Made by a program: the position numbers and the translations under genes. A stretch of 64,000 nt of DNA, taken from Pseudomonadota bacterium (lineage in GTDB: Bacteria > Desulfobacterota > Binatia > Binatales > Binataceae). Shown here piece by piece: positions 1 through 64,000 of the stretch. The stretch spans positions 1 through 64,000 of the forward strand of contig JAJPHI010000020.1 in the NCBI GenBank assembly GCA_021325355.1. Reading direction: 5' to 3'. Every line of letters begins with the position of its first letter. The stretch's first letter is position 1. The notes beneath the pieces were generated by a model. It worked only from the letters and a program-made list of their open reading frames with translations, did not search any database and was not told the origin of the DNA.

Positions 1-513
1 AACAGCGTCACTGGGATCTTTTTGAACTCGAAATCCAACAAGAACTACCTCGCCAATTTCGACGCCAGCAGCAATCCGAGCGGCTCGGGCATTACCGTGC
101 AGTCCTCATCCTCGAACCAGTTGGTGGATTTCGACGCTTACGATAACGGCGTGTACGGCGTATGGCTGGTCGGCGCGGACTCGAACACGGTCAGCTACTT
201 CTTCACCTTCGGCGACGCGCTGGCCGGCGTCTATTTGGGATGCTCGACGACAGGGCCAAATGGCTGCTCTTCTTCCGCAAGCTCCAAGAACACTCTCAGC
301 GGGGGATCGGCCGGCAATGACGGCGTGATTTCGCAGAGTTATGGCGTCGCCGTCGATACCGGCGATCTGAAGAATACGCTGACCGGGATCGGCGCGGCCG
401 GTGATACGACGACAGATCTGTTCGATAACAATGCCAACTGCGGCACCAACGTGTGGTCGCTGACCTCGGCCGGCACCACCAGTCCGAGTAGCTGTATCGC
501 GACTACCCCGTAG
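1..513 (+). CDS. Parallel beta-helix (NosD-like) protein, C-terminal part
   Basis: The frame is open from the first base, so the gene begins outside the window and only about the last 170 residues are seen. The sequence has the short Asn/Ser/Gly-rich coils of right-handed beta-helix proteins, with repeats such as NSVTGIFLNSKSNKN and a GVYGVWLVGADSNTV coil. Such proteins are usually secreted and bind or cleave polysaccharides, but no catalytic residue can be assigned here. The tail (SSCIATTP) carries no sorting signal. A terminator-like hairpin follows. The fold is fairly sure; the function is unknown. Confidence 0.7.
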   Translation, partial: NSVTGIFLNSKSNKNYLANFDASSNPSGSGITVQSSSSNQLVDFDAYDNGVYGVWLVGADSNTVSYFFTFGDALAGVYLGCSTTGPNGCSSSASSKNTLSGGSAGNDGVISQSYGVAVDTGDLKNTLTGIGAAGDTTTDLFDNNANCGTNVWSLTSAGTTSPSSCIATTP

Positions 514-537
514 CTCACGCCGACGGAGCACGCGCTT

Positions 538-570
538 GCGGGAGCGGCGGTCAACGGCCGCCGCTCCTGC
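538..570. terminator. Hairpin between convergent genes
   Basis: A perfect 10-bp inverted repeat (ggagcggcgg / ccgccgctcc, 541-550 and 558-567), extendable by three more pairs, encloses a 7-nt loop. It lies between the end of the beta-helix gene and the end of the minus-strand zinc-ribbon gene, so it could end both transcripts. There is no clear T-tract. Confidence 0.5.
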
Positions 571-586
571 TGATCATCGCGAAGCA

Positions 587-940
587 TCAGCGGGGATCAG
601 CCGGCGTTTCCAGCGTAAGCCCGCAGTGGTCGCAGCGCCGAAGGAGCAGGCAGAACCAGAACGGCAAATCGGGCTTGCGGCAGAACCGTTCGCCGCATCG
701 CGGGCAGATGACCGCACCGATCCGCTGCGTAAGCATCACGCCGAGCAACAGCCACGCCAGGGTCAGCGGCACGAGAAAAGTGTCCGAATCAGTGATCCAG
801 ACGGCCAGCCAACCGAGCGGCGCCAGCAGTCCAAGGAAAATCACCACGCCGATTTGATGGCGACGCAGACGGATCAGAGCCTCGCGCTCACGCGGCGTGG
901 GCGGCAGCCATGAAGGATAGTAGCGCGGGCGAGTAGCCAT
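587..940 (-). CDS. Small membrane protein with C-terminal zinc ribbon
   Basis: This 117-residue protein has a basic N-terminus, two hydrophobic segments (about residues 29-45 and 50-65) and a C-terminal four-cysteine pattern, CPRCGERFC then CDHCG, typical of a zinc ribbon. The ATG at 940 is chosen because a longer frame would run into the divergent endonuclease IV gene. I do not recognise a named family. A membrane-anchored zinc ribbon suggests a protein-protein or assembly role, but this is inference. Confidence 0.6.
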   Translation of the reverse strand: MATRPRYYPSWLPPTPREREALIRLRRHQIGVVIFLGLLAPLGWLAVWITDSDTFLVPLTLAWLLLGVMLTQRIGAVICPRCGERFCRKPDLPFWFCLLLRRCDHCGLTLETPADPR

Positions 941-1047
941 AAGGACCCGTCTTGAATTGATTCTGCACGGTTGATCACGAGAAGCCAAAGCCGCAGTCGC
1001 TTTAGCCTCGGCTTTGGTTAAAATTGGTCGCACAAGGGTGCGGACAG

Positions 1048-1941
1048 ATGGCAAACTCTGATCAGCCAGCGCCACCGCCTGCCTCAAGCAAGCGATCGCT
1101 CCTCGGCGCGCACATGTCGATCGCCGGCGGCGTGACGCAGGCTCTGATCCGCGGACAGGCCGGCGGATGCGAATGTATTCAGATCTTCACCAAGAACCAT
1201 CGGCAGTGGGCGGCAAAACCGTATCCGCCGGAAGAAATCGCAAGCTTCCGCCGCGCGCAGCAGGCGAGCGCTATCAGGATGGTGGTGGCGCACGACTCGT
1301 ATCTCGTCAACCTGGGGGCGACCGACGGCGAGCTGCGCAAAAAATCGATTGCCGGATTGATCGACGAGCTGGAGCGCTGTGAACAGCTTGGCGTGCCGCT
1401 GTTAATCGCGCATCCGGGCGCCCACGTGGGCGCGGGCGAGGATGCCGGCATCACGAATATCGCGCGGGCGCTCGACGCGGCGCATGCCGCCTGTCCCGGT
1501 TATCGAGTCAGGATCGCGCTCGAGATCACCGCCGGGCAGGGCAGTAATCTCGGCTACGAGTTCGCGCAAGTGGGTCAGATTATCGACCGGGTTAGAGAAA
1601 ATGGCCGCCTGCGCGTCTGTTTCGACACCGAGCACGCTTTCGCCGCAGGTTACGATCTGCGGACGGAAGAAGGCTACGAGCAGACGTTCAGCGAATTCGA
1701 TCGCTGTATCGGGATCGAGTTACTGGCGGCCTTTCATATCAACGATTCGGCGAAACCGCTCAACTCGCGCGTCGATCGCCATGAGCATATCGGGCAGGGG
1801 TATCTCGGCGTCGAGGTGTTTCGCCGGATCGTCAACGATCCGCGTTTCGCGGGACTGCCGATGTGCCTCGAGACCGATCCGGGAGAGGACAACAAAGGTA
1901 TTCTCGCTGATCTGAAACTGCTGTTCGAACTGCGGCAGTGA
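1048..1941 (+). CDS. nfo: Deoxyribonuclease IV (AP endonuclease)
   Basis: Endonuclease IV cuts the DNA backbone 5' to abasic sites in base-excision repair, using three zinc ions in a TIM barrel. The 297-residue protein has the family signatures in order: GAHMSIAGG near the N-terminus, AHPGAHVG, DTEHAFAAGYDL (usually DTCHAFAAGYD), HINDSAKPLNSRVDRHEHIG with the metal-binding His and Asp residues, and a late LETD. The ATG at 1048 is preferred over a TTG at 1024, because the region between them is not conserved in the family. trpS follows 77 bp later on the same strand. Confidence 0.93.
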   Translation: MANSDQPAPPPASSKRSLLGAHMSIAGGVTQALIRGQAGGCECIQIFTKNHRQWAAKPYPPEEIASFRRAQQASAIRMVVAHDSYLVNLGATDGELRKKSIAGLIDELERCEQLGVPLLIAHPGAHVGAGEDAGITNIARALDAAHAACPGYRVRIALEITAGQGSNLGYEFAQVGQIIDRVRENGRLRVCFDTEHAFAAGYDLRTEEGYEQTFSEFDRCIGIELLAAFHINDSAKPLNSRVDRHEHIGQGYLGVEVFRRIVNDPRFAGLPMCLETDPGEDNKGILADLKLLFELRQ

Positions 1942-1988
1942 CTATCGCGGCCGCGCGCGGCGTCACCGCTATCGGGGCATCTCATTGA

Positions 1989-3020
<1,032 letters not shown>

Positions 3021-3047
3021 CTGAAGCTTTAAGCGCGACGGTCGCGA

Positions 3048-3923
3048 TCAGAGGTTGAGATAGGAGTGCATCCGGCTGATCGCCTTGCGCGCGGCCGAGG
3101 CGCTGCGGAAATAGTATGACGCGCCATTGGCGGCGCCGCGCGCCTGCTCAATTTTGGTCAGCTCTTTGCCGACCGCTTCGGCGTGCGCGGCCAGATTCTG
3201 CTCGAAGAGCTGCCGTGCGAAATCATAGAGCTGAACGTCGTACTGGTAGCGCTCCGCGATCGCGTCGCGCATTTCGCCCGGAACGTCATCCTTGCGCGGG
3301 CGGCCCTTGGTCACATTGAAACTCGCATAATTCTGCACACGCCAGCCGAAGATGACTTTGGCAAGGGCAAGGGTCTCTTCGAAGCGTTCGGTCAGGCCGA
3401 CCAGCGAGAAGTGTTGGGATAGATTGGCCTTGGCCCTGGCGAGGACTTCGTCGCTGCACTCGCCGGAAAGGAAGTCGTAGCCCGGATCCTGGCCGGCAAG
3501 CAGCTTGGTCTGTACGTTCGCGTAAGGCGTCGCCTGGATATACTCCTCGAGGCTGAGCTGCTTCATCTTGCGATGCTCAGGATGAACCACGCGCGAGAGT
3601 GCATAGTAGTACTCGGAGATGCCGCGGTCGATCGGGTCGCGCAGAACCGTGATATAGGTAGCGGGCTGTGGCAGACGGGTGTGGAGGCCGAAGGGCATGT
3701 GCCCCTGAAACACCATCATGCGAGCGAGCCGGTGCGGCGGCCACTTGAGCAGGCGGCGATAAGACCAGCGGAAAAAGCTTGGATCGACGGAAAAGATTCG
3801 CGTCGGCGGATACTCCCATTCGATCAAGCGGTTGAGCGTGGTGCCGCCGCATTTCGGCAGATGCACGAAAATCAGGGCCCGCGGCGTTACCGAACCGTTC
3901 CGGCCGTTTGCTGCTGCGTCCAC
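3048..3923 (-). CDS. Sulfotransferase family protein
   Basis: The protein (291 residues) has the PAPS-binding 5'-phosphosulfate loop PKCGGTT at residues 23-29 and a second PAPS-contact region LRDPIDRGISEYYYAL near residue 95, as in Sulfotransfer_2/heparan-type enzymes. It should move a sulfate group from PAPS to a hydroxyl on a glycan or small molecule. The start is GTG at 3923 with AAGGA nine bases upstream. It is the last gene of the minus-strand carrier-protein cluster, 119 bp after an acyl carrier protein gene, and may decorate that cluster's product. The acceptor is unknown. Confidence 0.8.
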   Translation of the reverse strand: MDAAANGRNGSVTPRALIFVHLPKCGGTTLNRLIEWEYPPTRIFSVDPSFFRWSYRRLLKWPPHRLARMMVFQGHMPFGLHTRLPQPATYITVLRDPIDRGISEYYYALSRVVHPEHRKMKQLSLEEYIQATPYANVQTKLLAGQDPGYDFLSGECSDEVLARAKANLSQHFSLVGLTERFEETLALAKVIFGWRVQNYASFNVTKGRPRKDDVPGEMRDAIAERYQYDVQLYDFARQLFEQNLAAHAEAVGKELTKIEQARGAANGASYYFRSASAARKAISRMHSYLNL

Positions 3924-4042
3924 TAAGCGATTCCTTTAGTCGTTCGCGATAAAATGCTGCGCGTAATCGAGCGGAGCGGAAGAACGTTCGCGAGGCTGCC
4001 GCGTCGAGCTTCGCTCTTCCTGCCTGATGAGCGCGCGAATTG

Positions 4043-4294
4043 TTACTTTTTCGAGTCGACCAGTTTCGCTATCGCCTGAACGGTTTCAAAGTTCTCCGGC
4101 ACGACGTCGGTGTCGGCGAGCTCGATACCGAAGGTTTCTTCGCAATAAGTCACGACCCTCATCACGCCCAGCGAATCCAGCAGACCACCTTCGATTAGCG
4201 GATCGGCGGTCCCGAGCTTCCCGAGGTCCTTGTCATACAGCAGATCGTTGACGAGAAAATCGAGAATGTTCTGTTCCGTTGCCGTTGTCGCCAC
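4043..4294 (-). CDS. Acyl/peptidyl carrier protein 1
   Basis: This 83-residue acidic helical protein has the phosphopantetheine attachment motif GGLLDSLG, with Ser41 as the likely attachment site. It should carry an acyl or aminoacyl thioester for the adenylation enzyme encoded upstream. The start is taken at GTG 4294, with GGAG seven bases upstream; a GTG at 4315 has no ribosome site. It is about half identical to the neighbouring carrier protein, sharing CEETFG and PENFETV, so the pair arose by duplication. The DSL motif is canonical in this copy only. Confidence 0.88.
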   Translation of the reverse strand: MATTATEQNILDFLVNDLLYDKDLGKLGTADPLIEGGLLDSLGVMRVVTYCEETFGIELADTDVVPENFETVQAIAKLVDSKK

Positions 4295-4435
4295 GCACAA
4301 ACTCCGTAAACGCACCGCGCTGCTAGCCGCGGTTCCCCCAAGAAAGTCGGCTCAAGCGAGATTACCTACAAGTCGATAAATCACGGTTCTGTAACTCACA
4401 GAGGCATTTAAAGGTCGCAAATAGCATTCGTTAAA

Positions 4436-4696
4436 TCAAGAGCGCAGACGTTCGACGAGTTGCGCAATGGCTGCGACCGTCTCGAAGTTCTCCGGGAGCA
4501 CATCCGGGTCGGGAATTTCGACGCCGAAGGTCTCCTCGCAAAAGGTGACGATCTGGAGAATATCGATTGATTTGAGCGTACCCGATTCCAAGAGCGAATC
4601 ACTCGTTTTCAGACCTTTAATATCCTTATCATAAAGCAACTCTGTTACAAGATAATTTAAGATGGCCTTTTCTATTTCGGTCGCACCTGCCGTCAT
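4436..4696 (-). CDS. Acyl/peptidyl carrier protein 2 (variant motif)
   Basis: This 86-residue carrier protein is a paralogue of the next gene downstream. The serine is kept at position 43, but the residue before it is Lys, giving SGTLKSID instead of the usual (D)SL. It could still be phosphopantetheinylated, perhaps by a dedicated transferase, or it could be a partner that is not loaded. GGGAG lies nine bases before the ATG. It follows the adenylation gene by 92 bp and precedes carrier protein 1 by 141 bp, all in one direction. Confidence 0.85.
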   Translation of the reverse strand: MTAGATEIEKAILNYLVTELLYDKDIKGLKTSDSLLESGTLKSIDILQIVTFCEETFGVEIPDPDVLPENFETVAAIAQLVERLRS

Positions 4697-4788
4697 TCTT
4701 GAGCACTCCCGCGTAAACTGCTTCTCCAGTACGCTCTACCGGCAGGTTAGTTACGCCCGACTCTGCCAGGGTTGCACAATGCACTATG

Positions 4789-6369
4789 TCAACCAGGCAG
4801 GTGCGCCTTCAGCAGTGTCTCGCGATCGATTTTGTCGCTGGCAGTGCGGGGGAGCGTCGCCTGGAAATGAATCCGCTCCGGTACCATATAGCGCGGCAGG
4901 AATTGCGCGCAATGGCGTTTGGTTTCCGCGACGTCGAGCGCGGCGCCCGCACGCGCGACCACGACTGCTTCGAGGCGATTGCCGACCTCGCTGTCCGGGA
5001 TCGGCAGGATGACGGCTTCATCGATATCCGGATGGCGACACAGGACGGCTTCAATTTCGCCCAGTTCGACGCGGTAGCCGCGGGTCTTCACCTGATGGTC
5101 GCGGCGCCCCAGGTACGTAAGGACACCGTCGGGCCGGCGCGCCACGAGATCGCCGGTATTATAAGCAAGCATCGAGCGGCCCGCGGTGGTGGAGATTTCA
5201 CACAGTCGCTGCGCGGTCAGTTCCGGACGGCCCCAGTAACCGTGCATCAGGGTGCCGCCGCCAATCCACAGCTCGCCGGCTTCGCCTTCGGGCACGGGGC
5301 GACGGTCGGGGTCGAGGATTTGGCCCTCACAGTTGGGGCAGATCCGGCCGATCGGCAGCGGCGTGTCGTCCACCGGAAGAGCTTCGACTTCATACCAGGT
5401 GCAGACGTTGGTTTCAGTCGGTCCGTAAAGATTGGCGAAGCGGGCTTGCGGCACGAGCTTCATCAGTTCGCGCAGATGCTTGACGGGGAAGACCTCACCC
5501 GCGAAGAGGACCACCCGCAGTGAGCTCAGGTCGTGATTCGCGAGCGCGCCGTGGCTCAGGAGCTGGATGAGCGTGCTCGGGGTCGCGTACCAGATGGTCA
5601 AGCGTTGGGCGGCCCACAAATTGGCGAGCGCAGCGGCAAAAGGGGCGACTTTACCCGGCACCGGAAACACCGTGGCGCCGGCGCGCGCGGCCGCGTACAA
5701 ATCGAAGCTCGACAGGTCGAAATGAAACCCGGCGTGATTTGCCAGACGATCGTGATGATTCACCGCGAAGGTATCGGCCGCCCAATCCACGAACGACAAC
5801 GACGCGCGATGGGAGATCATGACGCCCTTGGGTTGTCCGGTCGAACCCGAGGTGTAGAGGATATAGGCGAGGTCCTCGGAATCAATTCGCACGTCGGGCC
5901 GCGCGGTGACGGGCGCGAGGCCGCTCCAGGTGACGACCGGTCGGCCGCCGAGCGTCGACGGCGCTGCGCCGTCGTCACCGAGCAGAGTAAGGCGCATCGG
6001 CGCCTGCCCGGCGAATTCGGTTTCGAGCGTGGCGATACGGGAACTGTGAGTGAAGAGCGCCGCAACGGCGCAATCGCGCGCGATGAAGGCGAGGCGTTGC
6101 GGCGGCGCGGCGGGATCGACGGCGACGTAGACCGCGCCGGCCTTCATGATACCGTATAACGCCGCGATCGCTTCGGGGGCCTTCGGCAGGTAAAGGGCGA
6201 CGCGATCGCCGCGCCGGACACCGTGGGCGAGCAGCGTATGGGCGATCCGATTCGACGCAGCTTCGAGCGCTTCGTACGTGAATTCCCGCCCGTCCATCAC
6301 GATCGCCGGATGGCGGGGATAGCGCTCGGCGGAACAGGTCAAGAGATCGGGCAACACACGCGATGACAC
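4789..6369 (-). CDS. Stand-alone amino acid adenylation enzyme (ANL superfamily)
   Basis: The 526-residue enzyme should activate a carboxylic acid as an adenylate and load it on a carrier protein. Core motifs are present in order: A3 YTSGSTGQPKG (172-182), A4 FDLS (217-220), A5 YGPTET (315-320), A7 YNTGDL, A8 GRRDHQVKTRGYRVELGEIE and A10 PRTASDKID with Lys513. The Asp in A4 is the residue that contacts the alpha-amino group in amino-acid-activating domains, so an amino acid substrate is likely. It also resembles exosortase-A-associated acyl-CoA ligases. GTG 6369 is the start, with GAGGAG seven bases upstream. No carrier domain is fused; two are encoded next door. Confidence 0.88.
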   Translation of the reverse strand: MSSRVLPDLLTCSAERYPRHPAIVMDGREFTYEALEAASNRIAHTLLAHGVRRGDRVALYLPKAPEAIAALYGIMKAGAVYVAVDPAAPPQRLAFIARDCAVAALFTHSSRIATLETEFAGQAPMRLTLLGDDGAAPSTLGGRPVVTWSGLAPVTARPDVRIDSEDLAYILYTSGSTGQPKGVMISHRASLSFVDWAADTFAVNHHDRLANHAGFHFDLSSFDLYAAARAGATVFPVPGKVAPFAAALANLWAAQRLTIWYATPSTLIQLLSHGALANHDLSSLRVVLFAGEVFPVKHLRELMKLVPQARFANLYGPTETNVCTWYEVEALPVDDTPLPIGRICPNCEGQILDPDRRPVPEGEAGELWIGGGTLMHGYWGRPELTAQRLCEISTTAGRSMLAYNTGDLVARRPDGVLTYLGRRDHQVKTRGYRVELGEIEAVLCRHPDIDEAVILPIPDSEVGNRLEAVVVARAGAALDVAETKRHCAQFLPRYMVPERIHFQATLPRTASDKIDRETLLKAHLPG

Positions 6370-6412
6370 AGGCGGTCTCCTCTGGTTGGACTGACAGCGG
6401 CGCAACGGCCGG

Positions 6413-7564
6413 TCATAGTCCGAGGCAGCGCGCGATGATTTTGCGCTGCATTTCAGAAGTCCCTGAATAGAGCGTCCCCGAAAGTGCGTCGCGCAGCTCC
6501 CGCTCCGGTGGATTACCTTTCATGTAGCCGTAGCCACCAAAAATCTGCACCGCATCGAGCGTCGCCTGCTTGTGGGCTTCACTGACAAAGAGCTTGGCGA
6601 TGGCCGATTCCATCACCGTGCCCTTGCCCTGCCCGTGAAGCCATCCGACGTAATAGATGAGGAAGCGGCCGGCCTCGATTGACACCTTCATCTCGACCAT
6701 GCGATTGGCGATGGATTCGTACTTCGCGATCGGATGTTCGAACTGGCGCCGCGACCGCGAATACTGGATACAGTTGCCAAGCAGACGGTCCATCGCGCCG
6801 ATATGCGCGGCGAAAATGCACGCGCGCTCCCACTCCATCGCGGTATTGAAGATGCGCGCGCCCGCGCCTTCGGGACCGAGCCGCATCGACTCGGGAACGA
6901 AACAGTCATCGAACGACACTTCACCCATCGGCGAGGTGCGCAGCCCCATCTTCGAGAACGGTTTGCCGAAGGTGGCACCGGGGCTGGAGCGGGGCACAAG
7001 GAAGGCCGTCAGCACGCGGCGGTCGTTATGTTCCGGCTGGCGCAGGTAGGCGAAGGCGACCGCGAGGTCGGCGACGGGGGCATTGGTCGAGAAGGTTTTG
7101 GCGCCGTTGAGGACATAACCGCCGCTGACCCGTTCGGCGCGCGACTTGAGCGAAAAAACGTCCGAGCCCGCGCCCGGCTCCGAGATGGCATGCGCCGCGA
7201 TCGCCTCGCCCGAGACCAGTTTGGTCAGCCATTCACGCTTCTGCATCTCGCTGCCGTAGCGCATGATCGGCATTTCGCATGACCAGAGCTGGGCATTCAT
7301 GCTGAAGACGAGACCGTTATCGAGGCATCCTTTGCCGAGCGCCTCCATCACGATGATGGTCGTCAGGAGGCTCGCCCCCTGACCGCCATATTCCGGCGCG
7401 ATCGGGAGGCCGAGGAGGCCGAAGTCGGCGCAGGCCTTCCATTTGGCCGCAGGGAAGACCGCCGCCTCGTCATCGTGTTCGAGGCCTTCGTTGAGCTGTT
7501 CCTGGGCAAAGCTGAGAACTGCCTGGCGCAGCTCGTCCTGTTCCTTGGTGAGCGCGAAATCCAT
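6413..7564 (-). CDS. Acyl-CoA dehydrogenase family flavoprotein (possible aminoacyl-carrier dehydrogenase)
   Basis: This 383-residue FAD enzyme has ISEPGAGSD, KTFSTNAPVAD and a C-terminal FGGYGYMKG...SGTSEMQ block, so it belongs to the acyl-CoA dehydrogenases. The usual catalytic Glu before GT near the C-terminus is Ser (YSGT, Ser367). A Glu is found instead in MEWER (Glu246), where isovaleryl-CoA dehydrogenase and the prolyl-carrier dehydrogenases of pyrrole biosynthesis keep their base. It sits 43 bp before an adenylation gene and two carrier proteins. That context makes an aminoacyl- or acyl-carrier thioester the likely substrate; free acyl-CoA is the alternative. Confidence 0.88.
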   Translation of the reverse strand: MDFALTKEQDELRQAVLSFAQEQLNEGLEHDDEAAVFPAAKWKACADFGLLGLPIAPEYGGQGASLLTTIIVMEALGKGCLDNGLVFSMNAQLWSCEMPIMRYGSEMQKREWLTKLVSGEAIAAHAISEPGAGSDVFSLKSRAERVSGGYVLNGAKTFSTNAPVADLAVAFAYLRQPEHNDRRVLTAFLVPRSSPGATFGKPFSKMGLRTSPMGEVSFDDCFVPESMRLGPEGAGARIFNTAMEWERACIFAAHIGAMDRLLGNCIQYSRSRRQFEHPIAKYESIANRMVEMKVSIEAGRFLIYYVGWLHGQGKGTVMESAIAKLFVSEAHKQATLDAVQIFGGYGYMKGNPPERELRDALSGTLYSGTSEMQRKIIARCLGL

Positions 7565-7582
7565 CGATATTTAACTGGCCAT

Positions 7583-8506
7583 CTAACTGGCCGCGGCGGC
7601 GCGCGGCGCTTCGACGGCGTGCGGATGAAGGCTCTTGATCCACTCGACCGTATGGTTGAGGAGACGCTCGCGATGAGCTGCTTCGAGCACCGTATGGGCG
7701 CGGCCGGGAACGACGAAAATCTCGAAGCGGGCGCGGGTGCGCGGGTCGAGCCGATCGAGCAGCTCCGGCTGCTTGAGCTTGAACGAAAGCCGATACTCCT
7801 CGTCCTCTTCGCCATAATAGAAGAGCACGCGGGCGTTGGAGCGGACCACGGCCTTCCAGTCGCGCAGAAAGACCGGCGAGACCGGAGGGGTCTTGGTGTA
7901 GCGCATGATGATCCGGTTAAAGGCGATGCGCAGGGCGAGCACCGCGCGTTCGCGCGCGCGCTGCGAGAGGATAAGCTCACGGATCGTCTTCCAACGCGCG
8001 CCGACCCGCACCAGGTTACTCGGGTTATAGGCCTCCGACCCCATCCAGTCGGTCACCGGCGCGCCGAAGAAGCCGAGCGCGGCGAGGGCCGGTCCTTCCT
8101 CGGTAAACAGCGAAATCGCCGTGCGCGCGTCGAAGCATCCGCCCCAGACAATGAATTGCTGGAAGCCCAGACGCTCGCGCGCGTAGCGCAGGACGGCCAG
8201 ACCGTCATCGCGGTAGGGTTCGTCAACGTAGACCATCCCGGAAGAGCCTTCGCTGTCGCCCCAGCCGTGATAATCGAAGCGGATACAGCCGAAGCCGTAG
8301 GTGGCGAGGCGGCGGGCCGCCTCGACCAGGGTGCGTCGATTCTCGAAGCGGGGCCGCGAGAAGAAGATAACGCAGCGCTCGGCCGGCGGGGCCGAGGGCG
8401 CCGGCGGGGTATAGATCGCTACCAGATCGCCGAGCGCGCAGGGCACGCGATGGGCTTCTTCGGCCCAGGCGCGCTCCAGTTCGGCAGGTGTTTCATGCCA
8501 AGCCAT
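7583..8506 (-). CDS. Alpha/beta hydrolase, exosortase-A system hydrolase 1-like
   Basis: The 307-residue protein has an alpha/beta-hydrolase core: RFDYHGWGDSEG after strand 4, then a nucleophile elbow GGCFD (122-126) with Cys124 in place of Ser, and a late GRAHT histidine. A Cys elbow in the context WG-x-C-D is what I recall for hydrolase 1 of exosortase-A gene clusters. It overlaps the preceding hydrolase gene by 14 bp and lies 18 bp before the acyl-CoA dehydrogenase gene, so it is translated with both. It may act as an editing or release thioesterase for the carrier proteins (inference). No exosortase or PEP-CTERM protein is seen in this window. Confidence 0.75.
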   Translation of the reverse strand: MAWHETPAELERAWAEEAHRVPCALGDLVAIYTPPAPSAPPAERCVIFFSRPRFENRRTLVEAARRLATYGFGCIRFDYHGWGDSEGSSGMVYVDEPYRDDGLAVLRYARERLGFQQFIVWGGCFDARTAISLFTEEGPALAALGFFGAPVTDWMGSEAYNPSNLVRVGARWKTIRELILSQRARERAVLALRIAFNRIIMRYTKTPPVSPVFLRDWKAVVRSNARVLFYYGEEDEEYRLSFKLKQPELLDRLDPRTRARFEIFVVPGRAHTVLEAAHRERLLNHTVEWIKSLHPHAVEAPRAAAAS

Positions 8507-9320
8507 CTAGCCAAGCTCCGGTCTCGTCGAGCAATTCATTGGAAATCCACGGCTGGCGCCACATCGGGAACTGCCAGCCGGGTTCTTCGCGAATCATCAG
8601 TGTGCGCAGCGGCAGGTTGCGCTTCTCGAGGTCGGCGATCAGCGCCGCGGTCTTGGGCGCGAAACGCACGCGCGGTTGCACCTGCGCAACAAAAGTGGCG
8701 CCGTTCCAGTCCTGCAATAGCGAAGTCAGGCTGAGATCGCGGGCTTCGCGATAGAAGCGCGCGTGAATCTCCGAGCCGAGCACATCGGCGGTACCCTCGC
8801 GTTCGAGCTTCGCCAGCATCTCGGTGGACGAGCTGATCGGCGGTTTGAGCCCGCGCGCAGTGGCAGAAAAGAGGAGACCGCGAATCAGCTCGACGAAGTA
8901 ATCGCGGCCATTGTGGATCGGCTCCCACAGGGCGATCCCGGCAGTATCGGCGTAACGGGCGGCGGCCGCCGCGGCGGTCATCGCGCCGAAGCGCAGACCG
9001 ATCCACACGATGCGTTTGCTGCCCGAGAGCCGCATCACCTGGTCGCCGGCGGCCAGCGCGTCCTCGACCAGGTCATCGAAACCGAGGTCGCAGAAGTCGC
9101 CGGCGGAGTCGCCGTGGCCGCGTGAGTGATAAAGCAGGGCCGGCAGTCCGTGATCGGCGGCCTTGCGCACCATCAGCGAGAGGATACGCCCCGAGACCCC
9201 ATGTTCTGCGCCGAAGCTATGGCACATCACGACCGCGGGCTTGACCGATCGCCCCGCCGGAGCGTCCCAGAACAGGCTGAAAAGCGGCCGTCCCTTGGAC
9301 GGAAAAAACTCTAGATGCAT
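8493..9320 (-). CDS. Alpha/beta hydrolase-like protein, exosortase-A system hydrolase 2-like
   Basis: The 275-residue protein has the fold marks HSFGAEH, HSRGHGDSAGDF and an elbow GLRFG (108-112) in which the nucleophile position is Arg110. A GLR-x-G elbow followed by an A-rich helix and a (L/I)W-x-P strand matches what I remember of hydrolase 2 of exosortase-A clusters. Without Ser or Cys the protein may not be a classical esterase. It is the first gene of the minus-strand cluster, with a good promoter about 45 bases upstream, and overlaps the next hydrolase gene by 14 bp. Confidence 0.72.
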   Translation of the reverse strand: MHLEFFPSKGRPLFSLFWDAPAGRSVKPAVVMCHSFGAEHGVSGRILSLMVRKAADHGLPALLYHSRGHGDSAGDFCDLGFDDLVEDALAAGDQVMRLSGSKRIVWIGLRFGAMTAAAAAARYADTAGIALWEPIHNGRDYFVELIRGLLFSATARGLKPPISSSTEMLAKLEREGTADVLGSEIHARFYREARDLSLTSLLQDWNGATFVAQVQPRVRFAPKTAALIADLEKRNLPLRTLMIREEPGWQFPMWRQPWISNELLDETGAWLDGLA

Positions 9321-9847
9321 CCCCCAGATGATTCCAAATGAGCGAGATTACGCAGGCTATCGACAGGACTAGCTATAAGCGAACGCCAAAGATGCATCAA
9401 TAGATTTTATCAAGGCGCACGGAAACATCCTGAATGTCGCCGGCTGAAAGCCGCCGCCGAGGCCGTCTCAAAATGCCGAAGGCGCATCAGGCGGGCGCGC
9501 TACGGTGCCCGAATCTGGTCGATTCTCGATTCATCGGGACAGCGTGGTCGGAAGCCCGTTTGACGAAAAACGTGCTTTTTGAGCAATCTCGGGCTCGTGG
9601 TCAGGTTCATTAATCAACGATTCTGCTACTTCGACGTAGAACTTTAGTTATACGTTATTTGCAACGGCTTGTTGCTTGTTGACAAAAATCCGTGACTAGC
9701 TTCTGCGAATTGGGGTTAACAGCGCACAACTGATCGCAGCCTACCAATACCTGTCATTTGCTAAATGCGCCTTATTGGACGCGAAGATGTGATAGGGCAC
9801 TTTAGTTGCTTGTTAGGCTCTCCATCTTTTCTCGCTCGGGGGAGCTT
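9321..9847. other. Long intergenic region between divergent operons
   Basis: About 530 bp without a convincing gene separate the minus-strand carrier-protein cluster from the plus-strand glycosidase-like genes. The part from about 9600 to 9720 is AT-rich compared with its surroundings and holds a TTGACA at 9679-9684 without a good -10 partner. Apart from the minus-strand promoter at 9372-9400, nothing can be named. Promoters for the rightward genes are expected here. Confidence 0.5.
9372..9400 (-). promoter_or_regulatory. Sigma-70-type promoter of the carrier-protein cluster
   Basis: On the minus strand TTGATG and TATAGC are separated by exactly 17 bases, about 50 bases before the ATG of the first hydrolase gene. 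It is the best promoter-like pair in the 5' region of this seven-gene cluster. Confidence 0.5.
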
Positions 9848-11035
9848 ATGTCTTTATTTGTTTCTGCGAAACGACTGTTGCAGCGTTGGTTCGGGGGGAA
9901 CCGTCGGCGCCCGCTCCTTTTCGTCGGACTGGCGGGCGCGGTCTGCCTCCGTTCGGCGGTATGCCTTGCCGGCGATCTGTCGCTAAGCACGGTAAATCCC
10001 GCCACCAACAATAATTTCTCGGCCTCCACGATCGGCGGAGTCTATGCGTTCGGATCGCAAGCGATCTCCTACAACGGCAAGACCTGTCCCCAGGGTTGCC
10101 TCGATCAGAATATCGCCACCAATCCGTACATCGAGGGCGTCTTGCTCGGCTACAACTGGAATCAGATCGAGACCAGCGACGGTGTCTACAACTGGTCGTT
10201 GGTTGACAACCAAGTGGCGCTGGTAGGCGCGGCCGGCAAAGTGGCGACGATTGCGATCGCGGCGGGCGTCGAGACGCCGGGGTGGGTGTACAACGAAGGC
10301 GCGCAGAGCTTCAACGTCGTCTGGGACAAGGCCTGGGGCTTCACCCCATGCTCCAACCAGAGAATCCCAATCCCCTGGGATCCGGTTTTTCTGGCCAAGT
10401 GGCAGGCCTTCGTGACGGCCTTTGGGGCGCGCTATGACACCAACCCGACCGTCGCCTCAGTCAAGCTGACGGGCTTCAATTCCGAGACTGCCGAGCTGTT
10501 CCTCCCGCTGTCGATCAACGAACAGATCAATATCGGGGGGCACGTCTGCACCGGCCCGAACTACGTCACGCAATGGCAGGCGGCCGGCTATACGCGCACG
10601 CTCGGCGAGTATGCGTTCAATACCATCGAATCGTATTTCGCCGCGGCGTTTCCCAATACTCCGTTCGAAGCGATGAAGGGGCCGGCTGATTTTCCGCCGA
10701 TCGATGCCAACGGCAATATCCTCAATAAGACTGACGGCGAGGACGACCAGGCGAACACCGATGTAATAACGGCGGCGATAGCGACTTACGGTCAGCAGTT
10801 CGTGCTCCAGAACGACGGTCTATCAGCGACCTGGATCTGGAAGCTCGAGGAGAGCTACGCCAGTCAGATTAACACCGGTTACCAGATGGTTTCGTCACCT
10901 ATGGGCAACCAGTTGTCACCGGCGATTAATCTGGCGCTCGGTGGAGGGGCCACTTTCCTTGAGATCTCGGTACCCGATATCGACAATCCGCAGCAGACGC
11001 AGACGATCGATTCGGCGGCGCAGCAGCTTCCGTGA
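9848..11035 (+). CDS. Secreted glycoside-hydrolase-like TIM-barrel protein (paralogue 1)
   Basis: A 395-residue exported protein with a basic n-region (RRWFGGNRRR-like), a hydrophobic core and a cleavage site near CLAG. The body has features of clan GH-A-like glycosidases: DGVYNWSLVDNQV, a WVYNEGAQSF segment, PWDPVF, FGARYDTNPTVASVKLTGFN and a late WKLEESYASQ. Glu residues in the T-x-E segment after GFN and in the WKLE segment are kept in all three neighbouring paralogues and are candidate catalytic acids. The start is ATG 9848, preceded by GGGGGAG; a longer TTG start at 9806 would spoil the signal peptide. Substrate unknown. Confidence 0.7.
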   Translation: MSLFVSAKRLLQRWFGGNRRRPLLFVGLAGAVCLRSAVCLAGDLSLSTVNPATNNNFSASTIGGVYAFGSQAISYNGKTCPQGCLDQNIATNPYIEGVLLGYNWNQIETSDGVYNWSLVDNQVALVGAAGKVATIAIAAGVETPGWVYNEGAQSFNVVWDKAWGFTPCSNQRIPIPWDPVFLAKWQAFVTAFGARYDTNPTVASVKLTGFNSETAELFLPLSINEQINIGGHVCTGPNYVTQWQAAGYTRTLGEYAFNTIESYFAAAFPNTPFEAMKGPADFPPIDANGNILNKTDGEDDQANTDVITAAIATYGQQFVLQNDGLSATWIWKLEESYASQINTGYQMVSSPMGNQLSPAINLALGGGATFLEISVPDIDNPQQTQTIDSAAQQLP

Positions 11036-11080
11036 TGGCATGCGCTTGAGGAATTAGGTAGTGCTTGCAGTGAGAAACGC

Positions 11081-11115
11081 TCTGCCGGACAGTGAGTCCG
11101 GCGCTGTCCGGCAGA
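11081..11115 (+). terminator. Hairpin after glycosidase-like gene 1
   Basis: A perfect 12-bp inverted repeat (tctgccggacag / ctgtccggcaga) with an 11-base loop lies 45 bases after the stop codon of the first paralogue. No T-tract follows, so it may end or only stabilise the transcript. Confidence 0.5.
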
Positions 11116-11159
11116 AGCAGCTTCGGTGCATTACATAGTTAAGAGCGCTAATGCTCGAT

Positions 11160-11280
11160 AAGGTGTCGCGCAATTCAAGAAAGGAGGATTCATTCGTGCG
11201 GATTTAACCAAAAGAGAAACACCTTGAGGGGGAGAATCGTATAGCAATCCGCAGGGCTTTCGGCCCGGCATGGGGGGAAA
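11160..11280 (+). promoter_or_regulatory. Possible structured 5' leader of glycosidase-like gene 2
   Basis: Two 7-base complementary pairs cross each other: aaggtgt (11160-11166) with acacctt (11219-11225), and gcggatt (11198-11204) with aatccgc (11246-11252). This is a pseudoknot topology. A strong ribosome-site sequence (aaaggagg, near 11180) stands before only a four-codon GTG-CGG-ATT-TAA frame. No known riboswitch is recognised. Confidence 0.25.
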
Positions 11281-12444
11281 ATGAAGAGAGGGACTATCTG
11301 CAGATCGGTCTGCAGCGAGCGGGGGCTCGCTGCGATCCTCGGACTCTGTGCGATCCTGCTTGGACTCGCACCTGGCACGGCGCGCGCTGGCAATCCGATA
11401 TTGTCAACTAGCAATCCCGCCACCAATGGGAATTTTTCGCCAACGGTTATCGGGGGAGTGATCGCCTTCGGCGCGCAGGCTATTCAATACACGCGCCAGG
11501 CGCCGAACGGACAGTTGGATCCCGGCATCGCCGCGAACTCGGACGTCGCCGGCGTCTATGTTAATTTCGGCTGGAGCTCGATCGAAACCGCCGACGGGAC
11601 GTATGCCTGGAGCCAGGTCGACAACGCGGTCAACGCGGTCATCGCCGGCGGCAAGAAGGTAGTTATCGGCATCACCGCCGGTGTGGCAACACCGTCGTGG
11701 GTGTACGCAGAAGGGGCGAAGTCCTTTGGCGTCGTATGGGATCGCGGCTGGGGTTATACGCCATGCACGAACCTGCTAATCCCGATTCCGTGGGACTCGA
11801 CCTTTCAAGCGAAGTGGGCGGCGTTCGTCAGCGCCTTCGGCGCGCGTTACGACACCAATCCCAATGTTGTCGCGGTGAAGCTCGAGGGTTTCAACTCCTT
11901 CACTTCTGAGATAGCGCTGCCGCTCACGGTCAACGAGAAAATCAATATCAACGGCCACAGTTGCACCGGGCCGAACTACCCGAAGAAATGGCAAAACGTG
12001 GGTTACACGAGAACGCTCGCCGAAGCTGCCTGGAATGATATTGCGGCAGACTTTGCTTCCGCTTTCCCGAATACGCCGTGGGAAGCGATGATGGAGCCGG
12101 CGACCTTTCCGCCGATCGATCAGAACGGGAACCTGCTTAGTTCGCCTGAGGATAACCAGGCCGTCACCGACGTGGTCAGCGGAGCGATCACCAATTACGG
12201 CGACCAGTTCGTTCTGGCCAACGACGGACTCTCGGCAAGCTGGGTGTGGAAAACCGAGGAGAGCTACGCCAGCCAGATTCCTACCGGTTATCAGATGCTG
12301 AACAGTCCGATGGGCAGTCAGTTGGCGGGAGCGGTCAACCTGGGACTCACGGCCAACCCGGCGTATCTGGAAATCTCTGATCCGGATATCGACAACCCGA
12401 ATCAGGCTTCGACGATTGCGTTTGCGGCAGCCTCGCTTCCGTGA
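11281..12444 (+). CDS. Secreted glycoside-hydrolase-like TIM-barrel protein (paralogue 2)
   Basis: The 387-residue protein is a full-length paralogue of the gene before it and of the C-terminal half of the gene after it. A signal peptide (hydrophobic AAILGLCAILLGLAPG, cleavage near ARA-G) is followed by the same landmarks: ETADGTYAWSQVDN, WVYAEGAKSF, PWDSTF, FGARYDTNPNVVAVKLEGFN and KTEESYASQ. In the GFN segment one Glu of paralogue 1 is Phe here, but the following T-S-E Glu is kept. GGGGGG lies three bases before the ATG. The three genes probably act outside the cell on related glycans; the substrate is unknown. Confidence 0.7.
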   Translation: MKRGTICRSVCSERGLAAILGLCAILLGLAPGTARAGNPILSTSNPATNGNFSPTVIGGVIAFGAQAIQYTRQAPNGQLDPGIAANSDVAGVYVNFGWSSIETADGTYAWSQVDNAVNAVIAGGKKVVIGITAGVATPSWVYAEGAKSFGVVWDRGWGYTPCTNLLIPIPWDSTFQAKWAAFVSAFGARYDTNPNVVAVKLEGFNSFTSEIALPLTVNEKININGHSCTGPNYPKKWQNVGYTRTLAEAAWNDIAADFASAFPNTPWEAMMEPATFPPIDQNGNLLSSPEDNQAVTDVVSGAITNYGDQFVLANDGLSASWVWKTEESYASQIPTGYQMLNSPMGSQLAGAVNLGLTANPAYLEISDPDIDNPNQASTIAFAAASLP

Positions 12445-12466
12445 TGCGCTAGCAGGCCAAGCCCTA

Positions 12467-12498
12467 GCGACGGCTTCCCGAAGGCGGGGAGCCGTCGC
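12467..12498 (+). terminator. Hairpin after glycosidase-like gene 2
   Basis: A 13-bp stem with one T-G pair (gcgacggcttccc / ggggagccgtcgc) and a 6-base loop lies 22 bases after the stop codon. The sequence after it (agtttaatt) is only weakly T-rich. Confidence 0.55.
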
Positions 12499-12633
12499 AG
12501 TTTAATTGCGACTCTCCGCCCCTCGGTTGATAGGACTGTCGCTCTTAAGCTCTTTAGGACGCTCTTGTCGGCAGGTTTTTGACTATGCGACTGTATCGTG
12601 TCAGCAGACCGGGATTTCAGAGGACACGACACG

Positions 12634-15024
12634 GTGAGATCGGCGCCAACCAACGCGGTGCGCGACAAGCCAGCTTTCCGGGCGGCGCGCGCGGCGGCGT
12701 TCGCTTGTGGATTGTTGATCCTCGCGCGGCCTGCTCCTGCGAGGGCGGCTGCGACACCGTTGTGCGTCAACCCGGCAGCATCATCGTGCTATGCGACGAT
12801 TCAGGCCGCCGTCAACGCCGCGAGCACCAAAGCGACGATCAACGTCGCGGCCGGGACCTACAACGAAAACCTTTCGATCAACCTTGCGCCCGCCGGCAGC
12901 AAACCGCGGAAATTCAGCCTGACAATCGCTGCCGATGGATCGGGGCCGGTGCTGATAAACGGGCAGGGCGGCAGCGTTATCACCGTCGGCGCGAAGACCA
13001 CATTGAGCGTGTCGGGCACGACCGCCGGCAATTCACTGATCACAATCGCAGGCGGCAACGCTGCGAGCGGCGGCGGTATCTCAGCCGACGACGCGACCAT
13101 CGTCCTTACCGACTGTATAATCACTAGTAATCAGGCCGACGAGGGTGCGGGAATCTATCTTGATAACGGCAAGAGTCTCACCATCGTCGATTCGACGATA
13201 GACTCGAATACTGCGTCGGGCCCGGACGAGCTGGGTGGCGGCATTTATTTCGCTGGCGCGGGTACCGCCGACAAGGTATCGATCACCAACTCGACGATCA
13301 GCGGCAATATGGCCAATGAGGGCGCAGGCGCCTACCTGCTGGCACCGGACGCGACGCTTACCGCCAGCACGATCAGCGGCAACACGGCGACGGATCTGGT
13401 GACGGCGGGCGGCGATTCCGGCGGTGATGGCGCCGGCGTCTATCTCGATGGCGGGAAGCTCACGGTGCTCGACAGCACGATCAGCGGCAACGTCGCGACC
13501 AACGGCAGCTCCTCCGACGCGCTCGGCGGCGGTCTCGAGAATCATCTGGGCAAGATGGTGCTGAACAACGCGACGATCGCCGCAAACAGCGCCGGCAGCG
13601 GAGGCGGAATTGAAACCTCGACCGGGCAGAAATTCACCACCAGCAATTCAATTATCGCCGACAACTCGGCGACGATCACCGGCAACGACTGCGCGGGCGC
13701 AATCGAATCGAAGGGCTACAATCTCATCCTGGATGAAAGCGGCTGCACGCTGACCGTCAGCGCGGCGCTGGCCGCAACTGATTTGACCGGCGCCGCCAAC
13801 GATCCGCAATTGGAGGAACTCGCGCTGAATGCGCCCGGGACGACGGCGACGATGGCGCTGCCGCTGACCTCAGTCGCGGTCGGGGCCGGGAATCCGAAGA
13901 AACCGACGGGCAGTAATTATACGTGCCTGCCGACCGATCAGCGCGGAATCCCGCGCTGGAAAGGCAACTGCGATATCGGTGCGTTCGAGCCGCAAAACTT
14001 TTCCGCCAGCGTCGTCGGCGGCGTCTACGCGCTGAATCCGATAACCGGTCGCAAGCGCAGATTGGACGCGGGCGTCCGCGCGAACAGCAACGTCGTCGGT
14101 ATCCTGGAGGCTTACAACTGGAAGGATATCGAGACCGCGGACGGCGTCTATGACTGGACGATGATCGATCGCGATATCAAGACCGCCGCGGCTGCCGGTA
14201 AAAGGATGACGATGTCGGTGCAGGCCGGCGTTTACACGCCTTCGTGGGTGTATCGGAAGGGCGCGCAGGCCTTCCAGATAACGTGGGATAAGCAATGGGG
14301 GTTCGCGGCGTGCTCGCAACAGCAGCTTCCGGTTCCCTGGGACCCGGTGTTTCAACAGGCGTGGGCGGGATTCGTAGCGGCCTTCGGTGCCCGCTATGGC
14401 GCGAATCCGACGGTGGCGTCGGTCAAGCTGACGGGGTTTAACGGCGAGACACCCGAACTCGCGCTGCCGTTGTCGCAGGGCATACCGATCACGGTTGGCG
14501 CGACGCTATGCAACACGGCGCCGAACTATGTCACGGAGTGGCAATCGATACCGCCGCCCGACGGTCCGTATACCCGCACGCTGGCCGAGACGGCGTGGGA
14601 GACTATCGCCGCAGAATTTGCCGCAGCCTTTCCGGCGAAGCCGTTTTCCGCCGAGATGGAGCCGGTGGATTTCCCGCCGATTGATGCGAACGGGAACGTA
14701 ATCCCCGGCGCCGTCGAGGACGATACCGCCAACACTGACGTGATCAACTGGGCGATCGCCAACTACAATCAGCAGTTCGTGCTGCAGAACGACGGGCTCT
14801 CGTACGACTGGGTCTGGCCGTTGGAGGGCCGCTACACGAGTCAGATCAATACGGGCTATCAGATGGTCAGTTCGACGATGGGCAGCAGCTCCCTCACCGG
14901 GCTCACACCGGCGGTGGATCTGGCGCTCACGGCTGCGCCCAAGTTTCTGGAGATCGGCACACCGGACATCGACAATCCGGCCCTCGCTTCGACCATCGCG
15001 CTGGCGGCGTCGCAACTGCCCTAG
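12634..15024 (+). CDS. Secreted fusion: parallel beta-helix plus glycoside-hydrolase-like domain (paralogue 3)
   Basis: About 796 residues. A signal peptide (AAAFACGLLILARPAPARA) leads into a beta-helix domain of about 400 residues. That domain opens with the CYATIQAAVNAAS / INVAAGTYNENL pattern of pectate-lyase-like proteins and has many TISGNTA-type coils. It ends near CDIGAFEPQ. The last 330 residues repeat the fold of the two upstream genes: ETADGVYDWTMID, WVYRKGAQAF, PWDPVF, FGARYGANPTVASVKLTGFN and a late WPLEGRYTSQ. I chose GTG 12634 because AGAGGA lies nine bases upstream; GTG 12598 is the alternative. The fusion suggests a polymer-binding helix joined to a hydrolase-like domain. Confidence 0.72.
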   Translation: MRSAPTNAVRDKPAFRAARAAAFACGLLILARPAPARAAATPLCVNPAASSCYATIQAAVNAASTKATINVAAGTYNENLSINLAPAGSKPRKFSLTIAADGSGPVLINGQGGSVITVGAKTTLSVSGTTAGNSLITIAGGNAASGGGISADDATIVLTDCIITSNQADEGAGIYLDNGKSLTIVDSTIDSNTASGPDELGGGIYFAGAGTADKVSITNSTISGNMANEGAGAYLLAPDATLTASTISGNTATDLVTAGGDSGGDGAGVYLDGGKLTVLDSTISGNVATNGSSSDALGGGLENHLGKMVLNNATIAANSAGSGGGIETSTGQKFTTSNSIIADNSATITGNDCAGAIESKGYNLILDESGCTLTVSAALAATDLTGAANDPQLEELALNAPGTTATMALPLTSVAVGAGNPKKPTGSNYTCLPTDQRGIPRWKGNCDIGAFEPQNFSASVVGGVYALNPITGRKRRLDAGVRANSNVVGILEAYNWKDIETADGVYDWTMIDRDIKTAAAAGKRMTMSVQAGVYTPSWVYRKGAQAFQITWDKQWGFAACSQQQLPVPWDPVFQQAWAGFVAAFGARYGANPTVASVKLTGFNGETPELALPLSQGIPITVGATLCNTAPNYVTEWQSIPPPDGPYTRTLAETAWETIAAEFAAAFPAKPFSAEMEPVDFPPIDANGNVIPGAVEDDTANTDVINWAIANYNQQFVLQNDGLSYDWVWPLEGRYTSQINTGYQMVSSTMGSSSLTGLTPAVDLALTAAPKFLEIGTPDIDNPALASTIALAASQLP

Positions 15025-15068
15025 GGCATAGTGACAAGGTTCGCGGACCGTCTGCATAATGGGGCGCG

Positions 15069-15608
15069 ATGGCCTCGTTTCATCTGCTCGCGCCGCTGAA
15101 TTCGCTCCTGAACAGCCTTGCAGCGATCCTGCTCGCGTGCGGCTTTTACTGCATCAGGCGCAAGTGGGTACGCGCCCATCGGCGGTTCATGCTGTCGGCG
15201 CTGGCGACTTCCGCGCTGTTTCTTTGCTCCTACTCGATTTACCATTACGAAGTCGGCGAGGTCCGTTTCCAGGGTCAGGGATGGGTGCGGCCTTTGTATT
15301 TCAGCGTGCTGACTTCGCACGTGGTGCTCGCCGCGGTGATCGTGCCGCTGGCGCTGATAACGGTCACCCGCGCGATGCGCGGCAATATCGCGCGCCATCG
15401 TCGGATCGCGCGCTGGACGCTGCCGATTTGGCTCTACGTATCGATCACGGGCGTGATCGTCTACCTCATGTGTTACCGGCTTTATGCGCCGGGCTACACG
15501 CGCGCGACCAGCTCGGCGGGAGCGGCGCTCGCGACGCATCAAGCAGGCCTGGCGGCGGCCCGACCCGCGCCGAAGCTGCCGCAGTCTGTGAAAATCCCTT
15601 CATCCTGA
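15069..15608 (+). CDS. DUF420 (YozB/CtaM-like) membrane protein
   Basis: This 179-residue protein has four to five membrane segments and the DUF420 pattern: LNSLLNSLAAILL, H-x-x-FMLSALATSALFL, SYSIYHY, LYFSVLTSHVVLAA and PIWLYVSITGVIVYLM. The conserved histidines are present. Members of the family that have been studied (CtaM) help to assemble haem-A cytochrome oxidases; others have no assigned role. No oxidase gene is nearby, so the role here is inferred only from the family. A Pro/Ala-rich tail of about 35 residues is extra. Confidence 0.82.
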   Translation: MASFHLLAPLNSLLNSLAAILLACGFYCIRRKWVRAHRRFMLSALATSALFLCSYSIYHYEVGEVRFQGQGWVRPLYFSVLTSHVVLAAVIVPLALITVTRAMRGNIARHRRIARWTLPIWLYVSITGVIVYLMCYRLYAPGYTRATSSAGAALATHQAGLAAARPAPKLPQSVKIPSS

Positions 15609-15639
15609 ATAGAATCGGCCGGCAGCTAAGGAGCCTGGT

Positions 15640-16068
15640 ATGGCGCACGCAGATGAAATCAAGAGCGCACTCGATAAGTTCTATCGCGGTTATATCGACG
15701 CCTTTAACCGCGAGGACCTCGATCACTTTCTGAATTGCTTCGCCATCCCACACGCCTGGGTGAGCGGCGAGCGCGGGCTGGTTACGATCACCAGCGAAGT
15801 GGACCATCAGAAGGGCTTCAGCCGCATCATGGCGGATCTGAAGTCGCGCGGATGGGCCCGGTCGGCGATCGATCATTTCCACGCGTGGGCGCTCGCCGAT
15901 CAGCTAGGCATGATCCTCGCCGATTACACGCGCTACAAGACCGACGGCTCGATCCTCGAGCAGGGTCGCGCCTGCTATACCGTGCGCCGCGACGGGGAAG
16001 CCTGGAAGATCGTTTCCTTGAGCGAAGTAAAAGCGCCGTTTCTCGGTCCCGGCGACGTCCCGCGTTGA
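15640..16068 (+). CDS. SnoaL/NTF2-like protein
   Basis: The 142-residue protein has the alpha+beta cone pattern of the NTF2-like superfamily: an N-terminal helix IKSALDKFYRGYIDAFNREDLDHFLNCF is followed by alternating strands that end in KIVSLSEVKAPF. The family includes small isomerases, hydrolases and ligand-binding proteins, and no catalytic residue is diagnostic here. AAGGAG precedes the ATG by seven bases. It follows the DUF420 gene by 31 bp and may share its transcript. Confidence 0.7.
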   Translation: MAHADEIKSALDKFYRGYIDAFNREDLDHFLNCFAIPHAWVSGERGLVTITSEVDHQKGFSRIMADLKSRGWARSAIDHFHAWALADQLGMILADYTRYKTDGSILEQGRACYTVRRDGEAWKIVSLSEVKAPFLGPGDVPR

Positions 16069-16107
16069 TCGGCGGGATATAATCGGGTTCGGCAGGTTCG
16101 CGAGCCC

Positions 16108-16317
16108 TCAGTAAATCGGCTTGGGGGCGGAAGCCTGCGGGCTCGCCTCGGCGCTGGGGGAGCCCTGCGTCTGTTGCGGCATCCCGGGCAGCGTGCCGGT
16201 CTTGTGATACTGGTACGCTTCATAACCGAGCGACCCGGCCATCAGCGGCAGGCATCCGGACGCCAGCAAGGCGAGGATCAAAAGGAAGCCAAGGAATAAG
16301 GCGCGCCTAGAGCACAT
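16108..16317 (-). CDS. Small lipoprotein
   Basis: The 69-residue protein has a short basic start, a hydrophobic stretch (FLGFLLILALLASGC) ending in a lipobox with Cys22, then a short Pro/Gln/Ser-rich tail. It should be a lipoprotein of the inner or outer membrane. It overlaps the end of the MgtC-like gene upstream by 11 bp, so the two are probably co-translated. No function can be assigned. Confidence 0.6.
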   Translation of the reverse strand: MCSRRALFLGFLLILALLASGCLPLMAGSLGYEAYQYHKTGTLPGMPQQTQGSPSAEASPQASAPKPIY

Positions 16318-17584
16318 TGATCCGCCAGAAAATAATGCCGCTCGCGAGCAGCATCAGCGCAAGCCCCAGCCCGACACGAATAGCCAGAGTGCGGCCGGCG
16401 ACGGTCAAAACGATCGCAAACTTCACCACGGTGTTCACGCTGGCCACGATTAGCACGGCCGTCGCGGCGACCGCCGCCGGAACTTGTCCCGCGTGGACCA
16501 TCGAGGCCACCGAAAGGCTGAGCGCATCGACGTCGACCAGGCCATCGAGCGCCGCGAACGCGTAAAGACCGTGGTTGCCGAGATAGGCCTGGATTGCCCG
16601 TGCGAGAATCATGAGAACCGCGATGGTTGCGCCGAACTTGAGCGCCGTGGCGAGGTCGAGCGGGTTTTCGTGGCGGATTTCGGGGTTGACGATCGCCCGG
16701 CCGTAGCCGCGCCAGGCCAGCAACGCGGCGGCGGCCAGGCCGGTCACACCAGCCGCCACCATCGACGGCGCCATCACACGGTCCATGTCGGAACGTGAGA
16801 TGGCCAGCACGAGCACAATCCGCGGGTACATGATCGCGCAGGCGGTGACGATCGCGGCGGCGACGAGGTTGGTCTGTTCGGCGTCGTGGCCGTCGCGATG
16901 GGCGAACTCGAGGGCGACAGCGGTCGAAGAGACCAGACCGCCGAAGATACCTGTCAGCAGTACGCCGATTTCGGCGCCGAAGAGGCGCGCCGCAAAATAG
17001 CCGGCATAGGAAATCGCCGCGACCAGCACCACCATCCACCAGATGCGGTAGGGATTGAGCGCATGCCAGGGACCGAAGTCGTGATCGGGCAGGATTGGCA
17101 GGAGCACCAGCGAGATGAGCAGCAGGCGCAACGTCGCCAACAGCTCGGCGCGATCGATGCGATTAAGCAGGGCGTGCAGCTCGGGCTTCAGACCCAGCAC
17201 GATACTGACGACGACCGCCGTCGAAGCGGCGGGCGCGGCAGCTCCGCCGCCGGCCATCGCGCCGAGGCCGAAGGCGATGAGTCCGGCGATCGTCGTGGTC
17301 AGGCTCACGTCGGGCTCGCGCGCGGTCTCCCGCCAGTAGCCGCTCACCAGGGCCGCTCCGACCACGAGACCCATCACGGCGAGCAAAGCTATGCGAATCG
17401 GACCCCATCCGAGAGTGGAAAACAGCGCGCCGAGCAGACTGATCAGACCAAAAGTGCGGAAGCCGGCGGCGCGCGAGCCTTCGGGCAGGTCGCGCCGCTC
17501 CCATCCGCGCTCGAGCCCGATCAACAGACCGATAGCAAGCGCTATCGCCAAACGCCTGAGGACCTCGAGGGTGTCGAGCGGCAT
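16307..17584 (-). CDS. MgtC/SapB family membrane protein with DUF4010 region
   Basis: A 425-residue polytopic protein. The N-terminal part starts with LAIALAIGLLIGLERGWERR, typical of MgtC/SapB. The long C-terminal part, with repeated hydrophobic segments, matches the DUF4010 arrangement. About 12 membrane segments are visible. MgtC proteins are linked to magnesium limitation and to control of ATP synthase, but this larger form has no well-tested function. A small lipoprotein gene overlaps its 3' end by 11 bp. Confidence 0.82.
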   Translation of the reverse strand: MPLDTLEVLRRLAIALAIGLLIGLERGWERRDLPEGSRAAGFRTFGLISLLGALFSTLGWGPIRIALLAVMGLVVGAALVSGYWRETAREPDVSLTTTIAGLIAFGLGAMAGGGAAAPAASTAVVVSIVLGLKPELHALLNRIDRAELLATLRLLLISLVLLPILPDHDFGPWHALNPYRIWWMVVLVAAISYAGYFAARLFGAEIGVLLTGIFGGLVSSTAVALEFAHRDGHDAEQTNLVAAAIVTACAIMYPRIVLVLAISRSDMDRVMAPSMVAAGVTGLAAAALLAWRGYGRAIVNPEIRHENPLDLATALKFGATIAVLMILARAIQAYLGNHGLYAFAALDGLVDVDALSLSVASMVHAGQVPAAVAATAVLIVASVNTVVKFAIVLTVAGRTLAIRVGLGLALMLLASGIIFWRINVL

Positions 17585-17633
17585 CCCGCCTGAGCTTAGT
17601 CAGCAGCCCTCGAGCGCGGAAGCCATCGGAAAG

Positions 17634-17665
17634 CAAAAAGCCGGAGTGAGTCCTCCGGCTTTTGC
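17634..17665 (-). terminator. Rho-independent terminator of hsp20
   Basis: An 11-bp stem (aaaagccggag / ctccggctttt, 17636-17646 and 17653-17663) with a 6-base loop lies 40 bases after the hsp20 stop. On the minus strand it is followed by TTTTTGCTTT, a classical terminator. Confidence 0.8.
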
Positions 17666-17702
17666 GCGATGCGCCGACGCGGGGCGCTGCGGCGGTGGAC
17701 GG

Positions 17703-18182
17703 TCAGGCGGCCTTATGCTCGACCTGGGCCGGTGCGTGGTCAGTGACCGGGATACGGCGCGCCGCCGCTTCCGGGGCGAGCGGCATGGTCAGCTCGAGAA
17801 CGCCGTGCTGATAGTTGGCCTTGATCTGCTCCGCGTTGACGCCGCGCGGCAGAGTCAGGGTGTGCTCGAAGCGGCCGTAGCTGACCTGCTCGCCGTCCTT
17901 GCTCTCGGTGGAGCGGCGTTCGCGCGTCGCCTTGATCGTCAAGGTGTTGCCGACGGTCGATACGTCGATATTTTTCGGATCGACGCCCGGCAGGTCGCAC
18001 CTTACGATCCACTTGTCATTGTCGAAATGGGTCTCGACACCCGACCACTGCGACCAACCCCAGGCCGCCCGGTCGCTCCGTCCGAAAAAGCGTTCGAACA
18101 GGTCGTCAATCTCCGAACGAAAGCGCTCGAGTGACGGCCACAGAGGCCACAACTCCTGGCGCCGTTGCAGTTCACCCGGCAT
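17703..18182 (-). CDS. Small heat-shock protein, Hsp20 family
   Basis: The 159-residue ATP-independent holdase has an N-terminal aromatic region (WPLWPSLERF), then an alpha-crystallin domain from about residue 48: WIVRCDLPGVDPKNIDVS, then LTLPRGVNAEQIKANYQHGVLELTMP. The C-terminal RIPV is the I-x-V type motif used in oligomer assembly. The ATG at 18182 is chosen over a TTG nine bases earlier because AAGGAGG lies ten bases upstream. An inverted repeat lies in the 5' region and a strong terminator follows, so the gene is its own unit. Confidence 0.93.
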   Translation of the reverse strand: MPGELQRRQELWPLWPSLERFRSEIDDLFERFFGRSDRAAWGWSQWSGVETHFDNDKWIVRCDLPGVDPKNIDVSTVGNTLTIKATRERRSTESKDGEQVSYGRFEHTLTLPRGVNAEQIKANYQHGVLELTMPLAPEAAARRIPVTDHAPAQVEHKAA

Positions 18183-18213
18183 AGCTCTCAAACCTCCTTG
18201 TCATCGTCTGATT

Positions 18214-18231
18214 GTGTGGCGTGCGCCACAC
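18214..18231 (-). promoter_or_regulatory. Inverted repeat upstream of hsp20
   Basis: A perfect repeat gtgtggc-gtgc-gccacac lies 32-49 bases before the hsp20 start. It could be a repressor operator or an RNA hairpin near the ribosome site. It does not match the CIRCE sequence. Confidence 0.35.
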
Positions 18232-18289
18232 CCTGAAATTTAAGTTCGGTTTGAGATTCGGCAAGTGCCGAGCGCGGCGGAGCGGACGC

Positions 18290-19564
18290 TCAGGCGCGTC
18301 GCAGGGCAGCGTGGGCTTCGCGTTCGAGCTGCTCGCGGAAATCGGGATGGCTGATGGCGATCATCCGCTTCATCCGCTCGGGCAGCGCCTGGCCCCGCAG
18401 GTCGGCGACGCCGTATTCCGTGACGATCAGATCGGCGTCGCTGCGCGCGGTGGTCACGGGTCCGCTGAGCCGTGCGACGATCCGGCTCTTCTGCCCGCGG
18501 CGAGCGGTCGCGGGAAAGGCAATCACGGAGCGGCCGTGTGCCGCCATCAGCGCGCCGCGGCCGAAGTCGCACTGACCGCCGACCGCCCCGATATGGACAC
18601 CGTCGGCAACCTCGGCGTTGACCTGACCGGTCAGATCTACTTCGACGGCCGAATTAATCGCGACGATATTATCGAGCTGCGCCAGCACTTCGGGCCGATG
18701 GGTATGCATCAGGGTGTGCAGCCGCAGGGCGGGATTCCGATGGGCGAAATCATAGAGCCGGGCGGTGCCGCGCAGGGTGCCGGCCACGCTGACGCCGGTG
18801 TCGATCGGCTTGCGCGCGTTGGTAATCACGCCGGCCTCCATCAGTTCGGCCACGCGATCGCTCATCAGGCCCGAATGGAAACCGAGGTCGCGCCGGTCGC
18901 CGAGACCCGCGAGCACGGCGTCGGGAATCGCGCCGATACCGATCTGAATCGTCGCGCCGTCGCTGACATAGTTGCCGATATGGCGCGCGATAGCCTCTTC
19001 GACCGCGCCGAAGGGCGCCGGTTCGAGCTGCATCGGCGGCCGCGACACGCGCACGATGTAATCAATGCGGGCGGAATCGAGCCGGCCCGCACAATAGGTC
19101 CAGGGCGCCTGATCGTTCACTTCGGCGATTACCACGCGCGCCCGCTGCATCGCGAACTGCAGGTAATCGTTCGCCAGCGAAAAACTGTACTGGCCGGTCT
19201 CATCGGGCGCGCTCAGATGGAGCAGGAGAACATCGCAGCGGACGATCCCGTCGAGGAAATAGCCGGGCAATTGCGACAAATGGCAGGGAATAATCTGCAG
19301 GACGTGCGCCGCCGCCAGCGGCCGCAGCGTGCCGATCGCACCGAAGGCGCTGACCGAAATGGTATCGGTATGCTCGGGCTTGAGCGCGCCGCTGTACAGC
19401 GTTCCGCCGACGAAAGCTGAGAGCCGGCCGAGCGCGTGGCGCTGCTCGACGAGCTTTTCCACCAGCGTCACCGGCTCGCCGCTCCCCTGCCCCCAGACGA
19501 CGCTGTCGCCGGGCTTGATGATTGTCGTGAGATCGAGATTTTCCGCAGTGATTTCCCTGGCCAT
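18290..19564 (-). CDS. Acetyl-CoA hydrolase/CoA-transferase family protein
   Basis: The 424-residue protein belongs to the family of 4-hydroxybutyrate/butyrate CoA-transferases and acetyl-CoA hydrolases, which pass CoA through a glutamyl-CoA intermediate. Landmarks are GSGEPVTLVEKL near the start, FHSGLMSDRVAELMEAGVI, the active-site segment INSAVEVDLTGQVN with the catalytic Glu, GAVGGQCDFGRGA and VTEYGVADLRG. The start is ATG 19564 with GGCAGG upstream; GTG 19585 has no ribosome site. The CoA acceptor cannot be read from sequence. No partner subunit is encoded nearby, as expected for this single-chain family. Confidence 0.88.
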   Translation of the reverse strand: MAREITAENLDLTTIIKPGDSVVWGQGSGEPVTLVEKLVEQRHALGRLSAFVGGTLYSGALKPEHTDTISVSAFGAIGTLRPLAAAHVLQIIPCHLSQLPGYFLDGIVRCDVLLLHLSAPDETGQYSFSLANDYLQFAMQRARVVIAEVNDQAPWTYCAGRLDSARIDYIVRVSRPPMQLEPAPFGAVEEAIARHIGNYVSDGATIQIGIGAIPDAVLAGLGDRRDLGFHSGLMSDRVAELMEAGVITNARKPIDTGVSVAGTLRGTARLYDFAHRNPALRLHTLMHTHRPEVLAQLDNIVAINSAVEVDLTGQVNAEVADGVHIGAVGGQCDFGRGALMAAHGRSVIAFPATARRGQKSRIVARLSGPVTTARSDADLIVTEYGVADLRGQALPERMKRMIAISHPDFREQLEREAHAALRRA

Positions 19565-19760
19565 CGCGACTAACCTGCCCAGCACAATCGCATAACGGAA
19601 CCGGCGCGACCAGCCAACGCCGATTGCCGACCGGCGCCCTCCGCGTCAACGAAGTGGTCGCGACGGGCCGACGGCCGCCAATCGGATGAAGCGGCGGTGG
19701 TTTCGGCGCCCGCGAGACGCCATCGCGGAGAAGCAACCGGCCGCTTCAAGCATCGCGATG

Positions 19761-20369
19761 TCAGTTGTTGTCCGATGATCGATAGCCGACGTTGTCGAGG
19801 CCGTTCACGCGCGCGATGACGCCGGCGAACTGCGCGGGAATCTGCGGACTTTGCCGCGGCACATACTCCTCGAAGGTTGGTTCGGCTATCCGGACGTTAA
19901 AGGCCTTGTCCGCCTGGGCCACCGTACCGGTAAAACGAATATAGTCTTCGTTGGTCCCGTAGGCCTTGTCGGTAATCGTGAAACCCTGCGCCTGCAGCCA
20001 CTGTTCGACCGCGTTGAACTCCGCCTGCGATTCGCCGAAGCGCGCGTGCATCTGCTCCGGCGTCATCCACTTCTGGTACTGCGGCGATTTCGGATCGTTG
20101 ATTTCGTTGATCAACTGATCGAACTCGGCCTTGTTGCGCAGCGCGAACTCGAGCTCGAGATTAAGCACCTTGTCCGGCGGCGCATCCTTCGCCTTGGCGA
20201 GCAGCGGATCATCGGCGGTCGGCCGATTTTGCAGCGTCACCATCGGCGTGCCGCCAGCAGCCTGGTCGCCGGTGGCGGCCGCGCCGCACCCGCTGGCGCA
20301 CAAACCCGAAATTATGCAGAGCGTCAGCGCGCCCAAGCGCGCCTTCCACAGTGCCTCCGGACCCATCAT
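19761..20369 (-). CDS. Lipoprotein with S53 (kumamolisin) propeptide-like domain, no protease domain
   Basis: About 202 residues. A signal peptide with lipobox (LCIISGLCASGC) is followed by a domain that matches the pro-kumamolisin activation domain: LNLELEFALRNKAEFDQLINEINDPKSPQYQKWMTPEQ, ARFG-x-S-x-x-E, VEQWLQAQGF and AFNVRI. In S53 proteases this prodomain chaperones and inhibits the enzyme and is cut off. Here it is the whole protein, with no catalytic domain downstream. It may inhibit proteases at the membrane or have a new role. Two adjacent ATGs (20369, 20366) are possible starts. It is divergent from nitronate monooxygenase. Confidence 0.78.
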   Translation of the reverse strand: MMGPEALWKARLGALTLCIISGLCASGCGAAATGDQAAGGTPMVTLQNRPTADDPLLAKAKDAPPDKVLNLELEFALRNKAEFDQLINEINDPKSPQYQKWMTPEQMHARFGESQAEFNAVEQWLQAQGFTITDKAYGTNEDYIRFTGTVAQADKAFNVRIAEPTFEEYVPRQSPQIPAQFAGVIARVNGLDNVGYRSSDNN

Positions 20370-20463
20370 GCTTACCGAAGCGAAAAATTGCGCGGCTTGC
20401 AAGTCGTCAGCGCTTGCAGCAATGAGTTTAGCATCGAGACTGGTGACGACCGGGGAGGCCAAG

Positions 20464-21609
20464 GTGAACAGTCCTGTCTGTCAGATGCTCGGCATCGATT
20501 TTCCGCTGGTCGCGTTCAGCCACTGCCGCGACGTCGTCGCCGCCGTGAGCCGCGCGGGCGGCTTTGGCGTGCTCGGCGCCGTCGCGTTCCGGCCCGAGGA
20601 GCTCGATCGCGAACTGGGATGGATTGACGAGCACTGCGACGGCAAACCGTACGGCGTCGACGTGCTGATCCCGGAGAATCTCGCGGTCAGCGGCGAAAAG
20701 GATCTGAGCGCACGCTCGCTGGCTGCGCGGATTCCGCGCGAGTATCGCGACTTCGTCGACGACCTGCTGAAGCGCCATGGCGTCGACGCCGCGCCGGCCT
20801 TGAATACCGAAGGCCGCAGCCAGCCGGCCGAGCCGCCTTCGCTGATCCCCGAGCAGGCGCTGAAACTGCTCGAAGTCGCATTCCGCCATCCGATCAAGCT
20901 GATTGCCAACGCGCTCGGCGTGCCGCCACCCGCGATGCTCGAGATGGGACAGCGGCGCGGCGTTCCCGTCGCCGCCCTGGTCGGCGCTCGGGAGCACGCC
21001 GTCCGCCAGGTCAACGCCGGCGTCGATATTATCGTGGCCGAAGGATGGGAAGCTGGCGGCCACTGCGGCGAGGTCGCGACGATGGTCCTGGTGCCGGAGG
21101 TGATCCGGGCCATCAAGCCGATTCGACCGGTGCCGGTGCTGGCCGCCGGCGGCATCATGACGGGGCGCCAGATGGCGGCCTGCATGGCGATGGGCGCCGC
21201 CGGCGTCTGGACCGGTTCGGTGTGGCTCGCGACCGCCGAATCCGAGACCAGCGAAATCTTCCGCGAGAAGATGATCGCGGCACGCTCGCGCGATACCGTG
21301 CGCTCGAAGTGTCGCACGGGCAAGTACTCCCGCCAGTTGCGCTCGGCCTGGACCGACGCCTGGGAAACGCCCGGCAGTCCGGCACCGCTGCCGATGCCGT
21401 TCCAGACCCTCCTGAGCGAGCCGGCGCTGCGCGCCGCGCAACGGGCGGCGGAACAGGGCAATCCCCGCGCGCGCGAGCTGGTGACCTACTTTGTCGGCCA
21501 GGGCGTCGGCCTGATTGACCAGATCAAATCGTGCCGCGAGGTGGTCAGGGAGTTTATGCAGGAATTTGCCGAGGCGCTCGAGGAGATGCAGGCGCTGGTC
21601 GCAGGGTAG
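20464..21609 (+). CDS. Nitronate monooxygenase family FMN enzyme
   Basis: The 381-residue TIM-barrel flavoprotein has LGIDFPLVAF at the start, GWEAGGHCGEVATMVLVPEV in the FMN region and the phosphate-binding PVLAAGGIMTGRQMAACMAMGAAGVWTGS. These are features of 2-nitropropane dioxygenase/nitronate monooxygenase relatives, which oxidise alkyl nitronates or, in some branches, reduce enoyl groups. The start is GTG 20464, with GGGGAGG five bases upstream. The central insertion (about residues 80-120) is longer than in compact members. The substrate is not fixed by sequence. Confidence 0.85.
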   Translation: MNSPVCQMLGIDFPLVAFSHCRDVVAAVSRAGGFGVLGAVAFRPEELDRELGWIDEHCDGKPYGVDVLIPENLAVSGEKDLSARSLAARIPREYRDFVDDLLKRHGVDAAPALNTEGRSQPAEPPSLIPEQALKLLEVAFRHPIKLIANALGVPPPAMLEMGQRRGVPVAALVGAREHAVRQVNAGVDIIVAEGWEAGGHCGEVATMVLVPEVIRAIKPIRPVPVLAAGGIMTGRQMAACMAMGAAGVWTGSVWLATAESETSEIFREKMIAARSRDTVRSKCRTGKYSRQLRSAWTDAWETPGSPAPLPMPFQTLLSEPALRAAQRAAEQGNPRARELVTYFVGQGVGLIDQIKSCREVVREFMQEFAEALEEMQALVAG

Positions 21610-21682
21610 TGGTCGCCGATCGCTATGGCCGGCGTGTTTGGGTATAACTCGCAGATAATATATGTTAACGAGTAGTCAGCGT

Positions 21683-21704
21683 CTGGCGGGAAATCGCCCG
21701 CCAG
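21683..21704 (+). terminator. Hairpin after nitronate monooxygenase gene
   Basis: An 8-bp perfect stem (ctggcggg / cccgccag) with a 6-base loop lies 73 bases after the stop codon. No T-tract follows. Weak evidence. Confidence 0.35.
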
Positions 21705-21755
21705 GCTCACGTCCAATTTCTTCAGGCCTAAGCGCCGCAGGCATCCGTCACGCCC

Positions 21756-22739
21756 ATGATCAAACCGATTGATATTCATACGCATGGTTTTCCCGCCAGC
21801 GTTCTGCGCCATTTTGCCGCCAAATATCCCGCGCACTTCCGCCTCGAGGAGCGGCGCTCCGGCGACCTGGTGGCGCTATGGGGCGGTGTCGGTGTGCCCC
21901 TGCCCGCCTGGATCGAGGACGAACGTCTGCGGGCGCTCGAGCGCGATCAGGTCGCGCTCGAAATCCTGTCGGCGCCCACCCCGGTGTATGCGCAGGTCGA
22001 TGATGAAACCGCGACGTTCTGCGAGCTGATGAATGCCTTTCAGGCCGAAGTCGCCGAGCGATACCCGCGCTGCTTTCGGTCCTTCATTCATCTGCCGATT
22101 CACGATCTGGCAGCGACTCGCGAGGCGCTGCGGCGCTGGCGGGACCATCCGATGACCGCGGGTATCGTGCTGGGCTCCAACGTTGGCGGTCTCTATCCCG
22201 GCGATGAGGCGCTGCTGCCGGTGTGGGAGGAGATTGCCGCCAGCGGCCTTGCGGTGTTTATCCATCCGCTCGGCCCCTGCGGGGCGACGGGGCCGATTCC
22301 GGCGGTGATTTTCGATTTTGTCAATGATACGTCGCGGGCGGCCGCGACCATTATCTATTCCGGCCTGCTGGATCGTTTTCCCGACCTCCGGATCATTCTG
22401 GCCCATCTGGGCGGCTCGCTGCCGTACCATCCGCGGCGGCTCGACTTCGTGCTGCATCCGCACTTTCCCGCTTCACCGGCGGCGAAGCTCCGGCGGCTGC
22501 CGAGCGAGTACGTGCAGAACTTCTACGTCGAGACGGCGCAGGGCTTTCATCGTCCGAGCTTCGATCTGGCGCGGACGGTTTTTGGTCTCGACCATATGCT
22601 GTACGGCTCCGATTTTTTTCTTTTTGATTCACCGTTCCGCAGCGAGTTGAATGCCTTCCTTAATACCCTCGCGCTATCCGAGGCGGAGCGTCAGACGATT
22701 CTGCGTGACAATGCGCGGCGGCTGCTGCGGGGACTCTGA
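21756..22739 (+). CDS. Amidohydrolase, ACMSD-like (Amidohydro_2)
   Basis: The 327-residue TIM-barrel metal enzyme keeps the family layout: N-terminal metal ligands in DIHTHGFP, a middle FIHPLGPCG histidine, LAHLGGSLPYHPRRLDF, and LYGSDFFLF with the catalytic Asp. Relatives decarboxylate or hydrolyse aromatic or unsaturated acids (2-amino-3-carboxymuconate semialdehyde, 5-carboxyvanillate and others). The ligands look intact, unlike some members further right in this window. It may share a role with the flanking nitronate monooxygenase and BVMO-like genes in breakdown of organic compounds; this is inference. Confidence 0.87.
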   Translation: MIKPIDIHTHGFPASVLRHFAAKYPAHFRLEERRSGDLVALWGGVGVPLPAWIEDERLRALERDQVALEILSAPTPVYAQVDDETATFCELMNAFQAEVAERYPRCFRSFIHLPIHDLAATREALRRWRDHPMTAGIVLGSNVGGLYPGDEALLPVWEEIAASGLAVFIHPLGPCGATGPIPAVIFDFVNDTSRAAATIIYSGLLDRFPDLRIILAHLGGSLPYHPRRLDFVLHPHFPASPAAKLRRLPSEYVQNFYVETAQGFHRPSFDLARTVFGLDHMLYGSDFFLFDSPFRSELNAFLNTLALSEAERQTILRDNARRLLRGL

Positions 22740-22793
22740 GCCGCGGCGGGCGGCGAGCCGAGCAGCGACGTCTTACGCGGGCCATCAAAAATG

Positions 22794-22829
22794 CAAGCGG
22801 ACGCGCCGTCGAGGCAGCGCGCCCGCTTG
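22794..22829. terminator. Bidirectional hairpin between convergent genes
   Basis: A 13-position stem with one mismatch (caagcgg-a-cgcgc / gcgcg-c-ccgcttg) and a 10-base loop lies between the ends of the amidohydrolase and BVMO-like genes. It probably ends both transcripts. Confidence 0.55.
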
Positions 22830-22852
22830 ACTATCAGGCGTGAGGAACTGCG

Positions 22853-24496
22853 CTAGCGCAATACGAAGCCCTCGTAGCCTTTGGCGACGATCTCGGCGAG
22901 CTTCGCGCGATAAGCCGGCGCCGTGTTCCCGTAGAGTAGATAGGCGTTCGCCTTGCCCGGAATATTACCGCCGACGAACCAGGACTTGGTCGCGCCGAGC
23001 AGCGTCCGCTGACCGACTTCGTTGACGTGCTGGACCCAGGCCTCCTCGGCTTCGGGCCGCGGCACGATGCGCGAGAAATTGTTGCGGCGCACGTGACTTA
23101 TCGTGTCGGTGATCCACTCGACGACCTTCTCGGCGCAGACCGTGTAATTGCAGAAGGCGGTGTTGGAAGCGATGAAGAAATTCGGGAAGCCGGCGGTGGT
23201 CAGGCCGACCACCGTACGCGGACCATTCGCCCAGTGCTCCTTGAGCTGCCGGCCGCCTTCGCCGCGTATATCCATCCGCGTCAGCGGTCCGGTGATCGCG
23301 TCAAAGCCGGTCGCATAAATGATGATGTCGAATTCATATTCGCGATCACTGGTCTGGATACCTTTCGGCGTGATCCGCTCGATCGGCGTTTCACGCACAT
23401 CGACCAGCAGCACGTTGTCGCGATTGTAGGCCTCGTAGTATTCGGTTTCGAGCGGAATCCGCTTGGCGCCGAACGGATGGTCCTTGGGCACGAGCTTTTC
23501 CGCGACCTTGGGATCCTTGACCCGCGCGCGAATCTTGTTGCGGACGAATTCCGCAAAGTCCTCATTGGCCTTCAGATCGACCATGATATCGCGGAAGTTG
23601 CCGAGCCATTTGCGAAAACCGGGCAGCGCCCACAGCTCTTCATAGAGCTTATAGCGTTCCTCCTTCGAGACCTCGAGGGCCTTACGCCGGTCGAAATCGT
23701 AGGGAAAGCCGGTGGGACTCTCGCGGCATTTGCGAACGATCACGTCGTAGTTCGCCTTCCAGCGCTGCTGTGTTTCCTCGCTGACCAGGCCGTTGCGGAG
23801 CGGGGCGCAGTAGTTGGGCGTGCGCTGAAAGACCGTCAGATGCCCGCATTCCTTCGCCACCAGCGGGATGAGCTGAACCGCGGTCGCCCCGGTGCCAATA
23901 ACGGCGACGCGCTTGCCCGTGAAATCGATCTTCTCCTTGGGCCATCGCGACGTATGAAATGACTGTCCCTTGAAGTCGTCGATCCCTTTGAAGGGCGGCA
24001 CGTAGCGCGCCGACAGAATACCCACCGCCGCCACCACGAACTGCGCGCGGAAGCGTTCGCCGGTCTCGAGGCGCAATTCCCAGCGGTTGGCGTCTTCGTC
24101 GTAATGCGCCGCAACCACGTGGGAATTGAAGCGATAGTGACGCTTCAGGTCGAACTTGTCAGCCACGAAGTTCAGATACTTTTCGTTTTCCGGCTGACCG
24201 GAGTAGTGCTCCTTCCAGCTCCACTCCTGCTGCAGCTCCTTCGAGAAGGTATATCCGTAGGTTTCGCTCTCGGAATCGAAGCGACAGCCCGGGTAACGAT
24301 TCCAATACCAGGTGCCGCCGACCCCCTCGGCATCCTCGAGACCCTTGACATTGAAACCCGCCTCACGCAGCCGATAAACGGCATAGAGTCCGGCGACGCC
24401 GGCGCCGATCACGATCGCGTCATATTGTTCAACCGCGCCGGCGGATCCGACGCTGGTCGTCTGGCTGGTGGTGACTGCTTCAGGCGTGCTCGCCAT
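22853..24496 (-). CDS. Flavin-containing (Baeyer-Villiger type) monooxygenase
   Basis: The 547-residue enzyme should use FAD, NADPH and oxygen to insert oxygen next to a ketone, giving an ester or lactone. It has the first Rossmann motif GAGVAG (31-36), GGTWYWNRYPGCRFD, the BVMO fingerprint FKGQSFHTSRWP (175-186, pattern F-x-G-x-x-x-H-x-x-x-W-P) and the second nucleotide motif GTGATA (201-206). The length matches phenylacetone/cyclohexanone monooxygenases. No regulator or hydrolase is next to it. The ketone substrate is unknown. Confidence 0.92.
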   Translation of the reverse strand: MASTPEAVTTSQTTSVGSAGAVEQYDAIVIGAGVAGLYAVYRLREAGFNVKGLEDAEGVGGTWYWNRYPGCRFDSESETYGYTFSKELQQEWSWKEHYSGQPENEKYLNFVADKFDLKRHYRFNSHVVAAHYDEDANRWELRLETGERFRAQFVVAAVGILSARYVPPFKGIDDFKGQSFHTSRWPKEKIDFTGKRVAVIGTGATAVQLIPLVAKECGHLTVFQRTPNYCAPLRNGLVSEETQQRWKANYDVIVRKCRESPTGFPYDFDRRKALEVSKEERYKLYEELWALPGFRKWLGNFRDIMVDLKANEDFAEFVRNKIRARVKDPKVAEKLVPKDHPFGAKRIPLETEYYEAYNRDNVLLVDVRETPIERITPKGIQTSDREYEFDIIIYATGFDAITGPLTRMDIRGEGGRQLKEHWANGPRTVVGLTTAGFPNFFIASNTAFCNYTVCAEKVVEWITDTISHVRRNNFSRIVPRPEAEEAWVQHVNEVGQRTLLGATKSWFVGGNIPGKANAYLLYGNTAPAYRAKLAEIVAKGYEGFVLR

Positions 24497-24670
24497 AGCG
24501 GAATACCTCGGTTCGTAAAATCACGCGATGCCTGACGCCGGCAGAACCGTGCGTCGGTCATTGCGCATCGGCTTCATTAACAAAACGGCCTCTGAAAGTA
24601 AAATAACGACACAATTTCCGCGCGAAAGGTTCGCCCGAGATAGCGGACGCGGAACGGCGCGGTTGCGCGC

Positions 24671-24707
24671 GAAAAAAGAGGGCGGGTGCGCTTTTGCCCC
24701 GCCCTCT
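24671..24707 (-). terminator. Rho-independent terminator of the OmpA-like gene
   Basis: A perfect 10-bp stem (agagggcggg / cccgccctct) with an 11-base loop is followed on the minus strand by TTTTTT. It lies 25 bases after the stop of the OmpA-like lipoprotein gene. Confidence 0.8.
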
Positions 24708-24731
24708 CGCCGCGCATGACGATTATCGCAA

Positions 24732-25454
24732 CTATTGTTGCTCGGGCACTAGCTCGACGCGCCGGTTCTGCGCGCGCCCCTCCGCGGTTTTGTTGGTGGC
24801 GACGAAATTGGTCTTGCCGTAACCATGCGGGACCAGCGTGTTGGTCACGCCATGGCTCTTCAGATAATCGACCACGGCTTCCGCGCGCTTCTCCGACAGC
24901 TTCAGATTGTAGGCAACGCTGCCGATCGAGTCGCAGTAGCCGTTCACGTCGATGGTCAGATTGGCGTGATCCTTGAGCACGGACGCCGCCTCATCCAACG
25001 TCGCTGCGCTCTCCGGCGTTATATTGTAGCGGTCGAAGGCGAAATGCACGCCGCGCAGCACGATCGGTCCGGCCTGAGGCGCCGGCGGTGGTGGAGGCGG
25101 CGGCGGAGGCGGCTTACACACCGCATTGGCGGTCACGGTGTAGTACTGCACGATCAACAGCCAGTCACGCATCGAGAGTTGCGTCTGAACGTCCGAGAGC
25201 AGGCCGCTCGGACATTGCTTGGCGAGGTCGGCGTTCGCCGCCGCGGTCAAGCCCTGCGGTTTGGTCAGTCGCAGGATCCCATAATCACTGTCGGTCGCGC
25301 TTACGGCGCTGCCGGCACCGCTGCTTTCACTGATCGAGCTTGATCGCACAAAGACGCACGCCGACAGCGCGCACAACAGCAGGACACCCGGAAGCAAGCG
25401 GCAGAGCGCCGCGAGGCGCGCCGCGGGTGTCCTATATTCTGATTGAACCTTCAT
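24732..25454 (-). CDS. OmpA-family lipoprotein with an extra N-terminal domain
   Basis: The 240-residue protein starts with a lipobox (LLLCALSAC), then a domain of about 80 residues shared with the next gene upstream (SSSISESS, SDYGIL-x-LT, LSMR-x-WL-x-IVQYYTV). A linker of ten prolines leads to an OmpA/MotB peptidoglycan-binding domain (FDRYNITPESAATLDEAASVL, then DSIGSVAYNLKLSEKRAEAV and NRRVEL). It should tie the outer membrane to the cell wall. The first domain has no name that I know; its end is marked by a Cys (AVCK). Confidence 0.88.
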   Translation of the reverse strand: MKVQSEYRTPAARLAALCRLLPGVLLLCALSACVFVRSSSISESSGAGSAVSATDSDYGILRLTKPQGLTAAANADLAKQCPSGLLSDVQTQLSMRDWLLIVQYYTVTANAVCKPPPPPPPPPPAPQAGPIVLRGVHFAFDRYNITPESAATLDEAASVLKDHANLTIDVNGYCDSIGSVAYNLKLSEKRAEAVVDYLKSHGVTNTLVPHGYGKTNFVATNKTAEGRAQNRRVELVPEQQ

Positions 25455-25472
25455 CAGTCAGGACCCCCTTTT

Positions 25473-25787
25473 TTACTTGCAGGTGCCGGTAGCATCGACG
25501 GTGTAGTACTGAACTATCCCGAGCCATTCACGCATCGAGAGTTCCGTCGTCACACCGGAGATCATTCCGCTCTGACATTTGCTGGCCAGCGCGGCGTTGG
25601 CGTTCGCGGTCAGCGTGTCGGGCGCGGTCAAATGCAGGATGCCGTAGTCGCTGTATTCGGCGTTGACGGCCGTACCGCCGCTCGAGCTTTCGCTGATGGA
25701 GCTTGAGTGGATGGTGATGCAACCGCCAAGTGCGAGAGACAAGCCGAGCGCGCCGGCACCGAGGACATAGCAGACAGGTTTGAACAT
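25473..25787 (-). CDS. Small lipoprotein, stand-alone copy of the OmpA-fused domain
   Basis: The 104-residue protein has a lipobox (LSLALGGC) and one domain clearly paralogous to the N-terminal domain of the OmpA-like lipoprotein 18 bp downstream. Both share SSSISESS, SDYGIL-x-LT, LTA-x-AN, LSMR-x-WL-x-IVQYYTV and a closing Cys-Lys. It ends where the poly-proline linker begins in the neighbour. The two genes are surely one transcript and arose by duplication with gain or loss of the OmpA part. Function unknown. Confidence 0.75.
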   Translation of the reverse strand: MFKPVCYVLGAGALGLSLALGGCITIHSSSISESSSGGTAVNAEYSDYGILHLTAPDTLTANANAALASKCQSGMISGVTTELSMREWLGIVQYYTVDATGTCK

Positions 25788-25994
25788 GATCTGACCCTCC
25801 CTTTGTGCACTTCATCTGCGCAGCTTCGATCATTCGAGTCAAGGCTCGAAGGTCGCGCGCAGTGCGCGGCGTTGATCGGAGAAACCGATTCGGGCGTTCG
25901 ATTGACGACGGCGGACCGCCGTATTAAAGCACCGAGAGATGGTGCGGCCGTGTCAATCGGCCGGCACCAGCCTCTCTGCCTGGAGGAACTCATC

Positions 25995-26528
25995 ATGCCG
26001 CGCGTTCCGTATGTGGAAAAAGATCAAGCTTCGCCCGAAATGCAGAAACTCTATGACGGCTTCGAATCACAGTTCGGCGTCAAAGCAGTGCCGAACGTGG
26101 TCAAGGCGCTCGCCAACAGTCCCGGGCTCGCCGGCAAGGTCTTTCCGCTGGCCAATTACTTCATGAACCAATCGGGACTTGACAAGAAATACCGCGAGCT
26201 GGCGGTGCTGATGCTCATGAAGCGCTGCAACTGCGAGTATGGCTTCGTCCGCCATATCGCGATCGCCAAGCAGTGCGGACTGTCGCAGGAACAGATCGAT
26301 AATGTCGAAAACTACGCCGGCAGCAGTCTGTTCTCGGCCGATGAAAAAGTCGTGCTGCGCTATGCCGACGAGTTGACGCGCAACGCGCGAGTTGACGACA
26401 GCCTGTACAACGAGGCCTCTCGGGTCGTCGGCCGCGAGCATATCGTCGACCTGACGGGCGCGATCGCTTTCTGGAATATGATGGCGCGCAACCTGAACGC
26501 ACTACAGGTGACCCTGGAGAACTGGTGA
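25995..26528 (+). CDS. Carboxymuconolactone decarboxylase family protein
   Basis: This 177-residue all-helical protein belongs to the AhpD/CMD group: ELAVLMLMKRCNCEYGFVRHIAIAKQCGLS covers the active helix and is followed by EKVVLRYADELTRNARV. AhpD uses a C-x-x-C-x-x-x-H redox site; here the second Cys position is Gly, so a thiol peroxidase role is unlikely and an isomerase/decarboxylase-like or unknown role fits better. ATG 25995 has GGAGG eight bases upstream. It stands 129 bp before the engB gene. Confidence 0.85.
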   Translation: MPRVPYVEKDQASPEMQKLYDGFESQFGVKAVPNVVKALANSPGLAGKVFPLANYFMNQSGLDKKYRELAVLMLMKRCNCEYGFVRHIAIAKQCGLSQEQIDNVENYAGSSLFSADEKVVLRYADELTRNARVDDSLYNEASRVVGREHIVDLTGAIAFWNMMARNLNALQVTLENW

Positions 26529-26657
26529 GGTTCGGCGCGAGCGCCGCCCCTGCCACCTGCCGAACCCTCGGGCCGCGCCCGGCACGTCGGCGCGGCACCC
26601 TCCACTGACCGCGCGCGGGTGGCGCCGCCCGCGCGGTCGGGGCAAACTTGGACCGCG

Positions 26658-27269
26658 ATGCGTCTGCAGGCCCAATTTGTCGCTTCGGCGACCGCCCCTT
26701 CGAGCTACCCGCGCTGGAATCGCCGCGAAGTCGCTTTCGTCGGACGCTCGAATGTGGGCAAGAGTTCACTGCTCAACGCGTTGACCGGTATCCATGGTCT
26801 CGCGCGGACCAGCAAGTTGCCGGGGCGGACGCGCGCCGTGAATTTCTTCGCCTGCGGCGAGCTACTCGCGCTGGTTGATCTGCCCGGATACGGTTACGCG
26901 AAGATGTCGCGGGCGGAGGCCGAAGAAAAGAGCCGCCTGCTGCGCGATTACCTGACGCGGCGCCCTCAACTGGTCGGGCTGGTGCTCCTAATCGACGCGC
27001 GGCGCGGCCCGGAGCCGGAAGAATTGGAGTTGATCGAGCTCGTGCGGTCGCGGAAGCGCGACACCGTCTCGCGCACGCTTATCGTGGTCGCCACCAAAGG
27101 CGACAAGCTCCGTAGCGCTCAGCGCGCCCAGGCCCTCGCCCGCTTTCGCAACGCAGACCTGGAACCGATAATCTGCTCGGCGATGAACGGCGAAGGCATC
27201 GATAAACTCCGCCGGCGCGTCCTCGCGCTTGCTCACGATGAAGCTGCCGCATCGACAATCGATGGTTGA
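26658..27269 (+). CDS. engB: Ribosome biogenesis GTP-binding protein EngB/YsxC
   Basis: The 203-residue GTPase helps to assemble the large ribosomal subunit. G1 is GRSNVGKS (29-36), a GRT follows in the switch I region, G3 is DLPGYG and G4 is TKGDKL. All are intact and the length is normal. ATG 26658 is preferred over a GTG 39 bases upstream because the family starts near this point. The stop overlaps the ATG of the glycosyltransferase gene. Confidence 0.93.
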   Translation: MRLQAQFVASATAPSSYPRWNRREVAFVGRSNVGKSSLLNALTGIHGLARTSKLPGRTRAVNFFACGELLALVDLPGYGYAKMSRAEAEEKSRLLRDYLTRRPQLVGLVLLIDARRGPEPEELELIELVRSRKRDTVSRTLIVVATKGDKLRSAQRAQALARFRNADLEPIICSAMNGEGIDKLRRRVLALAHDEAAASTIDG

Positions 27270-28212
27270 TCCGCAGGTAAGCGTCGTCATCCCGACCTAC
27301 AACCGGCGCGCGATGGTGGTCGAGGCGACGGCCAGCGTCCTCGCGCAGCGGGACGTCAGTTTGGAACTGATCGTGGTTGACGACGGTTCGACCGACGGCA
27401 CCTTCGAGGAGCTTCGCGCCCGTTTTGACCAGCCGACGCCAATCCGCCTGATCCGTCATCCGCTCCGGCGTGGGCCGGCGGCGGCGCGCAATACCGGCGC
27501 CGCTGCGGCGCAGGGATCGCTGATAGCTTTCCTCGATTCGGACGATCTCTGGTCGCCGCTCAAACTGCGCCGTCAATTGGATTTCATGGCCGCGCATCCC
27601 CGCTGCGCGATCGCGCAATGCGCGGAACGATGGCTGCGCGACGGCCGGCAGGTCAATCCCGGACGGCGTCATCTCAAGCGCGCAGGCGATATTTTTGTCG
27701 AGTCGCTGCGGACCTGCCTGATTAGCCCTTCGGCGGTGATCCTGCGCGCCGAACTGTTCCGCGCGATCGGCGGTTTCGACGAACAGTTCGAGGCTGCCGA
27801 AGACTACGATCTATGGCTGCGGATCCTGGCACGACACGAGGTTGGGCTCGTGGCCGAGCCGCTGGTGACGCGGCGCGCCGGCCATCCGGACCAATTGTCG
27901 GCAACCGTCTGCGCACTGGATCGCTTCCGGATCCTCGCGCTGCTCAAGCTGCTCGCCGGCGACGGCTTGTCGGAGGAGCGGCGGACCGCGGTTTGCGAGG
28001 TCCTGGCCGAAAAATGCAGGATTTACGGACATGGCTTGAAGCGCCGCGGCCGCAGCGAGGCGGCGGGCTTCGTACTGGAGATCGGTCAACGCGCCACCGC
28101 CGGGCTGATATGCGGCGGCGCCGACTTCACGCGGGAGATCGCGATCATGTATCGGTTGGTCGCGGCACCGGAGACCACCATAACCTCGGATGCCCGACCG
28201 TCGGCAGGTTGA
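27262..28212 (+). CDS. Glycosyltransferase family 2
   Basis: The protein (about 316 residues) has the GT-A start VSVVIPTYNRR, then LIVVDDGSTDGT, a RNTGAAAAQG helix and the metal-binding LDSDD (D-x-D type), followed by ED-x-DLWLR. It should move a sugar from a nucleotide sugar to a lipid or glycan acceptor on the cytoplasmic face. ATG 27262 overlaps the engB stop; ATG 27238 is also possible. No membrane segment is seen. The acceptor is unknown, and the neighbours give no polysaccharide context. Confidence 0.87.
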   Translation: MVDPQVSVVIPTYNRRAMVVEATASVLAQRDVSLELIVVDDGSTDGTFEELRARFDQPTPIRLIRHPLRRGPAAARNTGAAAAQGSLIAFLDSDDLWSPLKLRRQLDFMAAHPRCAIAQCAERWLRDGRQVNPGRRHLKRAGDIFVESLRTCLISPSAVILRAELFRAIGGFDEQFEAAEDYDLWLRILARHEVGLVAEPLVTRRAGHPDQLSATVCALDRFRILALLKLLAGDGLSEERRTAVCEVLAEKCRIYGHGLKRRGRSEAAGFVLEIGQRATAGLICGGADFTREIAIMYRLVAAPETTITSDARPSAG

Positions 28213-28762
28213 GGAGCCGTCCTTGCGTCGAAGCGTCGATGAGCGGATACGCGAGTGGGCGGAGAAGCGCCGGCTCCCCCAGAGCCTCCTCGAGAGTTGG
28301 CGCCGTCTCGCGTCGGACGATAGCGCCGCGCTGCTCGGAATTGTCGAGGCGCTGCCGATCCGCACCGGACAGTTCACGGTGATGTTCGCGTTGCTCGAGG
28401 AAATCGCCGTGCGGGACGGCGAATCGCTCGCGGCGATTCTCAGCCGGGCGCCGCTCCGTCGTATCGTCGACGGTGACGGCTCGGGCCCGGCCAAAGCCGC
28501 GGCGCTGCTCGATGCGCTGCGCGTGCTGCGCTATCCGCGTCTCGAGGCGCTCAAGCGCCGTTTGAGCCGGGAAGTCGGCGCCCTCGGTCTGCCCGCCGGC
28601 GTACGTGTGGCATTGCCGCCCGACCTCAGTTCTGATGAATTGCGCATAGAGTTGGTTGCCCACGGCAGCCGCCAACTTGCAGGACTTATCGATGCTTTGT
28701 CTGCAGCCCGCGACGCCCTTGGCCGCGTCGCCGATGCGCTTGGGGGCGCCGATGACCTTTGA
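28190..28762 (+). CDS. Hypothetical helical protein before splB
   Basis: The 190-residue protein is charged and mostly helical, with no signal peptide, membrane segment or motif that I recognise. It begins 23 bp inside the glycosyltransferase gene and ends 11 bp inside the splB-like gene, so it is held in a tight overlapping run. A role tied to the radical SAM enzyme is possible but only guessed from position. Confidence 0.6.
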   Translation: MPDRRQVEEPSLRRSVDERIREWAEKRRLPQSLLESWRRLASDDSAALLGIVEALPIRTGQFTVMFALLEEIAVRDGESLAAILSRAPLRRIVDGDGSGPAKAAALLDALRVLRYPRLEALKRRLSREVGALGLPAGVRVALPPDLSSDELRIELVAHGSRQLAGLIDALSAARDALGRVADALGGADDL

Positions 28763-29846
28763 TCTCGACCGCGTGCTGATCGAGGACGAGTGTCGCTCGA
28801 GTGACCTGGTCGAGCGCGTGCTGGCGGCGTTGCCGGCAGGCGTCCCAACGGAATTTGTCGCCGACGGTCGCGAGGCGGCCCGGCCCGCGCCGGACGCCGC
28901 AGATGCGTTCGCCGCAGGCAAGCGCCGACTCGTGCTCAGGCGCCGCCGTGGGGCGTTTCTCATGGGCTGTCCGGCCGCGTCGAACAAGTTCGCCTGTTGT
29001 GGCTATCTGGTGCTCGTTCTGGCCTCGAATTGTCCGATGGACTGCAGTTACTGCTTTCTTCAGGAGTACGTCGCCGACAATCCGGGACTGCAGATCTTCA
29101 CCAACTACGCGGAGGCCTTCACCGAGTTGGATCGCGTGGCCCGTGACGCCCAGGCGCTACCGCTGCGCATCGGCACCGGCGAACTGGCCGATTCGCTCGC
29201 CTTCGACCGCATGACGCGAATCAGCGCGGACCTGGTCGATTACTTCGCGGGCCGGCCCAACCTGACGCTCGAACTCAAAACCAAGACCGCCGAGATCGAT
29301 AACCTGCTCACGCGCGACCCGAAAGGACGGACGCTGGTCTCGTGGAGCCTTTCGCCGGAACGCGTTTTCCGCACCTCAGAGCATCGGACGGCGCCGCCGG
29401 AGGCGCGACTCGGGGCCGCGCGCAAAGTGCTGGAAGCCGGCTACAAGGTGGCTTTCCATCTGGATCCGATAATCGCCTACGACGGCGCCGAACGCGATTA
29501 CGCGCGACTGATCGAACAGCTTGGTGATTTCATCCCGCCGGCGCGTCTTAGTTTTATCAGCCTGGGCGGACTGCGCATGACGCCTTCGCTGCGCAAGCGG
29601 GCGCGCGAGCGTTTCCTGGCTGATCCGATGTTGGTCGGCGAAGACGTGCTGTCGCCGGATGGCCGCTATCGCACCTTTACGCCGCTCCGCCTGCGGCTCT
29701 ACCATCGTTTGCGCGAGCAGATTTCTCGAATCGCACCGGCCCTGCCGATCTATCTGTGTATGGAGACTCCGGATATTCACCGCCGTCTGATGGCCGAGTC
29801 ACCACTCCCACCGGCGCATCTGGGTGCGACGCTGGCGCGGGCCTGA
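28752..29846 (+). CDS. Spore photoproduct lyase family radical SAM protein
   Basis: The protein has about 364 residues. The [4Fe-4S]/SAM motif is C-P-M-D-C-S-Y-C within SNCPMDCSYCFLQEY, and the region after it (FTNYAEAF, then RIGTGELADSLAFD) matches the spore photoproduct lyase family. True SplB repairs the thymine dimer of spores; many non-sporing bacteria carry relatives with unknown repair or modification roles. No sporulation gene is seen here. ATG 28752 has GGGGG five bases before it and overlaps the gene upstream by 11 bp. The stop shares TGATG with the murI start. Confidence 0.85.
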   Translation: MTFDLDRVLIEDECRSSDLVERVLAALPAGVPTEFVADGREAARPAPDAADAFAAGKRRLVLRRRRGAFLMGCPAASNKFACCGYLVLVLASNCPMDCSYCFLQEYVADNPGLQIFTNYAEAFTELDRVARDAQALPLRIGTGELADSLAFDRMTRISADLVDYFAGRPNLTLELKTKTAEIDNLLTRDPKGRTLVSWSLSPERVFRTSEHRTAPPEARLGAARKVLEAGYKVAFHLDPIIAYDGAERDYARLIEQLGDFIPPARLSFISLGGLRMTPSLRKRARERFLADPMLVGEDVLSPDGRYRTFTPLRLRLYHRLREQISRIAPALPIYLCMETPDIHRRLMAESPLPPAHLGATLARA

Positions 29847-30742
29847 TGCGACCCCTACGACGAGGCCCCAATCCGCCATCGCGCGCCAGTAAGGTGGTCC
29901 AGCTCGACGGCCGGGCCCCGCGCCGGAACGGCAGCGCCGCCGCGAATAACCGGATTCGCGCGATCGGGGTGTTTGATTCGGGAATCGGCGGCCTGACCGT
30001 TCTGCGCGAACTAGTCGCTGCGCTGCCGGCTGAGGATTTCGTTTATCTCGGTGATACCGCACGGCTGCCCTATGGCACCAAGTCGAACGAGGTCATCATC
30101 CGCTATTCGAAGGAAAACACCGAGTTTCTCCTCGCCAAGGGCATCAAGTTGCTGGTCATCGCCTGCAATACCTCGAGCGCCGTCGCCCTCCCGGAAATCG
30201 CGCTGGAGACCATCGTGCCGGTAATCGGCGTGATCGAACCCGGCGCGCGGGCCGCCGCCGCCGCCTCCCGCAACGGCCGTATCGGGGTGATTGGCACCGA
30301 GGCCACGATCGCCTCCGGCGCCTACACCCGCGCCATCCAGCAGATTCGCCCCGGAGTGGAAATTTATACGCGCGCCTGTCCGATGCTGGTGCCGTTGGTC
30401 GAGGAGGGTTGGACCGATAACGAAATTGCCGAGCGCACCGTCGCCTATTATCTCGAGAGTCTCAAGGCGAGCGGTATCGACACCCTGCTGCTCGGCTGCA
30501 CGCACTATCCGCTGTTGCGCGAGGTCATTCGCCGCACCCTTGGCCCCGGCGTCCGAATCGTCGATTCGGCAACGGCCACCGCCTTAGCGGTCGTCGAGCG
30601 CTTGAAGGAACTGCGTCTTGATCGGCCGCGGGGCCTGGGCACACAGCGCTTTTTTGTTACGGAAACCCCCGAGCGTTTCGTGCGCGTCGGGAGGCGGTTT
30701 CTCGGCCCTCAGGTGGAGTCCGCCGTGCGGATCGAACGCTAG
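29846..30742 (+). CDS. murI: Glutamate racemase
   Basis: This cofactor-free racemase makes D-glutamate for peptidoglycan. The two catalytic cysteines are Cys107 (ACNTSSA) and Cys218 (GCTHYP), and GVFDSGIGG opens the enzyme fold near residue 41. The chosen start overlaps the splB stop as TGATG and gives an N-terminal extension of about 35 basic residues beyond the usual beginning; a later start is possible but no obvious ATG lies near it. It closes the engB-to-murI overlapping run. Confidence 0.94.
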   Translation: MRPLRRGPNPPSRASKVVQLDGRAPRRNGSAAANNRIRAIGVFDSGIGGLTVLRELVAALPAEDFVYLGDTARLPYGTKSNEVIIRYSKENTEFLLAKGIKLLVIACNTSSAVALPEIALETIVPVIGVIEPGARAAAAASRNGRIGVIGTEATIASGAYTRAIQQIRPGVEIYTRACPMLVPLVEEGWTDNEIAERTVAYYLESLKASGIDTLLLGCTHYPLLREVIRRTLGPGVRIVDSATATALAVVERLKELRLDRPRGLGTQRFFVTETPERFVRVGRRFLGPQVESAVRIER

Positions 30743-30791
30743 TGGCACAATTCTTGGTTGACCTCGAGCTGAAGCGACGCCTCCACCTCTG

Positions 30792-32258
30792 ATGCTGCCA
30801 CGGTCTTCCTCGACGTTAAGCCGATTTCGATGCTTTGGTCTTCCGCGATCCGGCGGATGGCTGACGGCCTGGCTGAGTCTCGCGCTGATCGGTCTCACCG
30901 GATGCGCAACGCTGCCCGACGCGTCCGCGCTGCTGCACAATCCTCATTTGTTTCATCGCACTCCGCAATTTGCGGGCGTGCGCGGCCCGATCTCCCACGC
31001 CGAGGGTCAGGAAATCATGCAGCATCTCGAGGCGCGCTACGGCCCGAGCGACCTCGTGACGCGACAGTTGGCTTTCGAGCAGGCAGTTGGCGGAGGTTTC
31101 ATCACGCTGGGCAATAACGTCAAGTTACTGGAAAACGGACCCGCCACGTACGCTGAGATGTTCCGCCTGATCATGCAGGCCCGGCAGAGCATCAACCTCG
31201 AGACCTTCATTTTTACCGACGATGCGATCGGTCAGGAGTTCGCCAATACGCTCATCTACAAGCAGCTTCAGGGTGTTCAGGTCCACGTTATTTACGACAG
31301 CCTCGGTTCGATCAGCACCCCGGACAAGTTCTTCGATCAGATGCGCCGCAACGGCATCCATGTCCTGCGCTTCGATCCGCTGAACCCCTTTTCGCGACGG
31401 TTTCGCCTGGGCCGCATCACTCATCGCGACCATCGCAAGCTGCTGATCGTTGATGGGCAGGTGGCAATTACCGGCGGTATCAATGTCTCAGGCGTCTACG
31501 AACAGCGCGAGTCGAACGCGTTCTTTTCCGGCTCCTCGGAGCGCTCGCGGATGTTTTCCGCAGAGCCGGCGCTCGCCTGGCATGACACCGATATCGAGGT
31601 GACCGGGCCCGCCGTTGCCGAATACCAGAAGCTCTTCGTGCAGACCTGGCAGCATCAGGAGGGCTGGCCGCTCGATTTGACTATCCTCTACCCTCCTCTC
31701 AAACGCACGGGTCCCATGATGGTCCACGTGATCGGCAGCGAGGCGCGCGGCCTGAGCGTGATTTACATCACGCTGATTTCCGCCATCAACAACGCACAGG
31801 AGTCGGTCTATATTACCGATCCGTATTTTGCCCCGGACCATCAGGTGCTGGGAGCGCTCAAGGCGGCCGCCCGACGCGGCGTCGATGTGCGCCTGCTGCT
31901 GCCGACCGTCACCGATGAACCGCTGATCGCCGCGGCTGCGCGCTCGCACTATGACAGCCTGCTCGACGCAGGGATCAAGATCTACCAGTGGAACGGCACG
32001 ATGCTGCATTCGAAGACGGCAGTGATCGACGGCGTGTGGTCGACCGTCGGCTCCTCCAACCTGGACTGGTGGAGTATCGCGCGCAATAACGAAGTCAACA
32101 CCGTCGTGCTGAATCAGGACTTCGGCGCGCAGATGGTCGCGCACTTTCAGGACGACTTGAAGAACGCCAAGCAGATTGATCCCCGACAATGGGACGAACG
32201 GCCCTTTTCCGAGAAAGCGCACGAATGGGCCGCGCGGATGGTCCAGCCGATCCTGTAG
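30792..32258 (+). CDS. Cardiolipin synthase-like phospholipase D lipoprotein
   Basis: The 488-residue protein has a lipobox (LALIGLTGC) and two PLD catalytic repeats: HRKLLIVDGQVAITGG in the first half and HSKTAVIDGVWSTVGSSNLD in the second (H-x-K-x4-D). Paired repeats of this spacing are found in bacterial cardiolipin synthases, which join phosphatidylglycerol units, and in other phosphatidyl transferases. The lipid anchor instead of two N-terminal membrane helices suggests a ClsC- or envelope-type enzyme facing the periplasm. A strong hairpin follows the stop. Confidence 0.87.
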   Translation: MLPRSSSTLSRFRCFGLPRSGGWLTAWLSLALIGLTGCATLPDASALLHNPHLFHRTPQFAGVRGPISHAEGQEIMQHLEARYGPSDLVTRQLAFEQAVGGGFITLGNNVKLLENGPATYAEMFRLIMQARQSINLETFIFTDDAIGQEFANTLIYKQLQGVQVHVIYDSLGSISTPDKFFDQMRRNGIHVLRFDPLNPFSRRFRLGRITHRDHRKLLIVDGQVAITGGINVSGVYEQRESNAFFSGSSERSRMFSAEPALAWHDTDIEVTGPAVAEYQKLFVQTWQHQEGWPLDLTILYPPLKRTGPMMVHVIGSEARGLSVIYITLISAINNAQESVYITDPYFAPDHQVLGALKAAARRGVDVRLLLPTVTDEPLIAAAARSHYDSLLDAGIKIYQWNGTMLHSKTAVIDGVWSTVGSSNLDWWSIARNNEVNTVVLNQDFGAQMVAHFQDDLKNAKQIDPRQWDERPFSEKAHEWAARMVQPIL

Positions 32259-32289
32259 GGCCTCGGATCGCGTCGCCCGGCAACGATTC

Positions 32290-32336
32290 AGCGGATCGCG
32301 CGACACGGGCCGGTTAAGCCCGGCGCGCGATCCGCT
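32290..32336. terminator. Bidirectional terminator-like hairpin
   Basis: A perfect 13-bp outer stem (agcggatcgcgcg / cgcgcgatccgct) holds an inner hairpin (cgggc / gcccg). It lies between the convergent PLD and beta-propeller genes. Confidence 0.65.
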
Positions 32337-32343
32337 TTGACGA

Positions 32344-33471
32344 TTATTTCGCAAAATTGATGATATTGATGCTCGAGCTGAAATCGTCGACGTAGGCGAA
32401 CTCGTTCGCGGTAGCGGTGGGCACGTTCAGAATCGCGAAGGCGCTCCCGTTATTCGGATCGATCGAGAACTGGCGCACGAAGGCGCCGCCGGTCGTGAAC
32501 TCGACCAGTTCACTCGGCTGGGTCGGATCGACATGCGCCGCCGGATCAGCGTTGGCCGTGATCAGATTCCCGTTAGGGGCGATAATTAGTCCCAGCGGAC
32601 CGTGAAGATGGGTCTGGTCGGCGTACACCAGGGTCCCCTTGCCCGCAGTCGCCGTTGCCGTGCTGGCATTCGGGATCGCGAAGATTTCGTTGTCATCTTC
32701 CGCTGCCACATAGAGAACGTCCGCGCTCGCGTCGTAGGCCAGACCCGCGGGTCCGACCACCAGGCCCGCGCTATCGAGACCGAAGGCATAGCCCGAAGCG
32801 ATCGTGGTCGGCGCGCCGACTACGCTGAAGCCGCCCTTGAAGGAGACCGCGATACGGGTGACGGTGCCGTTCAGCACATTGGCGACAAACAATTGCGCCG
32901 AGTCACTGTCTTCGTGGATGGCCAGTCCCCAGGGACCATCGGTGCCCTGCGTGATCACAGTGACCGGATGACCGTTGGCGTCGAGCACCAGTAAACCGCG
33001 ACTGCCGACGGGCGAGCTCGAGCTCGTGGTAAAGACCGAGCCGGCAAAGACGAATCCCGCCCGCGCGATACCGAGGGCGTTGGTGAAGCCGATCGGCACG
33101 GTACCCTGAAAGAACAGCCCCGTCTGCTGTCCGTTCGCCGGATTGATGACGACGATCGTCGTGCCCTCGCCCTGGATATTCCCCGCCGCCGCACTGTTGT
33201 TGAAGTTCGAAACCAGCAACTGACCCGGTTTGACCGTACTGCTCGGGAAGCCGGGCGGTACGAGCGCGAGGCCATAGGGGTTCAGATCGCCGTTGGCGGG
33301 GCTGGTCGATCCCTGAGCCGGCAGAAAGGGACGCGCCGCTCGAGCGACACCAGGCACGGCCCCAATTACGATTCCCGCCAGTGCCATCCGGAGCAGATGC
33401 TTAAGTCCCGGACGAGGGTTTGCTTTTTCCGTGGACGGTAGAACGGAGCGACCGTTGCGGATGTGCGCCAT
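32344..33471 (-). CDS. Secreted beta-propeller (NHL-like) protein
   Basis: The 375-residue protein has a signal peptide (LLRMALAGIVIGAVPGVARA) and repeated blade-like segments such as NPYGLALVPPG, GLAIHEDSDSAQLFVAN, GLAYDASADVLYVA and GLIIAPNGNLITAN. This spacing is typical of NHL/SMP-30 propellers. No catalytic or metal-binding set can be fixed. The ATG at 33471 has GGGAGG six bases upstream. It stands alone on the minus strand. Function unknown, probably periplasmic or surface. Confidence 0.72.
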   Translation of the reverse strand: MAHIRNGRSVLPSTEKANPRPGLKHLLRMALAGIVIGAVPGVARAARPFLPAQGSTSPANGDLNPYGLALVPPGFPSSTVKPGQLLVSNFNNSAAAGNIQGEGTTIVVINPANGQQTGLFFQGTVPIGFTNALGIARAGFVFAGSVFTTSSSSPVGSRGLLVLDANGHPVTVITQGTDGPWGLAIHEDSDSAQLFVANVLNGTVTRIAVSFKGGFSVVGAPTTIASGYAFGLDSAGLVVGPAGLAYDASADVLYVAAEDDNEIFAIPNASTATATAGKGTLVYADQTHLHGPLGLIIAPNGNLITANADPAAHVDPTQPSELVEFTTGGAFVRQFSIDPNNGSAFAILNVPTATANEFAYVDDFSSSINIINFAK

Positions 33472-33787
33472 TGCCTGCCTCCCTGGTTTGGTTCGGCTCG
33501 TCAGCCGAAACGTGATGCGACCTTGAGCAATCAGCCTGGCCTGCGCCACCACGATTTTTCTGGTAGCTGCCAAGGAGGAACTGATGCGGGCGAATTGCAA
33601 CAGTGAATATTTATACTGTCAATCGCCAAAATCAGGCGACCAACGAAGATCACGGAAGCGTAATGTAGAACGAAAGCGTCTTCGGTTCGACTGAGATTGT
33701 CTATGCCTCAGCCTGGCGTCCGATTGCGGCGCACGCCGGGAGGCTACTGCGTATCCGGTTCGAGATGCGCTGCCCGAGAACCGCTAC
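33472..33787. other. Intergenic region, 316 bp
   Basis: No gene is supported here. On the minus strand there is an AT-rich patch around 33604-33625 (GATTGACAGTATAAATATT) that could hold the -10 region of the propeller gene's promoter. The TTGACA and TATAAAT are too close to work as one promoter. Confidence 0.4.
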
Positions 33788-34981
33788 TCACTCGACGTTG
33801 GAAGGAGGTGGTCCCTTGAGCTGGCCGCGTTCGCGACCGACGGCGATCCATTGTTCGACCTCGCGTCGCTCGCGCTTGAGAAAATTCGCGACCGCCTTGC
33901 GGAGTCCGGGGTGACTTATGTAATGCAGCGATCGCGTGATTGCCGGATTAAAGCCGCGCAGCCACTTGTATTCACCGCCCGCCCCCGGCTCAAAGCGGCT
34001 GATACCATTGACGATGCAGTGCTCGATCGCGGCGTAATAGCAGACGTTGAAGTGCAGGTAGCGCAATTCTTCGAAGCATCCCCAATAACGGCCGTAAAAA
34101 ACCTTCGCCTTCTGCAGATTGATCGTGCCGGCGATCAGCTCGTTATCGCGCCAGGCGCCAACGAAGCATAGATGCCGCTTGAAGCGGCCACGCAAGAGCT
34201 CGAAGAACTCGCGCGTCAGATATTGCCGCCCCCAGTAGAGCTTCTGAATCGTCGAAAGGTAAATGCGATAAAGCGTGGGGAACATCGCGTCGGGAATTTC
34301 CTCACCAACCAGTGTTCGGATGCTCACGCGCTGCTGGTCGAGCGCGCCGCGTTCGTGACGGATCGCGTAGCGGCGTTTGCTCTTGAGTTGGTTGAGATAG
34401 TCGTCGAAGCTGGTGAAGCCGTCGTTGATCCAGTGGTACTGGTAGCCGAGACGCTCCAGGTAGCCGAGCTCGACGAGGACCGACGCTTCGTCGGCGCTGC
34501 AGAAATTCACGTGCACCGACGACATCGCGTTGTCCTCACACAATTGGGCGAGCGCCGCGCCGATCGCCCGGACCATCGTCGCGCGGTCGTATCCTGGAGC
34601 CGTAAGAAACCGCCGTCCGGTGTGCGGCGTGAAGGGCACGCCGACCAGCAGTTTCGGAAAGTAGCGCAGGCCGGCGCGCTCCGCGGCGTCAGCCCAGCCG
34701 TGATCGAAGACGAATTCGCCCATGCTGTGGCTTTTCAGATAGAGCGGGCAGGCCCCGATGATTTTCCGGCTGGCGCCGGCGCGCACCACCAGATGATGGG
34801 GTGCCCAGCCGGTTTTCGGCACCGCGCTCTTCGATTCTTCCAGCGCCGCGAGCCAGTCCCATTCGAGAAACGGCGAGTCATCGGGCGCTAAAAGGGCGTC
34901 CCACTCCTCGCGCCCGATCTTAGCGATCCCTTCGACTACCGCTATCTCGATCCCATCCGCCGTCTGCGCTTTTCCGGCCAT
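33788..34981 (-). CDS. GNAT/FemAB-like protein (DUF482)
   Basis: This 397-residue cytoplasmic protein matches the peptidogalycan biosynthesis/recognition (DUF482) family. It opens with a segment ending in SPFLEWDWLAALEES, has RYFPKLLVGVPFTP and TGRRFL in the first half, and NLQKAKVFYGRYWGCFEE and RFEPGAGGEYKWLRGF in the second. The fold is a doubled GNAT, like FemX transferases that add amino acids from tRNA. The true reaction of the family is not settled to my knowledge. It is divergent from clpS. Confidence 0.83.
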   Translation of the reverse strand: MAGKAQTADGIEIAVVEGIAKIGREEWDALLAPDDSPFLEWDWLAALEESKSAVPKTGWAPHHLVVRAGASRKIIGACPLYLKSHSMGEFVFDHGWADAAERAGLRYFPKLLVGVPFTPHTGRRFLTAPGYDRATMVRAIGAALAQLCEDNAMSSVHVNFCSADEASVLVELGYLERLGYQYHWINDGFTSFDDYLNQLKSKRRYAIRHERGALDQQRVSIRTLVGEEIPDAMFPTLYRIYLSTIQKLYWGRQYLTREFFELLRGRFKRHLCFVGAWRDNELIAGTINLQKAKVFYGRYWGCFEELRYLHFNVCYYAAIEHCIVNGISRFEPGAGGEYKWLRGFNPAITRSLHYISHPGLRKAVANFLKRERREVEQWIAVGRERGQLKGPPPSNVE

Positions 34982-35091
34982 CGCCTGGATACTCTAGCAG
35001 GGTGGCGATAAACGAGGCTGCACTTAAGCGCTTGCCTCGACGATGCGAGTGATCACACTTTCTGGTAAGATGCAGGGGAGGTGAGCGCAGA

Positions 35092-35466
35092 GTGAAATCG
35101 CTGCTTGAAACGATTTTGCAGGCGCGGCGCCGTGACGGCGACGCCGTCGGCGGCGACGATTTGGGCGGCGGCCTCGTGACCGAGCGCCGCACCCGGGAGC
35201 AGACCAAAACCAAAAAGCCGCGGCTCTACAAGTGTATCCTGCTCAACGACGATTACACGCCGATGGAGTTCGTGGTCGAAATCCTCAAGCAGATTTTTCA
35301 CAAGCCGCATGCCGAGGCGACGCGTATCATGCTTCACGTCCATCAGAACGGCATGGGCGTCGCCGGCGTGTATCCGTACGAAATCGCTGAGACCAAGATT
35401 CGCACCGTCGAGGAACTGGCGCGCGAGAATCAGTTTCCGCTCAAGTGCGTGATGGAAAAGGAATAG
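35092..35466 (+). CDS. clpS: ATP-dependent Clp protease adaptor ClpS
   Basis: ClpS brings N-degron proteins to ClpAP. The 124-residue protein has a basic N-terminal tail, then YKCILLNDDYTPMEFVV with the N-D-D residues of the degron pocket, and a conserved ALHVHQNG-like helix (MLHVHQNGMGVAGVY). The start is GTG 35092, with GGGGAGG ten bases upstream. clpA follows 45 bp later, the normal order. Confidence 0.94.
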   Translation: MKSLLETILQARRRDGDAVGGDDLGGGLVTERRTREQTKTKKPRLYKCILLNDDYTPMEFVVEILKQIFHKPHAEATRIMLHVHQNGMGVAGVYPYEIAETKIRTVEELARENQFPLKCVMEKE

Positions 35467-35511
35467 GCGGCTGAAGCCGTTTCGCTTCTCGGTGGTGATG
35501 GGATTCAAATT

Positions 35512-37854
35512 ATGGCTTCTCCCGGAGTGATGATCAGTCGCGAGCTGCAGGTCACGCTGCAGCTTGCGATGACCGAAGCGGTTAACCGCAATCACGAATA
35601 TGTCTGCCTCGAGCATCTGCTGTATGCGATGCTGCACGATGTCACGACCAGCAATATCCTGAAGCACTGCGGCGCCGATCTGGATAAGCTCCGTTTGCGA
35701 TTGCGCCGCTACCTTGACGACGAGATCGAACGCCTGCCCGGCGAGCGCGTGCAGCCCCATTACGCGAGCGGCGTCCAGCGCGCCCTGCAGCGCGCGGCCC
35801 TGCATGCTCAGTCGGCCGGACGCGAGGAGATCAACGGCGCGCAGGTGCTGGTGGCGATCTTTCACGAGACCGAGTCCGGCGCCGTCGCTTTGCTGCTCGA
35901 ACAGGGCGTGACCCGCTTTGACGTGATCAACTTCATCTCGCACGGCGTTTCGAAAGCCGGCGCCGACGAGGATCGCGAGGTCACCGGAGCCGGTGACGCC
36001 GACCAGGAGCACGAGGGCGCGGAGGACGAAGACGACGGTGAGGGCGGCGGCGCGCCCAAACTGTCGCCCGCCAAGGCGCTCAGGACCTACGCGATCAATC
36101 TTGCCGAGCGCGCGGCGAAGGGGCAGATCGATCCGCTGATTGGGCGCAAAAACGAGATCGAACGCGCCATTCACGTCCTGCTGCGCCGGCGCAAGAACAA
36201 TCCGATCTTCGTCGGCGAGGCCGGGGTCGGCAAAACCGCGCTGGCCGAGGGTCTGGCCCTGGCGGTCCACGAGGGCCGCGTGCCGCCCGTGCTCAAGGAT
36301 ATTCAGATCTTCGCGCTCGACATGGGCGCGCTGCTGGCCGGCACGCGCTTTCGCGGCGACTTCGAGCAACGGCTGAAGGCCGTGATCAAGGCCGCGAGCG
36401 GGAACCCCCGCATCGTCCTCTTCATCGACGAAATCCACACCATCGTCGGCGCCGGTTCCGCGTCCGGCTCGACCATGGACGCGTCGAACCTGCTCAAGCC
36501 GGCGCTGGCCTCGGGTGAACTGCGTTGTATCGGTTCGACCACCTACCAGGAGTACAAGCGTTCGTTCGATCGCGACAAGGCGCTGGCCCGCCGCTTCCAG
36601 CGGATCGACGTGCCCGAGCCCACTCAGGAAGAGGCGGTGCAGATTCTCAACGGGCTCAAGAGCTACTACGAAAAGCATCACAACGTCCGCTACACCGCCG
36701 GCGCAGTGCGGGCGGCAGTCGAGCTTTCGGCGCGTTATATCAACGACCGCTACCTGCCCGATAAAGCCATCGACGTGCTCGACGAGTCCGGGGTCGCGGC
36801 CCATCTGCGGGCCCGGAAAGGCGCGACGGTCACGGTCAGCGCCCGCGATGCCGAGCGCACCGTAGCGCGGATGGCGAAAATTCCTGAGCGGTCAGTCTCG
36901 GCCAACGACCGCGCGCGTCTGCAGGAGCTCGAAACCGATCTCAAGAAAGCGGTGTTCGGCCAGGACGCCGCGATCGAGGCGGTCGCGCGCGCGATCAAGC
37001 TTGCCCGTTCCGGCCTCGCTCATCCTGATCGTCCGGTCGGCGCGTTCCTGTTTGCCGGCCCCACCGGCGTCGGCAAGACCGAGGTCGCCCGCCAGCTTGC
37101 CAAAGTGATGGGGGTCGAGTTTCTGCGCTTCGACATGTCCGAATACATGGAGCGGCATACCGTTTCGCGGCTGATTGGCGCGCCTCCCGGCTACGTCGGC
37201 TTCGATCAGGGCGGATTGCTGACCGATGCCGTCAATAAGACTCCGCATTGCGTCCTGCTGCTCGACGAGATCGAAAAGGCCCATCCCGACCTGTTCAATA
37301 TCCTGCTTCAGGTGATGGACCACGCGACGCTGACCGACAACAACGGACGCAAGGCCGACTTTCGCAATGTGATCATCGTGATGACGACCAATGCCGGCGC
37401 GCACGAGCTGGCCCGCACGATGATCGGCTTCGGCAGCGCCACCAATACCGGCTCGCCGCGCGCGGTGATCGATCGGATGTTCTCGCCGGAGTTCCGTAAT
37501 CGTCTGTCGGCGATAATCGAGTTTGCGCCGTTGAGCCCGATGGTGATCCAGATGGTGGTGGACAAGTTCCTCGACGAAATGCGCGCGCGGCTCGCGGCCA
37601 ACAAGGTCACCCTCGACGTCTCCGCAGCCGCCAAACAGTGGCTCGCCGATCACGGCTACGATCATCGTTTTGGCGCGCGGCCGCTGGGTCGTCTTATCGA
37701 GAATGAAATCGCGCGCGTGCTGGCCGATGAGCTGCTGTTCGGGCGCCTCGCGAAAGGCGGCAAGGTCGCGGTCGACCTCGAGAACAACAAGCTTACCTTC
37801 AGCTATCCGGACGCCGCGGCTGAAGCCCAATCGACGGCGCCGGCCCCCGCCTGA
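35512..37854 (+). CDS. clpA: ATP-dependent Clp protease ATP-binding subunit ClpA
   Basis: The 780-residue unfoldase feeds proteins to ClpP. It has double Clp-N repeats (first 145 residues), an acidic linker rich in Glu/Asp, AAA1 with GEAGVGKT and [10 protein letters not shown], and AAA2 with GPTGVGKT and [12 protein letters not shown]. Length and order match proteobacterial ClpA. The clpP gene lies 14 kb away beside lptB, so the complex is split across loci. A hairpin lies after the stop. Confidence 0.95.
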
Positions 37855-37883
37855 GCGCCGACGGCGATTTCGCTGTCTCCCGT

Positions 37884-37929
37884 CGACGGTTCAGCGCTTC
37901 AATAAACGTTTCAGCGCTTCGAACCGTCG
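37884..37929. terminator. Terminator-like hairpin after clpA
   Basis: A 9-bp stem (cgacggttc / gaaccgtcg) encloses two self-complementary agcgct elements that can pair with each other. It lies between the convergent clpA and membrane-protein genes. Confidence 0.45.
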
Positions 37930-37999
37930 TCGCGGTGCCGCCCTTTATCGCACGCCCCTCCCGAGAGTCCGATCGCGCTGAGCGGGCGGTGCCGACTCA

Positions 38000-38749
38000 T
38001 CACGCGGCGCGACCACTGAACGGTACGGTGGGAAGCGTGTGCTCGGCTTCGCGGAACCGCCGGCTCGCGTCGCGCGCCATGCAGACGCCGGTCGATGCGG
38101 TCCAGATAAAGTAGGTGCCGAAGACCGCCCAGAATCCGAGCGCGCCGTTCCACGCCAGCATCCCGGTCTTGAAGAATGGCATCGCCGTCAGAATCAGAAA
38201 GCTCAGACCCGTGAAGATCGCCCATCGGCAGACCCATCGCGGGAAGACCGGATGCTCGCTGGTATCGGCCAGGCCCACGATGCCGGCCGCGATCGCCTGA
38301 ACCGACGTCACCGCATAGGTGATGTTGAACAAGATAAAGCCCAAATCATTCAGCAGCCGGATGAGGTTGCCATCGATCTCGGGACGAAACGCGGCGGTCG
38401 CCCAAATCGCCGGACAGAACATCAGCACCCACGCGGTCAGCGCGCCGCCGATGAGCTGAACGATGGTCAGGACGGGTGCGGAGCCCTCGATCCGCCACAT
38501 CACGATCGTGAGTTGCGCCGTCCAGGTGATCCACAGCACCGAAATGAGGGCTGCCATGCTGTTGCCGAAGAGGATCGCCGCATGGTGCTGAGCGTAAAAC
38601 GCGCCCAGCGCCGGACCGCTCAGCGCGGGCGATGCGGGCGGCAGATTATGCCCGAAGACACCCCAGAAGATCGTAAACAGCACTTCGAAGAGAAACCCGC
38701 TGGACGCCGCCAACAGTTGATACTTGAGGTTCACTCGCGCGTTCATCAT
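38000..38749 (-). CDS. Polytopic membrane protein of unknown function
   Basis: The 249-residue protein has about seven hydrophobic segments and short charged loops. I do not recognise the family; the pattern suggests a small DUF4386-like or transporter-like protein, but this is weak. Two ATGs in a row (38749, 38746) follow GGAGCGGAGG. It has its own promoter-like pair upstream and stands between clpA and nadB. Confidence 0.65.
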   Translation of the reverse strand: MMNARVNLKYQLLAASSGFLFEVLFTIFWGVFGHNLPPASPALSGPALGAFYAQHHAAILFGNSMAALISVLWITWTAQLTIVMWRIEGSAPVLTIVQLIGGALTAWVLMFCPAIWATAAFRPEIDGNLIRLLNDLGFILFNITYAVTSVQAIAAGIVGLADTSEHPVFPRWVCRWAIFTGLSFLILTAMPFFKTGMLAWNGALGFWAVFGTYFIWTASTGVCMARDASRRFREAEHTLPTVPFSGRAA

Positions 38750-38818
38750 CGCCTCCGCTCCGGTTTTTCGACAGGGTGCGGCTGATGCGGCTAACAGATA
38801 ACCCGGTTAACAATATGC

Positions 38819-38847
38819 CGTATAATCCGGCGATGGGTTGAACGCAA
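38819..38847 (-). promoter_or_regulatory. Possible promoter of the membrane-protein gene
   Basis: On the minus strand TTGCGT and TATACG are separated by 17 bases, about 70 bases before the start codon at 38749. Each box matches four or fewer consensus positions well. Confidence 0.35.
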
Positions 38848-38917
38848 GTCCAGGAATCGCGAGGGCGCGACCTGCTTATTCTGCGGCGACGCTGACTAAG
38901 CGGCGCGCCAGGGATAG

Positions 38918-40525
38918 TCACGACCGGCTATTCGGTTCGATCACCGTGTCGTGCAGCCAGTGACTGTCGTCGCGTTCGGGATAGTCCGTGGTGTAGTGCA
39001 GCCCGCGGGATTCCTTGCGCGCCGTCGCGCTGCGGACGATCAGCCGTCCGACCGTGACCAGATTGCGCAGCTCTATGAGGTCGGAGTCGAGGCGATGGTC
39101 CCAGTAGTAGCCATGAACTTCATGATCGAGCATCTCGAGACGCCGCGTCGCGCGCTCGAGCCTCAGATTCGAGCGGACGATACCGACATAGTTCCACATC
39201 AGGCGCCGGATTTCGTCCCAGCTCTGCGTGATCAGCACCCGCTGCTCGCTCTCGATAGTATGATCGGCCTGCCACGGCGGAAACTCCGGCGGCCGCGAAC
39301 GGTCCTCGGCGAGAAGCGAGCGCGCCGCCTCGAAACCGCGACGACCCATCACGGCGGCTTCGAGCAAGGAGTTCGAGGCGAGGCGATTGGCGCCGTGCAG
39401 TCCGGTCATCGCGGTCTCACCTGCCGCAAACAGCCGCGGAATGCGGGTTGCCGCCCTCAGATCGGTCATCACGCCACCGCACATATAGTGCGCGGCCGGA
39501 ACGATCGGGATAGGGCCGGCGGTCAGGTCGAACCCGTAGCTCAGACAGCGCCGGTAGATATTGGGAAACCGCTCGCGCACAAACGCCGTCGGTCGATGGC
39601 TGATATCGAGATAGACACAGTCGAGTCCCCGACGCTTCATCTCGGCGTCGATGGCGCGCGCCACGATATCGCGCGGCGCCAGTTCCGCGTCGGGATGATA
39701 GTGCTTCATGAACGGGGTGCCGTCAGGCAGCCGCAGGATCGCGCCCTCGCCGCGCAGCGCTTCCGAAATCAGGAAGGACTTCGCCTCGGGATGGTAGAGG
39801 CAGGTCGGATGAAACTGATAGAACTCCATGTTGGCAATGGGCGCGCCCGCGCGATAAGCCATCGCAACCCCGTCGCCCGAAGCGATATCCGGATTGGTGG
39901 TGTAGAGATAAACCTTGCCGGCGCCGCCGGTCGCGAGCATCGTCGCCCGCGCCACGATACGCCGCACGGACATCGACTGCTTCTCCAGCGCATAAACGCC
40001 CCAGCACGCGCCGCGCCGTCCTGAAGCGTCGCGCTCGACCAGCAGATCGATCGCCACATGATTCTCGAGCACCTGGATATTGGGGCGAGCGCGAACCGCT
40101 TCGCCGAGCGCGCGCATGATTTCGCGCCCGGTCAAATCCTGCGCATGCAGGACGCGGCGATGGGAATGGCCGCCTTCGCGGCCAAGATCGTACTCGTCTT
40201 CGCTGCCTTCCTCGATCCGGGTGAAGCGGGTCCCCAGTTCGATCAGCTCGCGCACCGCCGCCGGACCGTCGCGCACGATCGCTTCCACCGCAGTGCGGTT
40301 ACACAGCCCGGCGCCGGCGCGCAGGGTGTCCTCGATATGGGATTCGAAGGAATCGCTGACGCTCCAGACGCTCGCGATTCCGCCCTGCGCGTAGGCCGTA
40401 TTCGCCTCGCTGCTGTCAGCCTTGGTCAGCACAATCACCGAGCCATGCGCCGAGGCTTTGATGGCGAAAATGAGCCCGGCGATACCGCCGCCCACCACCA
40501 GGTAGTCACAGCTTAAGGGAGTCAT
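38918..40525 (-). CDS. nadB: L-aspartate oxidase
   Basis: This FAD enzyme oxidises L-aspartate to iminoaspartate, the first step of bacterial NAD synthesis. The 535-residue protein has the N-terminal VVGGGIAGL motif, AYAQGGIASVWS, the active-site region GREGGHSHRRVLHAQDLTG and HPTCLYHPEAKSFLISEALRGEGA, ending with the helical bundle LRLERATRRLEML. nadA and nadC are not in the window. ATG 40525 has GAGGG four bases before it. Succinate dehydrogenase is excluded by the length and by a lone gene context. Confidence 0.92.
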   Translation of the reverse strand: MTPLSCDYLVVGGGIAGLIFAIKASAHGSVIVLTKADSSEANTAYAQGGIASVWSVSDSFESHIEDTLRAGAGLCNRTAVEAIVRDGPAAVRELIELGTRFTRIEEGSEDEYDLGREGGHSHRRVLHAQDLTGREIMRALGEAVRARPNIQVLENHVAIDLLVERDASGRRGACWGVYALEKQSMSVRRIVARATMLATGGAGKVYLYTTNPDIASGDGVAMAYRAGAPIANMEFYQFHPTCLYHPEAKSFLISEALRGEGAILRLPDGTPFMKHYHPDAELAPRDIVARAIDAEMKRRGLDCVYLDISHRPTAFVRERFPNIYRRCLSYGFDLTAGPIPIVPAAHYMCGGVMTDLRAATRIPRLFAAGETAMTGLHGANRLASNSLLEAAVMGRRGFEAARSLLAEDRSRPPEFPPWQADHTIESEQRVLITQSWDEIRRLMWNYVGIVRSNLRLERATRRLEMLDHEVHGYYWDHRLDSDLIELRNLVTVGRLIVRSATARKESRGLHYTTDYPERDDSHWLHDTVIEPNSRS

Positions 40526-40651
40526 CGTACCCTCGTATGCGGCCGGGTCAGGCGACACTATTTTACGGCTCCGTGAATCGTCAAGCTCCTGAAACGAGAT
40601 TAGCGGAGCTGTCGTCTATGCCTCAGCGCTGCGCTTGCGATAGATTCTACA

Positions 40652-41260
40652 ATGAAGGTCCGTACACCGATGGTCTTCACCACGCCCAATATCCTGACGC
40701 TCGGTCGTATCGGGATCGTACCCGTTCTTATCTATTTATTGCAGTTTCCGGGCCCGGGGTCGGCCGGGATCGCGGCGGGCGTCTTCTTCCTGGCCACCAT
40801 CACGGACTTTCTCGATGGTTATATCGCGCGCAATTACGATATGGGCAGCCTGCTCGGCACCTTCCTGGATCCGCTCGCCGACAAGCTGATCGTCACGACC
40901 GCGCTCATCATGCTCGCCGCGATGCCGCGTCAGCCGCATGTGCCGGCCTGGATCGTGGTGGCGCTGGTGGCGCGCGAGCTCGTCGTCACCGGACTGCGTG
41001 CTATCGCCGCCGCCGAAGGGTGGATTATTCCGGCTGAAGAGCTCGGCAAATACAAGATGGTGCTGCAGTGCCTCGCCGTGCAGGGGCTGCTGATCCACTT
41101 CACCTACTTCAATATCGACTTCTTCGCTGCCGGCATGTTCCTGTTATGGCTCGCGCTCGGATTAAGTTACTGGTCGGCGGTACATTATCTGATGGAGACT
41201 CGTGGAATTTTCGCCCGTCCCAAAAGCGCGGGCGCTTCCAGGCGCGCGATCGCCCAATAA
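40652..41260 (+). CDS. pgsA: CDP-diacylglycerol--glycerol-3-phosphate 3-phosphatidyltransferase
   Basis: The 202-residue membrane enzyme makes phosphatidylglycerol phosphate. The CDP-alcohol phosphatidyltransferase motif is complete: D-F-L-D-G-Y-I-A-R, then G-T-F-L-D-P-L-A-D. Four to five membrane segments are seen and NILTLGRI starts the domain as in PgsA. The start may be ATG 40652 or ATG 40670. It fits with the cardiolipin synthase-like gene elsewhere in the window. Confidence 0.92.
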   Translation: MKVRTPMVFTTPNILTLGRIGIVPVLIYLLQFPGPGSAGIAAGVFFLATITDFLDGYIARNYDMGSLLGTFLDPLADKLIVTTALIMLAAMPRQPHVPAWIVVALVARELVVTGLRAIAAAEGWIIPAEELGKYKMVLQCLAVQGLLIHFTYFNIDFFAAGMFLLWLALGLSYWSAVHYLMETRGIFARPKSAGASRRAIAQ

Positions 41261-41284
41261 GCAGATGCGCCAACCACCACCGAT

Positions 41285-41313
41285 TTGACAGCGCGAGGCA
41301 CGCTCGTTAAGGA
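41285..41313 (+). promoter_or_regulatory. Possible tRNA promoter
   Basis: A perfect TTGACA (41285-41290) is followed after 17 bases by TAAGGA. The predicted start would be about 15 bases before the tRNA. The -10 box is weak. Confidence 0.4.
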
Positions 41314-41334
41314 TCGTAGGTCGCTGGTTCCGAC

Positions 41335-41410
41335 GCGGGTGTAGCTCAGTTGGTAGAGCGCGTGCTTGCCAAGCACGAGGTCGTCGGTTCGAAACCGATC
41401 ACCCGCTCCA
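41335..41410 (+). tRNA. tRNA-Gly (anticodon GCC)
   Basis: The 76-base gene folds as a cloverleaf. The acceptor stem is GCGGGTG with CACCCGC, the D arm is AGCTCAGTTGGTAGAGC, the anticodon stem CGTGC/GCACG holds loop TTGCCAA (anticodon GCC) and the T arm contains GGTTCGAAACC. The discriminator T and CCA end are encoded. Confidence 0.97.
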
Positions 41411-41419
41411 TCCCTCGCT

Positions 41420-41770
41420 TCACGAGCCCCTCGATTCGAGCTGATTTTCAATGCCCTTGACGCCGTTGACTCCGGCGACCAATTGCACCGCGCGGGCGGC
41501 CACCCGAGCGGATTGCACTCGGCCGCTCAGGATAACCAAGCGGTCCTGCGTCCGGACCTCGATATGTGCGCCGCGCGTGAGCGGATCGCGCGCCAGCAGG
41601 CCCTTCACCGTGCGCTCCAATTGCGCATCGCTCGGCTGGTCGAGGCTCGATCCACCGCTGAGCTGAGCCGAAGGGGGAACCGCCGACTGCGCGAGTGCAG
41701 TGTCGGGCGAAAAGGTCGCAAGTGTAGCTAATGCTATTATCGACATGATAAATGCAATCGAAGTGGACAT
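41420..41770 (-). CDS. Exported BON-domain protein
   Basis: The protein (about 116 residues) has a signal peptide (FIMSIIALATLATFSPDTALA) and one BON domain from about residue 50: LERTVKGLLARDP, then DRLVILSGRVQSARVAARAVQLVAGVNGVKGIENQL. BON domains bind phospholipid or other envelope parts, as in OsmY. ATG 41770 is chosen to give the signal peptide; longer frames are possible. It runs toward the tRNA gene. Confidence 0.78.
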   Translation of the reverse strand: MSTSIAFIMSIIALATLATFSPDTALAQSAVPPSAQLSGGSSLDQPSDAQLERTVKGLLARDPLTRGAHIEVRTQDRLVILSGRVQSARVAARAVQLVAGVNGVKGIENQLESRGS

Positions 41771-41908
41771 AGATAAAATACCATCCGAAGCTTTGGGCGC
41801 AGCGCTATGATATGCATGACCGATACCAGGCCGGTCGTCGTCGGCATCGGGCGTCGTCTTTATTAGGATGCGGCATGCCAAGACGAGAAGGGTTTTGCGC
41901 GGTACGTC

Positions 41909-43669
41909 ATGAAAAAGTTGTGTTGGGCAGTTCTCGCTTTTTCCCTCCTCGTGACGCGATCCGCACGCTCATCTGCCGATGACCATCGCAAGAGGCTTGA
42001 TGACGCGATCCGCTCGTATGAGGCTGCCGGCCACACGCGCTTTCGCGGTCTTCCCGAGGATGCGAGCCTCCGCCACCTGTCCTTCTCTCGGGCGGTCGAC
42101 GGTGATTCGTCGCGCCTGGTCAACGATCCGACTTACTGGCTCGACGAGATCCGGCGCGCCGCGGCCCGTCAGTTTACCGCCACGCCGATGAAGGGTTCGT
42201 TCGCGAAAGTGACGCAGTCTGCGGCCCATCGCGACTGGACCGCCTTCCTGGGTCAGGGGGCGACGGTAGGAGCCCTGAATTTTCCGGCGAAATTTTCGCT
42301 TACCGTCAATGGCACGCCTTCGTGTTCCGACTTTATCGTCTTTAACACTTCGCTCTCCGGTACTTCGACGCGGCCGAGCCTCGTTGCCTTCAACAATCTC
42401 TACAAGGCGCCGACCTGTGCCGGCACGGTGCCCGCGGTATTTTGGGCCTACAACACCGGCGGCAACGTGGTGAACTCGGTGATCATCAGCCCGGACGGCA
42501 CCCAGGTAGCCTTTGTCCAGACGACGCATGTCAACGCGACACTGATCGTGCTGAAGTGGCCGAGTGCGGGCGGTGGAACTATCGCCGCGCCACTCGAGGT
42601 GCCGGTCAGCCATAGTTACCCGTCCTGCACGGCGCCGTGCATGGCCGCCCTGCCCTTCGCCAACAAGGCGACCGATTTCAGTTCCGCGCCGTTTTATGAC
42701 TACAGCGGATCGGACACGCTGTTCGTGGGCGACCAGCTCGGCGTGCTGCACGAGTTCCATCCGGTCTTCAGCGGATCGCCGCAGGAAGTCGTAACGGGGG
42801 GCTTTCCGCTGACGGTCAGTCAAACCGGCAGACCCCTTTCTGATCCCGTCTATGATTCAGCGACGGGGCTGGTGTTTGTCGGTGAGGGACACAACGGCAC
42901 CTCGACCAACGATGGGACGTTGCACGCGGTTGATATCGCCGCGGCGAGCGTCTCGACCTCCGCGCCAATCTGCCGTGGTGTCGGCTTTCTCGGCGCGCCG
43001 CTCTTGGATCCGACCGCGCAGACGCTCTATCTAGCATGTGCGAACGATGTCGGCGGCGGCAACTGCCCGGCCCATAGCGCCTGTCTGCGTCAGTTCAGCG
43101 AAACCGGAATCAGCCAGTCGACCGGCACCGGAGTTCCGTTGGGCGCGGGAGCGGCAACGACCGCGATCGGTGGCGGCGCTTTCGATAATCTTTACCTGAC
43201 CTCCGCCGATCCGGCGGCGCCGAGCGGCAACTTCTACATCTGCGGCAATCCCAGCGGCCTGCCCACGATCTACCGGGTGCCGATCACTTCGAATCTCATG
43301 GGAAGTCCGCTGGCGATCAACACCGTCTCCGGTACCACGGGCGCCGGATGCTCCCCGATAACCGAGTTCTTCAACGATACGACGAATACTGACTGGCTGT
43401 TCGTCAGCACCTCGACGGGAGGCAATCAGACTGGATGCACGAGTTCCGGGTGCCTCTATGGCTTCAACGCCACGGTCCCGTTGAACGTCGGGGCGAACGC
43501 CGGCGACGGTATCGCGGTGGCTGGAGGGTCGAGCGGGATAATCGTCGACAATATCGGAGCCGCTACCAGTACCGCCGCCAACGTGTATTACTCAAGCCTG
43601 GCGAATCAGGCCTGCGCGGGACAGATGGGAGGCTGCGCCGTGCAGGCGTCGCAGAATGGACTACAGTGA
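41909..43669 (+). CDS. Secreted beta-propeller-like orphan protein
   Basis: The 586-residue protein has a signal peptide (LCWAVLAFSLLVTRSARSSA) and then long Gly/Ser/Thr-rich repeats with strand pairs such as DTLFVGDQLGVLHEF, GLVFVGEGHNG and NLYLTSADPAAPSGNFYICG. It also has many cysteines in pairs (for example CTAPC, CTSSGC), which suggests an exported disulfide-bonded propeller. I do not recognise the family. It lies just before the candidate RiPP locus, ending 21 bp before the nucleotidyltransferase gene, so a shared transcript is possible. Confidence 0.6.
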   Translation: MKKLCWAVLAFSLLVTRSARSSADDHRKRLDDAIRSYEAAGHTRFRGLPEDASLRHLSFSRAVDGDSSRLVNDPTYWLDEIRRAAARQFTATPMKGSFAKVTQSAAHRDWTAFLGQGATVGALNFPAKFSLTVNGTPSCSDFIVFNTSLSGTSTRPSLVAFNNLYKAPTCAGTVPAVFWAYNTGGNVVNSVIISPDGTQVAFVQTTHVNATLIVLKWPSAGGGTIAAPLEVPVSHSYPSCTAPCMAALPFANKATDFSSAPFYDYSGSDTLFVGDQLGVLHEFHPVFSGSPQEVVTGGFPLTVSQTGRPLSDPVYDSATGLVFVGEGHNGTSTNDGTLHAVDIAAASVSTSAPICRGVGFLGAPLLDPTAQTLYLACANDVGGGNCPAHSACLRQFSETGISQSTGTGVPLGAGAATTAIGGGAFDNLYLTSADPAAPSGNFYICGNPSGLPTIYRVPITSNLMGSPLAINTVSGTTGAGCSPITEFFNDTTNTDWLFVSTSTGGNQTGCTSSGCLYGFNATVPLNVGANAGDGIAVAGGSSGIIVDNIGAATSTAANVYYSSLANQACAGQMGGCAVQASQNGLQ

Positions 43670-43690
43670 CCGATAGGCTTCGAGTCGCGC

Positions 43691-44785
43691 TTGAATAAAA
43701 TCCAGCGACAGCGCTGGCAGACGCTTCTGGAGCTGTGCGCGCCTTCGACGCCCCGCTCGGTCGCCGTCGAGGCCGACTGGAGCGACCTTCGTGAGCTCGC
43801 GACGGCTCATGGGGTCGCGCCGCTGCTTGCCTCGCGCCTGGCGACGGCGCCGGCCGCGCTCCGGCTGGTCACGCGATTGCGCAATCAATATCTGGTCGAG
43901 GAGCTCTTCCGGCTGCTCGACGCCTGCGCAAGCGCCGCCATCAACGCCCTGGTGCTCAAAGGGCCGGTTCTCGCCAAACTTGCCTATCGCGATCTGAGCT
44001 GTCGCGCGTTCTGCGATCTTGACGTACTGATTCTCGAAGACGACCTCCCGCGCGCGGTGGCGCTGCTGGAGCGTCGCGGCTATCGCGCGAACCTGCCGCG
44101 GAAGACCGCGATGCGGCGGCGCTTTCAGGCCGTCGCGACCAATCTGCGGTCGGCCAATGGACTCGTCAACGTTGATCTGCATTGGGATCTGTCGCCCGCT
44201 TATTACCATTTTGGACCTGAGGCCGGCGGCGTCTGGCGGCGCGCGGTTGCGCTCGATCTCGAAGGGCGACCGGTGCCGACGCTCGCACAACTCGATCAGC
44301 TTCTGTTCCTGGTCGTCCATGCTTCGCGTCACGGCTGGGCGACGCTCGGACACCTCTGCGATCTCGCCTACCTTGTCCACGGTAGCGACTTCGCCTGGGA
44401 CGAGGTTTTGCGCGCCGCCGCGCAATCCCGATGTCTGACGATCCTCAATGTCGGCCTGCTGCTGGCGAATCGGCTCTTGAAACTGGCGCTGCCGGCGGCG
44501 GTAATCGGTCAGGCGCGCAGGGATCGTCGCGCCGCGCGTCTGGCCGAAGGTATCGCGGGAGGATTCGCCGGTGAGCGATCGTCGGCGGCAAGTACGCAGC
44601 TCGTTCGACGCGCGCTGGCGGCGATCGAGCGCCCGCGGGATCGGCTTCGCTACCTGGTGATACGCGGCTTTGCGCCGACGCTGGCCGACTGGTCCGAGCG
44701 CCCCTTATCACAAGCTTGGTATCCGATTTATTATGGGCTGCGCCCATGGCGGATTCTGCGCGCGGCCCTCGCCGGTCAACGCTGA
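43691..44785 (+). CDS. Nucleotidyltransferase-fold protein (NTP_transf_5), RiPP-associated
   Basis: The 364-residue protein has ALVLKGPVLAKLAYRD (about 86-101) and then CDLDVLI with the D-x-D (109/111) expected for the metal site of this nucleotidyltransferase family, followed by VDLHWDL. Relatives occur beside HPr-kinase-like and PqqD-like genes in lasso-peptide and exopolysaccharide loci. It could nucleotidylate a peptide or small molecule. The start is TTG 43691. The precursor-peptide gene begins 100 bp after its stop. Confidence 0.8.
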   Translation: MNKIQRQRWQTLLELCAPSTPRSVAVEADWSDLRELATAHGVAPLLASRLATAPAALRLVTRLRNQYLVEELFRLLDACASAAINALVLKGPVLAKLAYRDLSCRAFCDLDVLILEDDLPRAVALLERRGYRANLPRKTAMRRRFQAVATNLRSANGLVNVDLHWDLSPAYYHFGPEAGGVWRRAVALDLEGRPVPTLAQLDQLLFLVVHASRHGWATLGHLCDLAYLVHGSDFAWDEVLRAAAQSRCLTILNVGLLLANRLLKLALPAAVIGQARRDRRAARLAEGIAGGFAGERSSAASTQLVRRALAAIERPRDRLRYLVIRGFAPTLADWSERPLSQAWYPIYYGLRPWRILRAALAGQR

Positions 44786-44826
44786 ATGCCGGTCCGCATA
44801 AAATACGCCAAAAGCAAGGGGCTCCG

Positions 44827-44836
44827 TGTTATGATC
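44827..44836 (+). promoter_or_regulatory. Extended -10 promoter before the precursor peptide
   Basis: TGTTATGAT (44827-44835) is an extended -10 element, 50 bases before the peptide start. No good -35 is seen, which extended -10 promoters do not need. Confidence 0.4.
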
Positions 44837-44885
44837 TGACCTTGCCTTGAGACTCTCGCAGAGCTGTGACGATCAGAGAAAATCG

Positions 44886-45050
44886 ATGCCAAAAGACGAC
44901 AAGCGCGCTGAGCCGCGGTCTCCTGCCCGAGCCAAACGACCGTACGTAAAGCCGGCCTTTCGCGCCGAGCATGTGTTCGAAACGACCGCCCTGGCCTGTG
45001 GCAAGAGCAGCACCGAAGGCCAGTGCCATATCGTCATCAAACGTTCGTGA
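44886..45050 (+). CDS. Candidate RiPP precursor peptide
   Basis: This short gene encodes 54 residues. The first 17 are charged and Pro-rich (MPKDDKRAEPRSPARAK). Then follows RPYVKPAFRAEHVFETTAL and a C-terminal part ACGKSSTEGQCHIVIKRS with Cys38 and Cys47 and a final serine. A Y-x-KP segment before the core is common in precursors read by PqqD-like proteins. Its stop overlaps the next start as GTGA, and the next genes encode a peptidase, a kinase-like protein, PqqD and a radical SAM enzyme. It could be matured at the Cys residues and modified at the last Ser. The start has only a weak ribosome site. Confidence 0.75.
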   Translation: MPKDDKRAEPRSPARAKRPYVKPAFRAEHVFETTALACGKSSTEGQCHIVIKRS

Positions 45051-45547
45051 CCACCAATCCGGCCGAGGTGACGATCGGGACGGTGATACCGCTGTACGTG
45101 CAGGCGCTGCGCGCGCGCCGGCCGATCCGCTTAAAGGTCACCGGCCTCAGCATGCTGCCGGCCATATGGCCCGGCGATACTCTGACGGTGGCGCCAATCG
45201 ATAGCGCCGCCCTGCTCGCAGGAGCAATTGTCCTGAAGATCATCGACGGACGCCCGTTCGTTCATCGCCTGGTTCGGATCCGAAGCACAAACGGCAGACC
45301 GGCATACGAAACTCGCGGCGATACGCTTGAATGCGCGGACCCGGAGGGCGAAATCGTCGGGATCGTGACCGCTCGCAACGGTCGGCCGCTCCTTCCGGCG
45401 GACGGCTTCCGCCACCGGCTGACGCGCGCGATCATGCCGTCGGCGATTGGCGGGACTCTCGCGCGGGTTTTTCTTGAGGTTCGTCGACTCTACCGCGCCG
45501 TTCGCCGTTCCGCACGGTGGCAGCCGGGAGTGATGCCGACGCAATGA
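45047..45547 (+). CDS. S26/S24-like serine peptidase (signal-peptidase-like), RiPP-associated
   Basis: The 166-residue protein has VTGLSMLPAIWPGD with Ser35 as the likely nucleophile, then GAIVLKIIDGRPFVHRLV with His73, and a late TRGD-type turn. A Ser with His rather than Lys suits the ER/SipW type of signal peptidase (S26B). There is no N-terminal membrane anchor; a basic, helical tail of about 35 residues follows. It may cut the leader of the peptide encoded just upstream. GTG 45047 shares GTGA with the precursor stop and the stop shares ATGA with the next gene. GTG 45068 is another start. Confidence 0.75.
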   Translation: MTTNPAEVTIGTVIPLYVQALRARRPIRLKVTGLSMLPAIWPGDTLTVAPIDSAALLAGAIVLKIIDGRPFVHRLVRIRSTNGRPAYETRGDTLECADPEGEIVGIVTARNGRPLLPADGFRHRLTRAIMPSAIGGTLARVFLEVRRLYRAVRRSARWQPGVMPTQ

Positions 45548-46353
45548 GCTCCTCCGCCCATACGTCGGAGCGGATCGTGATCGAGATCGGCGGTCTGCCG
45601 CTGAGTTTCCGCGCGCGCGACGATCAATTCCTGGCGATGCTCGAGCGGCGCTACGCCAACTTCCTCAGCAACAGGTCAGACTCCCTCGTCGAGGTGATAG
45701 TCACGGTTGCAGCATCGCGGTCGGCGCCCAACGATGATCCGCTCGAGGTCCGTCGTCGCGGCGAAGAATGGACGATTCGGCGGGGCGACTTCTGCGCCTC
45801 CTGGAATGCCTCGACGGGCCGGGCCCATTTGCGTCAGTCGCTCAATCCGTGGTCATGCGACACCGTGCTCCGGGTTATTCACAGCCTGCTGCTGAGCGAC
45901 CGCCGCGGCTTTCTGCTGCATGCCGCCAGCGCTGTCGTTGACGATCGCGCATATATCTTTTCCGGCGTCTCGGGCGCCGGCAAATCCACGATCCTGAGCC
46001 TCGCGCCCGCTGACGTTATAAGACTGACAGACGAAATTTCCTACATTCGGAAGATTGACGACAGGTACTGCGGTTTCGGCACGCCGTTCACCGGCGAGCT
46101 CAACACGCCGGGGGTGAACGCGGCGGCCCCGATAAAGGGTTTATATTTTCTGGTGCAAGGGCCGGTGAACCGGATTGTGCCTTTATCGCCCGCATCGGCG
46201 GCTCGGCGATTAATGCGCAATCTGCTGTTCTTCGCCGGCGAGACGGCGCAGGGCGCGCAGGTGCTGGAGTCGGTCGGAGACTTTGTTTCATCGGTTCCCG
46301 CCTGCGAATTGACCTTTCGACCCGAACCCGAAGTATGGGATCTGTTCGCATGA
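45544..46353 (+). CDS. HPr kinase-like P-loop protein, RiPP-associated
   Basis: The 269-residue protein has HAASAVVDDRAYIFSG then a Walker A GVSGAGKST (141-149), with the HPr-kinase/PEPCK-like order: a conserved His (126) before the P-loop and LTDEIS after it. In lasso-peptide clusters such proteins phosphorylate the last serine of the precursor; here the candidate precursor ends in Ser. It is ATGA-coupled to the peptidase gene before it and to pqqD-like after it. True HPr kinase is unlikely because the N-terminal half is different and no HPr gene is nearby. Confidence 0.8.
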   Translation: MSSSAHTSERIVIEIGGLPLSFRARDDQFLAMLERRYANFLSNRSDSLVEVIVTVAASRSAPNDDPLEVRRRGEEWTIRRGDFCASWNASTGRAHLRQSLNPWSCDTVLRVIHSLLLSDRRGFLLHAASAVVDDRAYIFSGVSGAGKSTILSLAPADVIRLTDEISYIRKIDDRYCGFGTPFTGELNTPGVNAAAPIKGLYFLVQGPVNRIVPLSPASAARRLMRNLLFFAGETAQGAQVLESVGDFVSSVPACELTFRPEPEVWDLFA

Positions 46354-46649
46354 AAGACACTTACATCCGACGCAGCGCCGACACCGCCGCGCGCCGCATC
46401 GGCGACGAAACGATGGTCCTGGCGGTGGCCGATTCCACGCTCTTCAGCCTTAATGAGACCGCGAGCGTGCTGTGGGAGGCGGCGGACGGGACGACGCCGC
46501 TGCGCACTATCGTCGAGAATCAAATCGTCGCCGGTTTCGCGGTCGATAGCGAAACGGCCTATCGCGACGCGCTCGAACTGGTCGCGGAACTGGGCCGACG
46601 CGGCATCCTTGAAGTCGCCGACCAGCCGCTCGAGGAGCGGCCGAAGTGA
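46350..46649 (+). CDS. PqqD-like peptide chaperone
   Basis: The 99-residue protein has the PqqD pattern: DETMVLAVADSTLFSLNETASVLWEAADGTT, then a helical end VAELGRRGILEV. PqqD domains (RiPP recognition elements) bind leader peptides and present them to the modifying enzyme, here probably the radical SAM protein encoded next. ATG 46350 overlaps the kinase stop (ATGA) and the stop overlaps the radical SAM start (GTGA). Confidence 0.88.
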   Translation: MKDTYIRRSADTAARRIGDETMVLAVADSTLFSLNETASVLWEAADGTTPLRTIVENQIVAGFAVDSETAYRDALELVAELGRRGILEVADQPLEERPK

Positions 46650-47704
46650 TCTCGCTCGCGGAAGAGCTGAACGCCAAGGCTGCCGATGCAGGTATTCCGC
46701 TGGCGGTGCATCTGGATCTGACCTGGCGATGCAATGAGCGCTGCGTTCATTGCTACCTCGACCACGACGATCAGGGCGAGATGACGCTCGCGGAGATTCG
46801 GCGGTTGCTCGAGGAGCTGGCCGCCGCCGGCGTCTTTCACCTGACGCTGAGCGGCGGCGAGCCGCTGCTGCGCAAGGATTTCTTCGCGATCGTCGGGCGC
46901 GCGCGCGAGCTTGGGTTCAACGTCAAGCTCAAAACCAACGGCATCCTGATTCGCTCGCCCGAGGCGGCCCGGCTGCGCGCGCTCGCCCTCGACTCGATCC
47001 AGATCAGCATCTATTCCCATCGGCCGGAAATTCACGACGCGATTACCCGGGTCAATGGATCACTCGCGCGATCGCTCGCCGCCGCCCGCTTCCTGATCGC
47101 GCAAGGCCTGCGAGTCAAACTGGCGCACGTCCTGATGCGGCAGAATCGCGGCGACTATCCGGAAGTACAGGCGTTAGCCCGAGATATCGGCGCCGGCTTC
47201 GTGCTCGATCCAACGATTACGCCGCATCTGAACGGTGATCGTTCGCTGCTTGCGCTCGGCGTCGCCGGCGAGGACCTGCGCCGGGTGCTGAAGGATCCCG
47301 AGCTTATCGGCAATGCCGGCGAGTTCTGCAGTCCGCCGGCGCCGCCCGACGACGCCGTACTTGACGCGCGGCCATGCAGCGCAGGCCATAGCGCCTGCTA
47401 TATCTCGCCCTATGGCGACCTCTATCCATGCGTGCAATTCCCGCTGGCCTGCGGCAACGTCAGGAAGCAGCCGTTCCAGGAGATCTGGCGCGACTCAGCG
47501 CCGCTGCAGGAGGTGAGAGCGGTGCGGATTCGCGATCTGCCGGTATGCTCGACGTGTGTCCACGCCGGTTCATGCACGCGTTGCCCGGGTCTCGCTTTTA
47601 TGGAAGGTAACTTTCGTGGACCGTCGGCAGCCGACTGCGAGAAGTCATATCTGCGTACGGGTATCTTGAGTGCCGCGATGCGCCGCGCGGCGGACCATCG
47701 CTAA
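46646..47704 (+). CDS. Radical SAM/SPASM peptide maturase
   Basis: The 352-residue enzyme has the radical SAM cluster motif C29-x3-C33-x2-C36 (CNERCVHC), the SAM-binding GGEP (70-73) and a Cys-rich C-terminal SPASM region (CSAGHSACYISPYGDLYPC, then CGN, CSTC, CTRCPG) for extra [4Fe-4S] clusters. It resembles the PqqE-like group that forms C-C, C-S or C-O bonds in peptides. It is the last gene of the coupled set and starts with GTG 46646 inside the pqqD-like stop. Its most likely substrate is the 54-residue peptide at the head of the set. Confidence 0.9.
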   Translation: MISLAEELNAKAADAGIPLAVHLDLTWRCNERCVHCYLDHDDQGEMTLAEIRRLLEELAAAGVFHLTLSGGEPLLRKDFFAIVGRARELGFNVKLKTNGILIRSPEAARLRALALDSIQISIYSHRPEIHDAITRVNGSLARSLAAARFLIAQGLRVKLAHVLMRQNRGDYPEVQALARDIGAGFVLDPTITPHLNGDRSLLALGVAGEDLRRVLKDPELIGNAGEFCSPPAPPDDAVLDARPCSAGHSACYISPYGDLYPCVQFPLACGNVRKQPFQEIWRDSAPLQEVRAVRIRDLPVCSTCVHAGSCTRCPGLAFMEGNFRGPSAADCEKSYLRTGILSAAMRRAADHR

Positions 47705-47842
47705 CCTGTCTTCGTGGTCGCGCGGCTCGCTTCTTGCGTCCGCGGCGCCGGTGGAGAACAGCGGTTTGCGCGTCGGGCACTTCCGCAAACGGAACTCGAT
47801 AATGCATCCAGACGGTTTCGCTGCCGAGGCGAAGAGGTGCGC

Positions 47843-49984
47843 ATGTCCGGTTTGAGCGAGTCTCAGATTCTGCACTTTCTCATTCAGATTACGCTGCTGA
47901 TCGGCACCGCGCGCCTGCTGGCCGACGTCTTCAAGCGGTTCGGCCAGGCCCCGGTTATCGGTGAACTGCTCTCCGGTCTGATCCTCGGTTCGTCGGTTCT
48001 GGGCAGATTGCTCCCGCACGTCCATCAAGTCATCTTTCCGGCTGATCCGGTAGGGGCGCATCTGCTCGAAGCCTTCGCCTGGATCGGGATGATCTTCCTG
48101 CTGCTCAGCACCGGGATCGAAACTGATCTCGAGGTCCTGAGGGGACTCGGACGGCCGGCGACACTGGTTTCGGGTCTGGGCGTGATCGTTCCGCTGATCG
48201 GCGGCTTCGCCCTCGGCCAGTACGTACCGGACAGTTATCTCGCCCATCCGACGCAACGAGGGATCTTTTCGATGTTCATCGCGGTCGCGATGGCGATCTC
48301 GGCCGTGCCGGTCATCGCGCGCATCCTGATCGATCTGGACATCATGCAGCGCGAACTCGGACTGGTGATTTTAGCCGCCGGCGTGATCGACGATCTGGTC
48401 GGATGGCTCCTGCTCTCGATCATCGCCGGGTTGGCGGCGCGCGCGCAGATCCAATTCCAGGCGATCGGTTTGACGATGGTCGCCACCGCGGCCTTCATCG
48501 CCTTCGCCTATCTGTGGGGTTTCCGCCTGATTTCGTACATCCTGCGCTGGGTTGATGATCGCGGGATCGTCGAAGCGGGCGCCCTGACGGTGATTATCGT
48601 GCTCGGGTTCGCGTGCGCGATTATCACGCAGGCGATCGGCGTTCACGCGGTCTTTGGGGCCTTCGTCGGCGGTCTCATGATCGGCCGATCGCCGCGGCTC
48701 CGGCGCAACGATCGCGAAACCATCGCGTCGGTGGCGTCAGGCTTTCTGGCGCCGGTCTTCTTTGCCTACTCGGGACTGCAGACCGATATCTTCGCCCTCC
48801 ACGGACTGGGAGTTCTCGGACTCGTGCTGGCGGTGGCGACCCTCGGCAAGTACCTGGGATGCGGGATCGGCGGCTTGATTGGTGGCTTGGCGCCGATGGA
48901 AGCTCTGACCGTCGCCAACGGCATGAATGCTCGCGGCGGCATGGGGATTATTGTCGCCCTGCTCGGCCTGAATCTGGGCGTGCTGACGGCGCCGATGTAC
49001 ACGGTGTTGATTCTCACGGCGGTGGTTACCTCACTGGTCGCGCCCACCCTGCTCGGCTGGTCGATACTGCATATTCCGCGGCGAGCGGGCGAACGCGATC
49101 GCGCCGAACATGAACGAATTATTGCCCGAGTGCCGTTCGTCAAGGACGGCGCCAAGCTGCTGGTGCTCGATGGGGGCGGGCCCAACACCGAACTGGCGAC
49201 CCATCTTGCGGCGGCGCTGGGCAACCATCCCGACGCCAGCATCTCGATTTTTCATGCTGACGTTAACGAAAAAGCCGGTGGTGACGACGGCAATGGGCCG
49301 GCGGAGCGTTTCACCTATCTGAAGGGGATCGCCGAAACCTGTGGCGCAACCAACGTTTATCAAAGACGCGGCGCCGGATCGCCGCTGAGCGACCTGCTAT
49401 TGAAGGAAGCGCGACGCGGCTACGATGCCATCTTCGCCGGGGCGTCGCTGCAGCTTCCCGGCGAACAGGCTTTGGGCGGCGTGCTCGGCGATCTGCTGCG
49501 GGAAGCTCCGGCGCCAATCGTCATCACCCGGTTCGGTCCGCACTCCGCGCCGTTCAAACGGATACTCGCACCGACCAACGGGGCGCTCTATTCGACGCTC
49601 GGCGTGGTGATGGCGATGTATTATGCGAACGCCGCTCACTCAAAGGTGACTGGCATGTATATCGTCGAGGACCCCCTCTGGCCGTATCGAGCGTTGCGTC
49701 GGGCCGCCGATGATGCCGCAGGACGCGAGATTATCGACGAGGTAAATGCGATCGCGTCGCATCTCGGTCTCGACGTGCAGACCCGGATCGGCGCCGGGGT
49801 GCGACCGGAGGAGGTTATCGCCGGCGCCATCGAGCAGGACGGCTTCGATTTGCTCGTGATGGGCGTGCTTTATCGGTCGTTTGAACAGCGACTCTACTTC
49901 GGTCCGAAGGTCGATCGGCTCCTGCGACGGGTCAAGTGCGCGGTGGCCGTGGTGGTATTTCCGGAGACCGGCTTCGGCCAGTAG
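47843..49984 (+). CDS. CPA2-type cation/proton antiporter with C-terminal UspA-like domains
   Basis: The 713-residue protein has 12-13 membrane segments in the first 400 residues, with GQAPVIGELLSGLILG and LAAGVIDDLVGWLLL (the Asp-Asp of the ion site), as in Kef/NhaS-type antiporters. The C-terminal 300 residues have two universal-stress-protein-like parts, the second with VMGVLYRSFEQRLYFGPKVDRLLRRVKCAV. This pairing suggests Na+ or K+/H+ exchange under control of a nucleotide or stress signal. ATG 47843 has GAGG five to six bases upstream. Confidence 0.87.
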   Translation: MSGLSESQILHFLIQITLLIGTARLLADVFKRFGQAPVIGELLSGLILGSSVLGRLLPHVHQVIFPADPVGAHLLEAFAWIGMIFLLLSTGIETDLEVLRGLGRPATLVSGLGVIVPLIGGFALGQYVPDSYLAHPTQRGIFSMFIAVAMAISAVPVIARILIDLDIMQRELGLVILAAGVIDDLVGWLLLSIIAGLAARAQIQFQAIGLTMVATAAFIAFAYLWGFRLISYILRWVDDRGIVEAGALTVIIVLGFACAIITQAIGVHAVFGAFVGGLMIGRSPRLRRNDRETIASVASGFLAPVFFAYSGLQTDIFALHGLGVLGLVLAVATLGKYLGCGIGGLIGGLAPMEALTVANGMNARGGMGIIVALLGLNLGVLTAPMYTVLILTAVVTSLVAPTLLGWSILHIPRRAGERDRAEHERIIARVPFVKDGAKLLVLDGGGPNTELATHLAAALGNHPDASISIFHADVNEKAGGDDGNGPAERFTYLKGIAETCGATNVYQRRGAGSPLSDLLLKEARRGYDAIFAGASLQLPGEQALGGVLGDLLREAPAPIVITRFGPHSAPFKRILAPTNGALYSTLGVVMAMYYANAAHSKVTGMYIVEDPLWPYRALRRAADDAAGREIIDEVNAIASHLGLDVQTRIGAGVRPEEVIAGAIEQDGFDLLVMGVLYRSFEQRLYFGPKVDRLLRRVKCAVAVVVFPETGFGQ

Positions 49985-50092
49985 GCCGCCGTCGGTCAGC
50001 CGAATCAGAGGAAGAAGCGGCCGCAGGCTTTGCCGTCGTCGCGGATTCAGTGCGGAATTCCACGCGGCTCAGCCTGCCGACGCAGAGCCGGC

Positions 50093-50503
50093 TCAATTGA
50101 AATGTCGTTCGATATAGTCGAGCGCCGCGTCGAGGTCGGGGAGAATCTTGGTACAAAAACGCACCATCCACGGCGAGCAATCGGCGTAGCTCAACGGACT
50201 GAAGGCAATCACGAACTTGCCGAGATCGTGACTCGCGTAGAAGACCTCCATCGCGGTGCCCAGCGAGGGTTTGCAGTAATTGACCAGCAACAAATCGGCT
50301 TCACGCACGTCCTGCAGATCGAACTCGACGATCTCGTTGGCCGAGTCGATTTCATTGTCGCGAAAGTTTCGACGCAAGGGATCGAGCAGGATGAACCGAC
50401 CGGCTAATCGCTCTTTGGCACGCGTTCGCCAATCCTTGGCCGCGGCCGGATCGGCATCCATGATTGGTCCACAGAGATAGATCTTGCGAACATCCGAAGC
50501 CAT
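50093..50503 (-). CDS. Nucleoside 2-deoxyribosyltransferase-like protein
   Basis: The 136-residue Rossmann-like protein starts with KIYLCGPIM and DWR, and has EFDLQDVREADLLLVNYCKPSLGTAMEVFYASHDLGKFVIAF. The GT-x-x-E pattern holds the catalytic Glu of the 2-deoxyribosyltransferase family (purine or pyrimidine exchange, or 5'-monophosphate glycosidase activity). ATG 50503 is preferred; a GTG six codons upstream is also possible. It is divergent from lptB. Confidence 0.78.
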   Translation of the reverse strand: MASDVRKIYLCGPIMDADPAAAKDWRTRAKERLAGRFILLDPLRRNFRDNEIDSANEIVEFDLQDVREADLLLVNYCKPSLGTAMEVFYASHDLGKFVIAFSPLSYADCSPWMVRFCTKILPDLDAALDYIERHFN

Positions 50504-50652
50504 GACGGCAAAGATTAGCACAGGCGCGCCGGAGCGGACTTCAGCGTATCCGCAAGCCGACGTGAGGCGTACGACGGTTTACCGGATAAGAGGGTTTTCC
50601 TTGGCCGGATAAGCCGATAAAACTGTTGGGCAATATCCGTTTGAGCGATCCT

Positions 50653-51438
50653 ATGGCAAGCAGTCTGCGAGAAGTTGTCCCTCCGCCGTCAGCGCTGGCC
50701 GAGCCGGCTTCGCGACCGTCGCTCGAGGGCCGCGGGCTGACCAAGCGCTACGGCGGCCGCGCGGTCGTGGACAACGTCGAGGCGCATGTCGGTCCCGGCG
50801 AGATCGTCGGGCTGCTCGGACCAAACGGCGCCGGCAAGACGACCACTTTCTACATGCTGGTCGGTCTGCTGCGTCCGGACGAGGGCCGGATATTTTTGGG
50901 CGGCGACGAGATCACCGGCCTGCCGCTTTATCAACGGGCGCGGCGCGGGATCAGCTACCTGCCGCAGGAGCCGTCGGTCTTCCGCAAGCTGACCGTCGAG
51001 CAGAATCTGCTGGCGGTGCTCGAGACGCTGCCCCTGACCGAGGAGGAACGCCAGAGTCGCCTGCAATCGCTGCTCGACGAACTGGGGATCGCGCGCCTGG
51101 CCAAGGCGCCCGCGGGCGTGCTTTCGGGGGGCGAGCGGCGCAAGGTCGAAATTACGCGCGCGTTGGTGCTCGATCCGCTGTTTCTTTGCCTCGACGAACC
51201 CTTTGCGGGAATCGATCCGATCACCGTCGTCGAGATTCAGCGCATCATCTCGTATCTGAAGCAGCGCGGTATCGGCATCCTGATGTCCGATCACAACGTG
51301 CAGGAGACGCTTTCGATCATCGACCGCGCCTACGTAATCCACTCCGGCAAGATCCTGGTCCAGGGCGGTCCCCGCGATATTGTCGATAACGATCGCGTGC
51401 GCGAGGTCTTCCTGGGCGAGCGTTTCCAGCTTCGTTAG
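50653..51438 (+). CDS. lptB: LPS export ABC transporter ATP-binding protein LptB
   Basis: LptB powers removal of LPS from the inner membrane with LptFG. The protein (about 261 residues) has Walker [10 protein letters not shown], the ABC signature [10 protein letters not shown], Walker [14 protein letters not shown] and the H-loop SDHNV. The pattern ([25 protein letters not shown]) matches LptB. The lptA/lptC genes that usually precede it and rpoN that often follows are absent; clpP is next. ATG 50653 is used; a TTG at 50626 is less likely. Confidence 0.9.
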
Positions 51439-51505
51439 GCCGATCCGTCGGTCCGCCGGCGGAGCGACGTTGGCGAAGGCACGTCTCAGGAGTATCCTCG
51501 GTTTT

Positions 51506-52114
51506 ATGAGCATCCTCGTGCCTTTCGTCGTCGAACAAACCGGACGCGGTGAGCGTTCGTACGATATCTATTCGCGGCTTTTGAAGGATCGCATCGTCTT
51601 CCTCGGCGGACAGGTCACGGACGAGCTGGCCAATCTCGTCACCGCGCAGCTTCTGTTCCTCGAATCCGAAGATCCGGACAAGGAAATCAACATGTACGTC
51701 AATTCGCCGGGAGGTTCGGTGACGGCCGGCCTGGCGATATACGACACGATGCAGTTCGTGAAGCCGCCGGTGTCCACGCTCTGCGTGGGGCAGGCGGCCA
51801 GCATGGGCGCGGTGCTGCTCGCCGCCGGCGCCAAAGGCCGGCGTTACTCGCTGCCGCACTCGCGCATCATGATTCATCAGCTATCGGGCGGTTTTGAAGG
51901 GCAGGCGGCGGATATCGATATCCAGGCACGCGAAGCCTTACGTCTGCGCGAGGTGCTTAATCAGATCCTGGCGCATCATACCGGTCAGCCGCTGAAGAAG
52001 ATCGAAAAGGACACCGACCGGGATAACTTTTTGAGCGCGCGGCAGGCCGCCGAATACGGGCTTATCGACGAGGTTATCTCGGGCCGCAATATGCCGCCGG
52101 TACGCAGCGAATAG
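51506..52114 (+). CDS. clpP: ATP-dependent Clp protease proteolytic subunit ClpP
   Basis: The 202-residue serine protease forms the double-ring chamber used by ClpA/ClpX. The catalytic triad is visible: Ser99 ([14 protein letters not shown]), His124 (RIMIHQ) and Asp173 (DRDNFLSA). SPGGSV, the oxyanion region, is intact. AGGAG lies about 13 bases before the ATG. No clpX is found next to it, unlike many genomes. Confidence 0.95.
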
Positions 52115-52149
52115 ACTCGAAGCTTTTACGCTTCTCGAGCCGCCGCATA

Positions 52150-53766
52150 TCACCGAGGGGAAGCGGAGACGGTCTTCGCCAGCGGTCGCAGCAGCACCAG
52201 CGCCGTGTGGTCGTAAGGTATCTGCACTACCGGCGACAACGCCGCGTTGCGCGCGTCGGCCCGGTGCCAGGCCGAAACGGTGCTGATCACGAAACCGTCG
52301 GCGGGCGCGGCGCGCCAGGAGGCGAGCGGCTTGACGCAGCGGCCGAGGTAAAAGACCAGCGGCTCGAGCGCGTCGTCGATACCGATTACATACAGCGGGG
52401 CCGCGCCGGTCGTGCGATTGATTGCGGCGGCGGCCGCGCGATACGACCTGGTCTGAATCGAGGCCGACGCGGGGTCAGCCATCCCATTCGGCGCAGGCCA
52501 GGCGAACAGCGCTCGCGCCGTGAACGGTGCGCCGCATCCGTGAAGCTCATAGGCCGGTAAGAAGACCAGGTTCGCAATCGCCAAGGCGAGACCTGTACCG
52601 ACGGCGGTTCGATAGACGACGGCGGCGTAGCGATCGCCCAATCGTCGCGGCAGGTAAGCGACGGTCCACCAGGCGAGCAGCACCGCCCCGGGAGGCCATA
52701 GCGGCAGCAGATAGTTGCGGCGTTTGTATGAGGCCAGGGCGAAGAAGAGCACGCTGAGGAGCCAGAAGATCGCCATCAGACCGGCGCCGAGCCGGATCCG
52801 CGCGTCCGGCGGAGGGATCGTCGCGCTCGTCGCCACCGCGCCATCGCGAGGGCTCTGCCGGCGCAGGATGGGGAGTGCCGCGCAAACCGCCGCAGGCGGG
52901 ACGAAGAGACTCAGCGGGAGCGAGTTCAGCAGCAGCGGCTGCACGTAGTACCAGGGCGGCATCGACCCGAGACTGCCGAAGAAGCGACCGAAGTTCTCGC
53001 TGCCCATCTGCAGCTTCAGGAAGTCGTAATGCCCGGTTATCAGGCACGCCAGATACCAACTGGACGCGACGGCGCCGCCGGCGATTATCGGTCCCGGTCT
53101 GATAAGCTGCCGAAGCGCGCACCAGTCGCGCTGCAACAGGAGCAATCCAACCGCCGCGCCGCCGGGCAGGATCAGCCCTACCGGTCCCTTTGCCAGCACG
53201 CCAAGTCCAAGCGCGAGCGCAAACGTATAGTGCAACATCGAGCTCACTCGAGGCCGCGCCGGGTGCTGCCGCGCTATCAGCCACCCAAAGAATGCGTAGA
53301 GCGCGAGCGTTTCGCAGAAGGTCAGCGTCATGTCCACCAGGCCGATACGGGCCTGGCTCACGTACTGATATGAGCCGCAGAGAAGCAGTCCGGCGAGCAC
53401 CCCGGCGCGCGGACCGAGCAGCCAGCCGGCAAACACCATCGTCAGGATCGTGCCGGCGGTTGCATAAAGAGCCGATGGCAGCCGCAGATTGAAGGGCGTC
53501 GCGCGCCGCTGATGCAGAAGCGACGCCAGGGCGGCAGCGCTCCAGTGATAGAGCGGCGGTTTGTACATCGGGATGCGGCAGTTGTCGAGCGGAAAGAGCA
53601 GCTCCTGATGCTCGATCATCTGCTGCACATAGACCGCCATCGCTGCTTCGCTGCCGCCGCAGACGTCGGTCTCGCCCAGTCGATTGAGCGTCAGCGCAAC
53701 CATCAGAAGAGCAACGGCGGCGCCACTCAAGAAGGGCGCGATGCGCCTTCGTGTTGCCTCTTTCAT
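52150..53766 (-). CDS. ArnT-like glycosyltransferase (GT83/PMT family)
   Basis: A 538-residue integral membrane protein with about 11-12 segments and a periplasmic C-terminal domain. GSEAAMAVYVQQMIEHQELLFP and PMYKPPLYHWSAAALASLL are the first-loop signature with the acidic residues of PMT/ArnT enzymes, which use polyprenyl-phosphate sugars. It may add a sugar or aminosugar to lipid A or another envelope molecule. It follows asnB by 19 bp. Confidence 0.85.
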   Translation of the reverse strand: MKEATRRRIAPFLSGAAVALLMVALTLNRLGETDVCGGSEAAMAVYVQQMIEHQELLFPLDNCRIPMYKPPLYHWSAAALASLLHQRRATPFNLRLPSALYATAGTILTMVFAGWLLGPRAGVLAGLLLCGSYQYVSQARIGLVDMTLTFCETLALYAFFGWLIARQHPARPRVSSMLHYTFALALGLGVLAKGPVGLILPGGAAVGLLLLQRDWCALRQLIRPGPIIAGGAVASSWYLACLITGHYDFLKLQMGSENFGRFFGSLGSMPPWYYVQPLLLNSLPLSLFVPPAAVCAALPILRRQSPRDGAVATSATIPPPDARIRLGAGLMAIFWLLSVLFFALASYKRRNYLLPLWPPGAVLLAWWTVAYLPRRLGDRYAAVVYRTAVGTGLALAIANLVFLPAYELHGCGAPFTARALFAWPAPNGMADPASASIQTRSYRAAAAAINRTTGAAPLYVIGIDDALEPLVFYLGRCVKPLASWRAAPADGFVISTVSAWHRADARNAALSPVVQIPYDHTALVLLRPLAKTVSASPR

Positions 53767-53785
53767 CGCCGGTTACGGTCGTCGA

Positions 53786-55549
53786 TCAAGTCAAAGAGGC
53801 GGCCTGCGCCAGCACCTCTTCAATCGTCCCGTCAGACGGAATTTCGAGGACGTGATGGCTATGCCACAGCGCGTAGAAGACGAGGCTCCAGGCCGCCTGA
53901 TAATGCCTTTTCAGATCGGCAAAGGCGGTCGCGACCTGCTCGCGGGTGAAGATGGCGCGGACGCCGGGCTGCTGCGCAACCTGCTTTTCGAGGCGCGGCT
54001 GCAGGCTCGCGATCCATTCGCGCACCGGCGGATTGAAGCCTTTTTTTCTCACATAAGGCTCGGCGGCCGGCAGATTCGCCGCGACCCAATCGCGCAGAAG
54101 GCGCTTAGACATGCGCATAGTCGCCTTGAAGCGATCAGGCAGGGGGAAGGCGAAGTTCGCGACGACCGGGTCGAGGAACGGCGTGCGACCTTCGATCCCG
54201 TGGGCCATCAGGCAGCGATCGACCTTGATTAGCAGATCGTTAGGCAGCCATTCAGCGCAATCGACCGCCTGCAACTGCCGAATAAAGGTGTCATGGGTGC
54301 GGGCGGCCTGCCGCTCGACGCGCGCGAGGCCGTCGCGCCATGCCGTGAACATCCCGTTCATGCCCTTGAGGCCGTCGAACTCGCCGCGCGATCGCGCATG
54401 GCGCTTGAACAACCGGCGGCGCGCACGATAATACCGACTGTAACCACAGAACATCTCGTCGCCGCCTTCGCCGGTCAGCACCACCTTGACGTCATTGCTG
54501 GCGGCAGCCGCCAGCGCATAAGTGGGCAGGGCAGCCGGATCGGTAGTGGGATCGTCGAGGGCTGCGGCGACGCGCGGCGCCAGACGCAAAAAATCTTTCG
54601 CGGTGATTTCGATCAGTCGATGCCTCGCGCCGACGGCCTCGGCCACCCGCCGGGCAACGGCGCTTTCGTCGGCCGCCGCCGTCCCGGGGAATCCCGCCGT
54701 GAAGGCCATCAGCGGCTGCCCCGTCAGACGCGTGATCAGAGCCGCCAGCGCCGACGAATCGATACCGCTCGACAAAAACAATCCATATGGCACGTCCGAC
54801 CGCAGATGGTGCGAGACCGTATCGTTCAGTACCTCGTCGAGCCGGCTGACACCTTCCGCATAGTCAGCCGTCTGCGGCGCACCGTCGTTGAGCGCGATCT
54901 GCCGACGACGCTCGCGGACATGGCCGTCGGTCAGCACCAGCGTCTCGCCCGGGAGCACGCGGCGGATATCGGCAAAAATCGTTTCCGCACCGGTAGTGAA
55001 CTTCAGTTGAAATAACTCCGCGGCCGCCGGATGACGCAGCGTGCGCGAGGCAAGACCGGCGGCGATCAGCGCCTGAGGTTCCGAGGCGAAGGCGAAGCAT
55101 TCGGGTCGCTCGACATAGTAGAGCTGCTTTATCCCGAAGGGGTCGCGCGCAAGGATGAGGCGGCCCGACGCGGAATCATAGATTGCTAGCGCATACATCC
55201 CGCGCAGCGCGTCGGCGAACCCGATACCGTCGCGCCGATAGACGTAGAGCGGGGGCTCGCAATCGGAGCGAGTGGCGAACCGCACGCCCTTCAGCTCGAT
55301 GCGCAGTTCGGGATCGTTGTAGATCTCACCGTTGGCGACCAGCACCGCGCCCTGATCGTCGTAGAGCGGCTGGTCACCGGTCTCGAGGTCGATAATGGCG
55401 AGGCGCGTGTTAGCCAGCGCCGCGGTATCAGCAACGTATTCGCCATGGCCGTCGGGTCCGCGATGGGCCAGGGCTCTGACCAACGCGTCGAGGATGCGCG
55501 GATCGGGGCGGCGCCCGTCCCGCATCATGATTCCCGCAATCCCGCACAT
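53786..55549 (-). CDS. asnB: Glutamine-hydrolysing asparagine synthase
   Basis: The 587-residue enzyme starts as MCGIAGI, so after Met removal Cys2 is the glutaminase nucleophile; the longer frame to 55582 would hide it and is rejected. RGPDGHGE follows in the glutaminase half. The synthetase half has the PPi-loop FLSSGIDSS. Such enzymes make asparagine or, in envelope loci, amidate sugars or peptides. The ArnT-like gene follows by 19 bp. The full glutaminase domain argues against a lasso cyclase. Confidence 0.9.
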   Translation of the reverse strand: MCGIAGIMMRDGRRPDPRILDALVRALAHRGPDGHGEYVADTAALANTRLAIIDLETGDQPLYDDQGAVLVANGEIYNDPELRIELKGVRFATRSDCEPPLYVYRRDGIGFADALRGMYALAIYDSASGRLILARDPFGIKQLYYVERPECFAFASEPQALIAAGLASRTLRHPAAAELFQLKFTTGAETIFADIRRVLPGETLVLTDGHVRERRRQIALNDGAPQTADYAEGVSRLDEVLNDTVSHHLRSDVPYGLFLSSGIDSSALAALITRLTGQPLMAFTAGFPGTAAADESAVARRVAEAVGARHRLIEITAKDFLRLAPRVAAALDDPTTDPAALPTYALAAAASNDVKVVLTGEGGDEMFCGYSRYYRARRRLFKRHARSRGEFDGLKGMNGMFTAWRDGLARVERQAARTHDTFIRQLQAVDCAEWLPNDLLIKVDRCLMAHGIEGRTPFLDPVVANFAFPLPDRFKATMRMSKRLLRDWVAANLPAAEPYVRKKGFNPPVREWIASLQPRLEKQVAQQPGVRAIFTREQVATAFADLKRHYQAAWSLVFYALWHSHHVLEIPSDGTIEEVLAQAASLT

Positions 55550-55603
55550 CAGGTTGTCAGGCGCAGTGGGCGAGACCGACAACCGCGGCAGCGCGGCTCG
55601 CGG

Positions 55604-56881
55604 TCAAGCGGCCTGGGGCAGACCCAACTGCGCGATCGCGTTGCCGCCAAACATCCGCGCGAGCAGGGGTTCGTCGACATGCGCCTGCGCCATCTTTTCG
55701 ATCGCGTCGTTGGCGCTGGTGGTGTCCTGATGCGGGTAACGCGACCCCCAGATGACCTTCTCGGCGAAGTCGTGCGGCAGCTTCTGGATCAGGCGCTCCT
55801 CGGCGTCGAACCCGAGCATCACGTTGCCGTGTTTCCACATCTCCTCGGGTTCGGTGCTGACGGGATAGTAGTTCAGCAGCGGAATGGTTTTGGTCGAGGC
55901 CTCCATCTTTTCGAGCACCTCTTCCATCCAGGAGGCTTTGCCGTGCGAGACCACGACTTTCATCTTTGGATAGCGCTCCATCACGGCGAAGCCGATCAGG
56001 GTCGCGGCGACGAACATGTGGTTGTCGAGCCAATGGGAAATGATCGGGGCAATCGGATGACCCAAGGGCGGGGTGGCGACGAAGGTGAAGCCCTGATCAC
56101 CGCCGCCGCCGGCCGCCGGACCACCGCCGGCATCCATGATTATCGAGCGGCGGTTGAAGCGGTCCTTGACCTTTTCGAAGAACTGCCCGTGCGAGGTCCA
56201 CTCCGGGTTCCAGAGACCTGAGGCGGAATGCACCGCCGCCGGCACGCCGAGACTTTCGAGCTCGGCCCATAGCGGCTCATAGAAAGGATGGGTGAAGTAG
56301 TGGCCCTCGAGAAACATCGGGCGGATGAACGCGGCGCGGAAGCAGCGGATCCGGGCGATCCGACGCAACTCCTCGACCGTGTAATCCATGTTCTGCAGCG
56401 GCAGCATCGCCGCGGCGAACAGGCGCGTCGGCGCGACGGCACAGAAACTCGCGATCCAATCGTTGTAGGCCCGCGCGAGCGCGTAAGCGACGTCAGGATC
56501 CTCCACCAGATGGAAACCTTCGGCGAACCAGGTGGGATAAAGGAGCGCCTGATCGACGCCCATCGCGTCCATGTCCTTGAGCCGCGCGGCCGGGTCACTG
56601 GCGCCGGGATTGATCGGATGCCGCTGATGGGGATCGAGGCCGCCGACATGGTCCCAGCTCATCCCCGGCCGCCAGATGGCGTGGCGCGGAATATTTGAAT
56701 TCGAGCGATCCCGAAAGACCTTGCCGTTAACCTTGAGGTAGGAGCCGTGCCTGCCTTCTTCCCGCCAGAGCGCGTGCTTGCCCAGCACGCGATATTCGGG
56801 GTCAAGGTATTTGCTCCACAACTCCGGCGGCTCGACGATATGCGAATCGGCGTCAACTACCGTAAAACGTTTGTTCAGCAT
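55604..56881 (-). CDS. Amidohydrolase (Amidohydro_2, ACMSD-like), copy A
   Basis: The 425-residue protein opens with VVDADSHIVEPPELW, a variant of the N-terminal metal motif with one His only. It has YPTWFAEGFHLVEDPDVA and a late VIWGSRYPHQDTT that stands for the catalytic GSD region. It is one of three paralogues on this strand, each 416-475 residues. Related proteins are common in degraders of aromatic and terpenoid compounds, but no substrate is known. It lies 45 bp after copy B. Confidence 0.82.
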   Translation of the reverse strand: MLNKRFTVVDADSHIVEPPELWSKYLDPEYRVLGKHALWREEGRHGSYLKVNGKVFRDRSNSNIPRHAIWRPGMSWDHVGGLDPHQRHPINPGASDPAARLKDMDAMGVDQALLYPTWFAEGFHLVEDPDVAYALARAYNDWIASFCAVAPTRLFAAAMLPLQNMDYTVEELRRIARIRCFRAAFIRPMFLEGHYFTHPFYEPLWAELESLGVPAAVHSASGLWNPEWTSHGQFFEKVKDRFNRRSIIMDAGGGPAAGGGGDQGFTFVATPPLGHPIAPIISHWLDNHMFVAATLIGFAVMERYPKMKVVVSHGKASWMEEVLEKMEASTKTIPLLNYYPVSTEPEEMWKHGNVMLGFDAEERLIQKLPHDFAEKVIWGSRYPHQDTTSANDAIEKMAQAHVDEPLLARMFGGNAIAQLGLPQAA

Positions 56882-56926
56882 AATGGCCTGAGCTTCCGCG
56901 CAGCGACGGTTTTCATAGCGGCGGGC

Positions 56927-58354
56927 CTACTTGGGCGAATTGCCGATTCCGCTATGGAACGAACTGCGCCACGGCAGCAGCGATGCTTCGGGTTTGAGCG
57001 CGCGCTTGATCTCGTCTTCGGTCGGCCACCAGTCCGGACGCTCAATCTCCGTGACGCGATCGCGGATAAAGGTCCGCGGCTCGTCGATGCGATAGAGCTT
57101 GCGGGCGTTGCCGCCGAGGAACTGCGCCTGGTACTTCTCCGGCAGCTCGCACTTGCGCATCGTTTCGAGCGCCCGCCAGGCATCGTCGCCGTCGTGATGG
57201 TACACGTCGGACGACCACGCGAGGATATGCTCGTAGAATTCGGGCAGGCGCGATGGCGGCGCCTCGTCGCCTTCGAAGCCGGTCACGCAGTGCTCGAAGA
57301 AATACTCGCTCGGCAGACGCTTGAGCGGCGGCAGTTGCCGCTCGTTACGATACAGTCGATAGAACTTGTCGCACTCGTCGAGCACGAAGCTGAGCCAGGT
57401 TGAAGAGGCCTCGAAGACCGCGGCGCGCAGCTTCGGGTAGCGCTCGAAAAAGCCCGTCATCAGCACCATCACGACCCACAGTGAAGCCTCAGCCTGAAAG
57501 TCCTGGACGTTGACCAGGAAGGAGTGCGGCAGGCCAGCCGTGGATGCCGCCAGGGCGATAAGCTCGGCGCCGGAATGCTGCTCGGTGTAGCCGGGCGGCT
57601 TGTTCGAGCCGAAGGCCGGGAACGGATGCATCCCGTAGACCATCCCGGTCTCTTCCATCGCCTTCCAGACCCTTTCGTATTTCGGCTGGATCGGGTAATT
57701 GCCCATCGCGTCGATCGGGCGCACCAGGCCGACGCGGCAGCCTTTTGCGGCAACGCGATAAATCTCCTGCTCGGCGAACAGGGGATTGATCATCGGCAGC
57801 ATCGCGGCAAAGTACAGACGCTCGGGATTGGCCTGGCAGTATTCGTAGGCCCAGTCGTTGTAGGCCTTGCACATCGCCTTGGTGCCGACCGCGTTCAACA
57901 GCCAAGGATAGGTGTCGATGTCGGTGGGGATGATCATCACCTGGTCAATCCCCTGGACATCCATGTCCTTGAGCCGCGGCTCGGGCAGGTAGGAGCCCTT
58001 ATGGTCGAGGTAATCGGCCTGCTCGGCGGTGAGCGCCGTCGCCGGATTCAGATTGCGAACGTTGAGCGCGCGCTGGATATTGTGCTTGATGCCGGGTCCG
58101 GCAAGCGACAGCACGTTGACCATTCCCGGCGAGCCGTGGATGCGCTGCGAGCCGATTCCGGAGCCGACCTTGCCGTTAACGATAAGCTGTTTGGTCTCGG
58201 CATCGAACCAGATCGTGTCGCGCAGGGCTTCGAGTTCCTCTCTGGTCAGCCAGTCCTTGGCCCGTTCCCACAACCACGGCGGCTCGGTAACGTGAGCGTC
58301 GCAATCGAAGGTGGGAAAATTCTTGCTCATCGGCTCGAAGCGCTGTATCGGCAT
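56927..58354 (-). CDS. Amidohydrolase (Amidohydro_2, ACMSD-like), copy B
   Basis: The 475-residue protein has FDCDAHVTEPPWLWERAKDW at the start, MDVQGIDQVMIIPT and a late LAWSSDVYHHDGDD where most relatives have GSD. The start is ATG 58354, with GGGAGG seven bases upstream. Length is longer than copies A and C. It is 53 bp downstream of a SIMPL-domain gene and 45 bp before copy A, so co-transcription is likely. Confidence 0.82.
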   Translation of the reverse strand: MPIQRFEPMSKNFPTFDCDAHVTEPPWLWERAKDWLTREELEALRDTIWFDAETKQLIVNGKVGSGIGSQRIHGSPGMVNVLSLAGPGIKHNIQRALNVRNLNPATALTAEQADYLDHKGSYLPEPRLKDMDVQGIDQVMIIPTDIDTYPWLLNAVGTKAMCKAYNDWAYEYCQANPERLYFAAMLPMINPLFAEQEIYRVAAKGCRVGLVRPIDAMGNYPIQPKYERVWKAMEETGMVYGMHPFPAFGSNKPPGYTEQHSGAELIALAASTAGLPHSFLVNVQDFQAEASLWVVMVLMTGFFERYPKLRAAVFEASSTWLSFVLDECDKFYRLYRNERQLPPLKRLPSEYFFEHCVTGFEGDEAPPSRLPEFYEHILAWSSDVYHHDGDDAWRALETMRKCELPEKYQAQFLGGNARKLYRIDEPRTFIRDRVTEIERPDWWPTEDEIKRALKPEASLLPWRSSFHSGIGNSPK

Positions 58355-58407
58355 CGCTGTCCTCCCGAACTTGGCAGGGCTTGCTAGATAATAGCTGATT
58401 TTAACCT

Positions 58408-59157
58408 TCAGCGATCAAGAAGATAGTAATCGATCGTCGAGACGATGCGCACCTTCTTCTCGATTGACGACTGGTCGTCGGGCCCTTCTTGACCGGCGAC
58501 CGAATCGCGACCGCTAATCACGAAGACGCCCTGGCTCGCCTGGCGAATCGGGCCGAGGCGGCTATGCGAATCGGCGGCGAACTGCTCGGCGACGGCGCGC
58601 GCACTGCGGGTGGCGTCGGCCAGCATCGCCGGGCGAATATCGTTGAGGTTGGTGTAGAAATACTGCGGCGCCTGGGGATAGTTTTCGCCCAGCACGACGC
58701 CCTGGCTCACCAGGACGCCGCTCTGCTGGCTGGCCTTGCTGACCTGGTCAACCTTGGTCGAGCGCAACTTGATCGCGCCTTTGACGACGTAGCGCGCCCC
58801 CGGATTGACGTCGCGGCTCTGAAAGGAATTCGCGAGCGCATCGGTCACCGTGGTCGGCTGCGTTTCGATCTCCTGATCGGCGAAGCCGCGCGCGTGCGCG
58901 AAATCGAGAATCAGCTTCTGCGCGCGCTCGGCGGCGCTGTTGGCGTCGGCCAACTGGGCGCCGGTGGCGGTGTAACTGATGGTCCAGACGGCGAGATTTG
59001 CCTTCACCTCGCGCTCCGCCAGCCCTTTGACGGTGACGTAACGTTCGGCGCGCCGCGCGGTGGCGAAGCCATTGCCGACGAACCATCCGCCGAGCGCGAC
59101 ACCGGCGCCGATCAAAACTCCGAGAACGACGGCGCTCGAAGGCGAGAAACGGTCCAT
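58408..59157 (-). CDS. SIMPL-domain (DUF541) membrane-anchored protein
   Basis: The 249-residue protein has one N-terminal hydrophobic segment (VVLGVLIGAGVALGGWFVGNG), an uncleaved anchor or signal. The periplasmic part matches SIMPL/DUF541: YVTVKGLAEREVKANLAVWTI, then QEIETQPTTVTD and FYTNLNDIRPAMLADATRSARAVAEQFA. Family members form ring-like oligomers and are linked to stress resistance. ATG 59157 is chosen because the upstream frame is not hydrophobic. Confidence 0.85.
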   Translation of the reverse strand: MDRFSPSSAVVLGVLIGAGVALGGWFVGNGFATARRAERYVTVKGLAEREVKANLAVWTISYTATGAQLADANSAAERAQKLILDFAHARGFADQEIETQPTTVTDALANSFQSRDVNPGARYVVKGAIKLRSTKVDQVSKASQQSGVLVSQGVVLGENYPQAPQYFYTNLNDIRPAMLADATRSARAVAEQFAADSHSRLGPIRQASQGVFVISGRDSVAGQEGPDDQSSIEKKVRIVSTIDYYLLDR

Positions 59158-59180
59158 GCTCGCGCGCGACTCCGGGCCGC

Positions 59181-60185
59181 TCAGATGGTCTCCAGCCACA
59201 CCTTGGGCATCGTCACCGCGCCGTGCCGCTCGAAGATGGCGTCGATTTCCTTCATGTCGGCTTCGCTGATCGTCCAGCCGAGTGCGCCGACATTGTCATC
59301 CACTTCCTTGGGGTTGCGACAGCCGACCAGGGCCGTGCTGACCACCGGGTTCGAGGTCGTCCAGCGCAGCGCGAACTGCGGCAAGGTCTTGCCATAGCGC
59401 GCGGCGATCTTCTTGAGGTCCTCGACCGCGCGCAGGTTTTTCAGATAGTGCTCGGAATCGAACAGGTGCTGAAAGAGATTGAGATTGCCGAGGCGGCCGC
59501 GGCTCGCGCGCCAATCGCCCTTGCCGAAGTCCATCTCCTCGGTGAACGTGCCGGTCAGCATCCCGTAGGCGAGCGAGCCGTAGGCCATCACGCCGATCTT
59601 CTGCTCGGCGCAATAGGGAAAGATCTCGGTCGCCATCCGGCGGTCGAACATGTTCCAGCAGTATTGGACGACATCGACGCGACGAACCGCCATGCAGGCC
59701 TTGATCTCCTCGAGCTTAAAGTTCGAGAGGCCGACCGCGCGGACCTTGCCCTGCTTCACGAGGTCGTCGAGCGCGCGCATCGGCTCCTCGAACGGCAGCG
59801 AGCGGTCGGGCCAGTGGATCAGGTAGACATCGACGTAGTCGGTATTGAGCGCCTTGAGGCTCTTCTCGATCGATTCCATCACGCGTTTGCGGCTGGAATC
59901 GCGGAAGTTGCGATCCTTGGCTTCGGGATAACCGACGCCGAACTTGGTGGTGATCACCGCTTCCTTGCGCCGCGCGCCGAGGGCCTTGGCCAAAGAGGTT
60001 TCCGACGCGCCGAAACCGTACGCTTCAGCGGTGTCATAGCTGTTCACGCCGAGGTCGAGGGCGCGATTGACGGCCTTGATAAACTCGGCCTCCTCGATAC
60101 TGCCGTAGCCGCCCCCAATCTCCCAGCAGCCGAAGCCGATGAGCGAAATCTGCACGCCGGTGCTTCCGAACGGTCGATATTCCAC
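59181..60185 (-). CDS. Aldo/keto reductase
   Basis: The 334-residue NADPH-dependent reductase has the catalytic set Asp-Tyr-Lys-His: NSYDTAEAYGFGASE with Asp and Tyr, VITTKFG with Lys and VYLIHWPDRS with His. The NADPH-binding region is near ALVGCRNPKEVDDN. GTG 60185 is the start, with AGGAGG five bases upstream. It probably reduces a carbonyl made by the amidohydrolase cluster around it; the substrate is unknown. Confidence 0.9.
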   Translation of the reverse strand: MEYRPFGSTGVQISLIGFGCWEIGGGYGSIEEAEFIKAVNRALDLGVNSYDTAEAYGFGASETSLAKALGARRKEAVITTKFGVGYPEAKDRNFRDSSRKRVMESIEKSLKALNTDYVDVYLIHWPDRSLPFEEPMRALDDLVKQGKVRAVGLSNFKLEEIKACMAVRRVDVVQYCWNMFDRRMATEIFPYCAEQKIGVMAYGSLAYGMLTGTFTEEMDFGKGDWRASRGRLGNLNLFQHLFDSEHYLKNLRAVEDLKKIAARYGKTLPQFALRWTTSNPVVSTALVGCRNPKEVDDNVGALGWTISEADMKEIDAIFERHGAVTMPKVWLETI

Positions 60186-60277
60186 GATGCCCTCCTGATA
60201 CGATCCTGTGCGCTCGCCCGATTTCTAGTGCTAATCGCAGGTCACGGCAAATTGCCCGGCTCGACGGAAGCCACGGC

Positions 60278-61528
60278 CTAATGCAGAACCGCCTGCGCCT
60301 CGCGGCGTCGCGCGAGCAGCTTCGCGCGATCGAACCGGAAGAGCTTCAGCATGTTCTCGCCGAGGATCTTCGCCCGCGATTCCTCCTTCAGATGGCCCAT
60401 CTGACGCTCGATAGCCTCGGTCGAATGCGGCCAGGTTCCTTCCGCGTGCGGATAGTCATTGGCCCACAGGAAATTATCGACCAGGTTGAACGGCTCGGCC
60501 TGCATCAGGCCCGCCCGATCCTCCTGGAACGACGCCGCGCCGTGCTGGCGGAAATACTCGCTGGGCAGTTGCTTCAGCTTCGGATAAGCCCACAGGTGAT
60601 GCTTCCGGTAGGCTTCGTCCATCGCGTCGAGCGCCCACGGCACCCAGCCAATCCCGCACTCGATAAGGGCGAAGCGGAGCTTCGGAAAACGCTCGAAGAC
60701 GCCCGAGGCGCAGAGGCACGACATCGGTTCGATGACGGTCGTGCAGGCGTGGGTCACATAGTTGATCACCGCGCCGCCTTCCTTGCGCGCCGTGCGCGGA
60801 TCCATGCCGGTCGAAATATGGAAAGTGATCGGCAGGTCGACGTCCTGGATTACCGCCCACATCGGATCGTAAATGTTCAGATTGTAATTGGGATGGCGCG
60901 CGTCGGGTGCGCCCCAAATCGGCTTCGACGGCAGCATCAGGCCGCGAAACCCGAGCTTCGCAACGCGCTTGATTTCCGCGATCGCGACGTTGACGTCGGC
61001 GGTGACGATCGCGGCCATCGGCGACATGAAATCGTTATAGGGACCGAAGGTTTCCCACGCCCAGTCGTTCCACACCCGGGTCTGCGCGGCGGCGAACTCG
61101 ACATCCTGCGTCGCCCACATCGAGAGCCCCTTGTTCGGAAACAGAATCTCGGCGTCGATACCGTCCCGGCGATGGTCGCGGATGCGATCCTCGGGGGTGC
61201 GACCGGCGTCCCCGCGCAGCCGGTCCTCGCCGCCTTTGGGCGCATCCTGGATATTGCGCGCGCGCATCCGCGATTTCTGATAGCCCTCGACCACCATCCA
61301 CTTCTCGCCCTTCTCATCGACTTCGACGTGCGGCAGGCGCGGCTGAAACTTCTTATCGATACGCTGCCACCAGAGGCCACCCGGCTCGTTGCAATGGCAG
61401 TCCGCCGAGAGCATCAGATAGCGATTGGGATCGTCGGGATGGGCGGTGCGTTCCCATCCGGCGTGACCCGGGGTCTCCAGACGCCAACGGTTCTTCTCAT
61501 CGACTTCAGCAAGCACAGGCTGCGACAT
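60278..61528 (-). CDS. Amidohydrolase (Amidohydro_2, ACMSD-like), copy C
   Basis: The 416-residue protein has LMLSADCHCNEPGGLW at the start (again a D-x-H-x-x-E-P type motif), DHRRDGIDAEILFPNKGLSMW in the middle and LWANDYPHAEGTWPHS near the end, where NDYPH stands for the GSD region. AAGGAAGAAGCC precedes the ATG. It is the first gene of the minus-strand group and is divergent from the MaoC-like gene, so the two probably share a control region. Confidence 0.83.
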   Translation of the reverse strand: MSQPVLAEVDEKNRWRLETPGHAGWERTAHPDDPNRYLMLSADCHCNEPGGLWWQRIDKKFQPRLPHVEVDEKGEKWMVVEGYQKSRMRARNIQDAPKGGEDRLRGDAGRTPEDRIRDHRRDGIDAEILFPNKGLSMWATQDVEFAAAQTRVWNDWAWETFGPYNDFMSPMAAIVTADVNVAIAEIKRVAKLGFRGLMLPSKPIWGAPDARHPNYNLNIYDPMWAVIQDVDLPITFHISTGMDPRTARKEGGAVINYVTHACTTVIEPMSCLCASGVFERFPKLRFALIECGIGWVPWALDAMDEAYRKHHLWAYPKLKQLPSEYFRQHGAASFQEDRAGLMQAEPFNLVDNFLWANDYPHAEGTWPHSTEAIERQMGHLKEESRAKILGENMLKLFRFDRAKLLARRREAQAVLH

Positions 61529-61706
61529 GGCTTCTTCCTTTCGCGTCTTACGATTTGCGCGCAGTCCGGCAGAGACTCGCGAGTTGCCCCGAGTCTAGAA
61601 CATCTCGCGGCGAAACGGTATTGAGCGCGCGGACAGGAACGATTGCGCTGCAGCGAATTCTTTGCCTAGATGAGGCCATCACCAACGATTTTGCGACAGG
61701 ACGACA

Positions 61707-62843
61707 ATGGCATCGGCGCCGCAACGCTTTTCCGTCATCACCGACAAGAGCCTCGACGAGCTACGCAAGCTGATAAACGTCCCAATCGAGGACTCGCTCG
61801 AGCCGTGGTGTTATGAAGCGAGCCGCGACAATATCCGCCATTGGGCGCATGGAATCGGCGACGATAATCCGCTCTGGTGCGATCCGCAATACGCGGCGCG
61901 CACGCCGTACGGCAAGCTGTTGGCGCCGCCGTCCTTCGTCTTTACGCTGAACCGATCGTTCAGCGGCTACGTCGGCGGGCTGGCCGGGGTCCATGCAATG
62001 TTCGCCGGGATCGACGTCACCTGGCATCACCCGCTGATGCTCGGCGATCAGTTCACCACCAAATGCTGGCTCAAGGATCTGATCGAGCATGAGACGCGCT
62101 TCGCCGGCCGCTCGATCCAGCAGATCTATCGATGCGAGTTCTATCGGCAGGACGGCACGATGGTCGCCGAGGGCGATAGCTGGTGCTTTCGCACGGAGCG
62201 TGACACCGCCCGCGAGCGCGGCACCAAGTACGAGGCGGTCAAGCAGAAGCCGCCGGTCCATTACTCGCGCGACGATCTGGCGAAAATCTTCGACCTCTAT
62301 GCGCGGGAAGAGGTTCGGGGCGCCACACCCCGGTATTTCGAGGACGTCAAGGTCGGCGATCAACTGCCGACGATGGTCAAGGGGCCGATGACCGTCACCG
62401 GCTTCATCGCGTTTGCCCAGGGATGGGGCGGGTTGTATATCCGCGCCAACAAGCTCGCCTGGAAGCAGCTCCAGAAGCATCCCGGGCTCGGCATCGCCAA
62501 CAAGTTCGGCATCCCCGACGTCCCTGAACGCGTGCATTGGGAAGACGACCTGGCGACGCTGGTGGGCACTCCCGCGGCCTATGATTACGGTCCGGAGCGA
62601 TGCTCCTGGATGACCCATCATCTGACGAACTGGATGGGCGATAGCGGTTTTCTGCGCAAAATCGCGGTGAAGATCCGCCGCCACAATCCGGTCGGCGACA
62701 CGATCTATATCAAGGGTGAAGTGACGCGGAAGTTTGCCGAGGCAGGCAACCATTATGTCGAGATCGCGCAACGCGCGGAGCAGCAGGACGGCGAACTTTC
62801 GGTGCTCGCGACGGGCATCGTGCGCCTGCCCAGCCGCGGTTAG
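61707..62843 (+). CDS. MaoC-like/FAS1-type acyl dehydratase, double hot-dog
   Basis: The 378-residue protein has two hot-dog halves. The first has ASRDNIRHWAHGIGDDNPLWCD, the hydratase 2-like motif with D-N-P-x-W, and APPSFVFTLNRSF. The second has YFEDVKVGDQLPTMVKGPMTVTGFIAFAQGWG. Such proteins hydrate enoyl-CoA thioesters in breakdown of fatty, aromatic or steroid acids. It lies 178 bp from the divergent amidohydrolase copy C, hinting at a shared catabolic function. Confidence 0.83.
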   Translation: MASAPQRFSVITDKSLDELRKLINVPIEDSLEPWCYEASRDNIRHWAHGIGDDNPLWCDPQYAARTPYGKLLAPPSFVFTLNRSFSGYVGGLAGVHAMFAGIDVTWHHPLMLGDQFTTKCWLKDLIEHETRFAGRSIQQIYRCEFYRQDGTMVAEGDSWCFRTERDTARERGTKYEAVKQKPPVHYSRDDLAKIFDLYAREEVRGATPRYFEDVKVGDQLPTMVKGPMTVTGFIAFAQGWGGLYIRANKLAWKQLQKHPGLGIANKFGIPDVPERVHWEDDLATLVGTPAAYDYGPERCSWMTHHLTNWMGDSGFLRKIAVKIRRHNPVGDTIYIKGEVTRKFAEAGNHYVEIAQRAEQQDGELSVLATGIVRLPSRG

Positions 62844-63056
62844 CCGTTCGGCATCGCCAAATAGCCGTTCGCTGCCTTTGACTGCTCGAGAAGCGGCGGC
62901 ATGTAGCGGGCGGCCACCGGCCCGCGCGGGCTACGGTCTGGCGTCAAAGAGGCCGGACCGTAGCCCGCATTCCATGTTCAGGCGTGCCGATCCGCGGGCC
63001 GTCGAGTCAGGCGCCGCGAGAGTTTTTTTCTCGCCGATCGGCCGACACGATACGGA

Positions 63057-64000
<944 letters not shown>

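Follow-up and report, generated by a model that had tools for sequence, protein, structure and literature searches.

What kind of product is made by a locus in which a 54-residue peptide heads a row of genes for a peptidase, a kinase, a PqqD-like protein and a radical SAM enzyme? The locus lies in the 64,000-nucleotide stretch of DNA analyzed here (the window), with all genes on the + strand. The cassette comprises a precursor peptide (44886–45050), an S26-like peptidase (45047–45547), an HprK-like kinase (45544–46353), a PqqD-like protein (46350–46649) and a radical SAM/SPASM enzyme (46646–47704), and the five genes are joined, as the original prediction had claimed, by overlapping stop/start codons at all four junctions along 44886–47704 (GTGA, ATGA, ATGA and GTGA). 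The start assigned to the locus in that prediction, 43691, belongs instead to the gene of an NTP_transf_5 nucleotidyltransferase-like protein resembling LppN and PsmN (43691–44785, TTG start, boundary approximate; PF14907, E 1.5e-47), whose end lies 100 bases upstream of the peptide gene. The unit extends further upstream to a gene for a 586-residue β-propeller protein (41909–43669). We read the locus as a radical SAM/LPP-like hybrid RiPP system, LPPs being the linear polyphosphorylated peptides of Bacillota, and its sequence suggests that it probably makes a small, cross-linked, phosphorylated peptide.

A total of 86 related loci were examined, of which 83 were distinct after removal of the duplicate contigs L016–L018 (identical to L026, L020 and L023). 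Loci L020–L099 were gathered via the radical SAM protein, so that its presence there is by construction, while L015–L019 were found via the peptide. An iterative six-frame search detected peptide relatives in 75 of the 86 loci. The hosts of the 83 distinct loci are for the most part soil Acidobacteriota, joined by Binatota. The peptide is encoded in 72 of these loci, bearing out the expectation of a conserved peptide gene at this position, and 58 keep the same five-gene order. PqqD and the radical SAM enzyme occur together in 79, the HprK-like kinase in 75, the β-propeller family in 52, and an NTP_transf_5 relative, counting either strand, in 37. Counting against our reading, 11 of the 83 gave no peptide and 31 no propeller, although some contigs end there. 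The kinase is absent near the peptide in six loci, and five of those genomes hold a kinase of the same family elsewhere. The sixth (G002) has no kinase at all, yet its peptide ends in Ser, which counts against our reading; this locus, however, has the appearance of a relic.

The peptide is no chance reading frame, since its relatives recur across loci despite there being no usable family in Pfam, NCBIfam or PHROGs. The 72 distinct peptides, a count that leaves out identical cores, share the pattern YxxP, F-[EV]-[TV], x-A-L-x-C-x-K, a second Cys and a C-terminal Ser. The span from Y to T is 14 in 71 of them, and the remaining one is truncated. Preceding the presumed cleavage site are F at −3 (72 of 72), E or V at −2 (52 and 20) and T or V at −1 (63 and 9). 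Core Cys5 and Lys7 are present in all 72, as are two Cys residues per peptide, and at core residue 3 there are 71 Leu and a single Val. Ser is the last residue in 71 of 72, the single exception (L065) reading on beyond the usual end. This Ser is not forced by gene overlap, because all four TCN codons are used across the 71 peptides and 49 of these lack an ATGA/GTGA overlap at that end. In the window peptide, the leader presumably runs to Thr33 and is followed by a 21-residue core with Cys38, Lys40, Cys47 and the C-terminal Ser54. The near-invariant core positions are limited to Ala2, Leu3, Cys5, Gly6, Lys7, the second Cys and the terminal Ser, which weighs against our reading where the cross-link acceptor is concerned.

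The S26B/SipW-like serine peptidase, the presumed leader peptidase, had SEC11C as the best solved relative of its profile (A6; E 2.1e-9). Its Ser35, His73 and Asp92, each conserved in 17 of 17 aligned sequences, are presumably equivalent to S29, H68 and D93 of LppS. The AlphaFold2 model of the LppK/PadeK-like kinase (pLDDT 89.9) matched the PEPCK fold (Z 15.5, rmsd 4.6, 237 aligned residues), and HprK/P structures were among its Foldseek matches; an identity as PEPCK was rejected, the likeness being by fold only. His126, Lys147, Asp163 and Glu164 are each found in 17 of 17 sequences. The resulting motif, H-GxxGxGK[ST]-DE, resembles the H-GxxGxGKS-DD given for BsfK (PMC10368454), but has Asp-Glu where the tested lasso kinases have Asp-Asp, a point against our reading. 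The PqqD-like protein (PF05402, E 1.4e-12) is a discrete RiPP recognition element (RRE), and the best solved relatives of its profile are lasso RREs: TbiB1 (3e-8), 9x90 (6.5e-6) and TfuB1 (1.1e-5).

Of the systems described so far, the LPP family (Popov et al. 2026, PMC13381572) comes closest. Its genes, LppA/K/B/S/N/D, encode among others a SipW-like leader peptidase that cleaves after F-E-T, a kinase of the HprK type and an RRE, all three experimentally tested in those roles (PMC13381572); radical SAM is not mentioned in the main text of that paper. The cassette shares with LPP loci a discrete lasso-like RRE, an HprK-like kinase, an NTP transferase and a leader peptidase of the SipW/archaeal signal-peptidase type with Ser, His and Asp. 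The signal-peptidase-like cleavage and phosphorylation predicted originally have thus been demonstrated for similar genes (PMC13381572), and may by analogy occur here. The RiPP reading itself is supported; the LPP family and the β-propeller had both been missed in the original prediction. The LPP leader motif, YxxPxVLxHQxIxFETxxS (PMC13381572), is only partly matched: YxxP and F-[EV]-[TV] are present, but the span is 14 rather than 16, and the phosphorylated core Ser3 of LPPs is replaced by Leu or, once, Val. The cassette further differs in its added radical SAM/SPASM enzyme, in the two invariant Cys and the Lys of the core, in the fixed C-terminal Ser, in its β-propeller partner and in its Acidobacteriota and Binatota hosts. 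In 12 of the 83 loci the gene immediately upstream of the peptide encodes an ABC-2-type permease, whereas LPP loci have an MsbA-like exporter; no exporter, MsbA-like included, was found among the cassette genes in the window, which counts against our reading.

By homology, the PqqD-like RRE would grip the leader at Y20-x-x-P23. The likeliest modification by the SPASM enzyme would be thioether cross-linking of the short core, starting from Cys38 and/or Cys47. Phosphorylation of the C-terminal Ser54 would fall to the HprK-like kinase, and the NTP_transf_5 protein could possibly add a further group there. The S26B peptidase, with the RRE presenting the substrate, would cut after F31-E32-T33, releasing a core about 21 residues long. 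The resulting peptide might be exported, via the ABC-2 exporter in some loci, and act together with the β-propeller protein. We consider this scheme as a whole, from leader binding to propeller partnership, likely to be correct; it draws on directly observed gene order, conservation, motifs and co-occurrence. Leader binding, cleavage and phosphorylation are argued from homology; the thioether chemistry, the export and the propeller's part are more conjectural.

The AlphaFold2 model of the propeller (pLDDT 75.5) best matched the eight-bladed designed protein Cake8 (Z 31.8, rmsd 2.2, 318 aligned residues), with BamB at Z about 26, and the protein is accordingly predicted to be an eight-bladed β-propeller. 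A signal-peptide-like N-terminus, judged by eye, suggests secretion. No specific function emerged: Foldseek and VIA-align yielded the fold alone, and Pfam gave no match above its cut-offs. Among 96 relatives, the propeller was found in six of six peptide-bearing genomes; since only eroded pieces are left in G002, intact co-occurrence is five of six. Among 297 Acidobacteriota genomes, peptide and propeller occurred in the same six, sometimes unlinked. The six counted peptide genomes had E values of 7e-20 or better. (Weak peptide matches were left uncounted in G488, G553, G574 and G729, at 4e-8 to 8e-5, none of which has the propeller, and in G116 and G153 of the window's phylum, at 5e-6.) A distant propeller without the peptide in G001, one further genome among the 96 relatives, counts against our reading. 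The recurrent pairing suggests a peptide-and-protein system not described before, with the propeller as the presumed partner of the peptide product.

This co-occurrence, near-perfect even when the genes are unlinked, and the presence of several propellers in some genomes also suit a different explanation, in which the processed, cross-linked peptide docks on the propeller as a prosthetic group or small subunit rather than acting as a free natural product, like the QhpD-matured γ subunit of quinohemoprotein amine dehydrogenase. That system (QhpD, QhpC and QhpB) likewise has a β-propeller subunit, along with a protease, a radical SAM enzyme and a small subunit that carries thioether bridges (PMC8172795). 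The core here is much smaller, at merely about 21 residues, however, and the RRE and kinase indicate a lasso/LPP-type pathway. Beyond cassette and propeller, no neighbor cluster recurs in more than 15 of the 86 loci, and neither a diheme α subunit nor a QhpG-like monooxygenase was noticed, in a recurrence count in which most clusters are unnamed. We consider this explanation possible, but on balance unlikely.

Could the radical SAM gene instead be a bystander in an LPP-type cluster, or act on another substrate? The F-E-T cleavage motif is LPP-like, and so are the RRE, the kinase and the peptidase. Loci lacking the enzyme would have been missed, because most were collected with it. Against this, PqqD and the enzyme are together in nearly all loci, and the two invariant core Cys are absent from the published LPP motif (PMC13381572). 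The enzyme (PF04055, PF13186) has ten Cys that are invariant in 18 of 18 sequences (C29, C33, C36, C244, C262, C301, C304, C310, C313 and C331), including the SPASM auxiliary-cluster pattern C-x12-G-x4-C, C-x2-C-x5-C-x2-C plus a further C. The original prediction had named grouping with a non-peptide family as grounds for refutation; in a 27-sequence tree the enzyme is separated, as a single group, from sequences of the PqqE, AhbD-like and sulfatase-maturase kinds. Among solved relatives the best is SkfB, a sactipeptide maturase, and like the sactipeptide/ranthipeptide maturases SkfB, AlbA and PapB the enzyme would act on a short Cys-bearing precursor. It differs from these in its separate RRE, the match starting near residue 17, in the accompanying kinase and S26B peptidase, and in reaching no NCBIfam cut-off among the best 25 of 81 matches. 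We consider a bystander role improbable.

Other assignments were also considered. A PQQ role was rejected, as a separate true PqqE is found in the same genome (L148, scoring 507 bits where the cut-off is 381). SynChlorMet cassettes pair an HprK-like protein, ScmC, with the radical SAM enzymes ScmE and ScmF. The present cassette resembles them, going by NCBIfam family names, in joining an HprK-related protein with a SPASM enzyme, but P0003 scored 21 of 125 bits for ScmC and P0005 93 of 400 for ScmE; membership in SynChlorMet, HPr-rel-A and GeoRSP was rejected on scores far below cut-off.

A lasso precursor with its cyclase elsewhere would fit the RRE, closest to lasso B1 proteins, and the terminal Ser with its kinase. 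Paeninodin-type systems (PadeK, ThcoK, PsmK/PsmN) share the RRE, HprK-like kinase and nucleotidyltransferase, and the C-terminal Ser of their precursors is the kinase target (PMC9266682). However, the transglutaminase-type B2 peptidase (PF13471) was not found in the window's genome (0/1), no cyclase was seen among the window neighbors scanned, a radical SAM enzyme stands in their place, and the 72 distinct peptides have no conserved Asp/Glu at core positions 7–9 and a variable residue 1, making this very improbable. That the product of the enzyme is a tetrapyrrole or some other small molecule, with the peptide unrelated, is hardly credible: the top partial scores among the best 25 of 81 NCBIfam matches, AhbD (142/500 bits), mycofactocin (137/265) and NirJ2 (133/500), do belong to non-peptide or mixed families (tetrapyrrole enzymes, mycofactocin) and count against our reading, but are far below cut-off, and the SkfB likeness and the linkage with RRE and peptide oppose it.

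Under the preferred hybrid RiPP reading, the cassette combines two RiPP logics, on one side modification by a radical SAM/SPASM enzyme, on the other phosphorylation of the HprK type together with leader cleavage of the SipW type, a combination not found in the literature searched. It would extend LPP-like machinery, called restricted to Bacillota in the Discussion of the LPP paper (PMC13381572), to Acidobacteriota and Binatota. The role of LPPs and paeninodins is called unknown (PMC13381572), and the co-occurring propeller gives a tangible starting point for learning the function of such phosphorylated peptides. More speculatively, and with considerable doubt, the cross-linked, C-terminally phosphorylated peptide of about 21 residues may, once exported, become a needed cofactor or ligand part of the secreted eight-bladed β-propeller; if so, soil bacteria would harbor a peptide-protein pair of a novel kind.

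The original prediction of five genes joined by overlapping junctions was borne out in the window, where the genes for the peptide, the S26-like peptidase (S26), the HPr-kinase-like protein (HprK), the PqqD-like protein and the radical SAM/SPASM enzyme occupy positions 44886–47704 of the forward strand. The start that it gave for the locus, however, marks an NTP_transf_5 gene, which ends 100 bases upstream of the peptide. Genome contigs were scanned with a four-row alignment of the radical SAM enzyme, which gave 170 relatives. The best 80 of the 170 came mainly from soil Terriglobia and other Acidobacteriota, and also took in Binatota, one Burkholderiales MAG and Nevskia soli. Genes were then counted by iterative six-frame searches in the window and loci L015–L099 (86 loci; 83 without three duplicates). 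The radical SAM enzyme was found in 81/83 loci, PqqD in 80/83, HprK in 75/83, S26 in 73/83, the peptide in 72/83, a β-propeller in 52/83 and NTP_transf_5 in 37/83; some genes are absent because the contig ends there. The order peptide–S26–HprK–PqqD–radical SAM was conserved on a single strand in 58 of the 83 loci.

The distribution of the cassette is patchy. Counting the 3.36 Mb genome from which the window comes, the set of 96 relatives includes six with the peptide and five with the kinase, and strong peptide matches (E of 7e-20 or better) occurred in 6 of 297 Acidobacteriota genomes. The Nevskia genome G479 has a locus without the peptide (L096), yet two copies elsewhere, about 3 kb apart (contig C268; L118, L125). 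By eye, the ORFs beside these copies resemble S53 sedolisin proteases. One such ORF (L125, 278–1450) had no Pfam match at 1e-5.

The set of 72 distinct peptides has a leader Y-x-x-P, with 14 residues from the Tyr to the presumed cleavage site in 71, the remaining one being truncated. The site itself consists of F (72/72), E or V (52/20) and T or V (63/9), and the core starts with x-A-[LV]-x-C-x-K, in which A, C and K are each found in 72/72. All 72 peptides have two Cys, spaced by 10 in 57. The C-terminal residue is Ser in 71/72, while at least eight kinds of residue precede it. Because all four TCN codons are used for this Ser, and just 22/71 form the ATGA/GTGA overlap, selection at the protein level is the best explanation for its retention. 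The peptide belongs to no NCBIfam or PHROGs family, and two Pfam families each matched 1/31 members, at chance level.

In the window, the β-propeller gene (41909–43669, forward strand) lies upstream of the peptide, with the NTP_transf_5 gene in between. Its product is predicted to form an eight-bladed propeller, and by eye has a signal-peptide-like N-terminus. In 38 of the 72 peptide-bearing loci, the propeller gene comes right before that of the peptide (≤300 bases); in nine loci, it comes right after the radical SAM gene. It was found in 7/96 relatives, namely all six peptide genomes plus a distant copy in G001, with only eroded pieces in G002, and in 6/297 Acidobacteriota genomes, exactly those with strong peptide matches. 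With genomes taken as independent, the chance of such co-occurrence is 8e-9 and 1e-12, respectively, values that are too small because the genomes are related. Four genomes (G004, G018, G475 and G747) have no propeller copy beside the peptide, and such unlinked co-occurrence argues for a functional tie between the two.

In G002 (C9, 4079–4809; L015), a relic locus has an apparently intact peptide ORF and eroded propeller fragments, in a genome without a kinase match. In G001 (C41; L115), the one same-genus genome searched, a distant propeller stands alone without the peptide cassette. By eye, long propellers, including those of L036, L053 and L085, have a ≈150-residue insert of repeated W/G-rich units, perhaps carbohydrate-binding, and accompany the F-V-T peptide subtype. 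In 12 loci, an ABC-2 permease and its ATPase are directly upstream of the peptide, and are likely the exporter of its product. Downstream of the window cassette, beyond the Na+/H+ exchanger, an ABC ATPase ORF (50626–51438) alone was seen.

Ten Cys are invariant in the radical SAM enzyme (18 rows). Its best solved relative is SkfB (4e-22), and none of the 25 best NCBIfam matches listed scored over the cut-off. In a 27-row tree, which had several non-cassette rows on long branches, the cassette enzymes formed one group (91/92), apart from PqqE, AhbD-like and sulfatase-maturase rows. Their nearest neighbor, weakly (80/73), was a pair of enzymes from two distant genomes of the window's phylum (L102, 981–2639; L101, 1002–2639). 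In both, a gene for a HIT-domain protein is close by, recognized by PF01230 in L102 and by eye in L101. The L102 enzyme adjoins another short peptide (50 aa, with Y-x-x-P and ALSCG), possibly making up another undescribed radical SAM RiPP.

The best solved relatives of the PqqD profile are lasso RiPP recognition elements (RREs; TbiB1, E 3e-8, vs. 0.017 for PqqD). Three loci (L024, L061, L082) have an extra PqqD-like ORF upstream of the peptide, and some cassettes may thus carry two RREs. The peptidase profile found SEC11 first (2e-9), followed by LexA-type proteins, and Ser35, His73 and Asp92 are invariant (17 rows). The kinase model (pLDDT 89.9) has a PEPCK/HprK fold. Residues H126, G141, G144, G146, K147 and D163-E164 parallel the BsfK motif, given in PMC10368454 as H148-G163-G166-G168-K169-S170-D186-D187, except that the last Asp is Glu. 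Six loci have a peptide but no nearby kinase; five of these genomes encode one elsewhere, and none was found in the sixth, G002.

The closest known system is that of the linear polyphosphorylated peptides (LPPs), described by Popov et al. (PMC13381572). There, LppB binds the YxxP leader, and in vitro the SipW-like LppS needed LppB in order to cut behind F-E-T; Ser3 of the core is the residue phosphorylated by LppK. The terms "Radical SAM" and "Acidobacteri" have no occurrence in the main text of that paper. The cassette peptides share the YxxP and F-E-T elements; their core, however, has Leu at position 3 and ends in the invariant Ser (71/72). We rejected LPP membership because two defining features, the full leader motif YxxPxVLxHQxIxFETxxS and a Ser at core position 3 that could be phosphorylated, are absent from the peptides. 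According to the review PMC9266682, a terminal Ser is the target of the lasso kinases PadeK, ThcoK and PsmK, and PsmN is tied to added hexoses. Among open-licence papers, we found none joining radical SAM, HprK and RiPP, and none on the present architecture from titles and abstract openings; β-propeller, RiPP, radical SAM and SPASM together yielded one review, covering quinohemoprotein amine dehydrogenase.

We read the cassette as probably working in an LPP-like manner, with an added radical SAM step. By homology to tested enzymes, the RRE would bind the peptide; the radical SAM enzyme would then modify the core, most likely with Cys thioethers, as its family and the conserved Cys suggest. Phosphorylation of the C-terminal Ser and cleavage after F-E-T would follow, again by homology to tested enzymes, and the product would be exported. 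Finally, as their co-occurrence suggests, the product may act together with the propeller.
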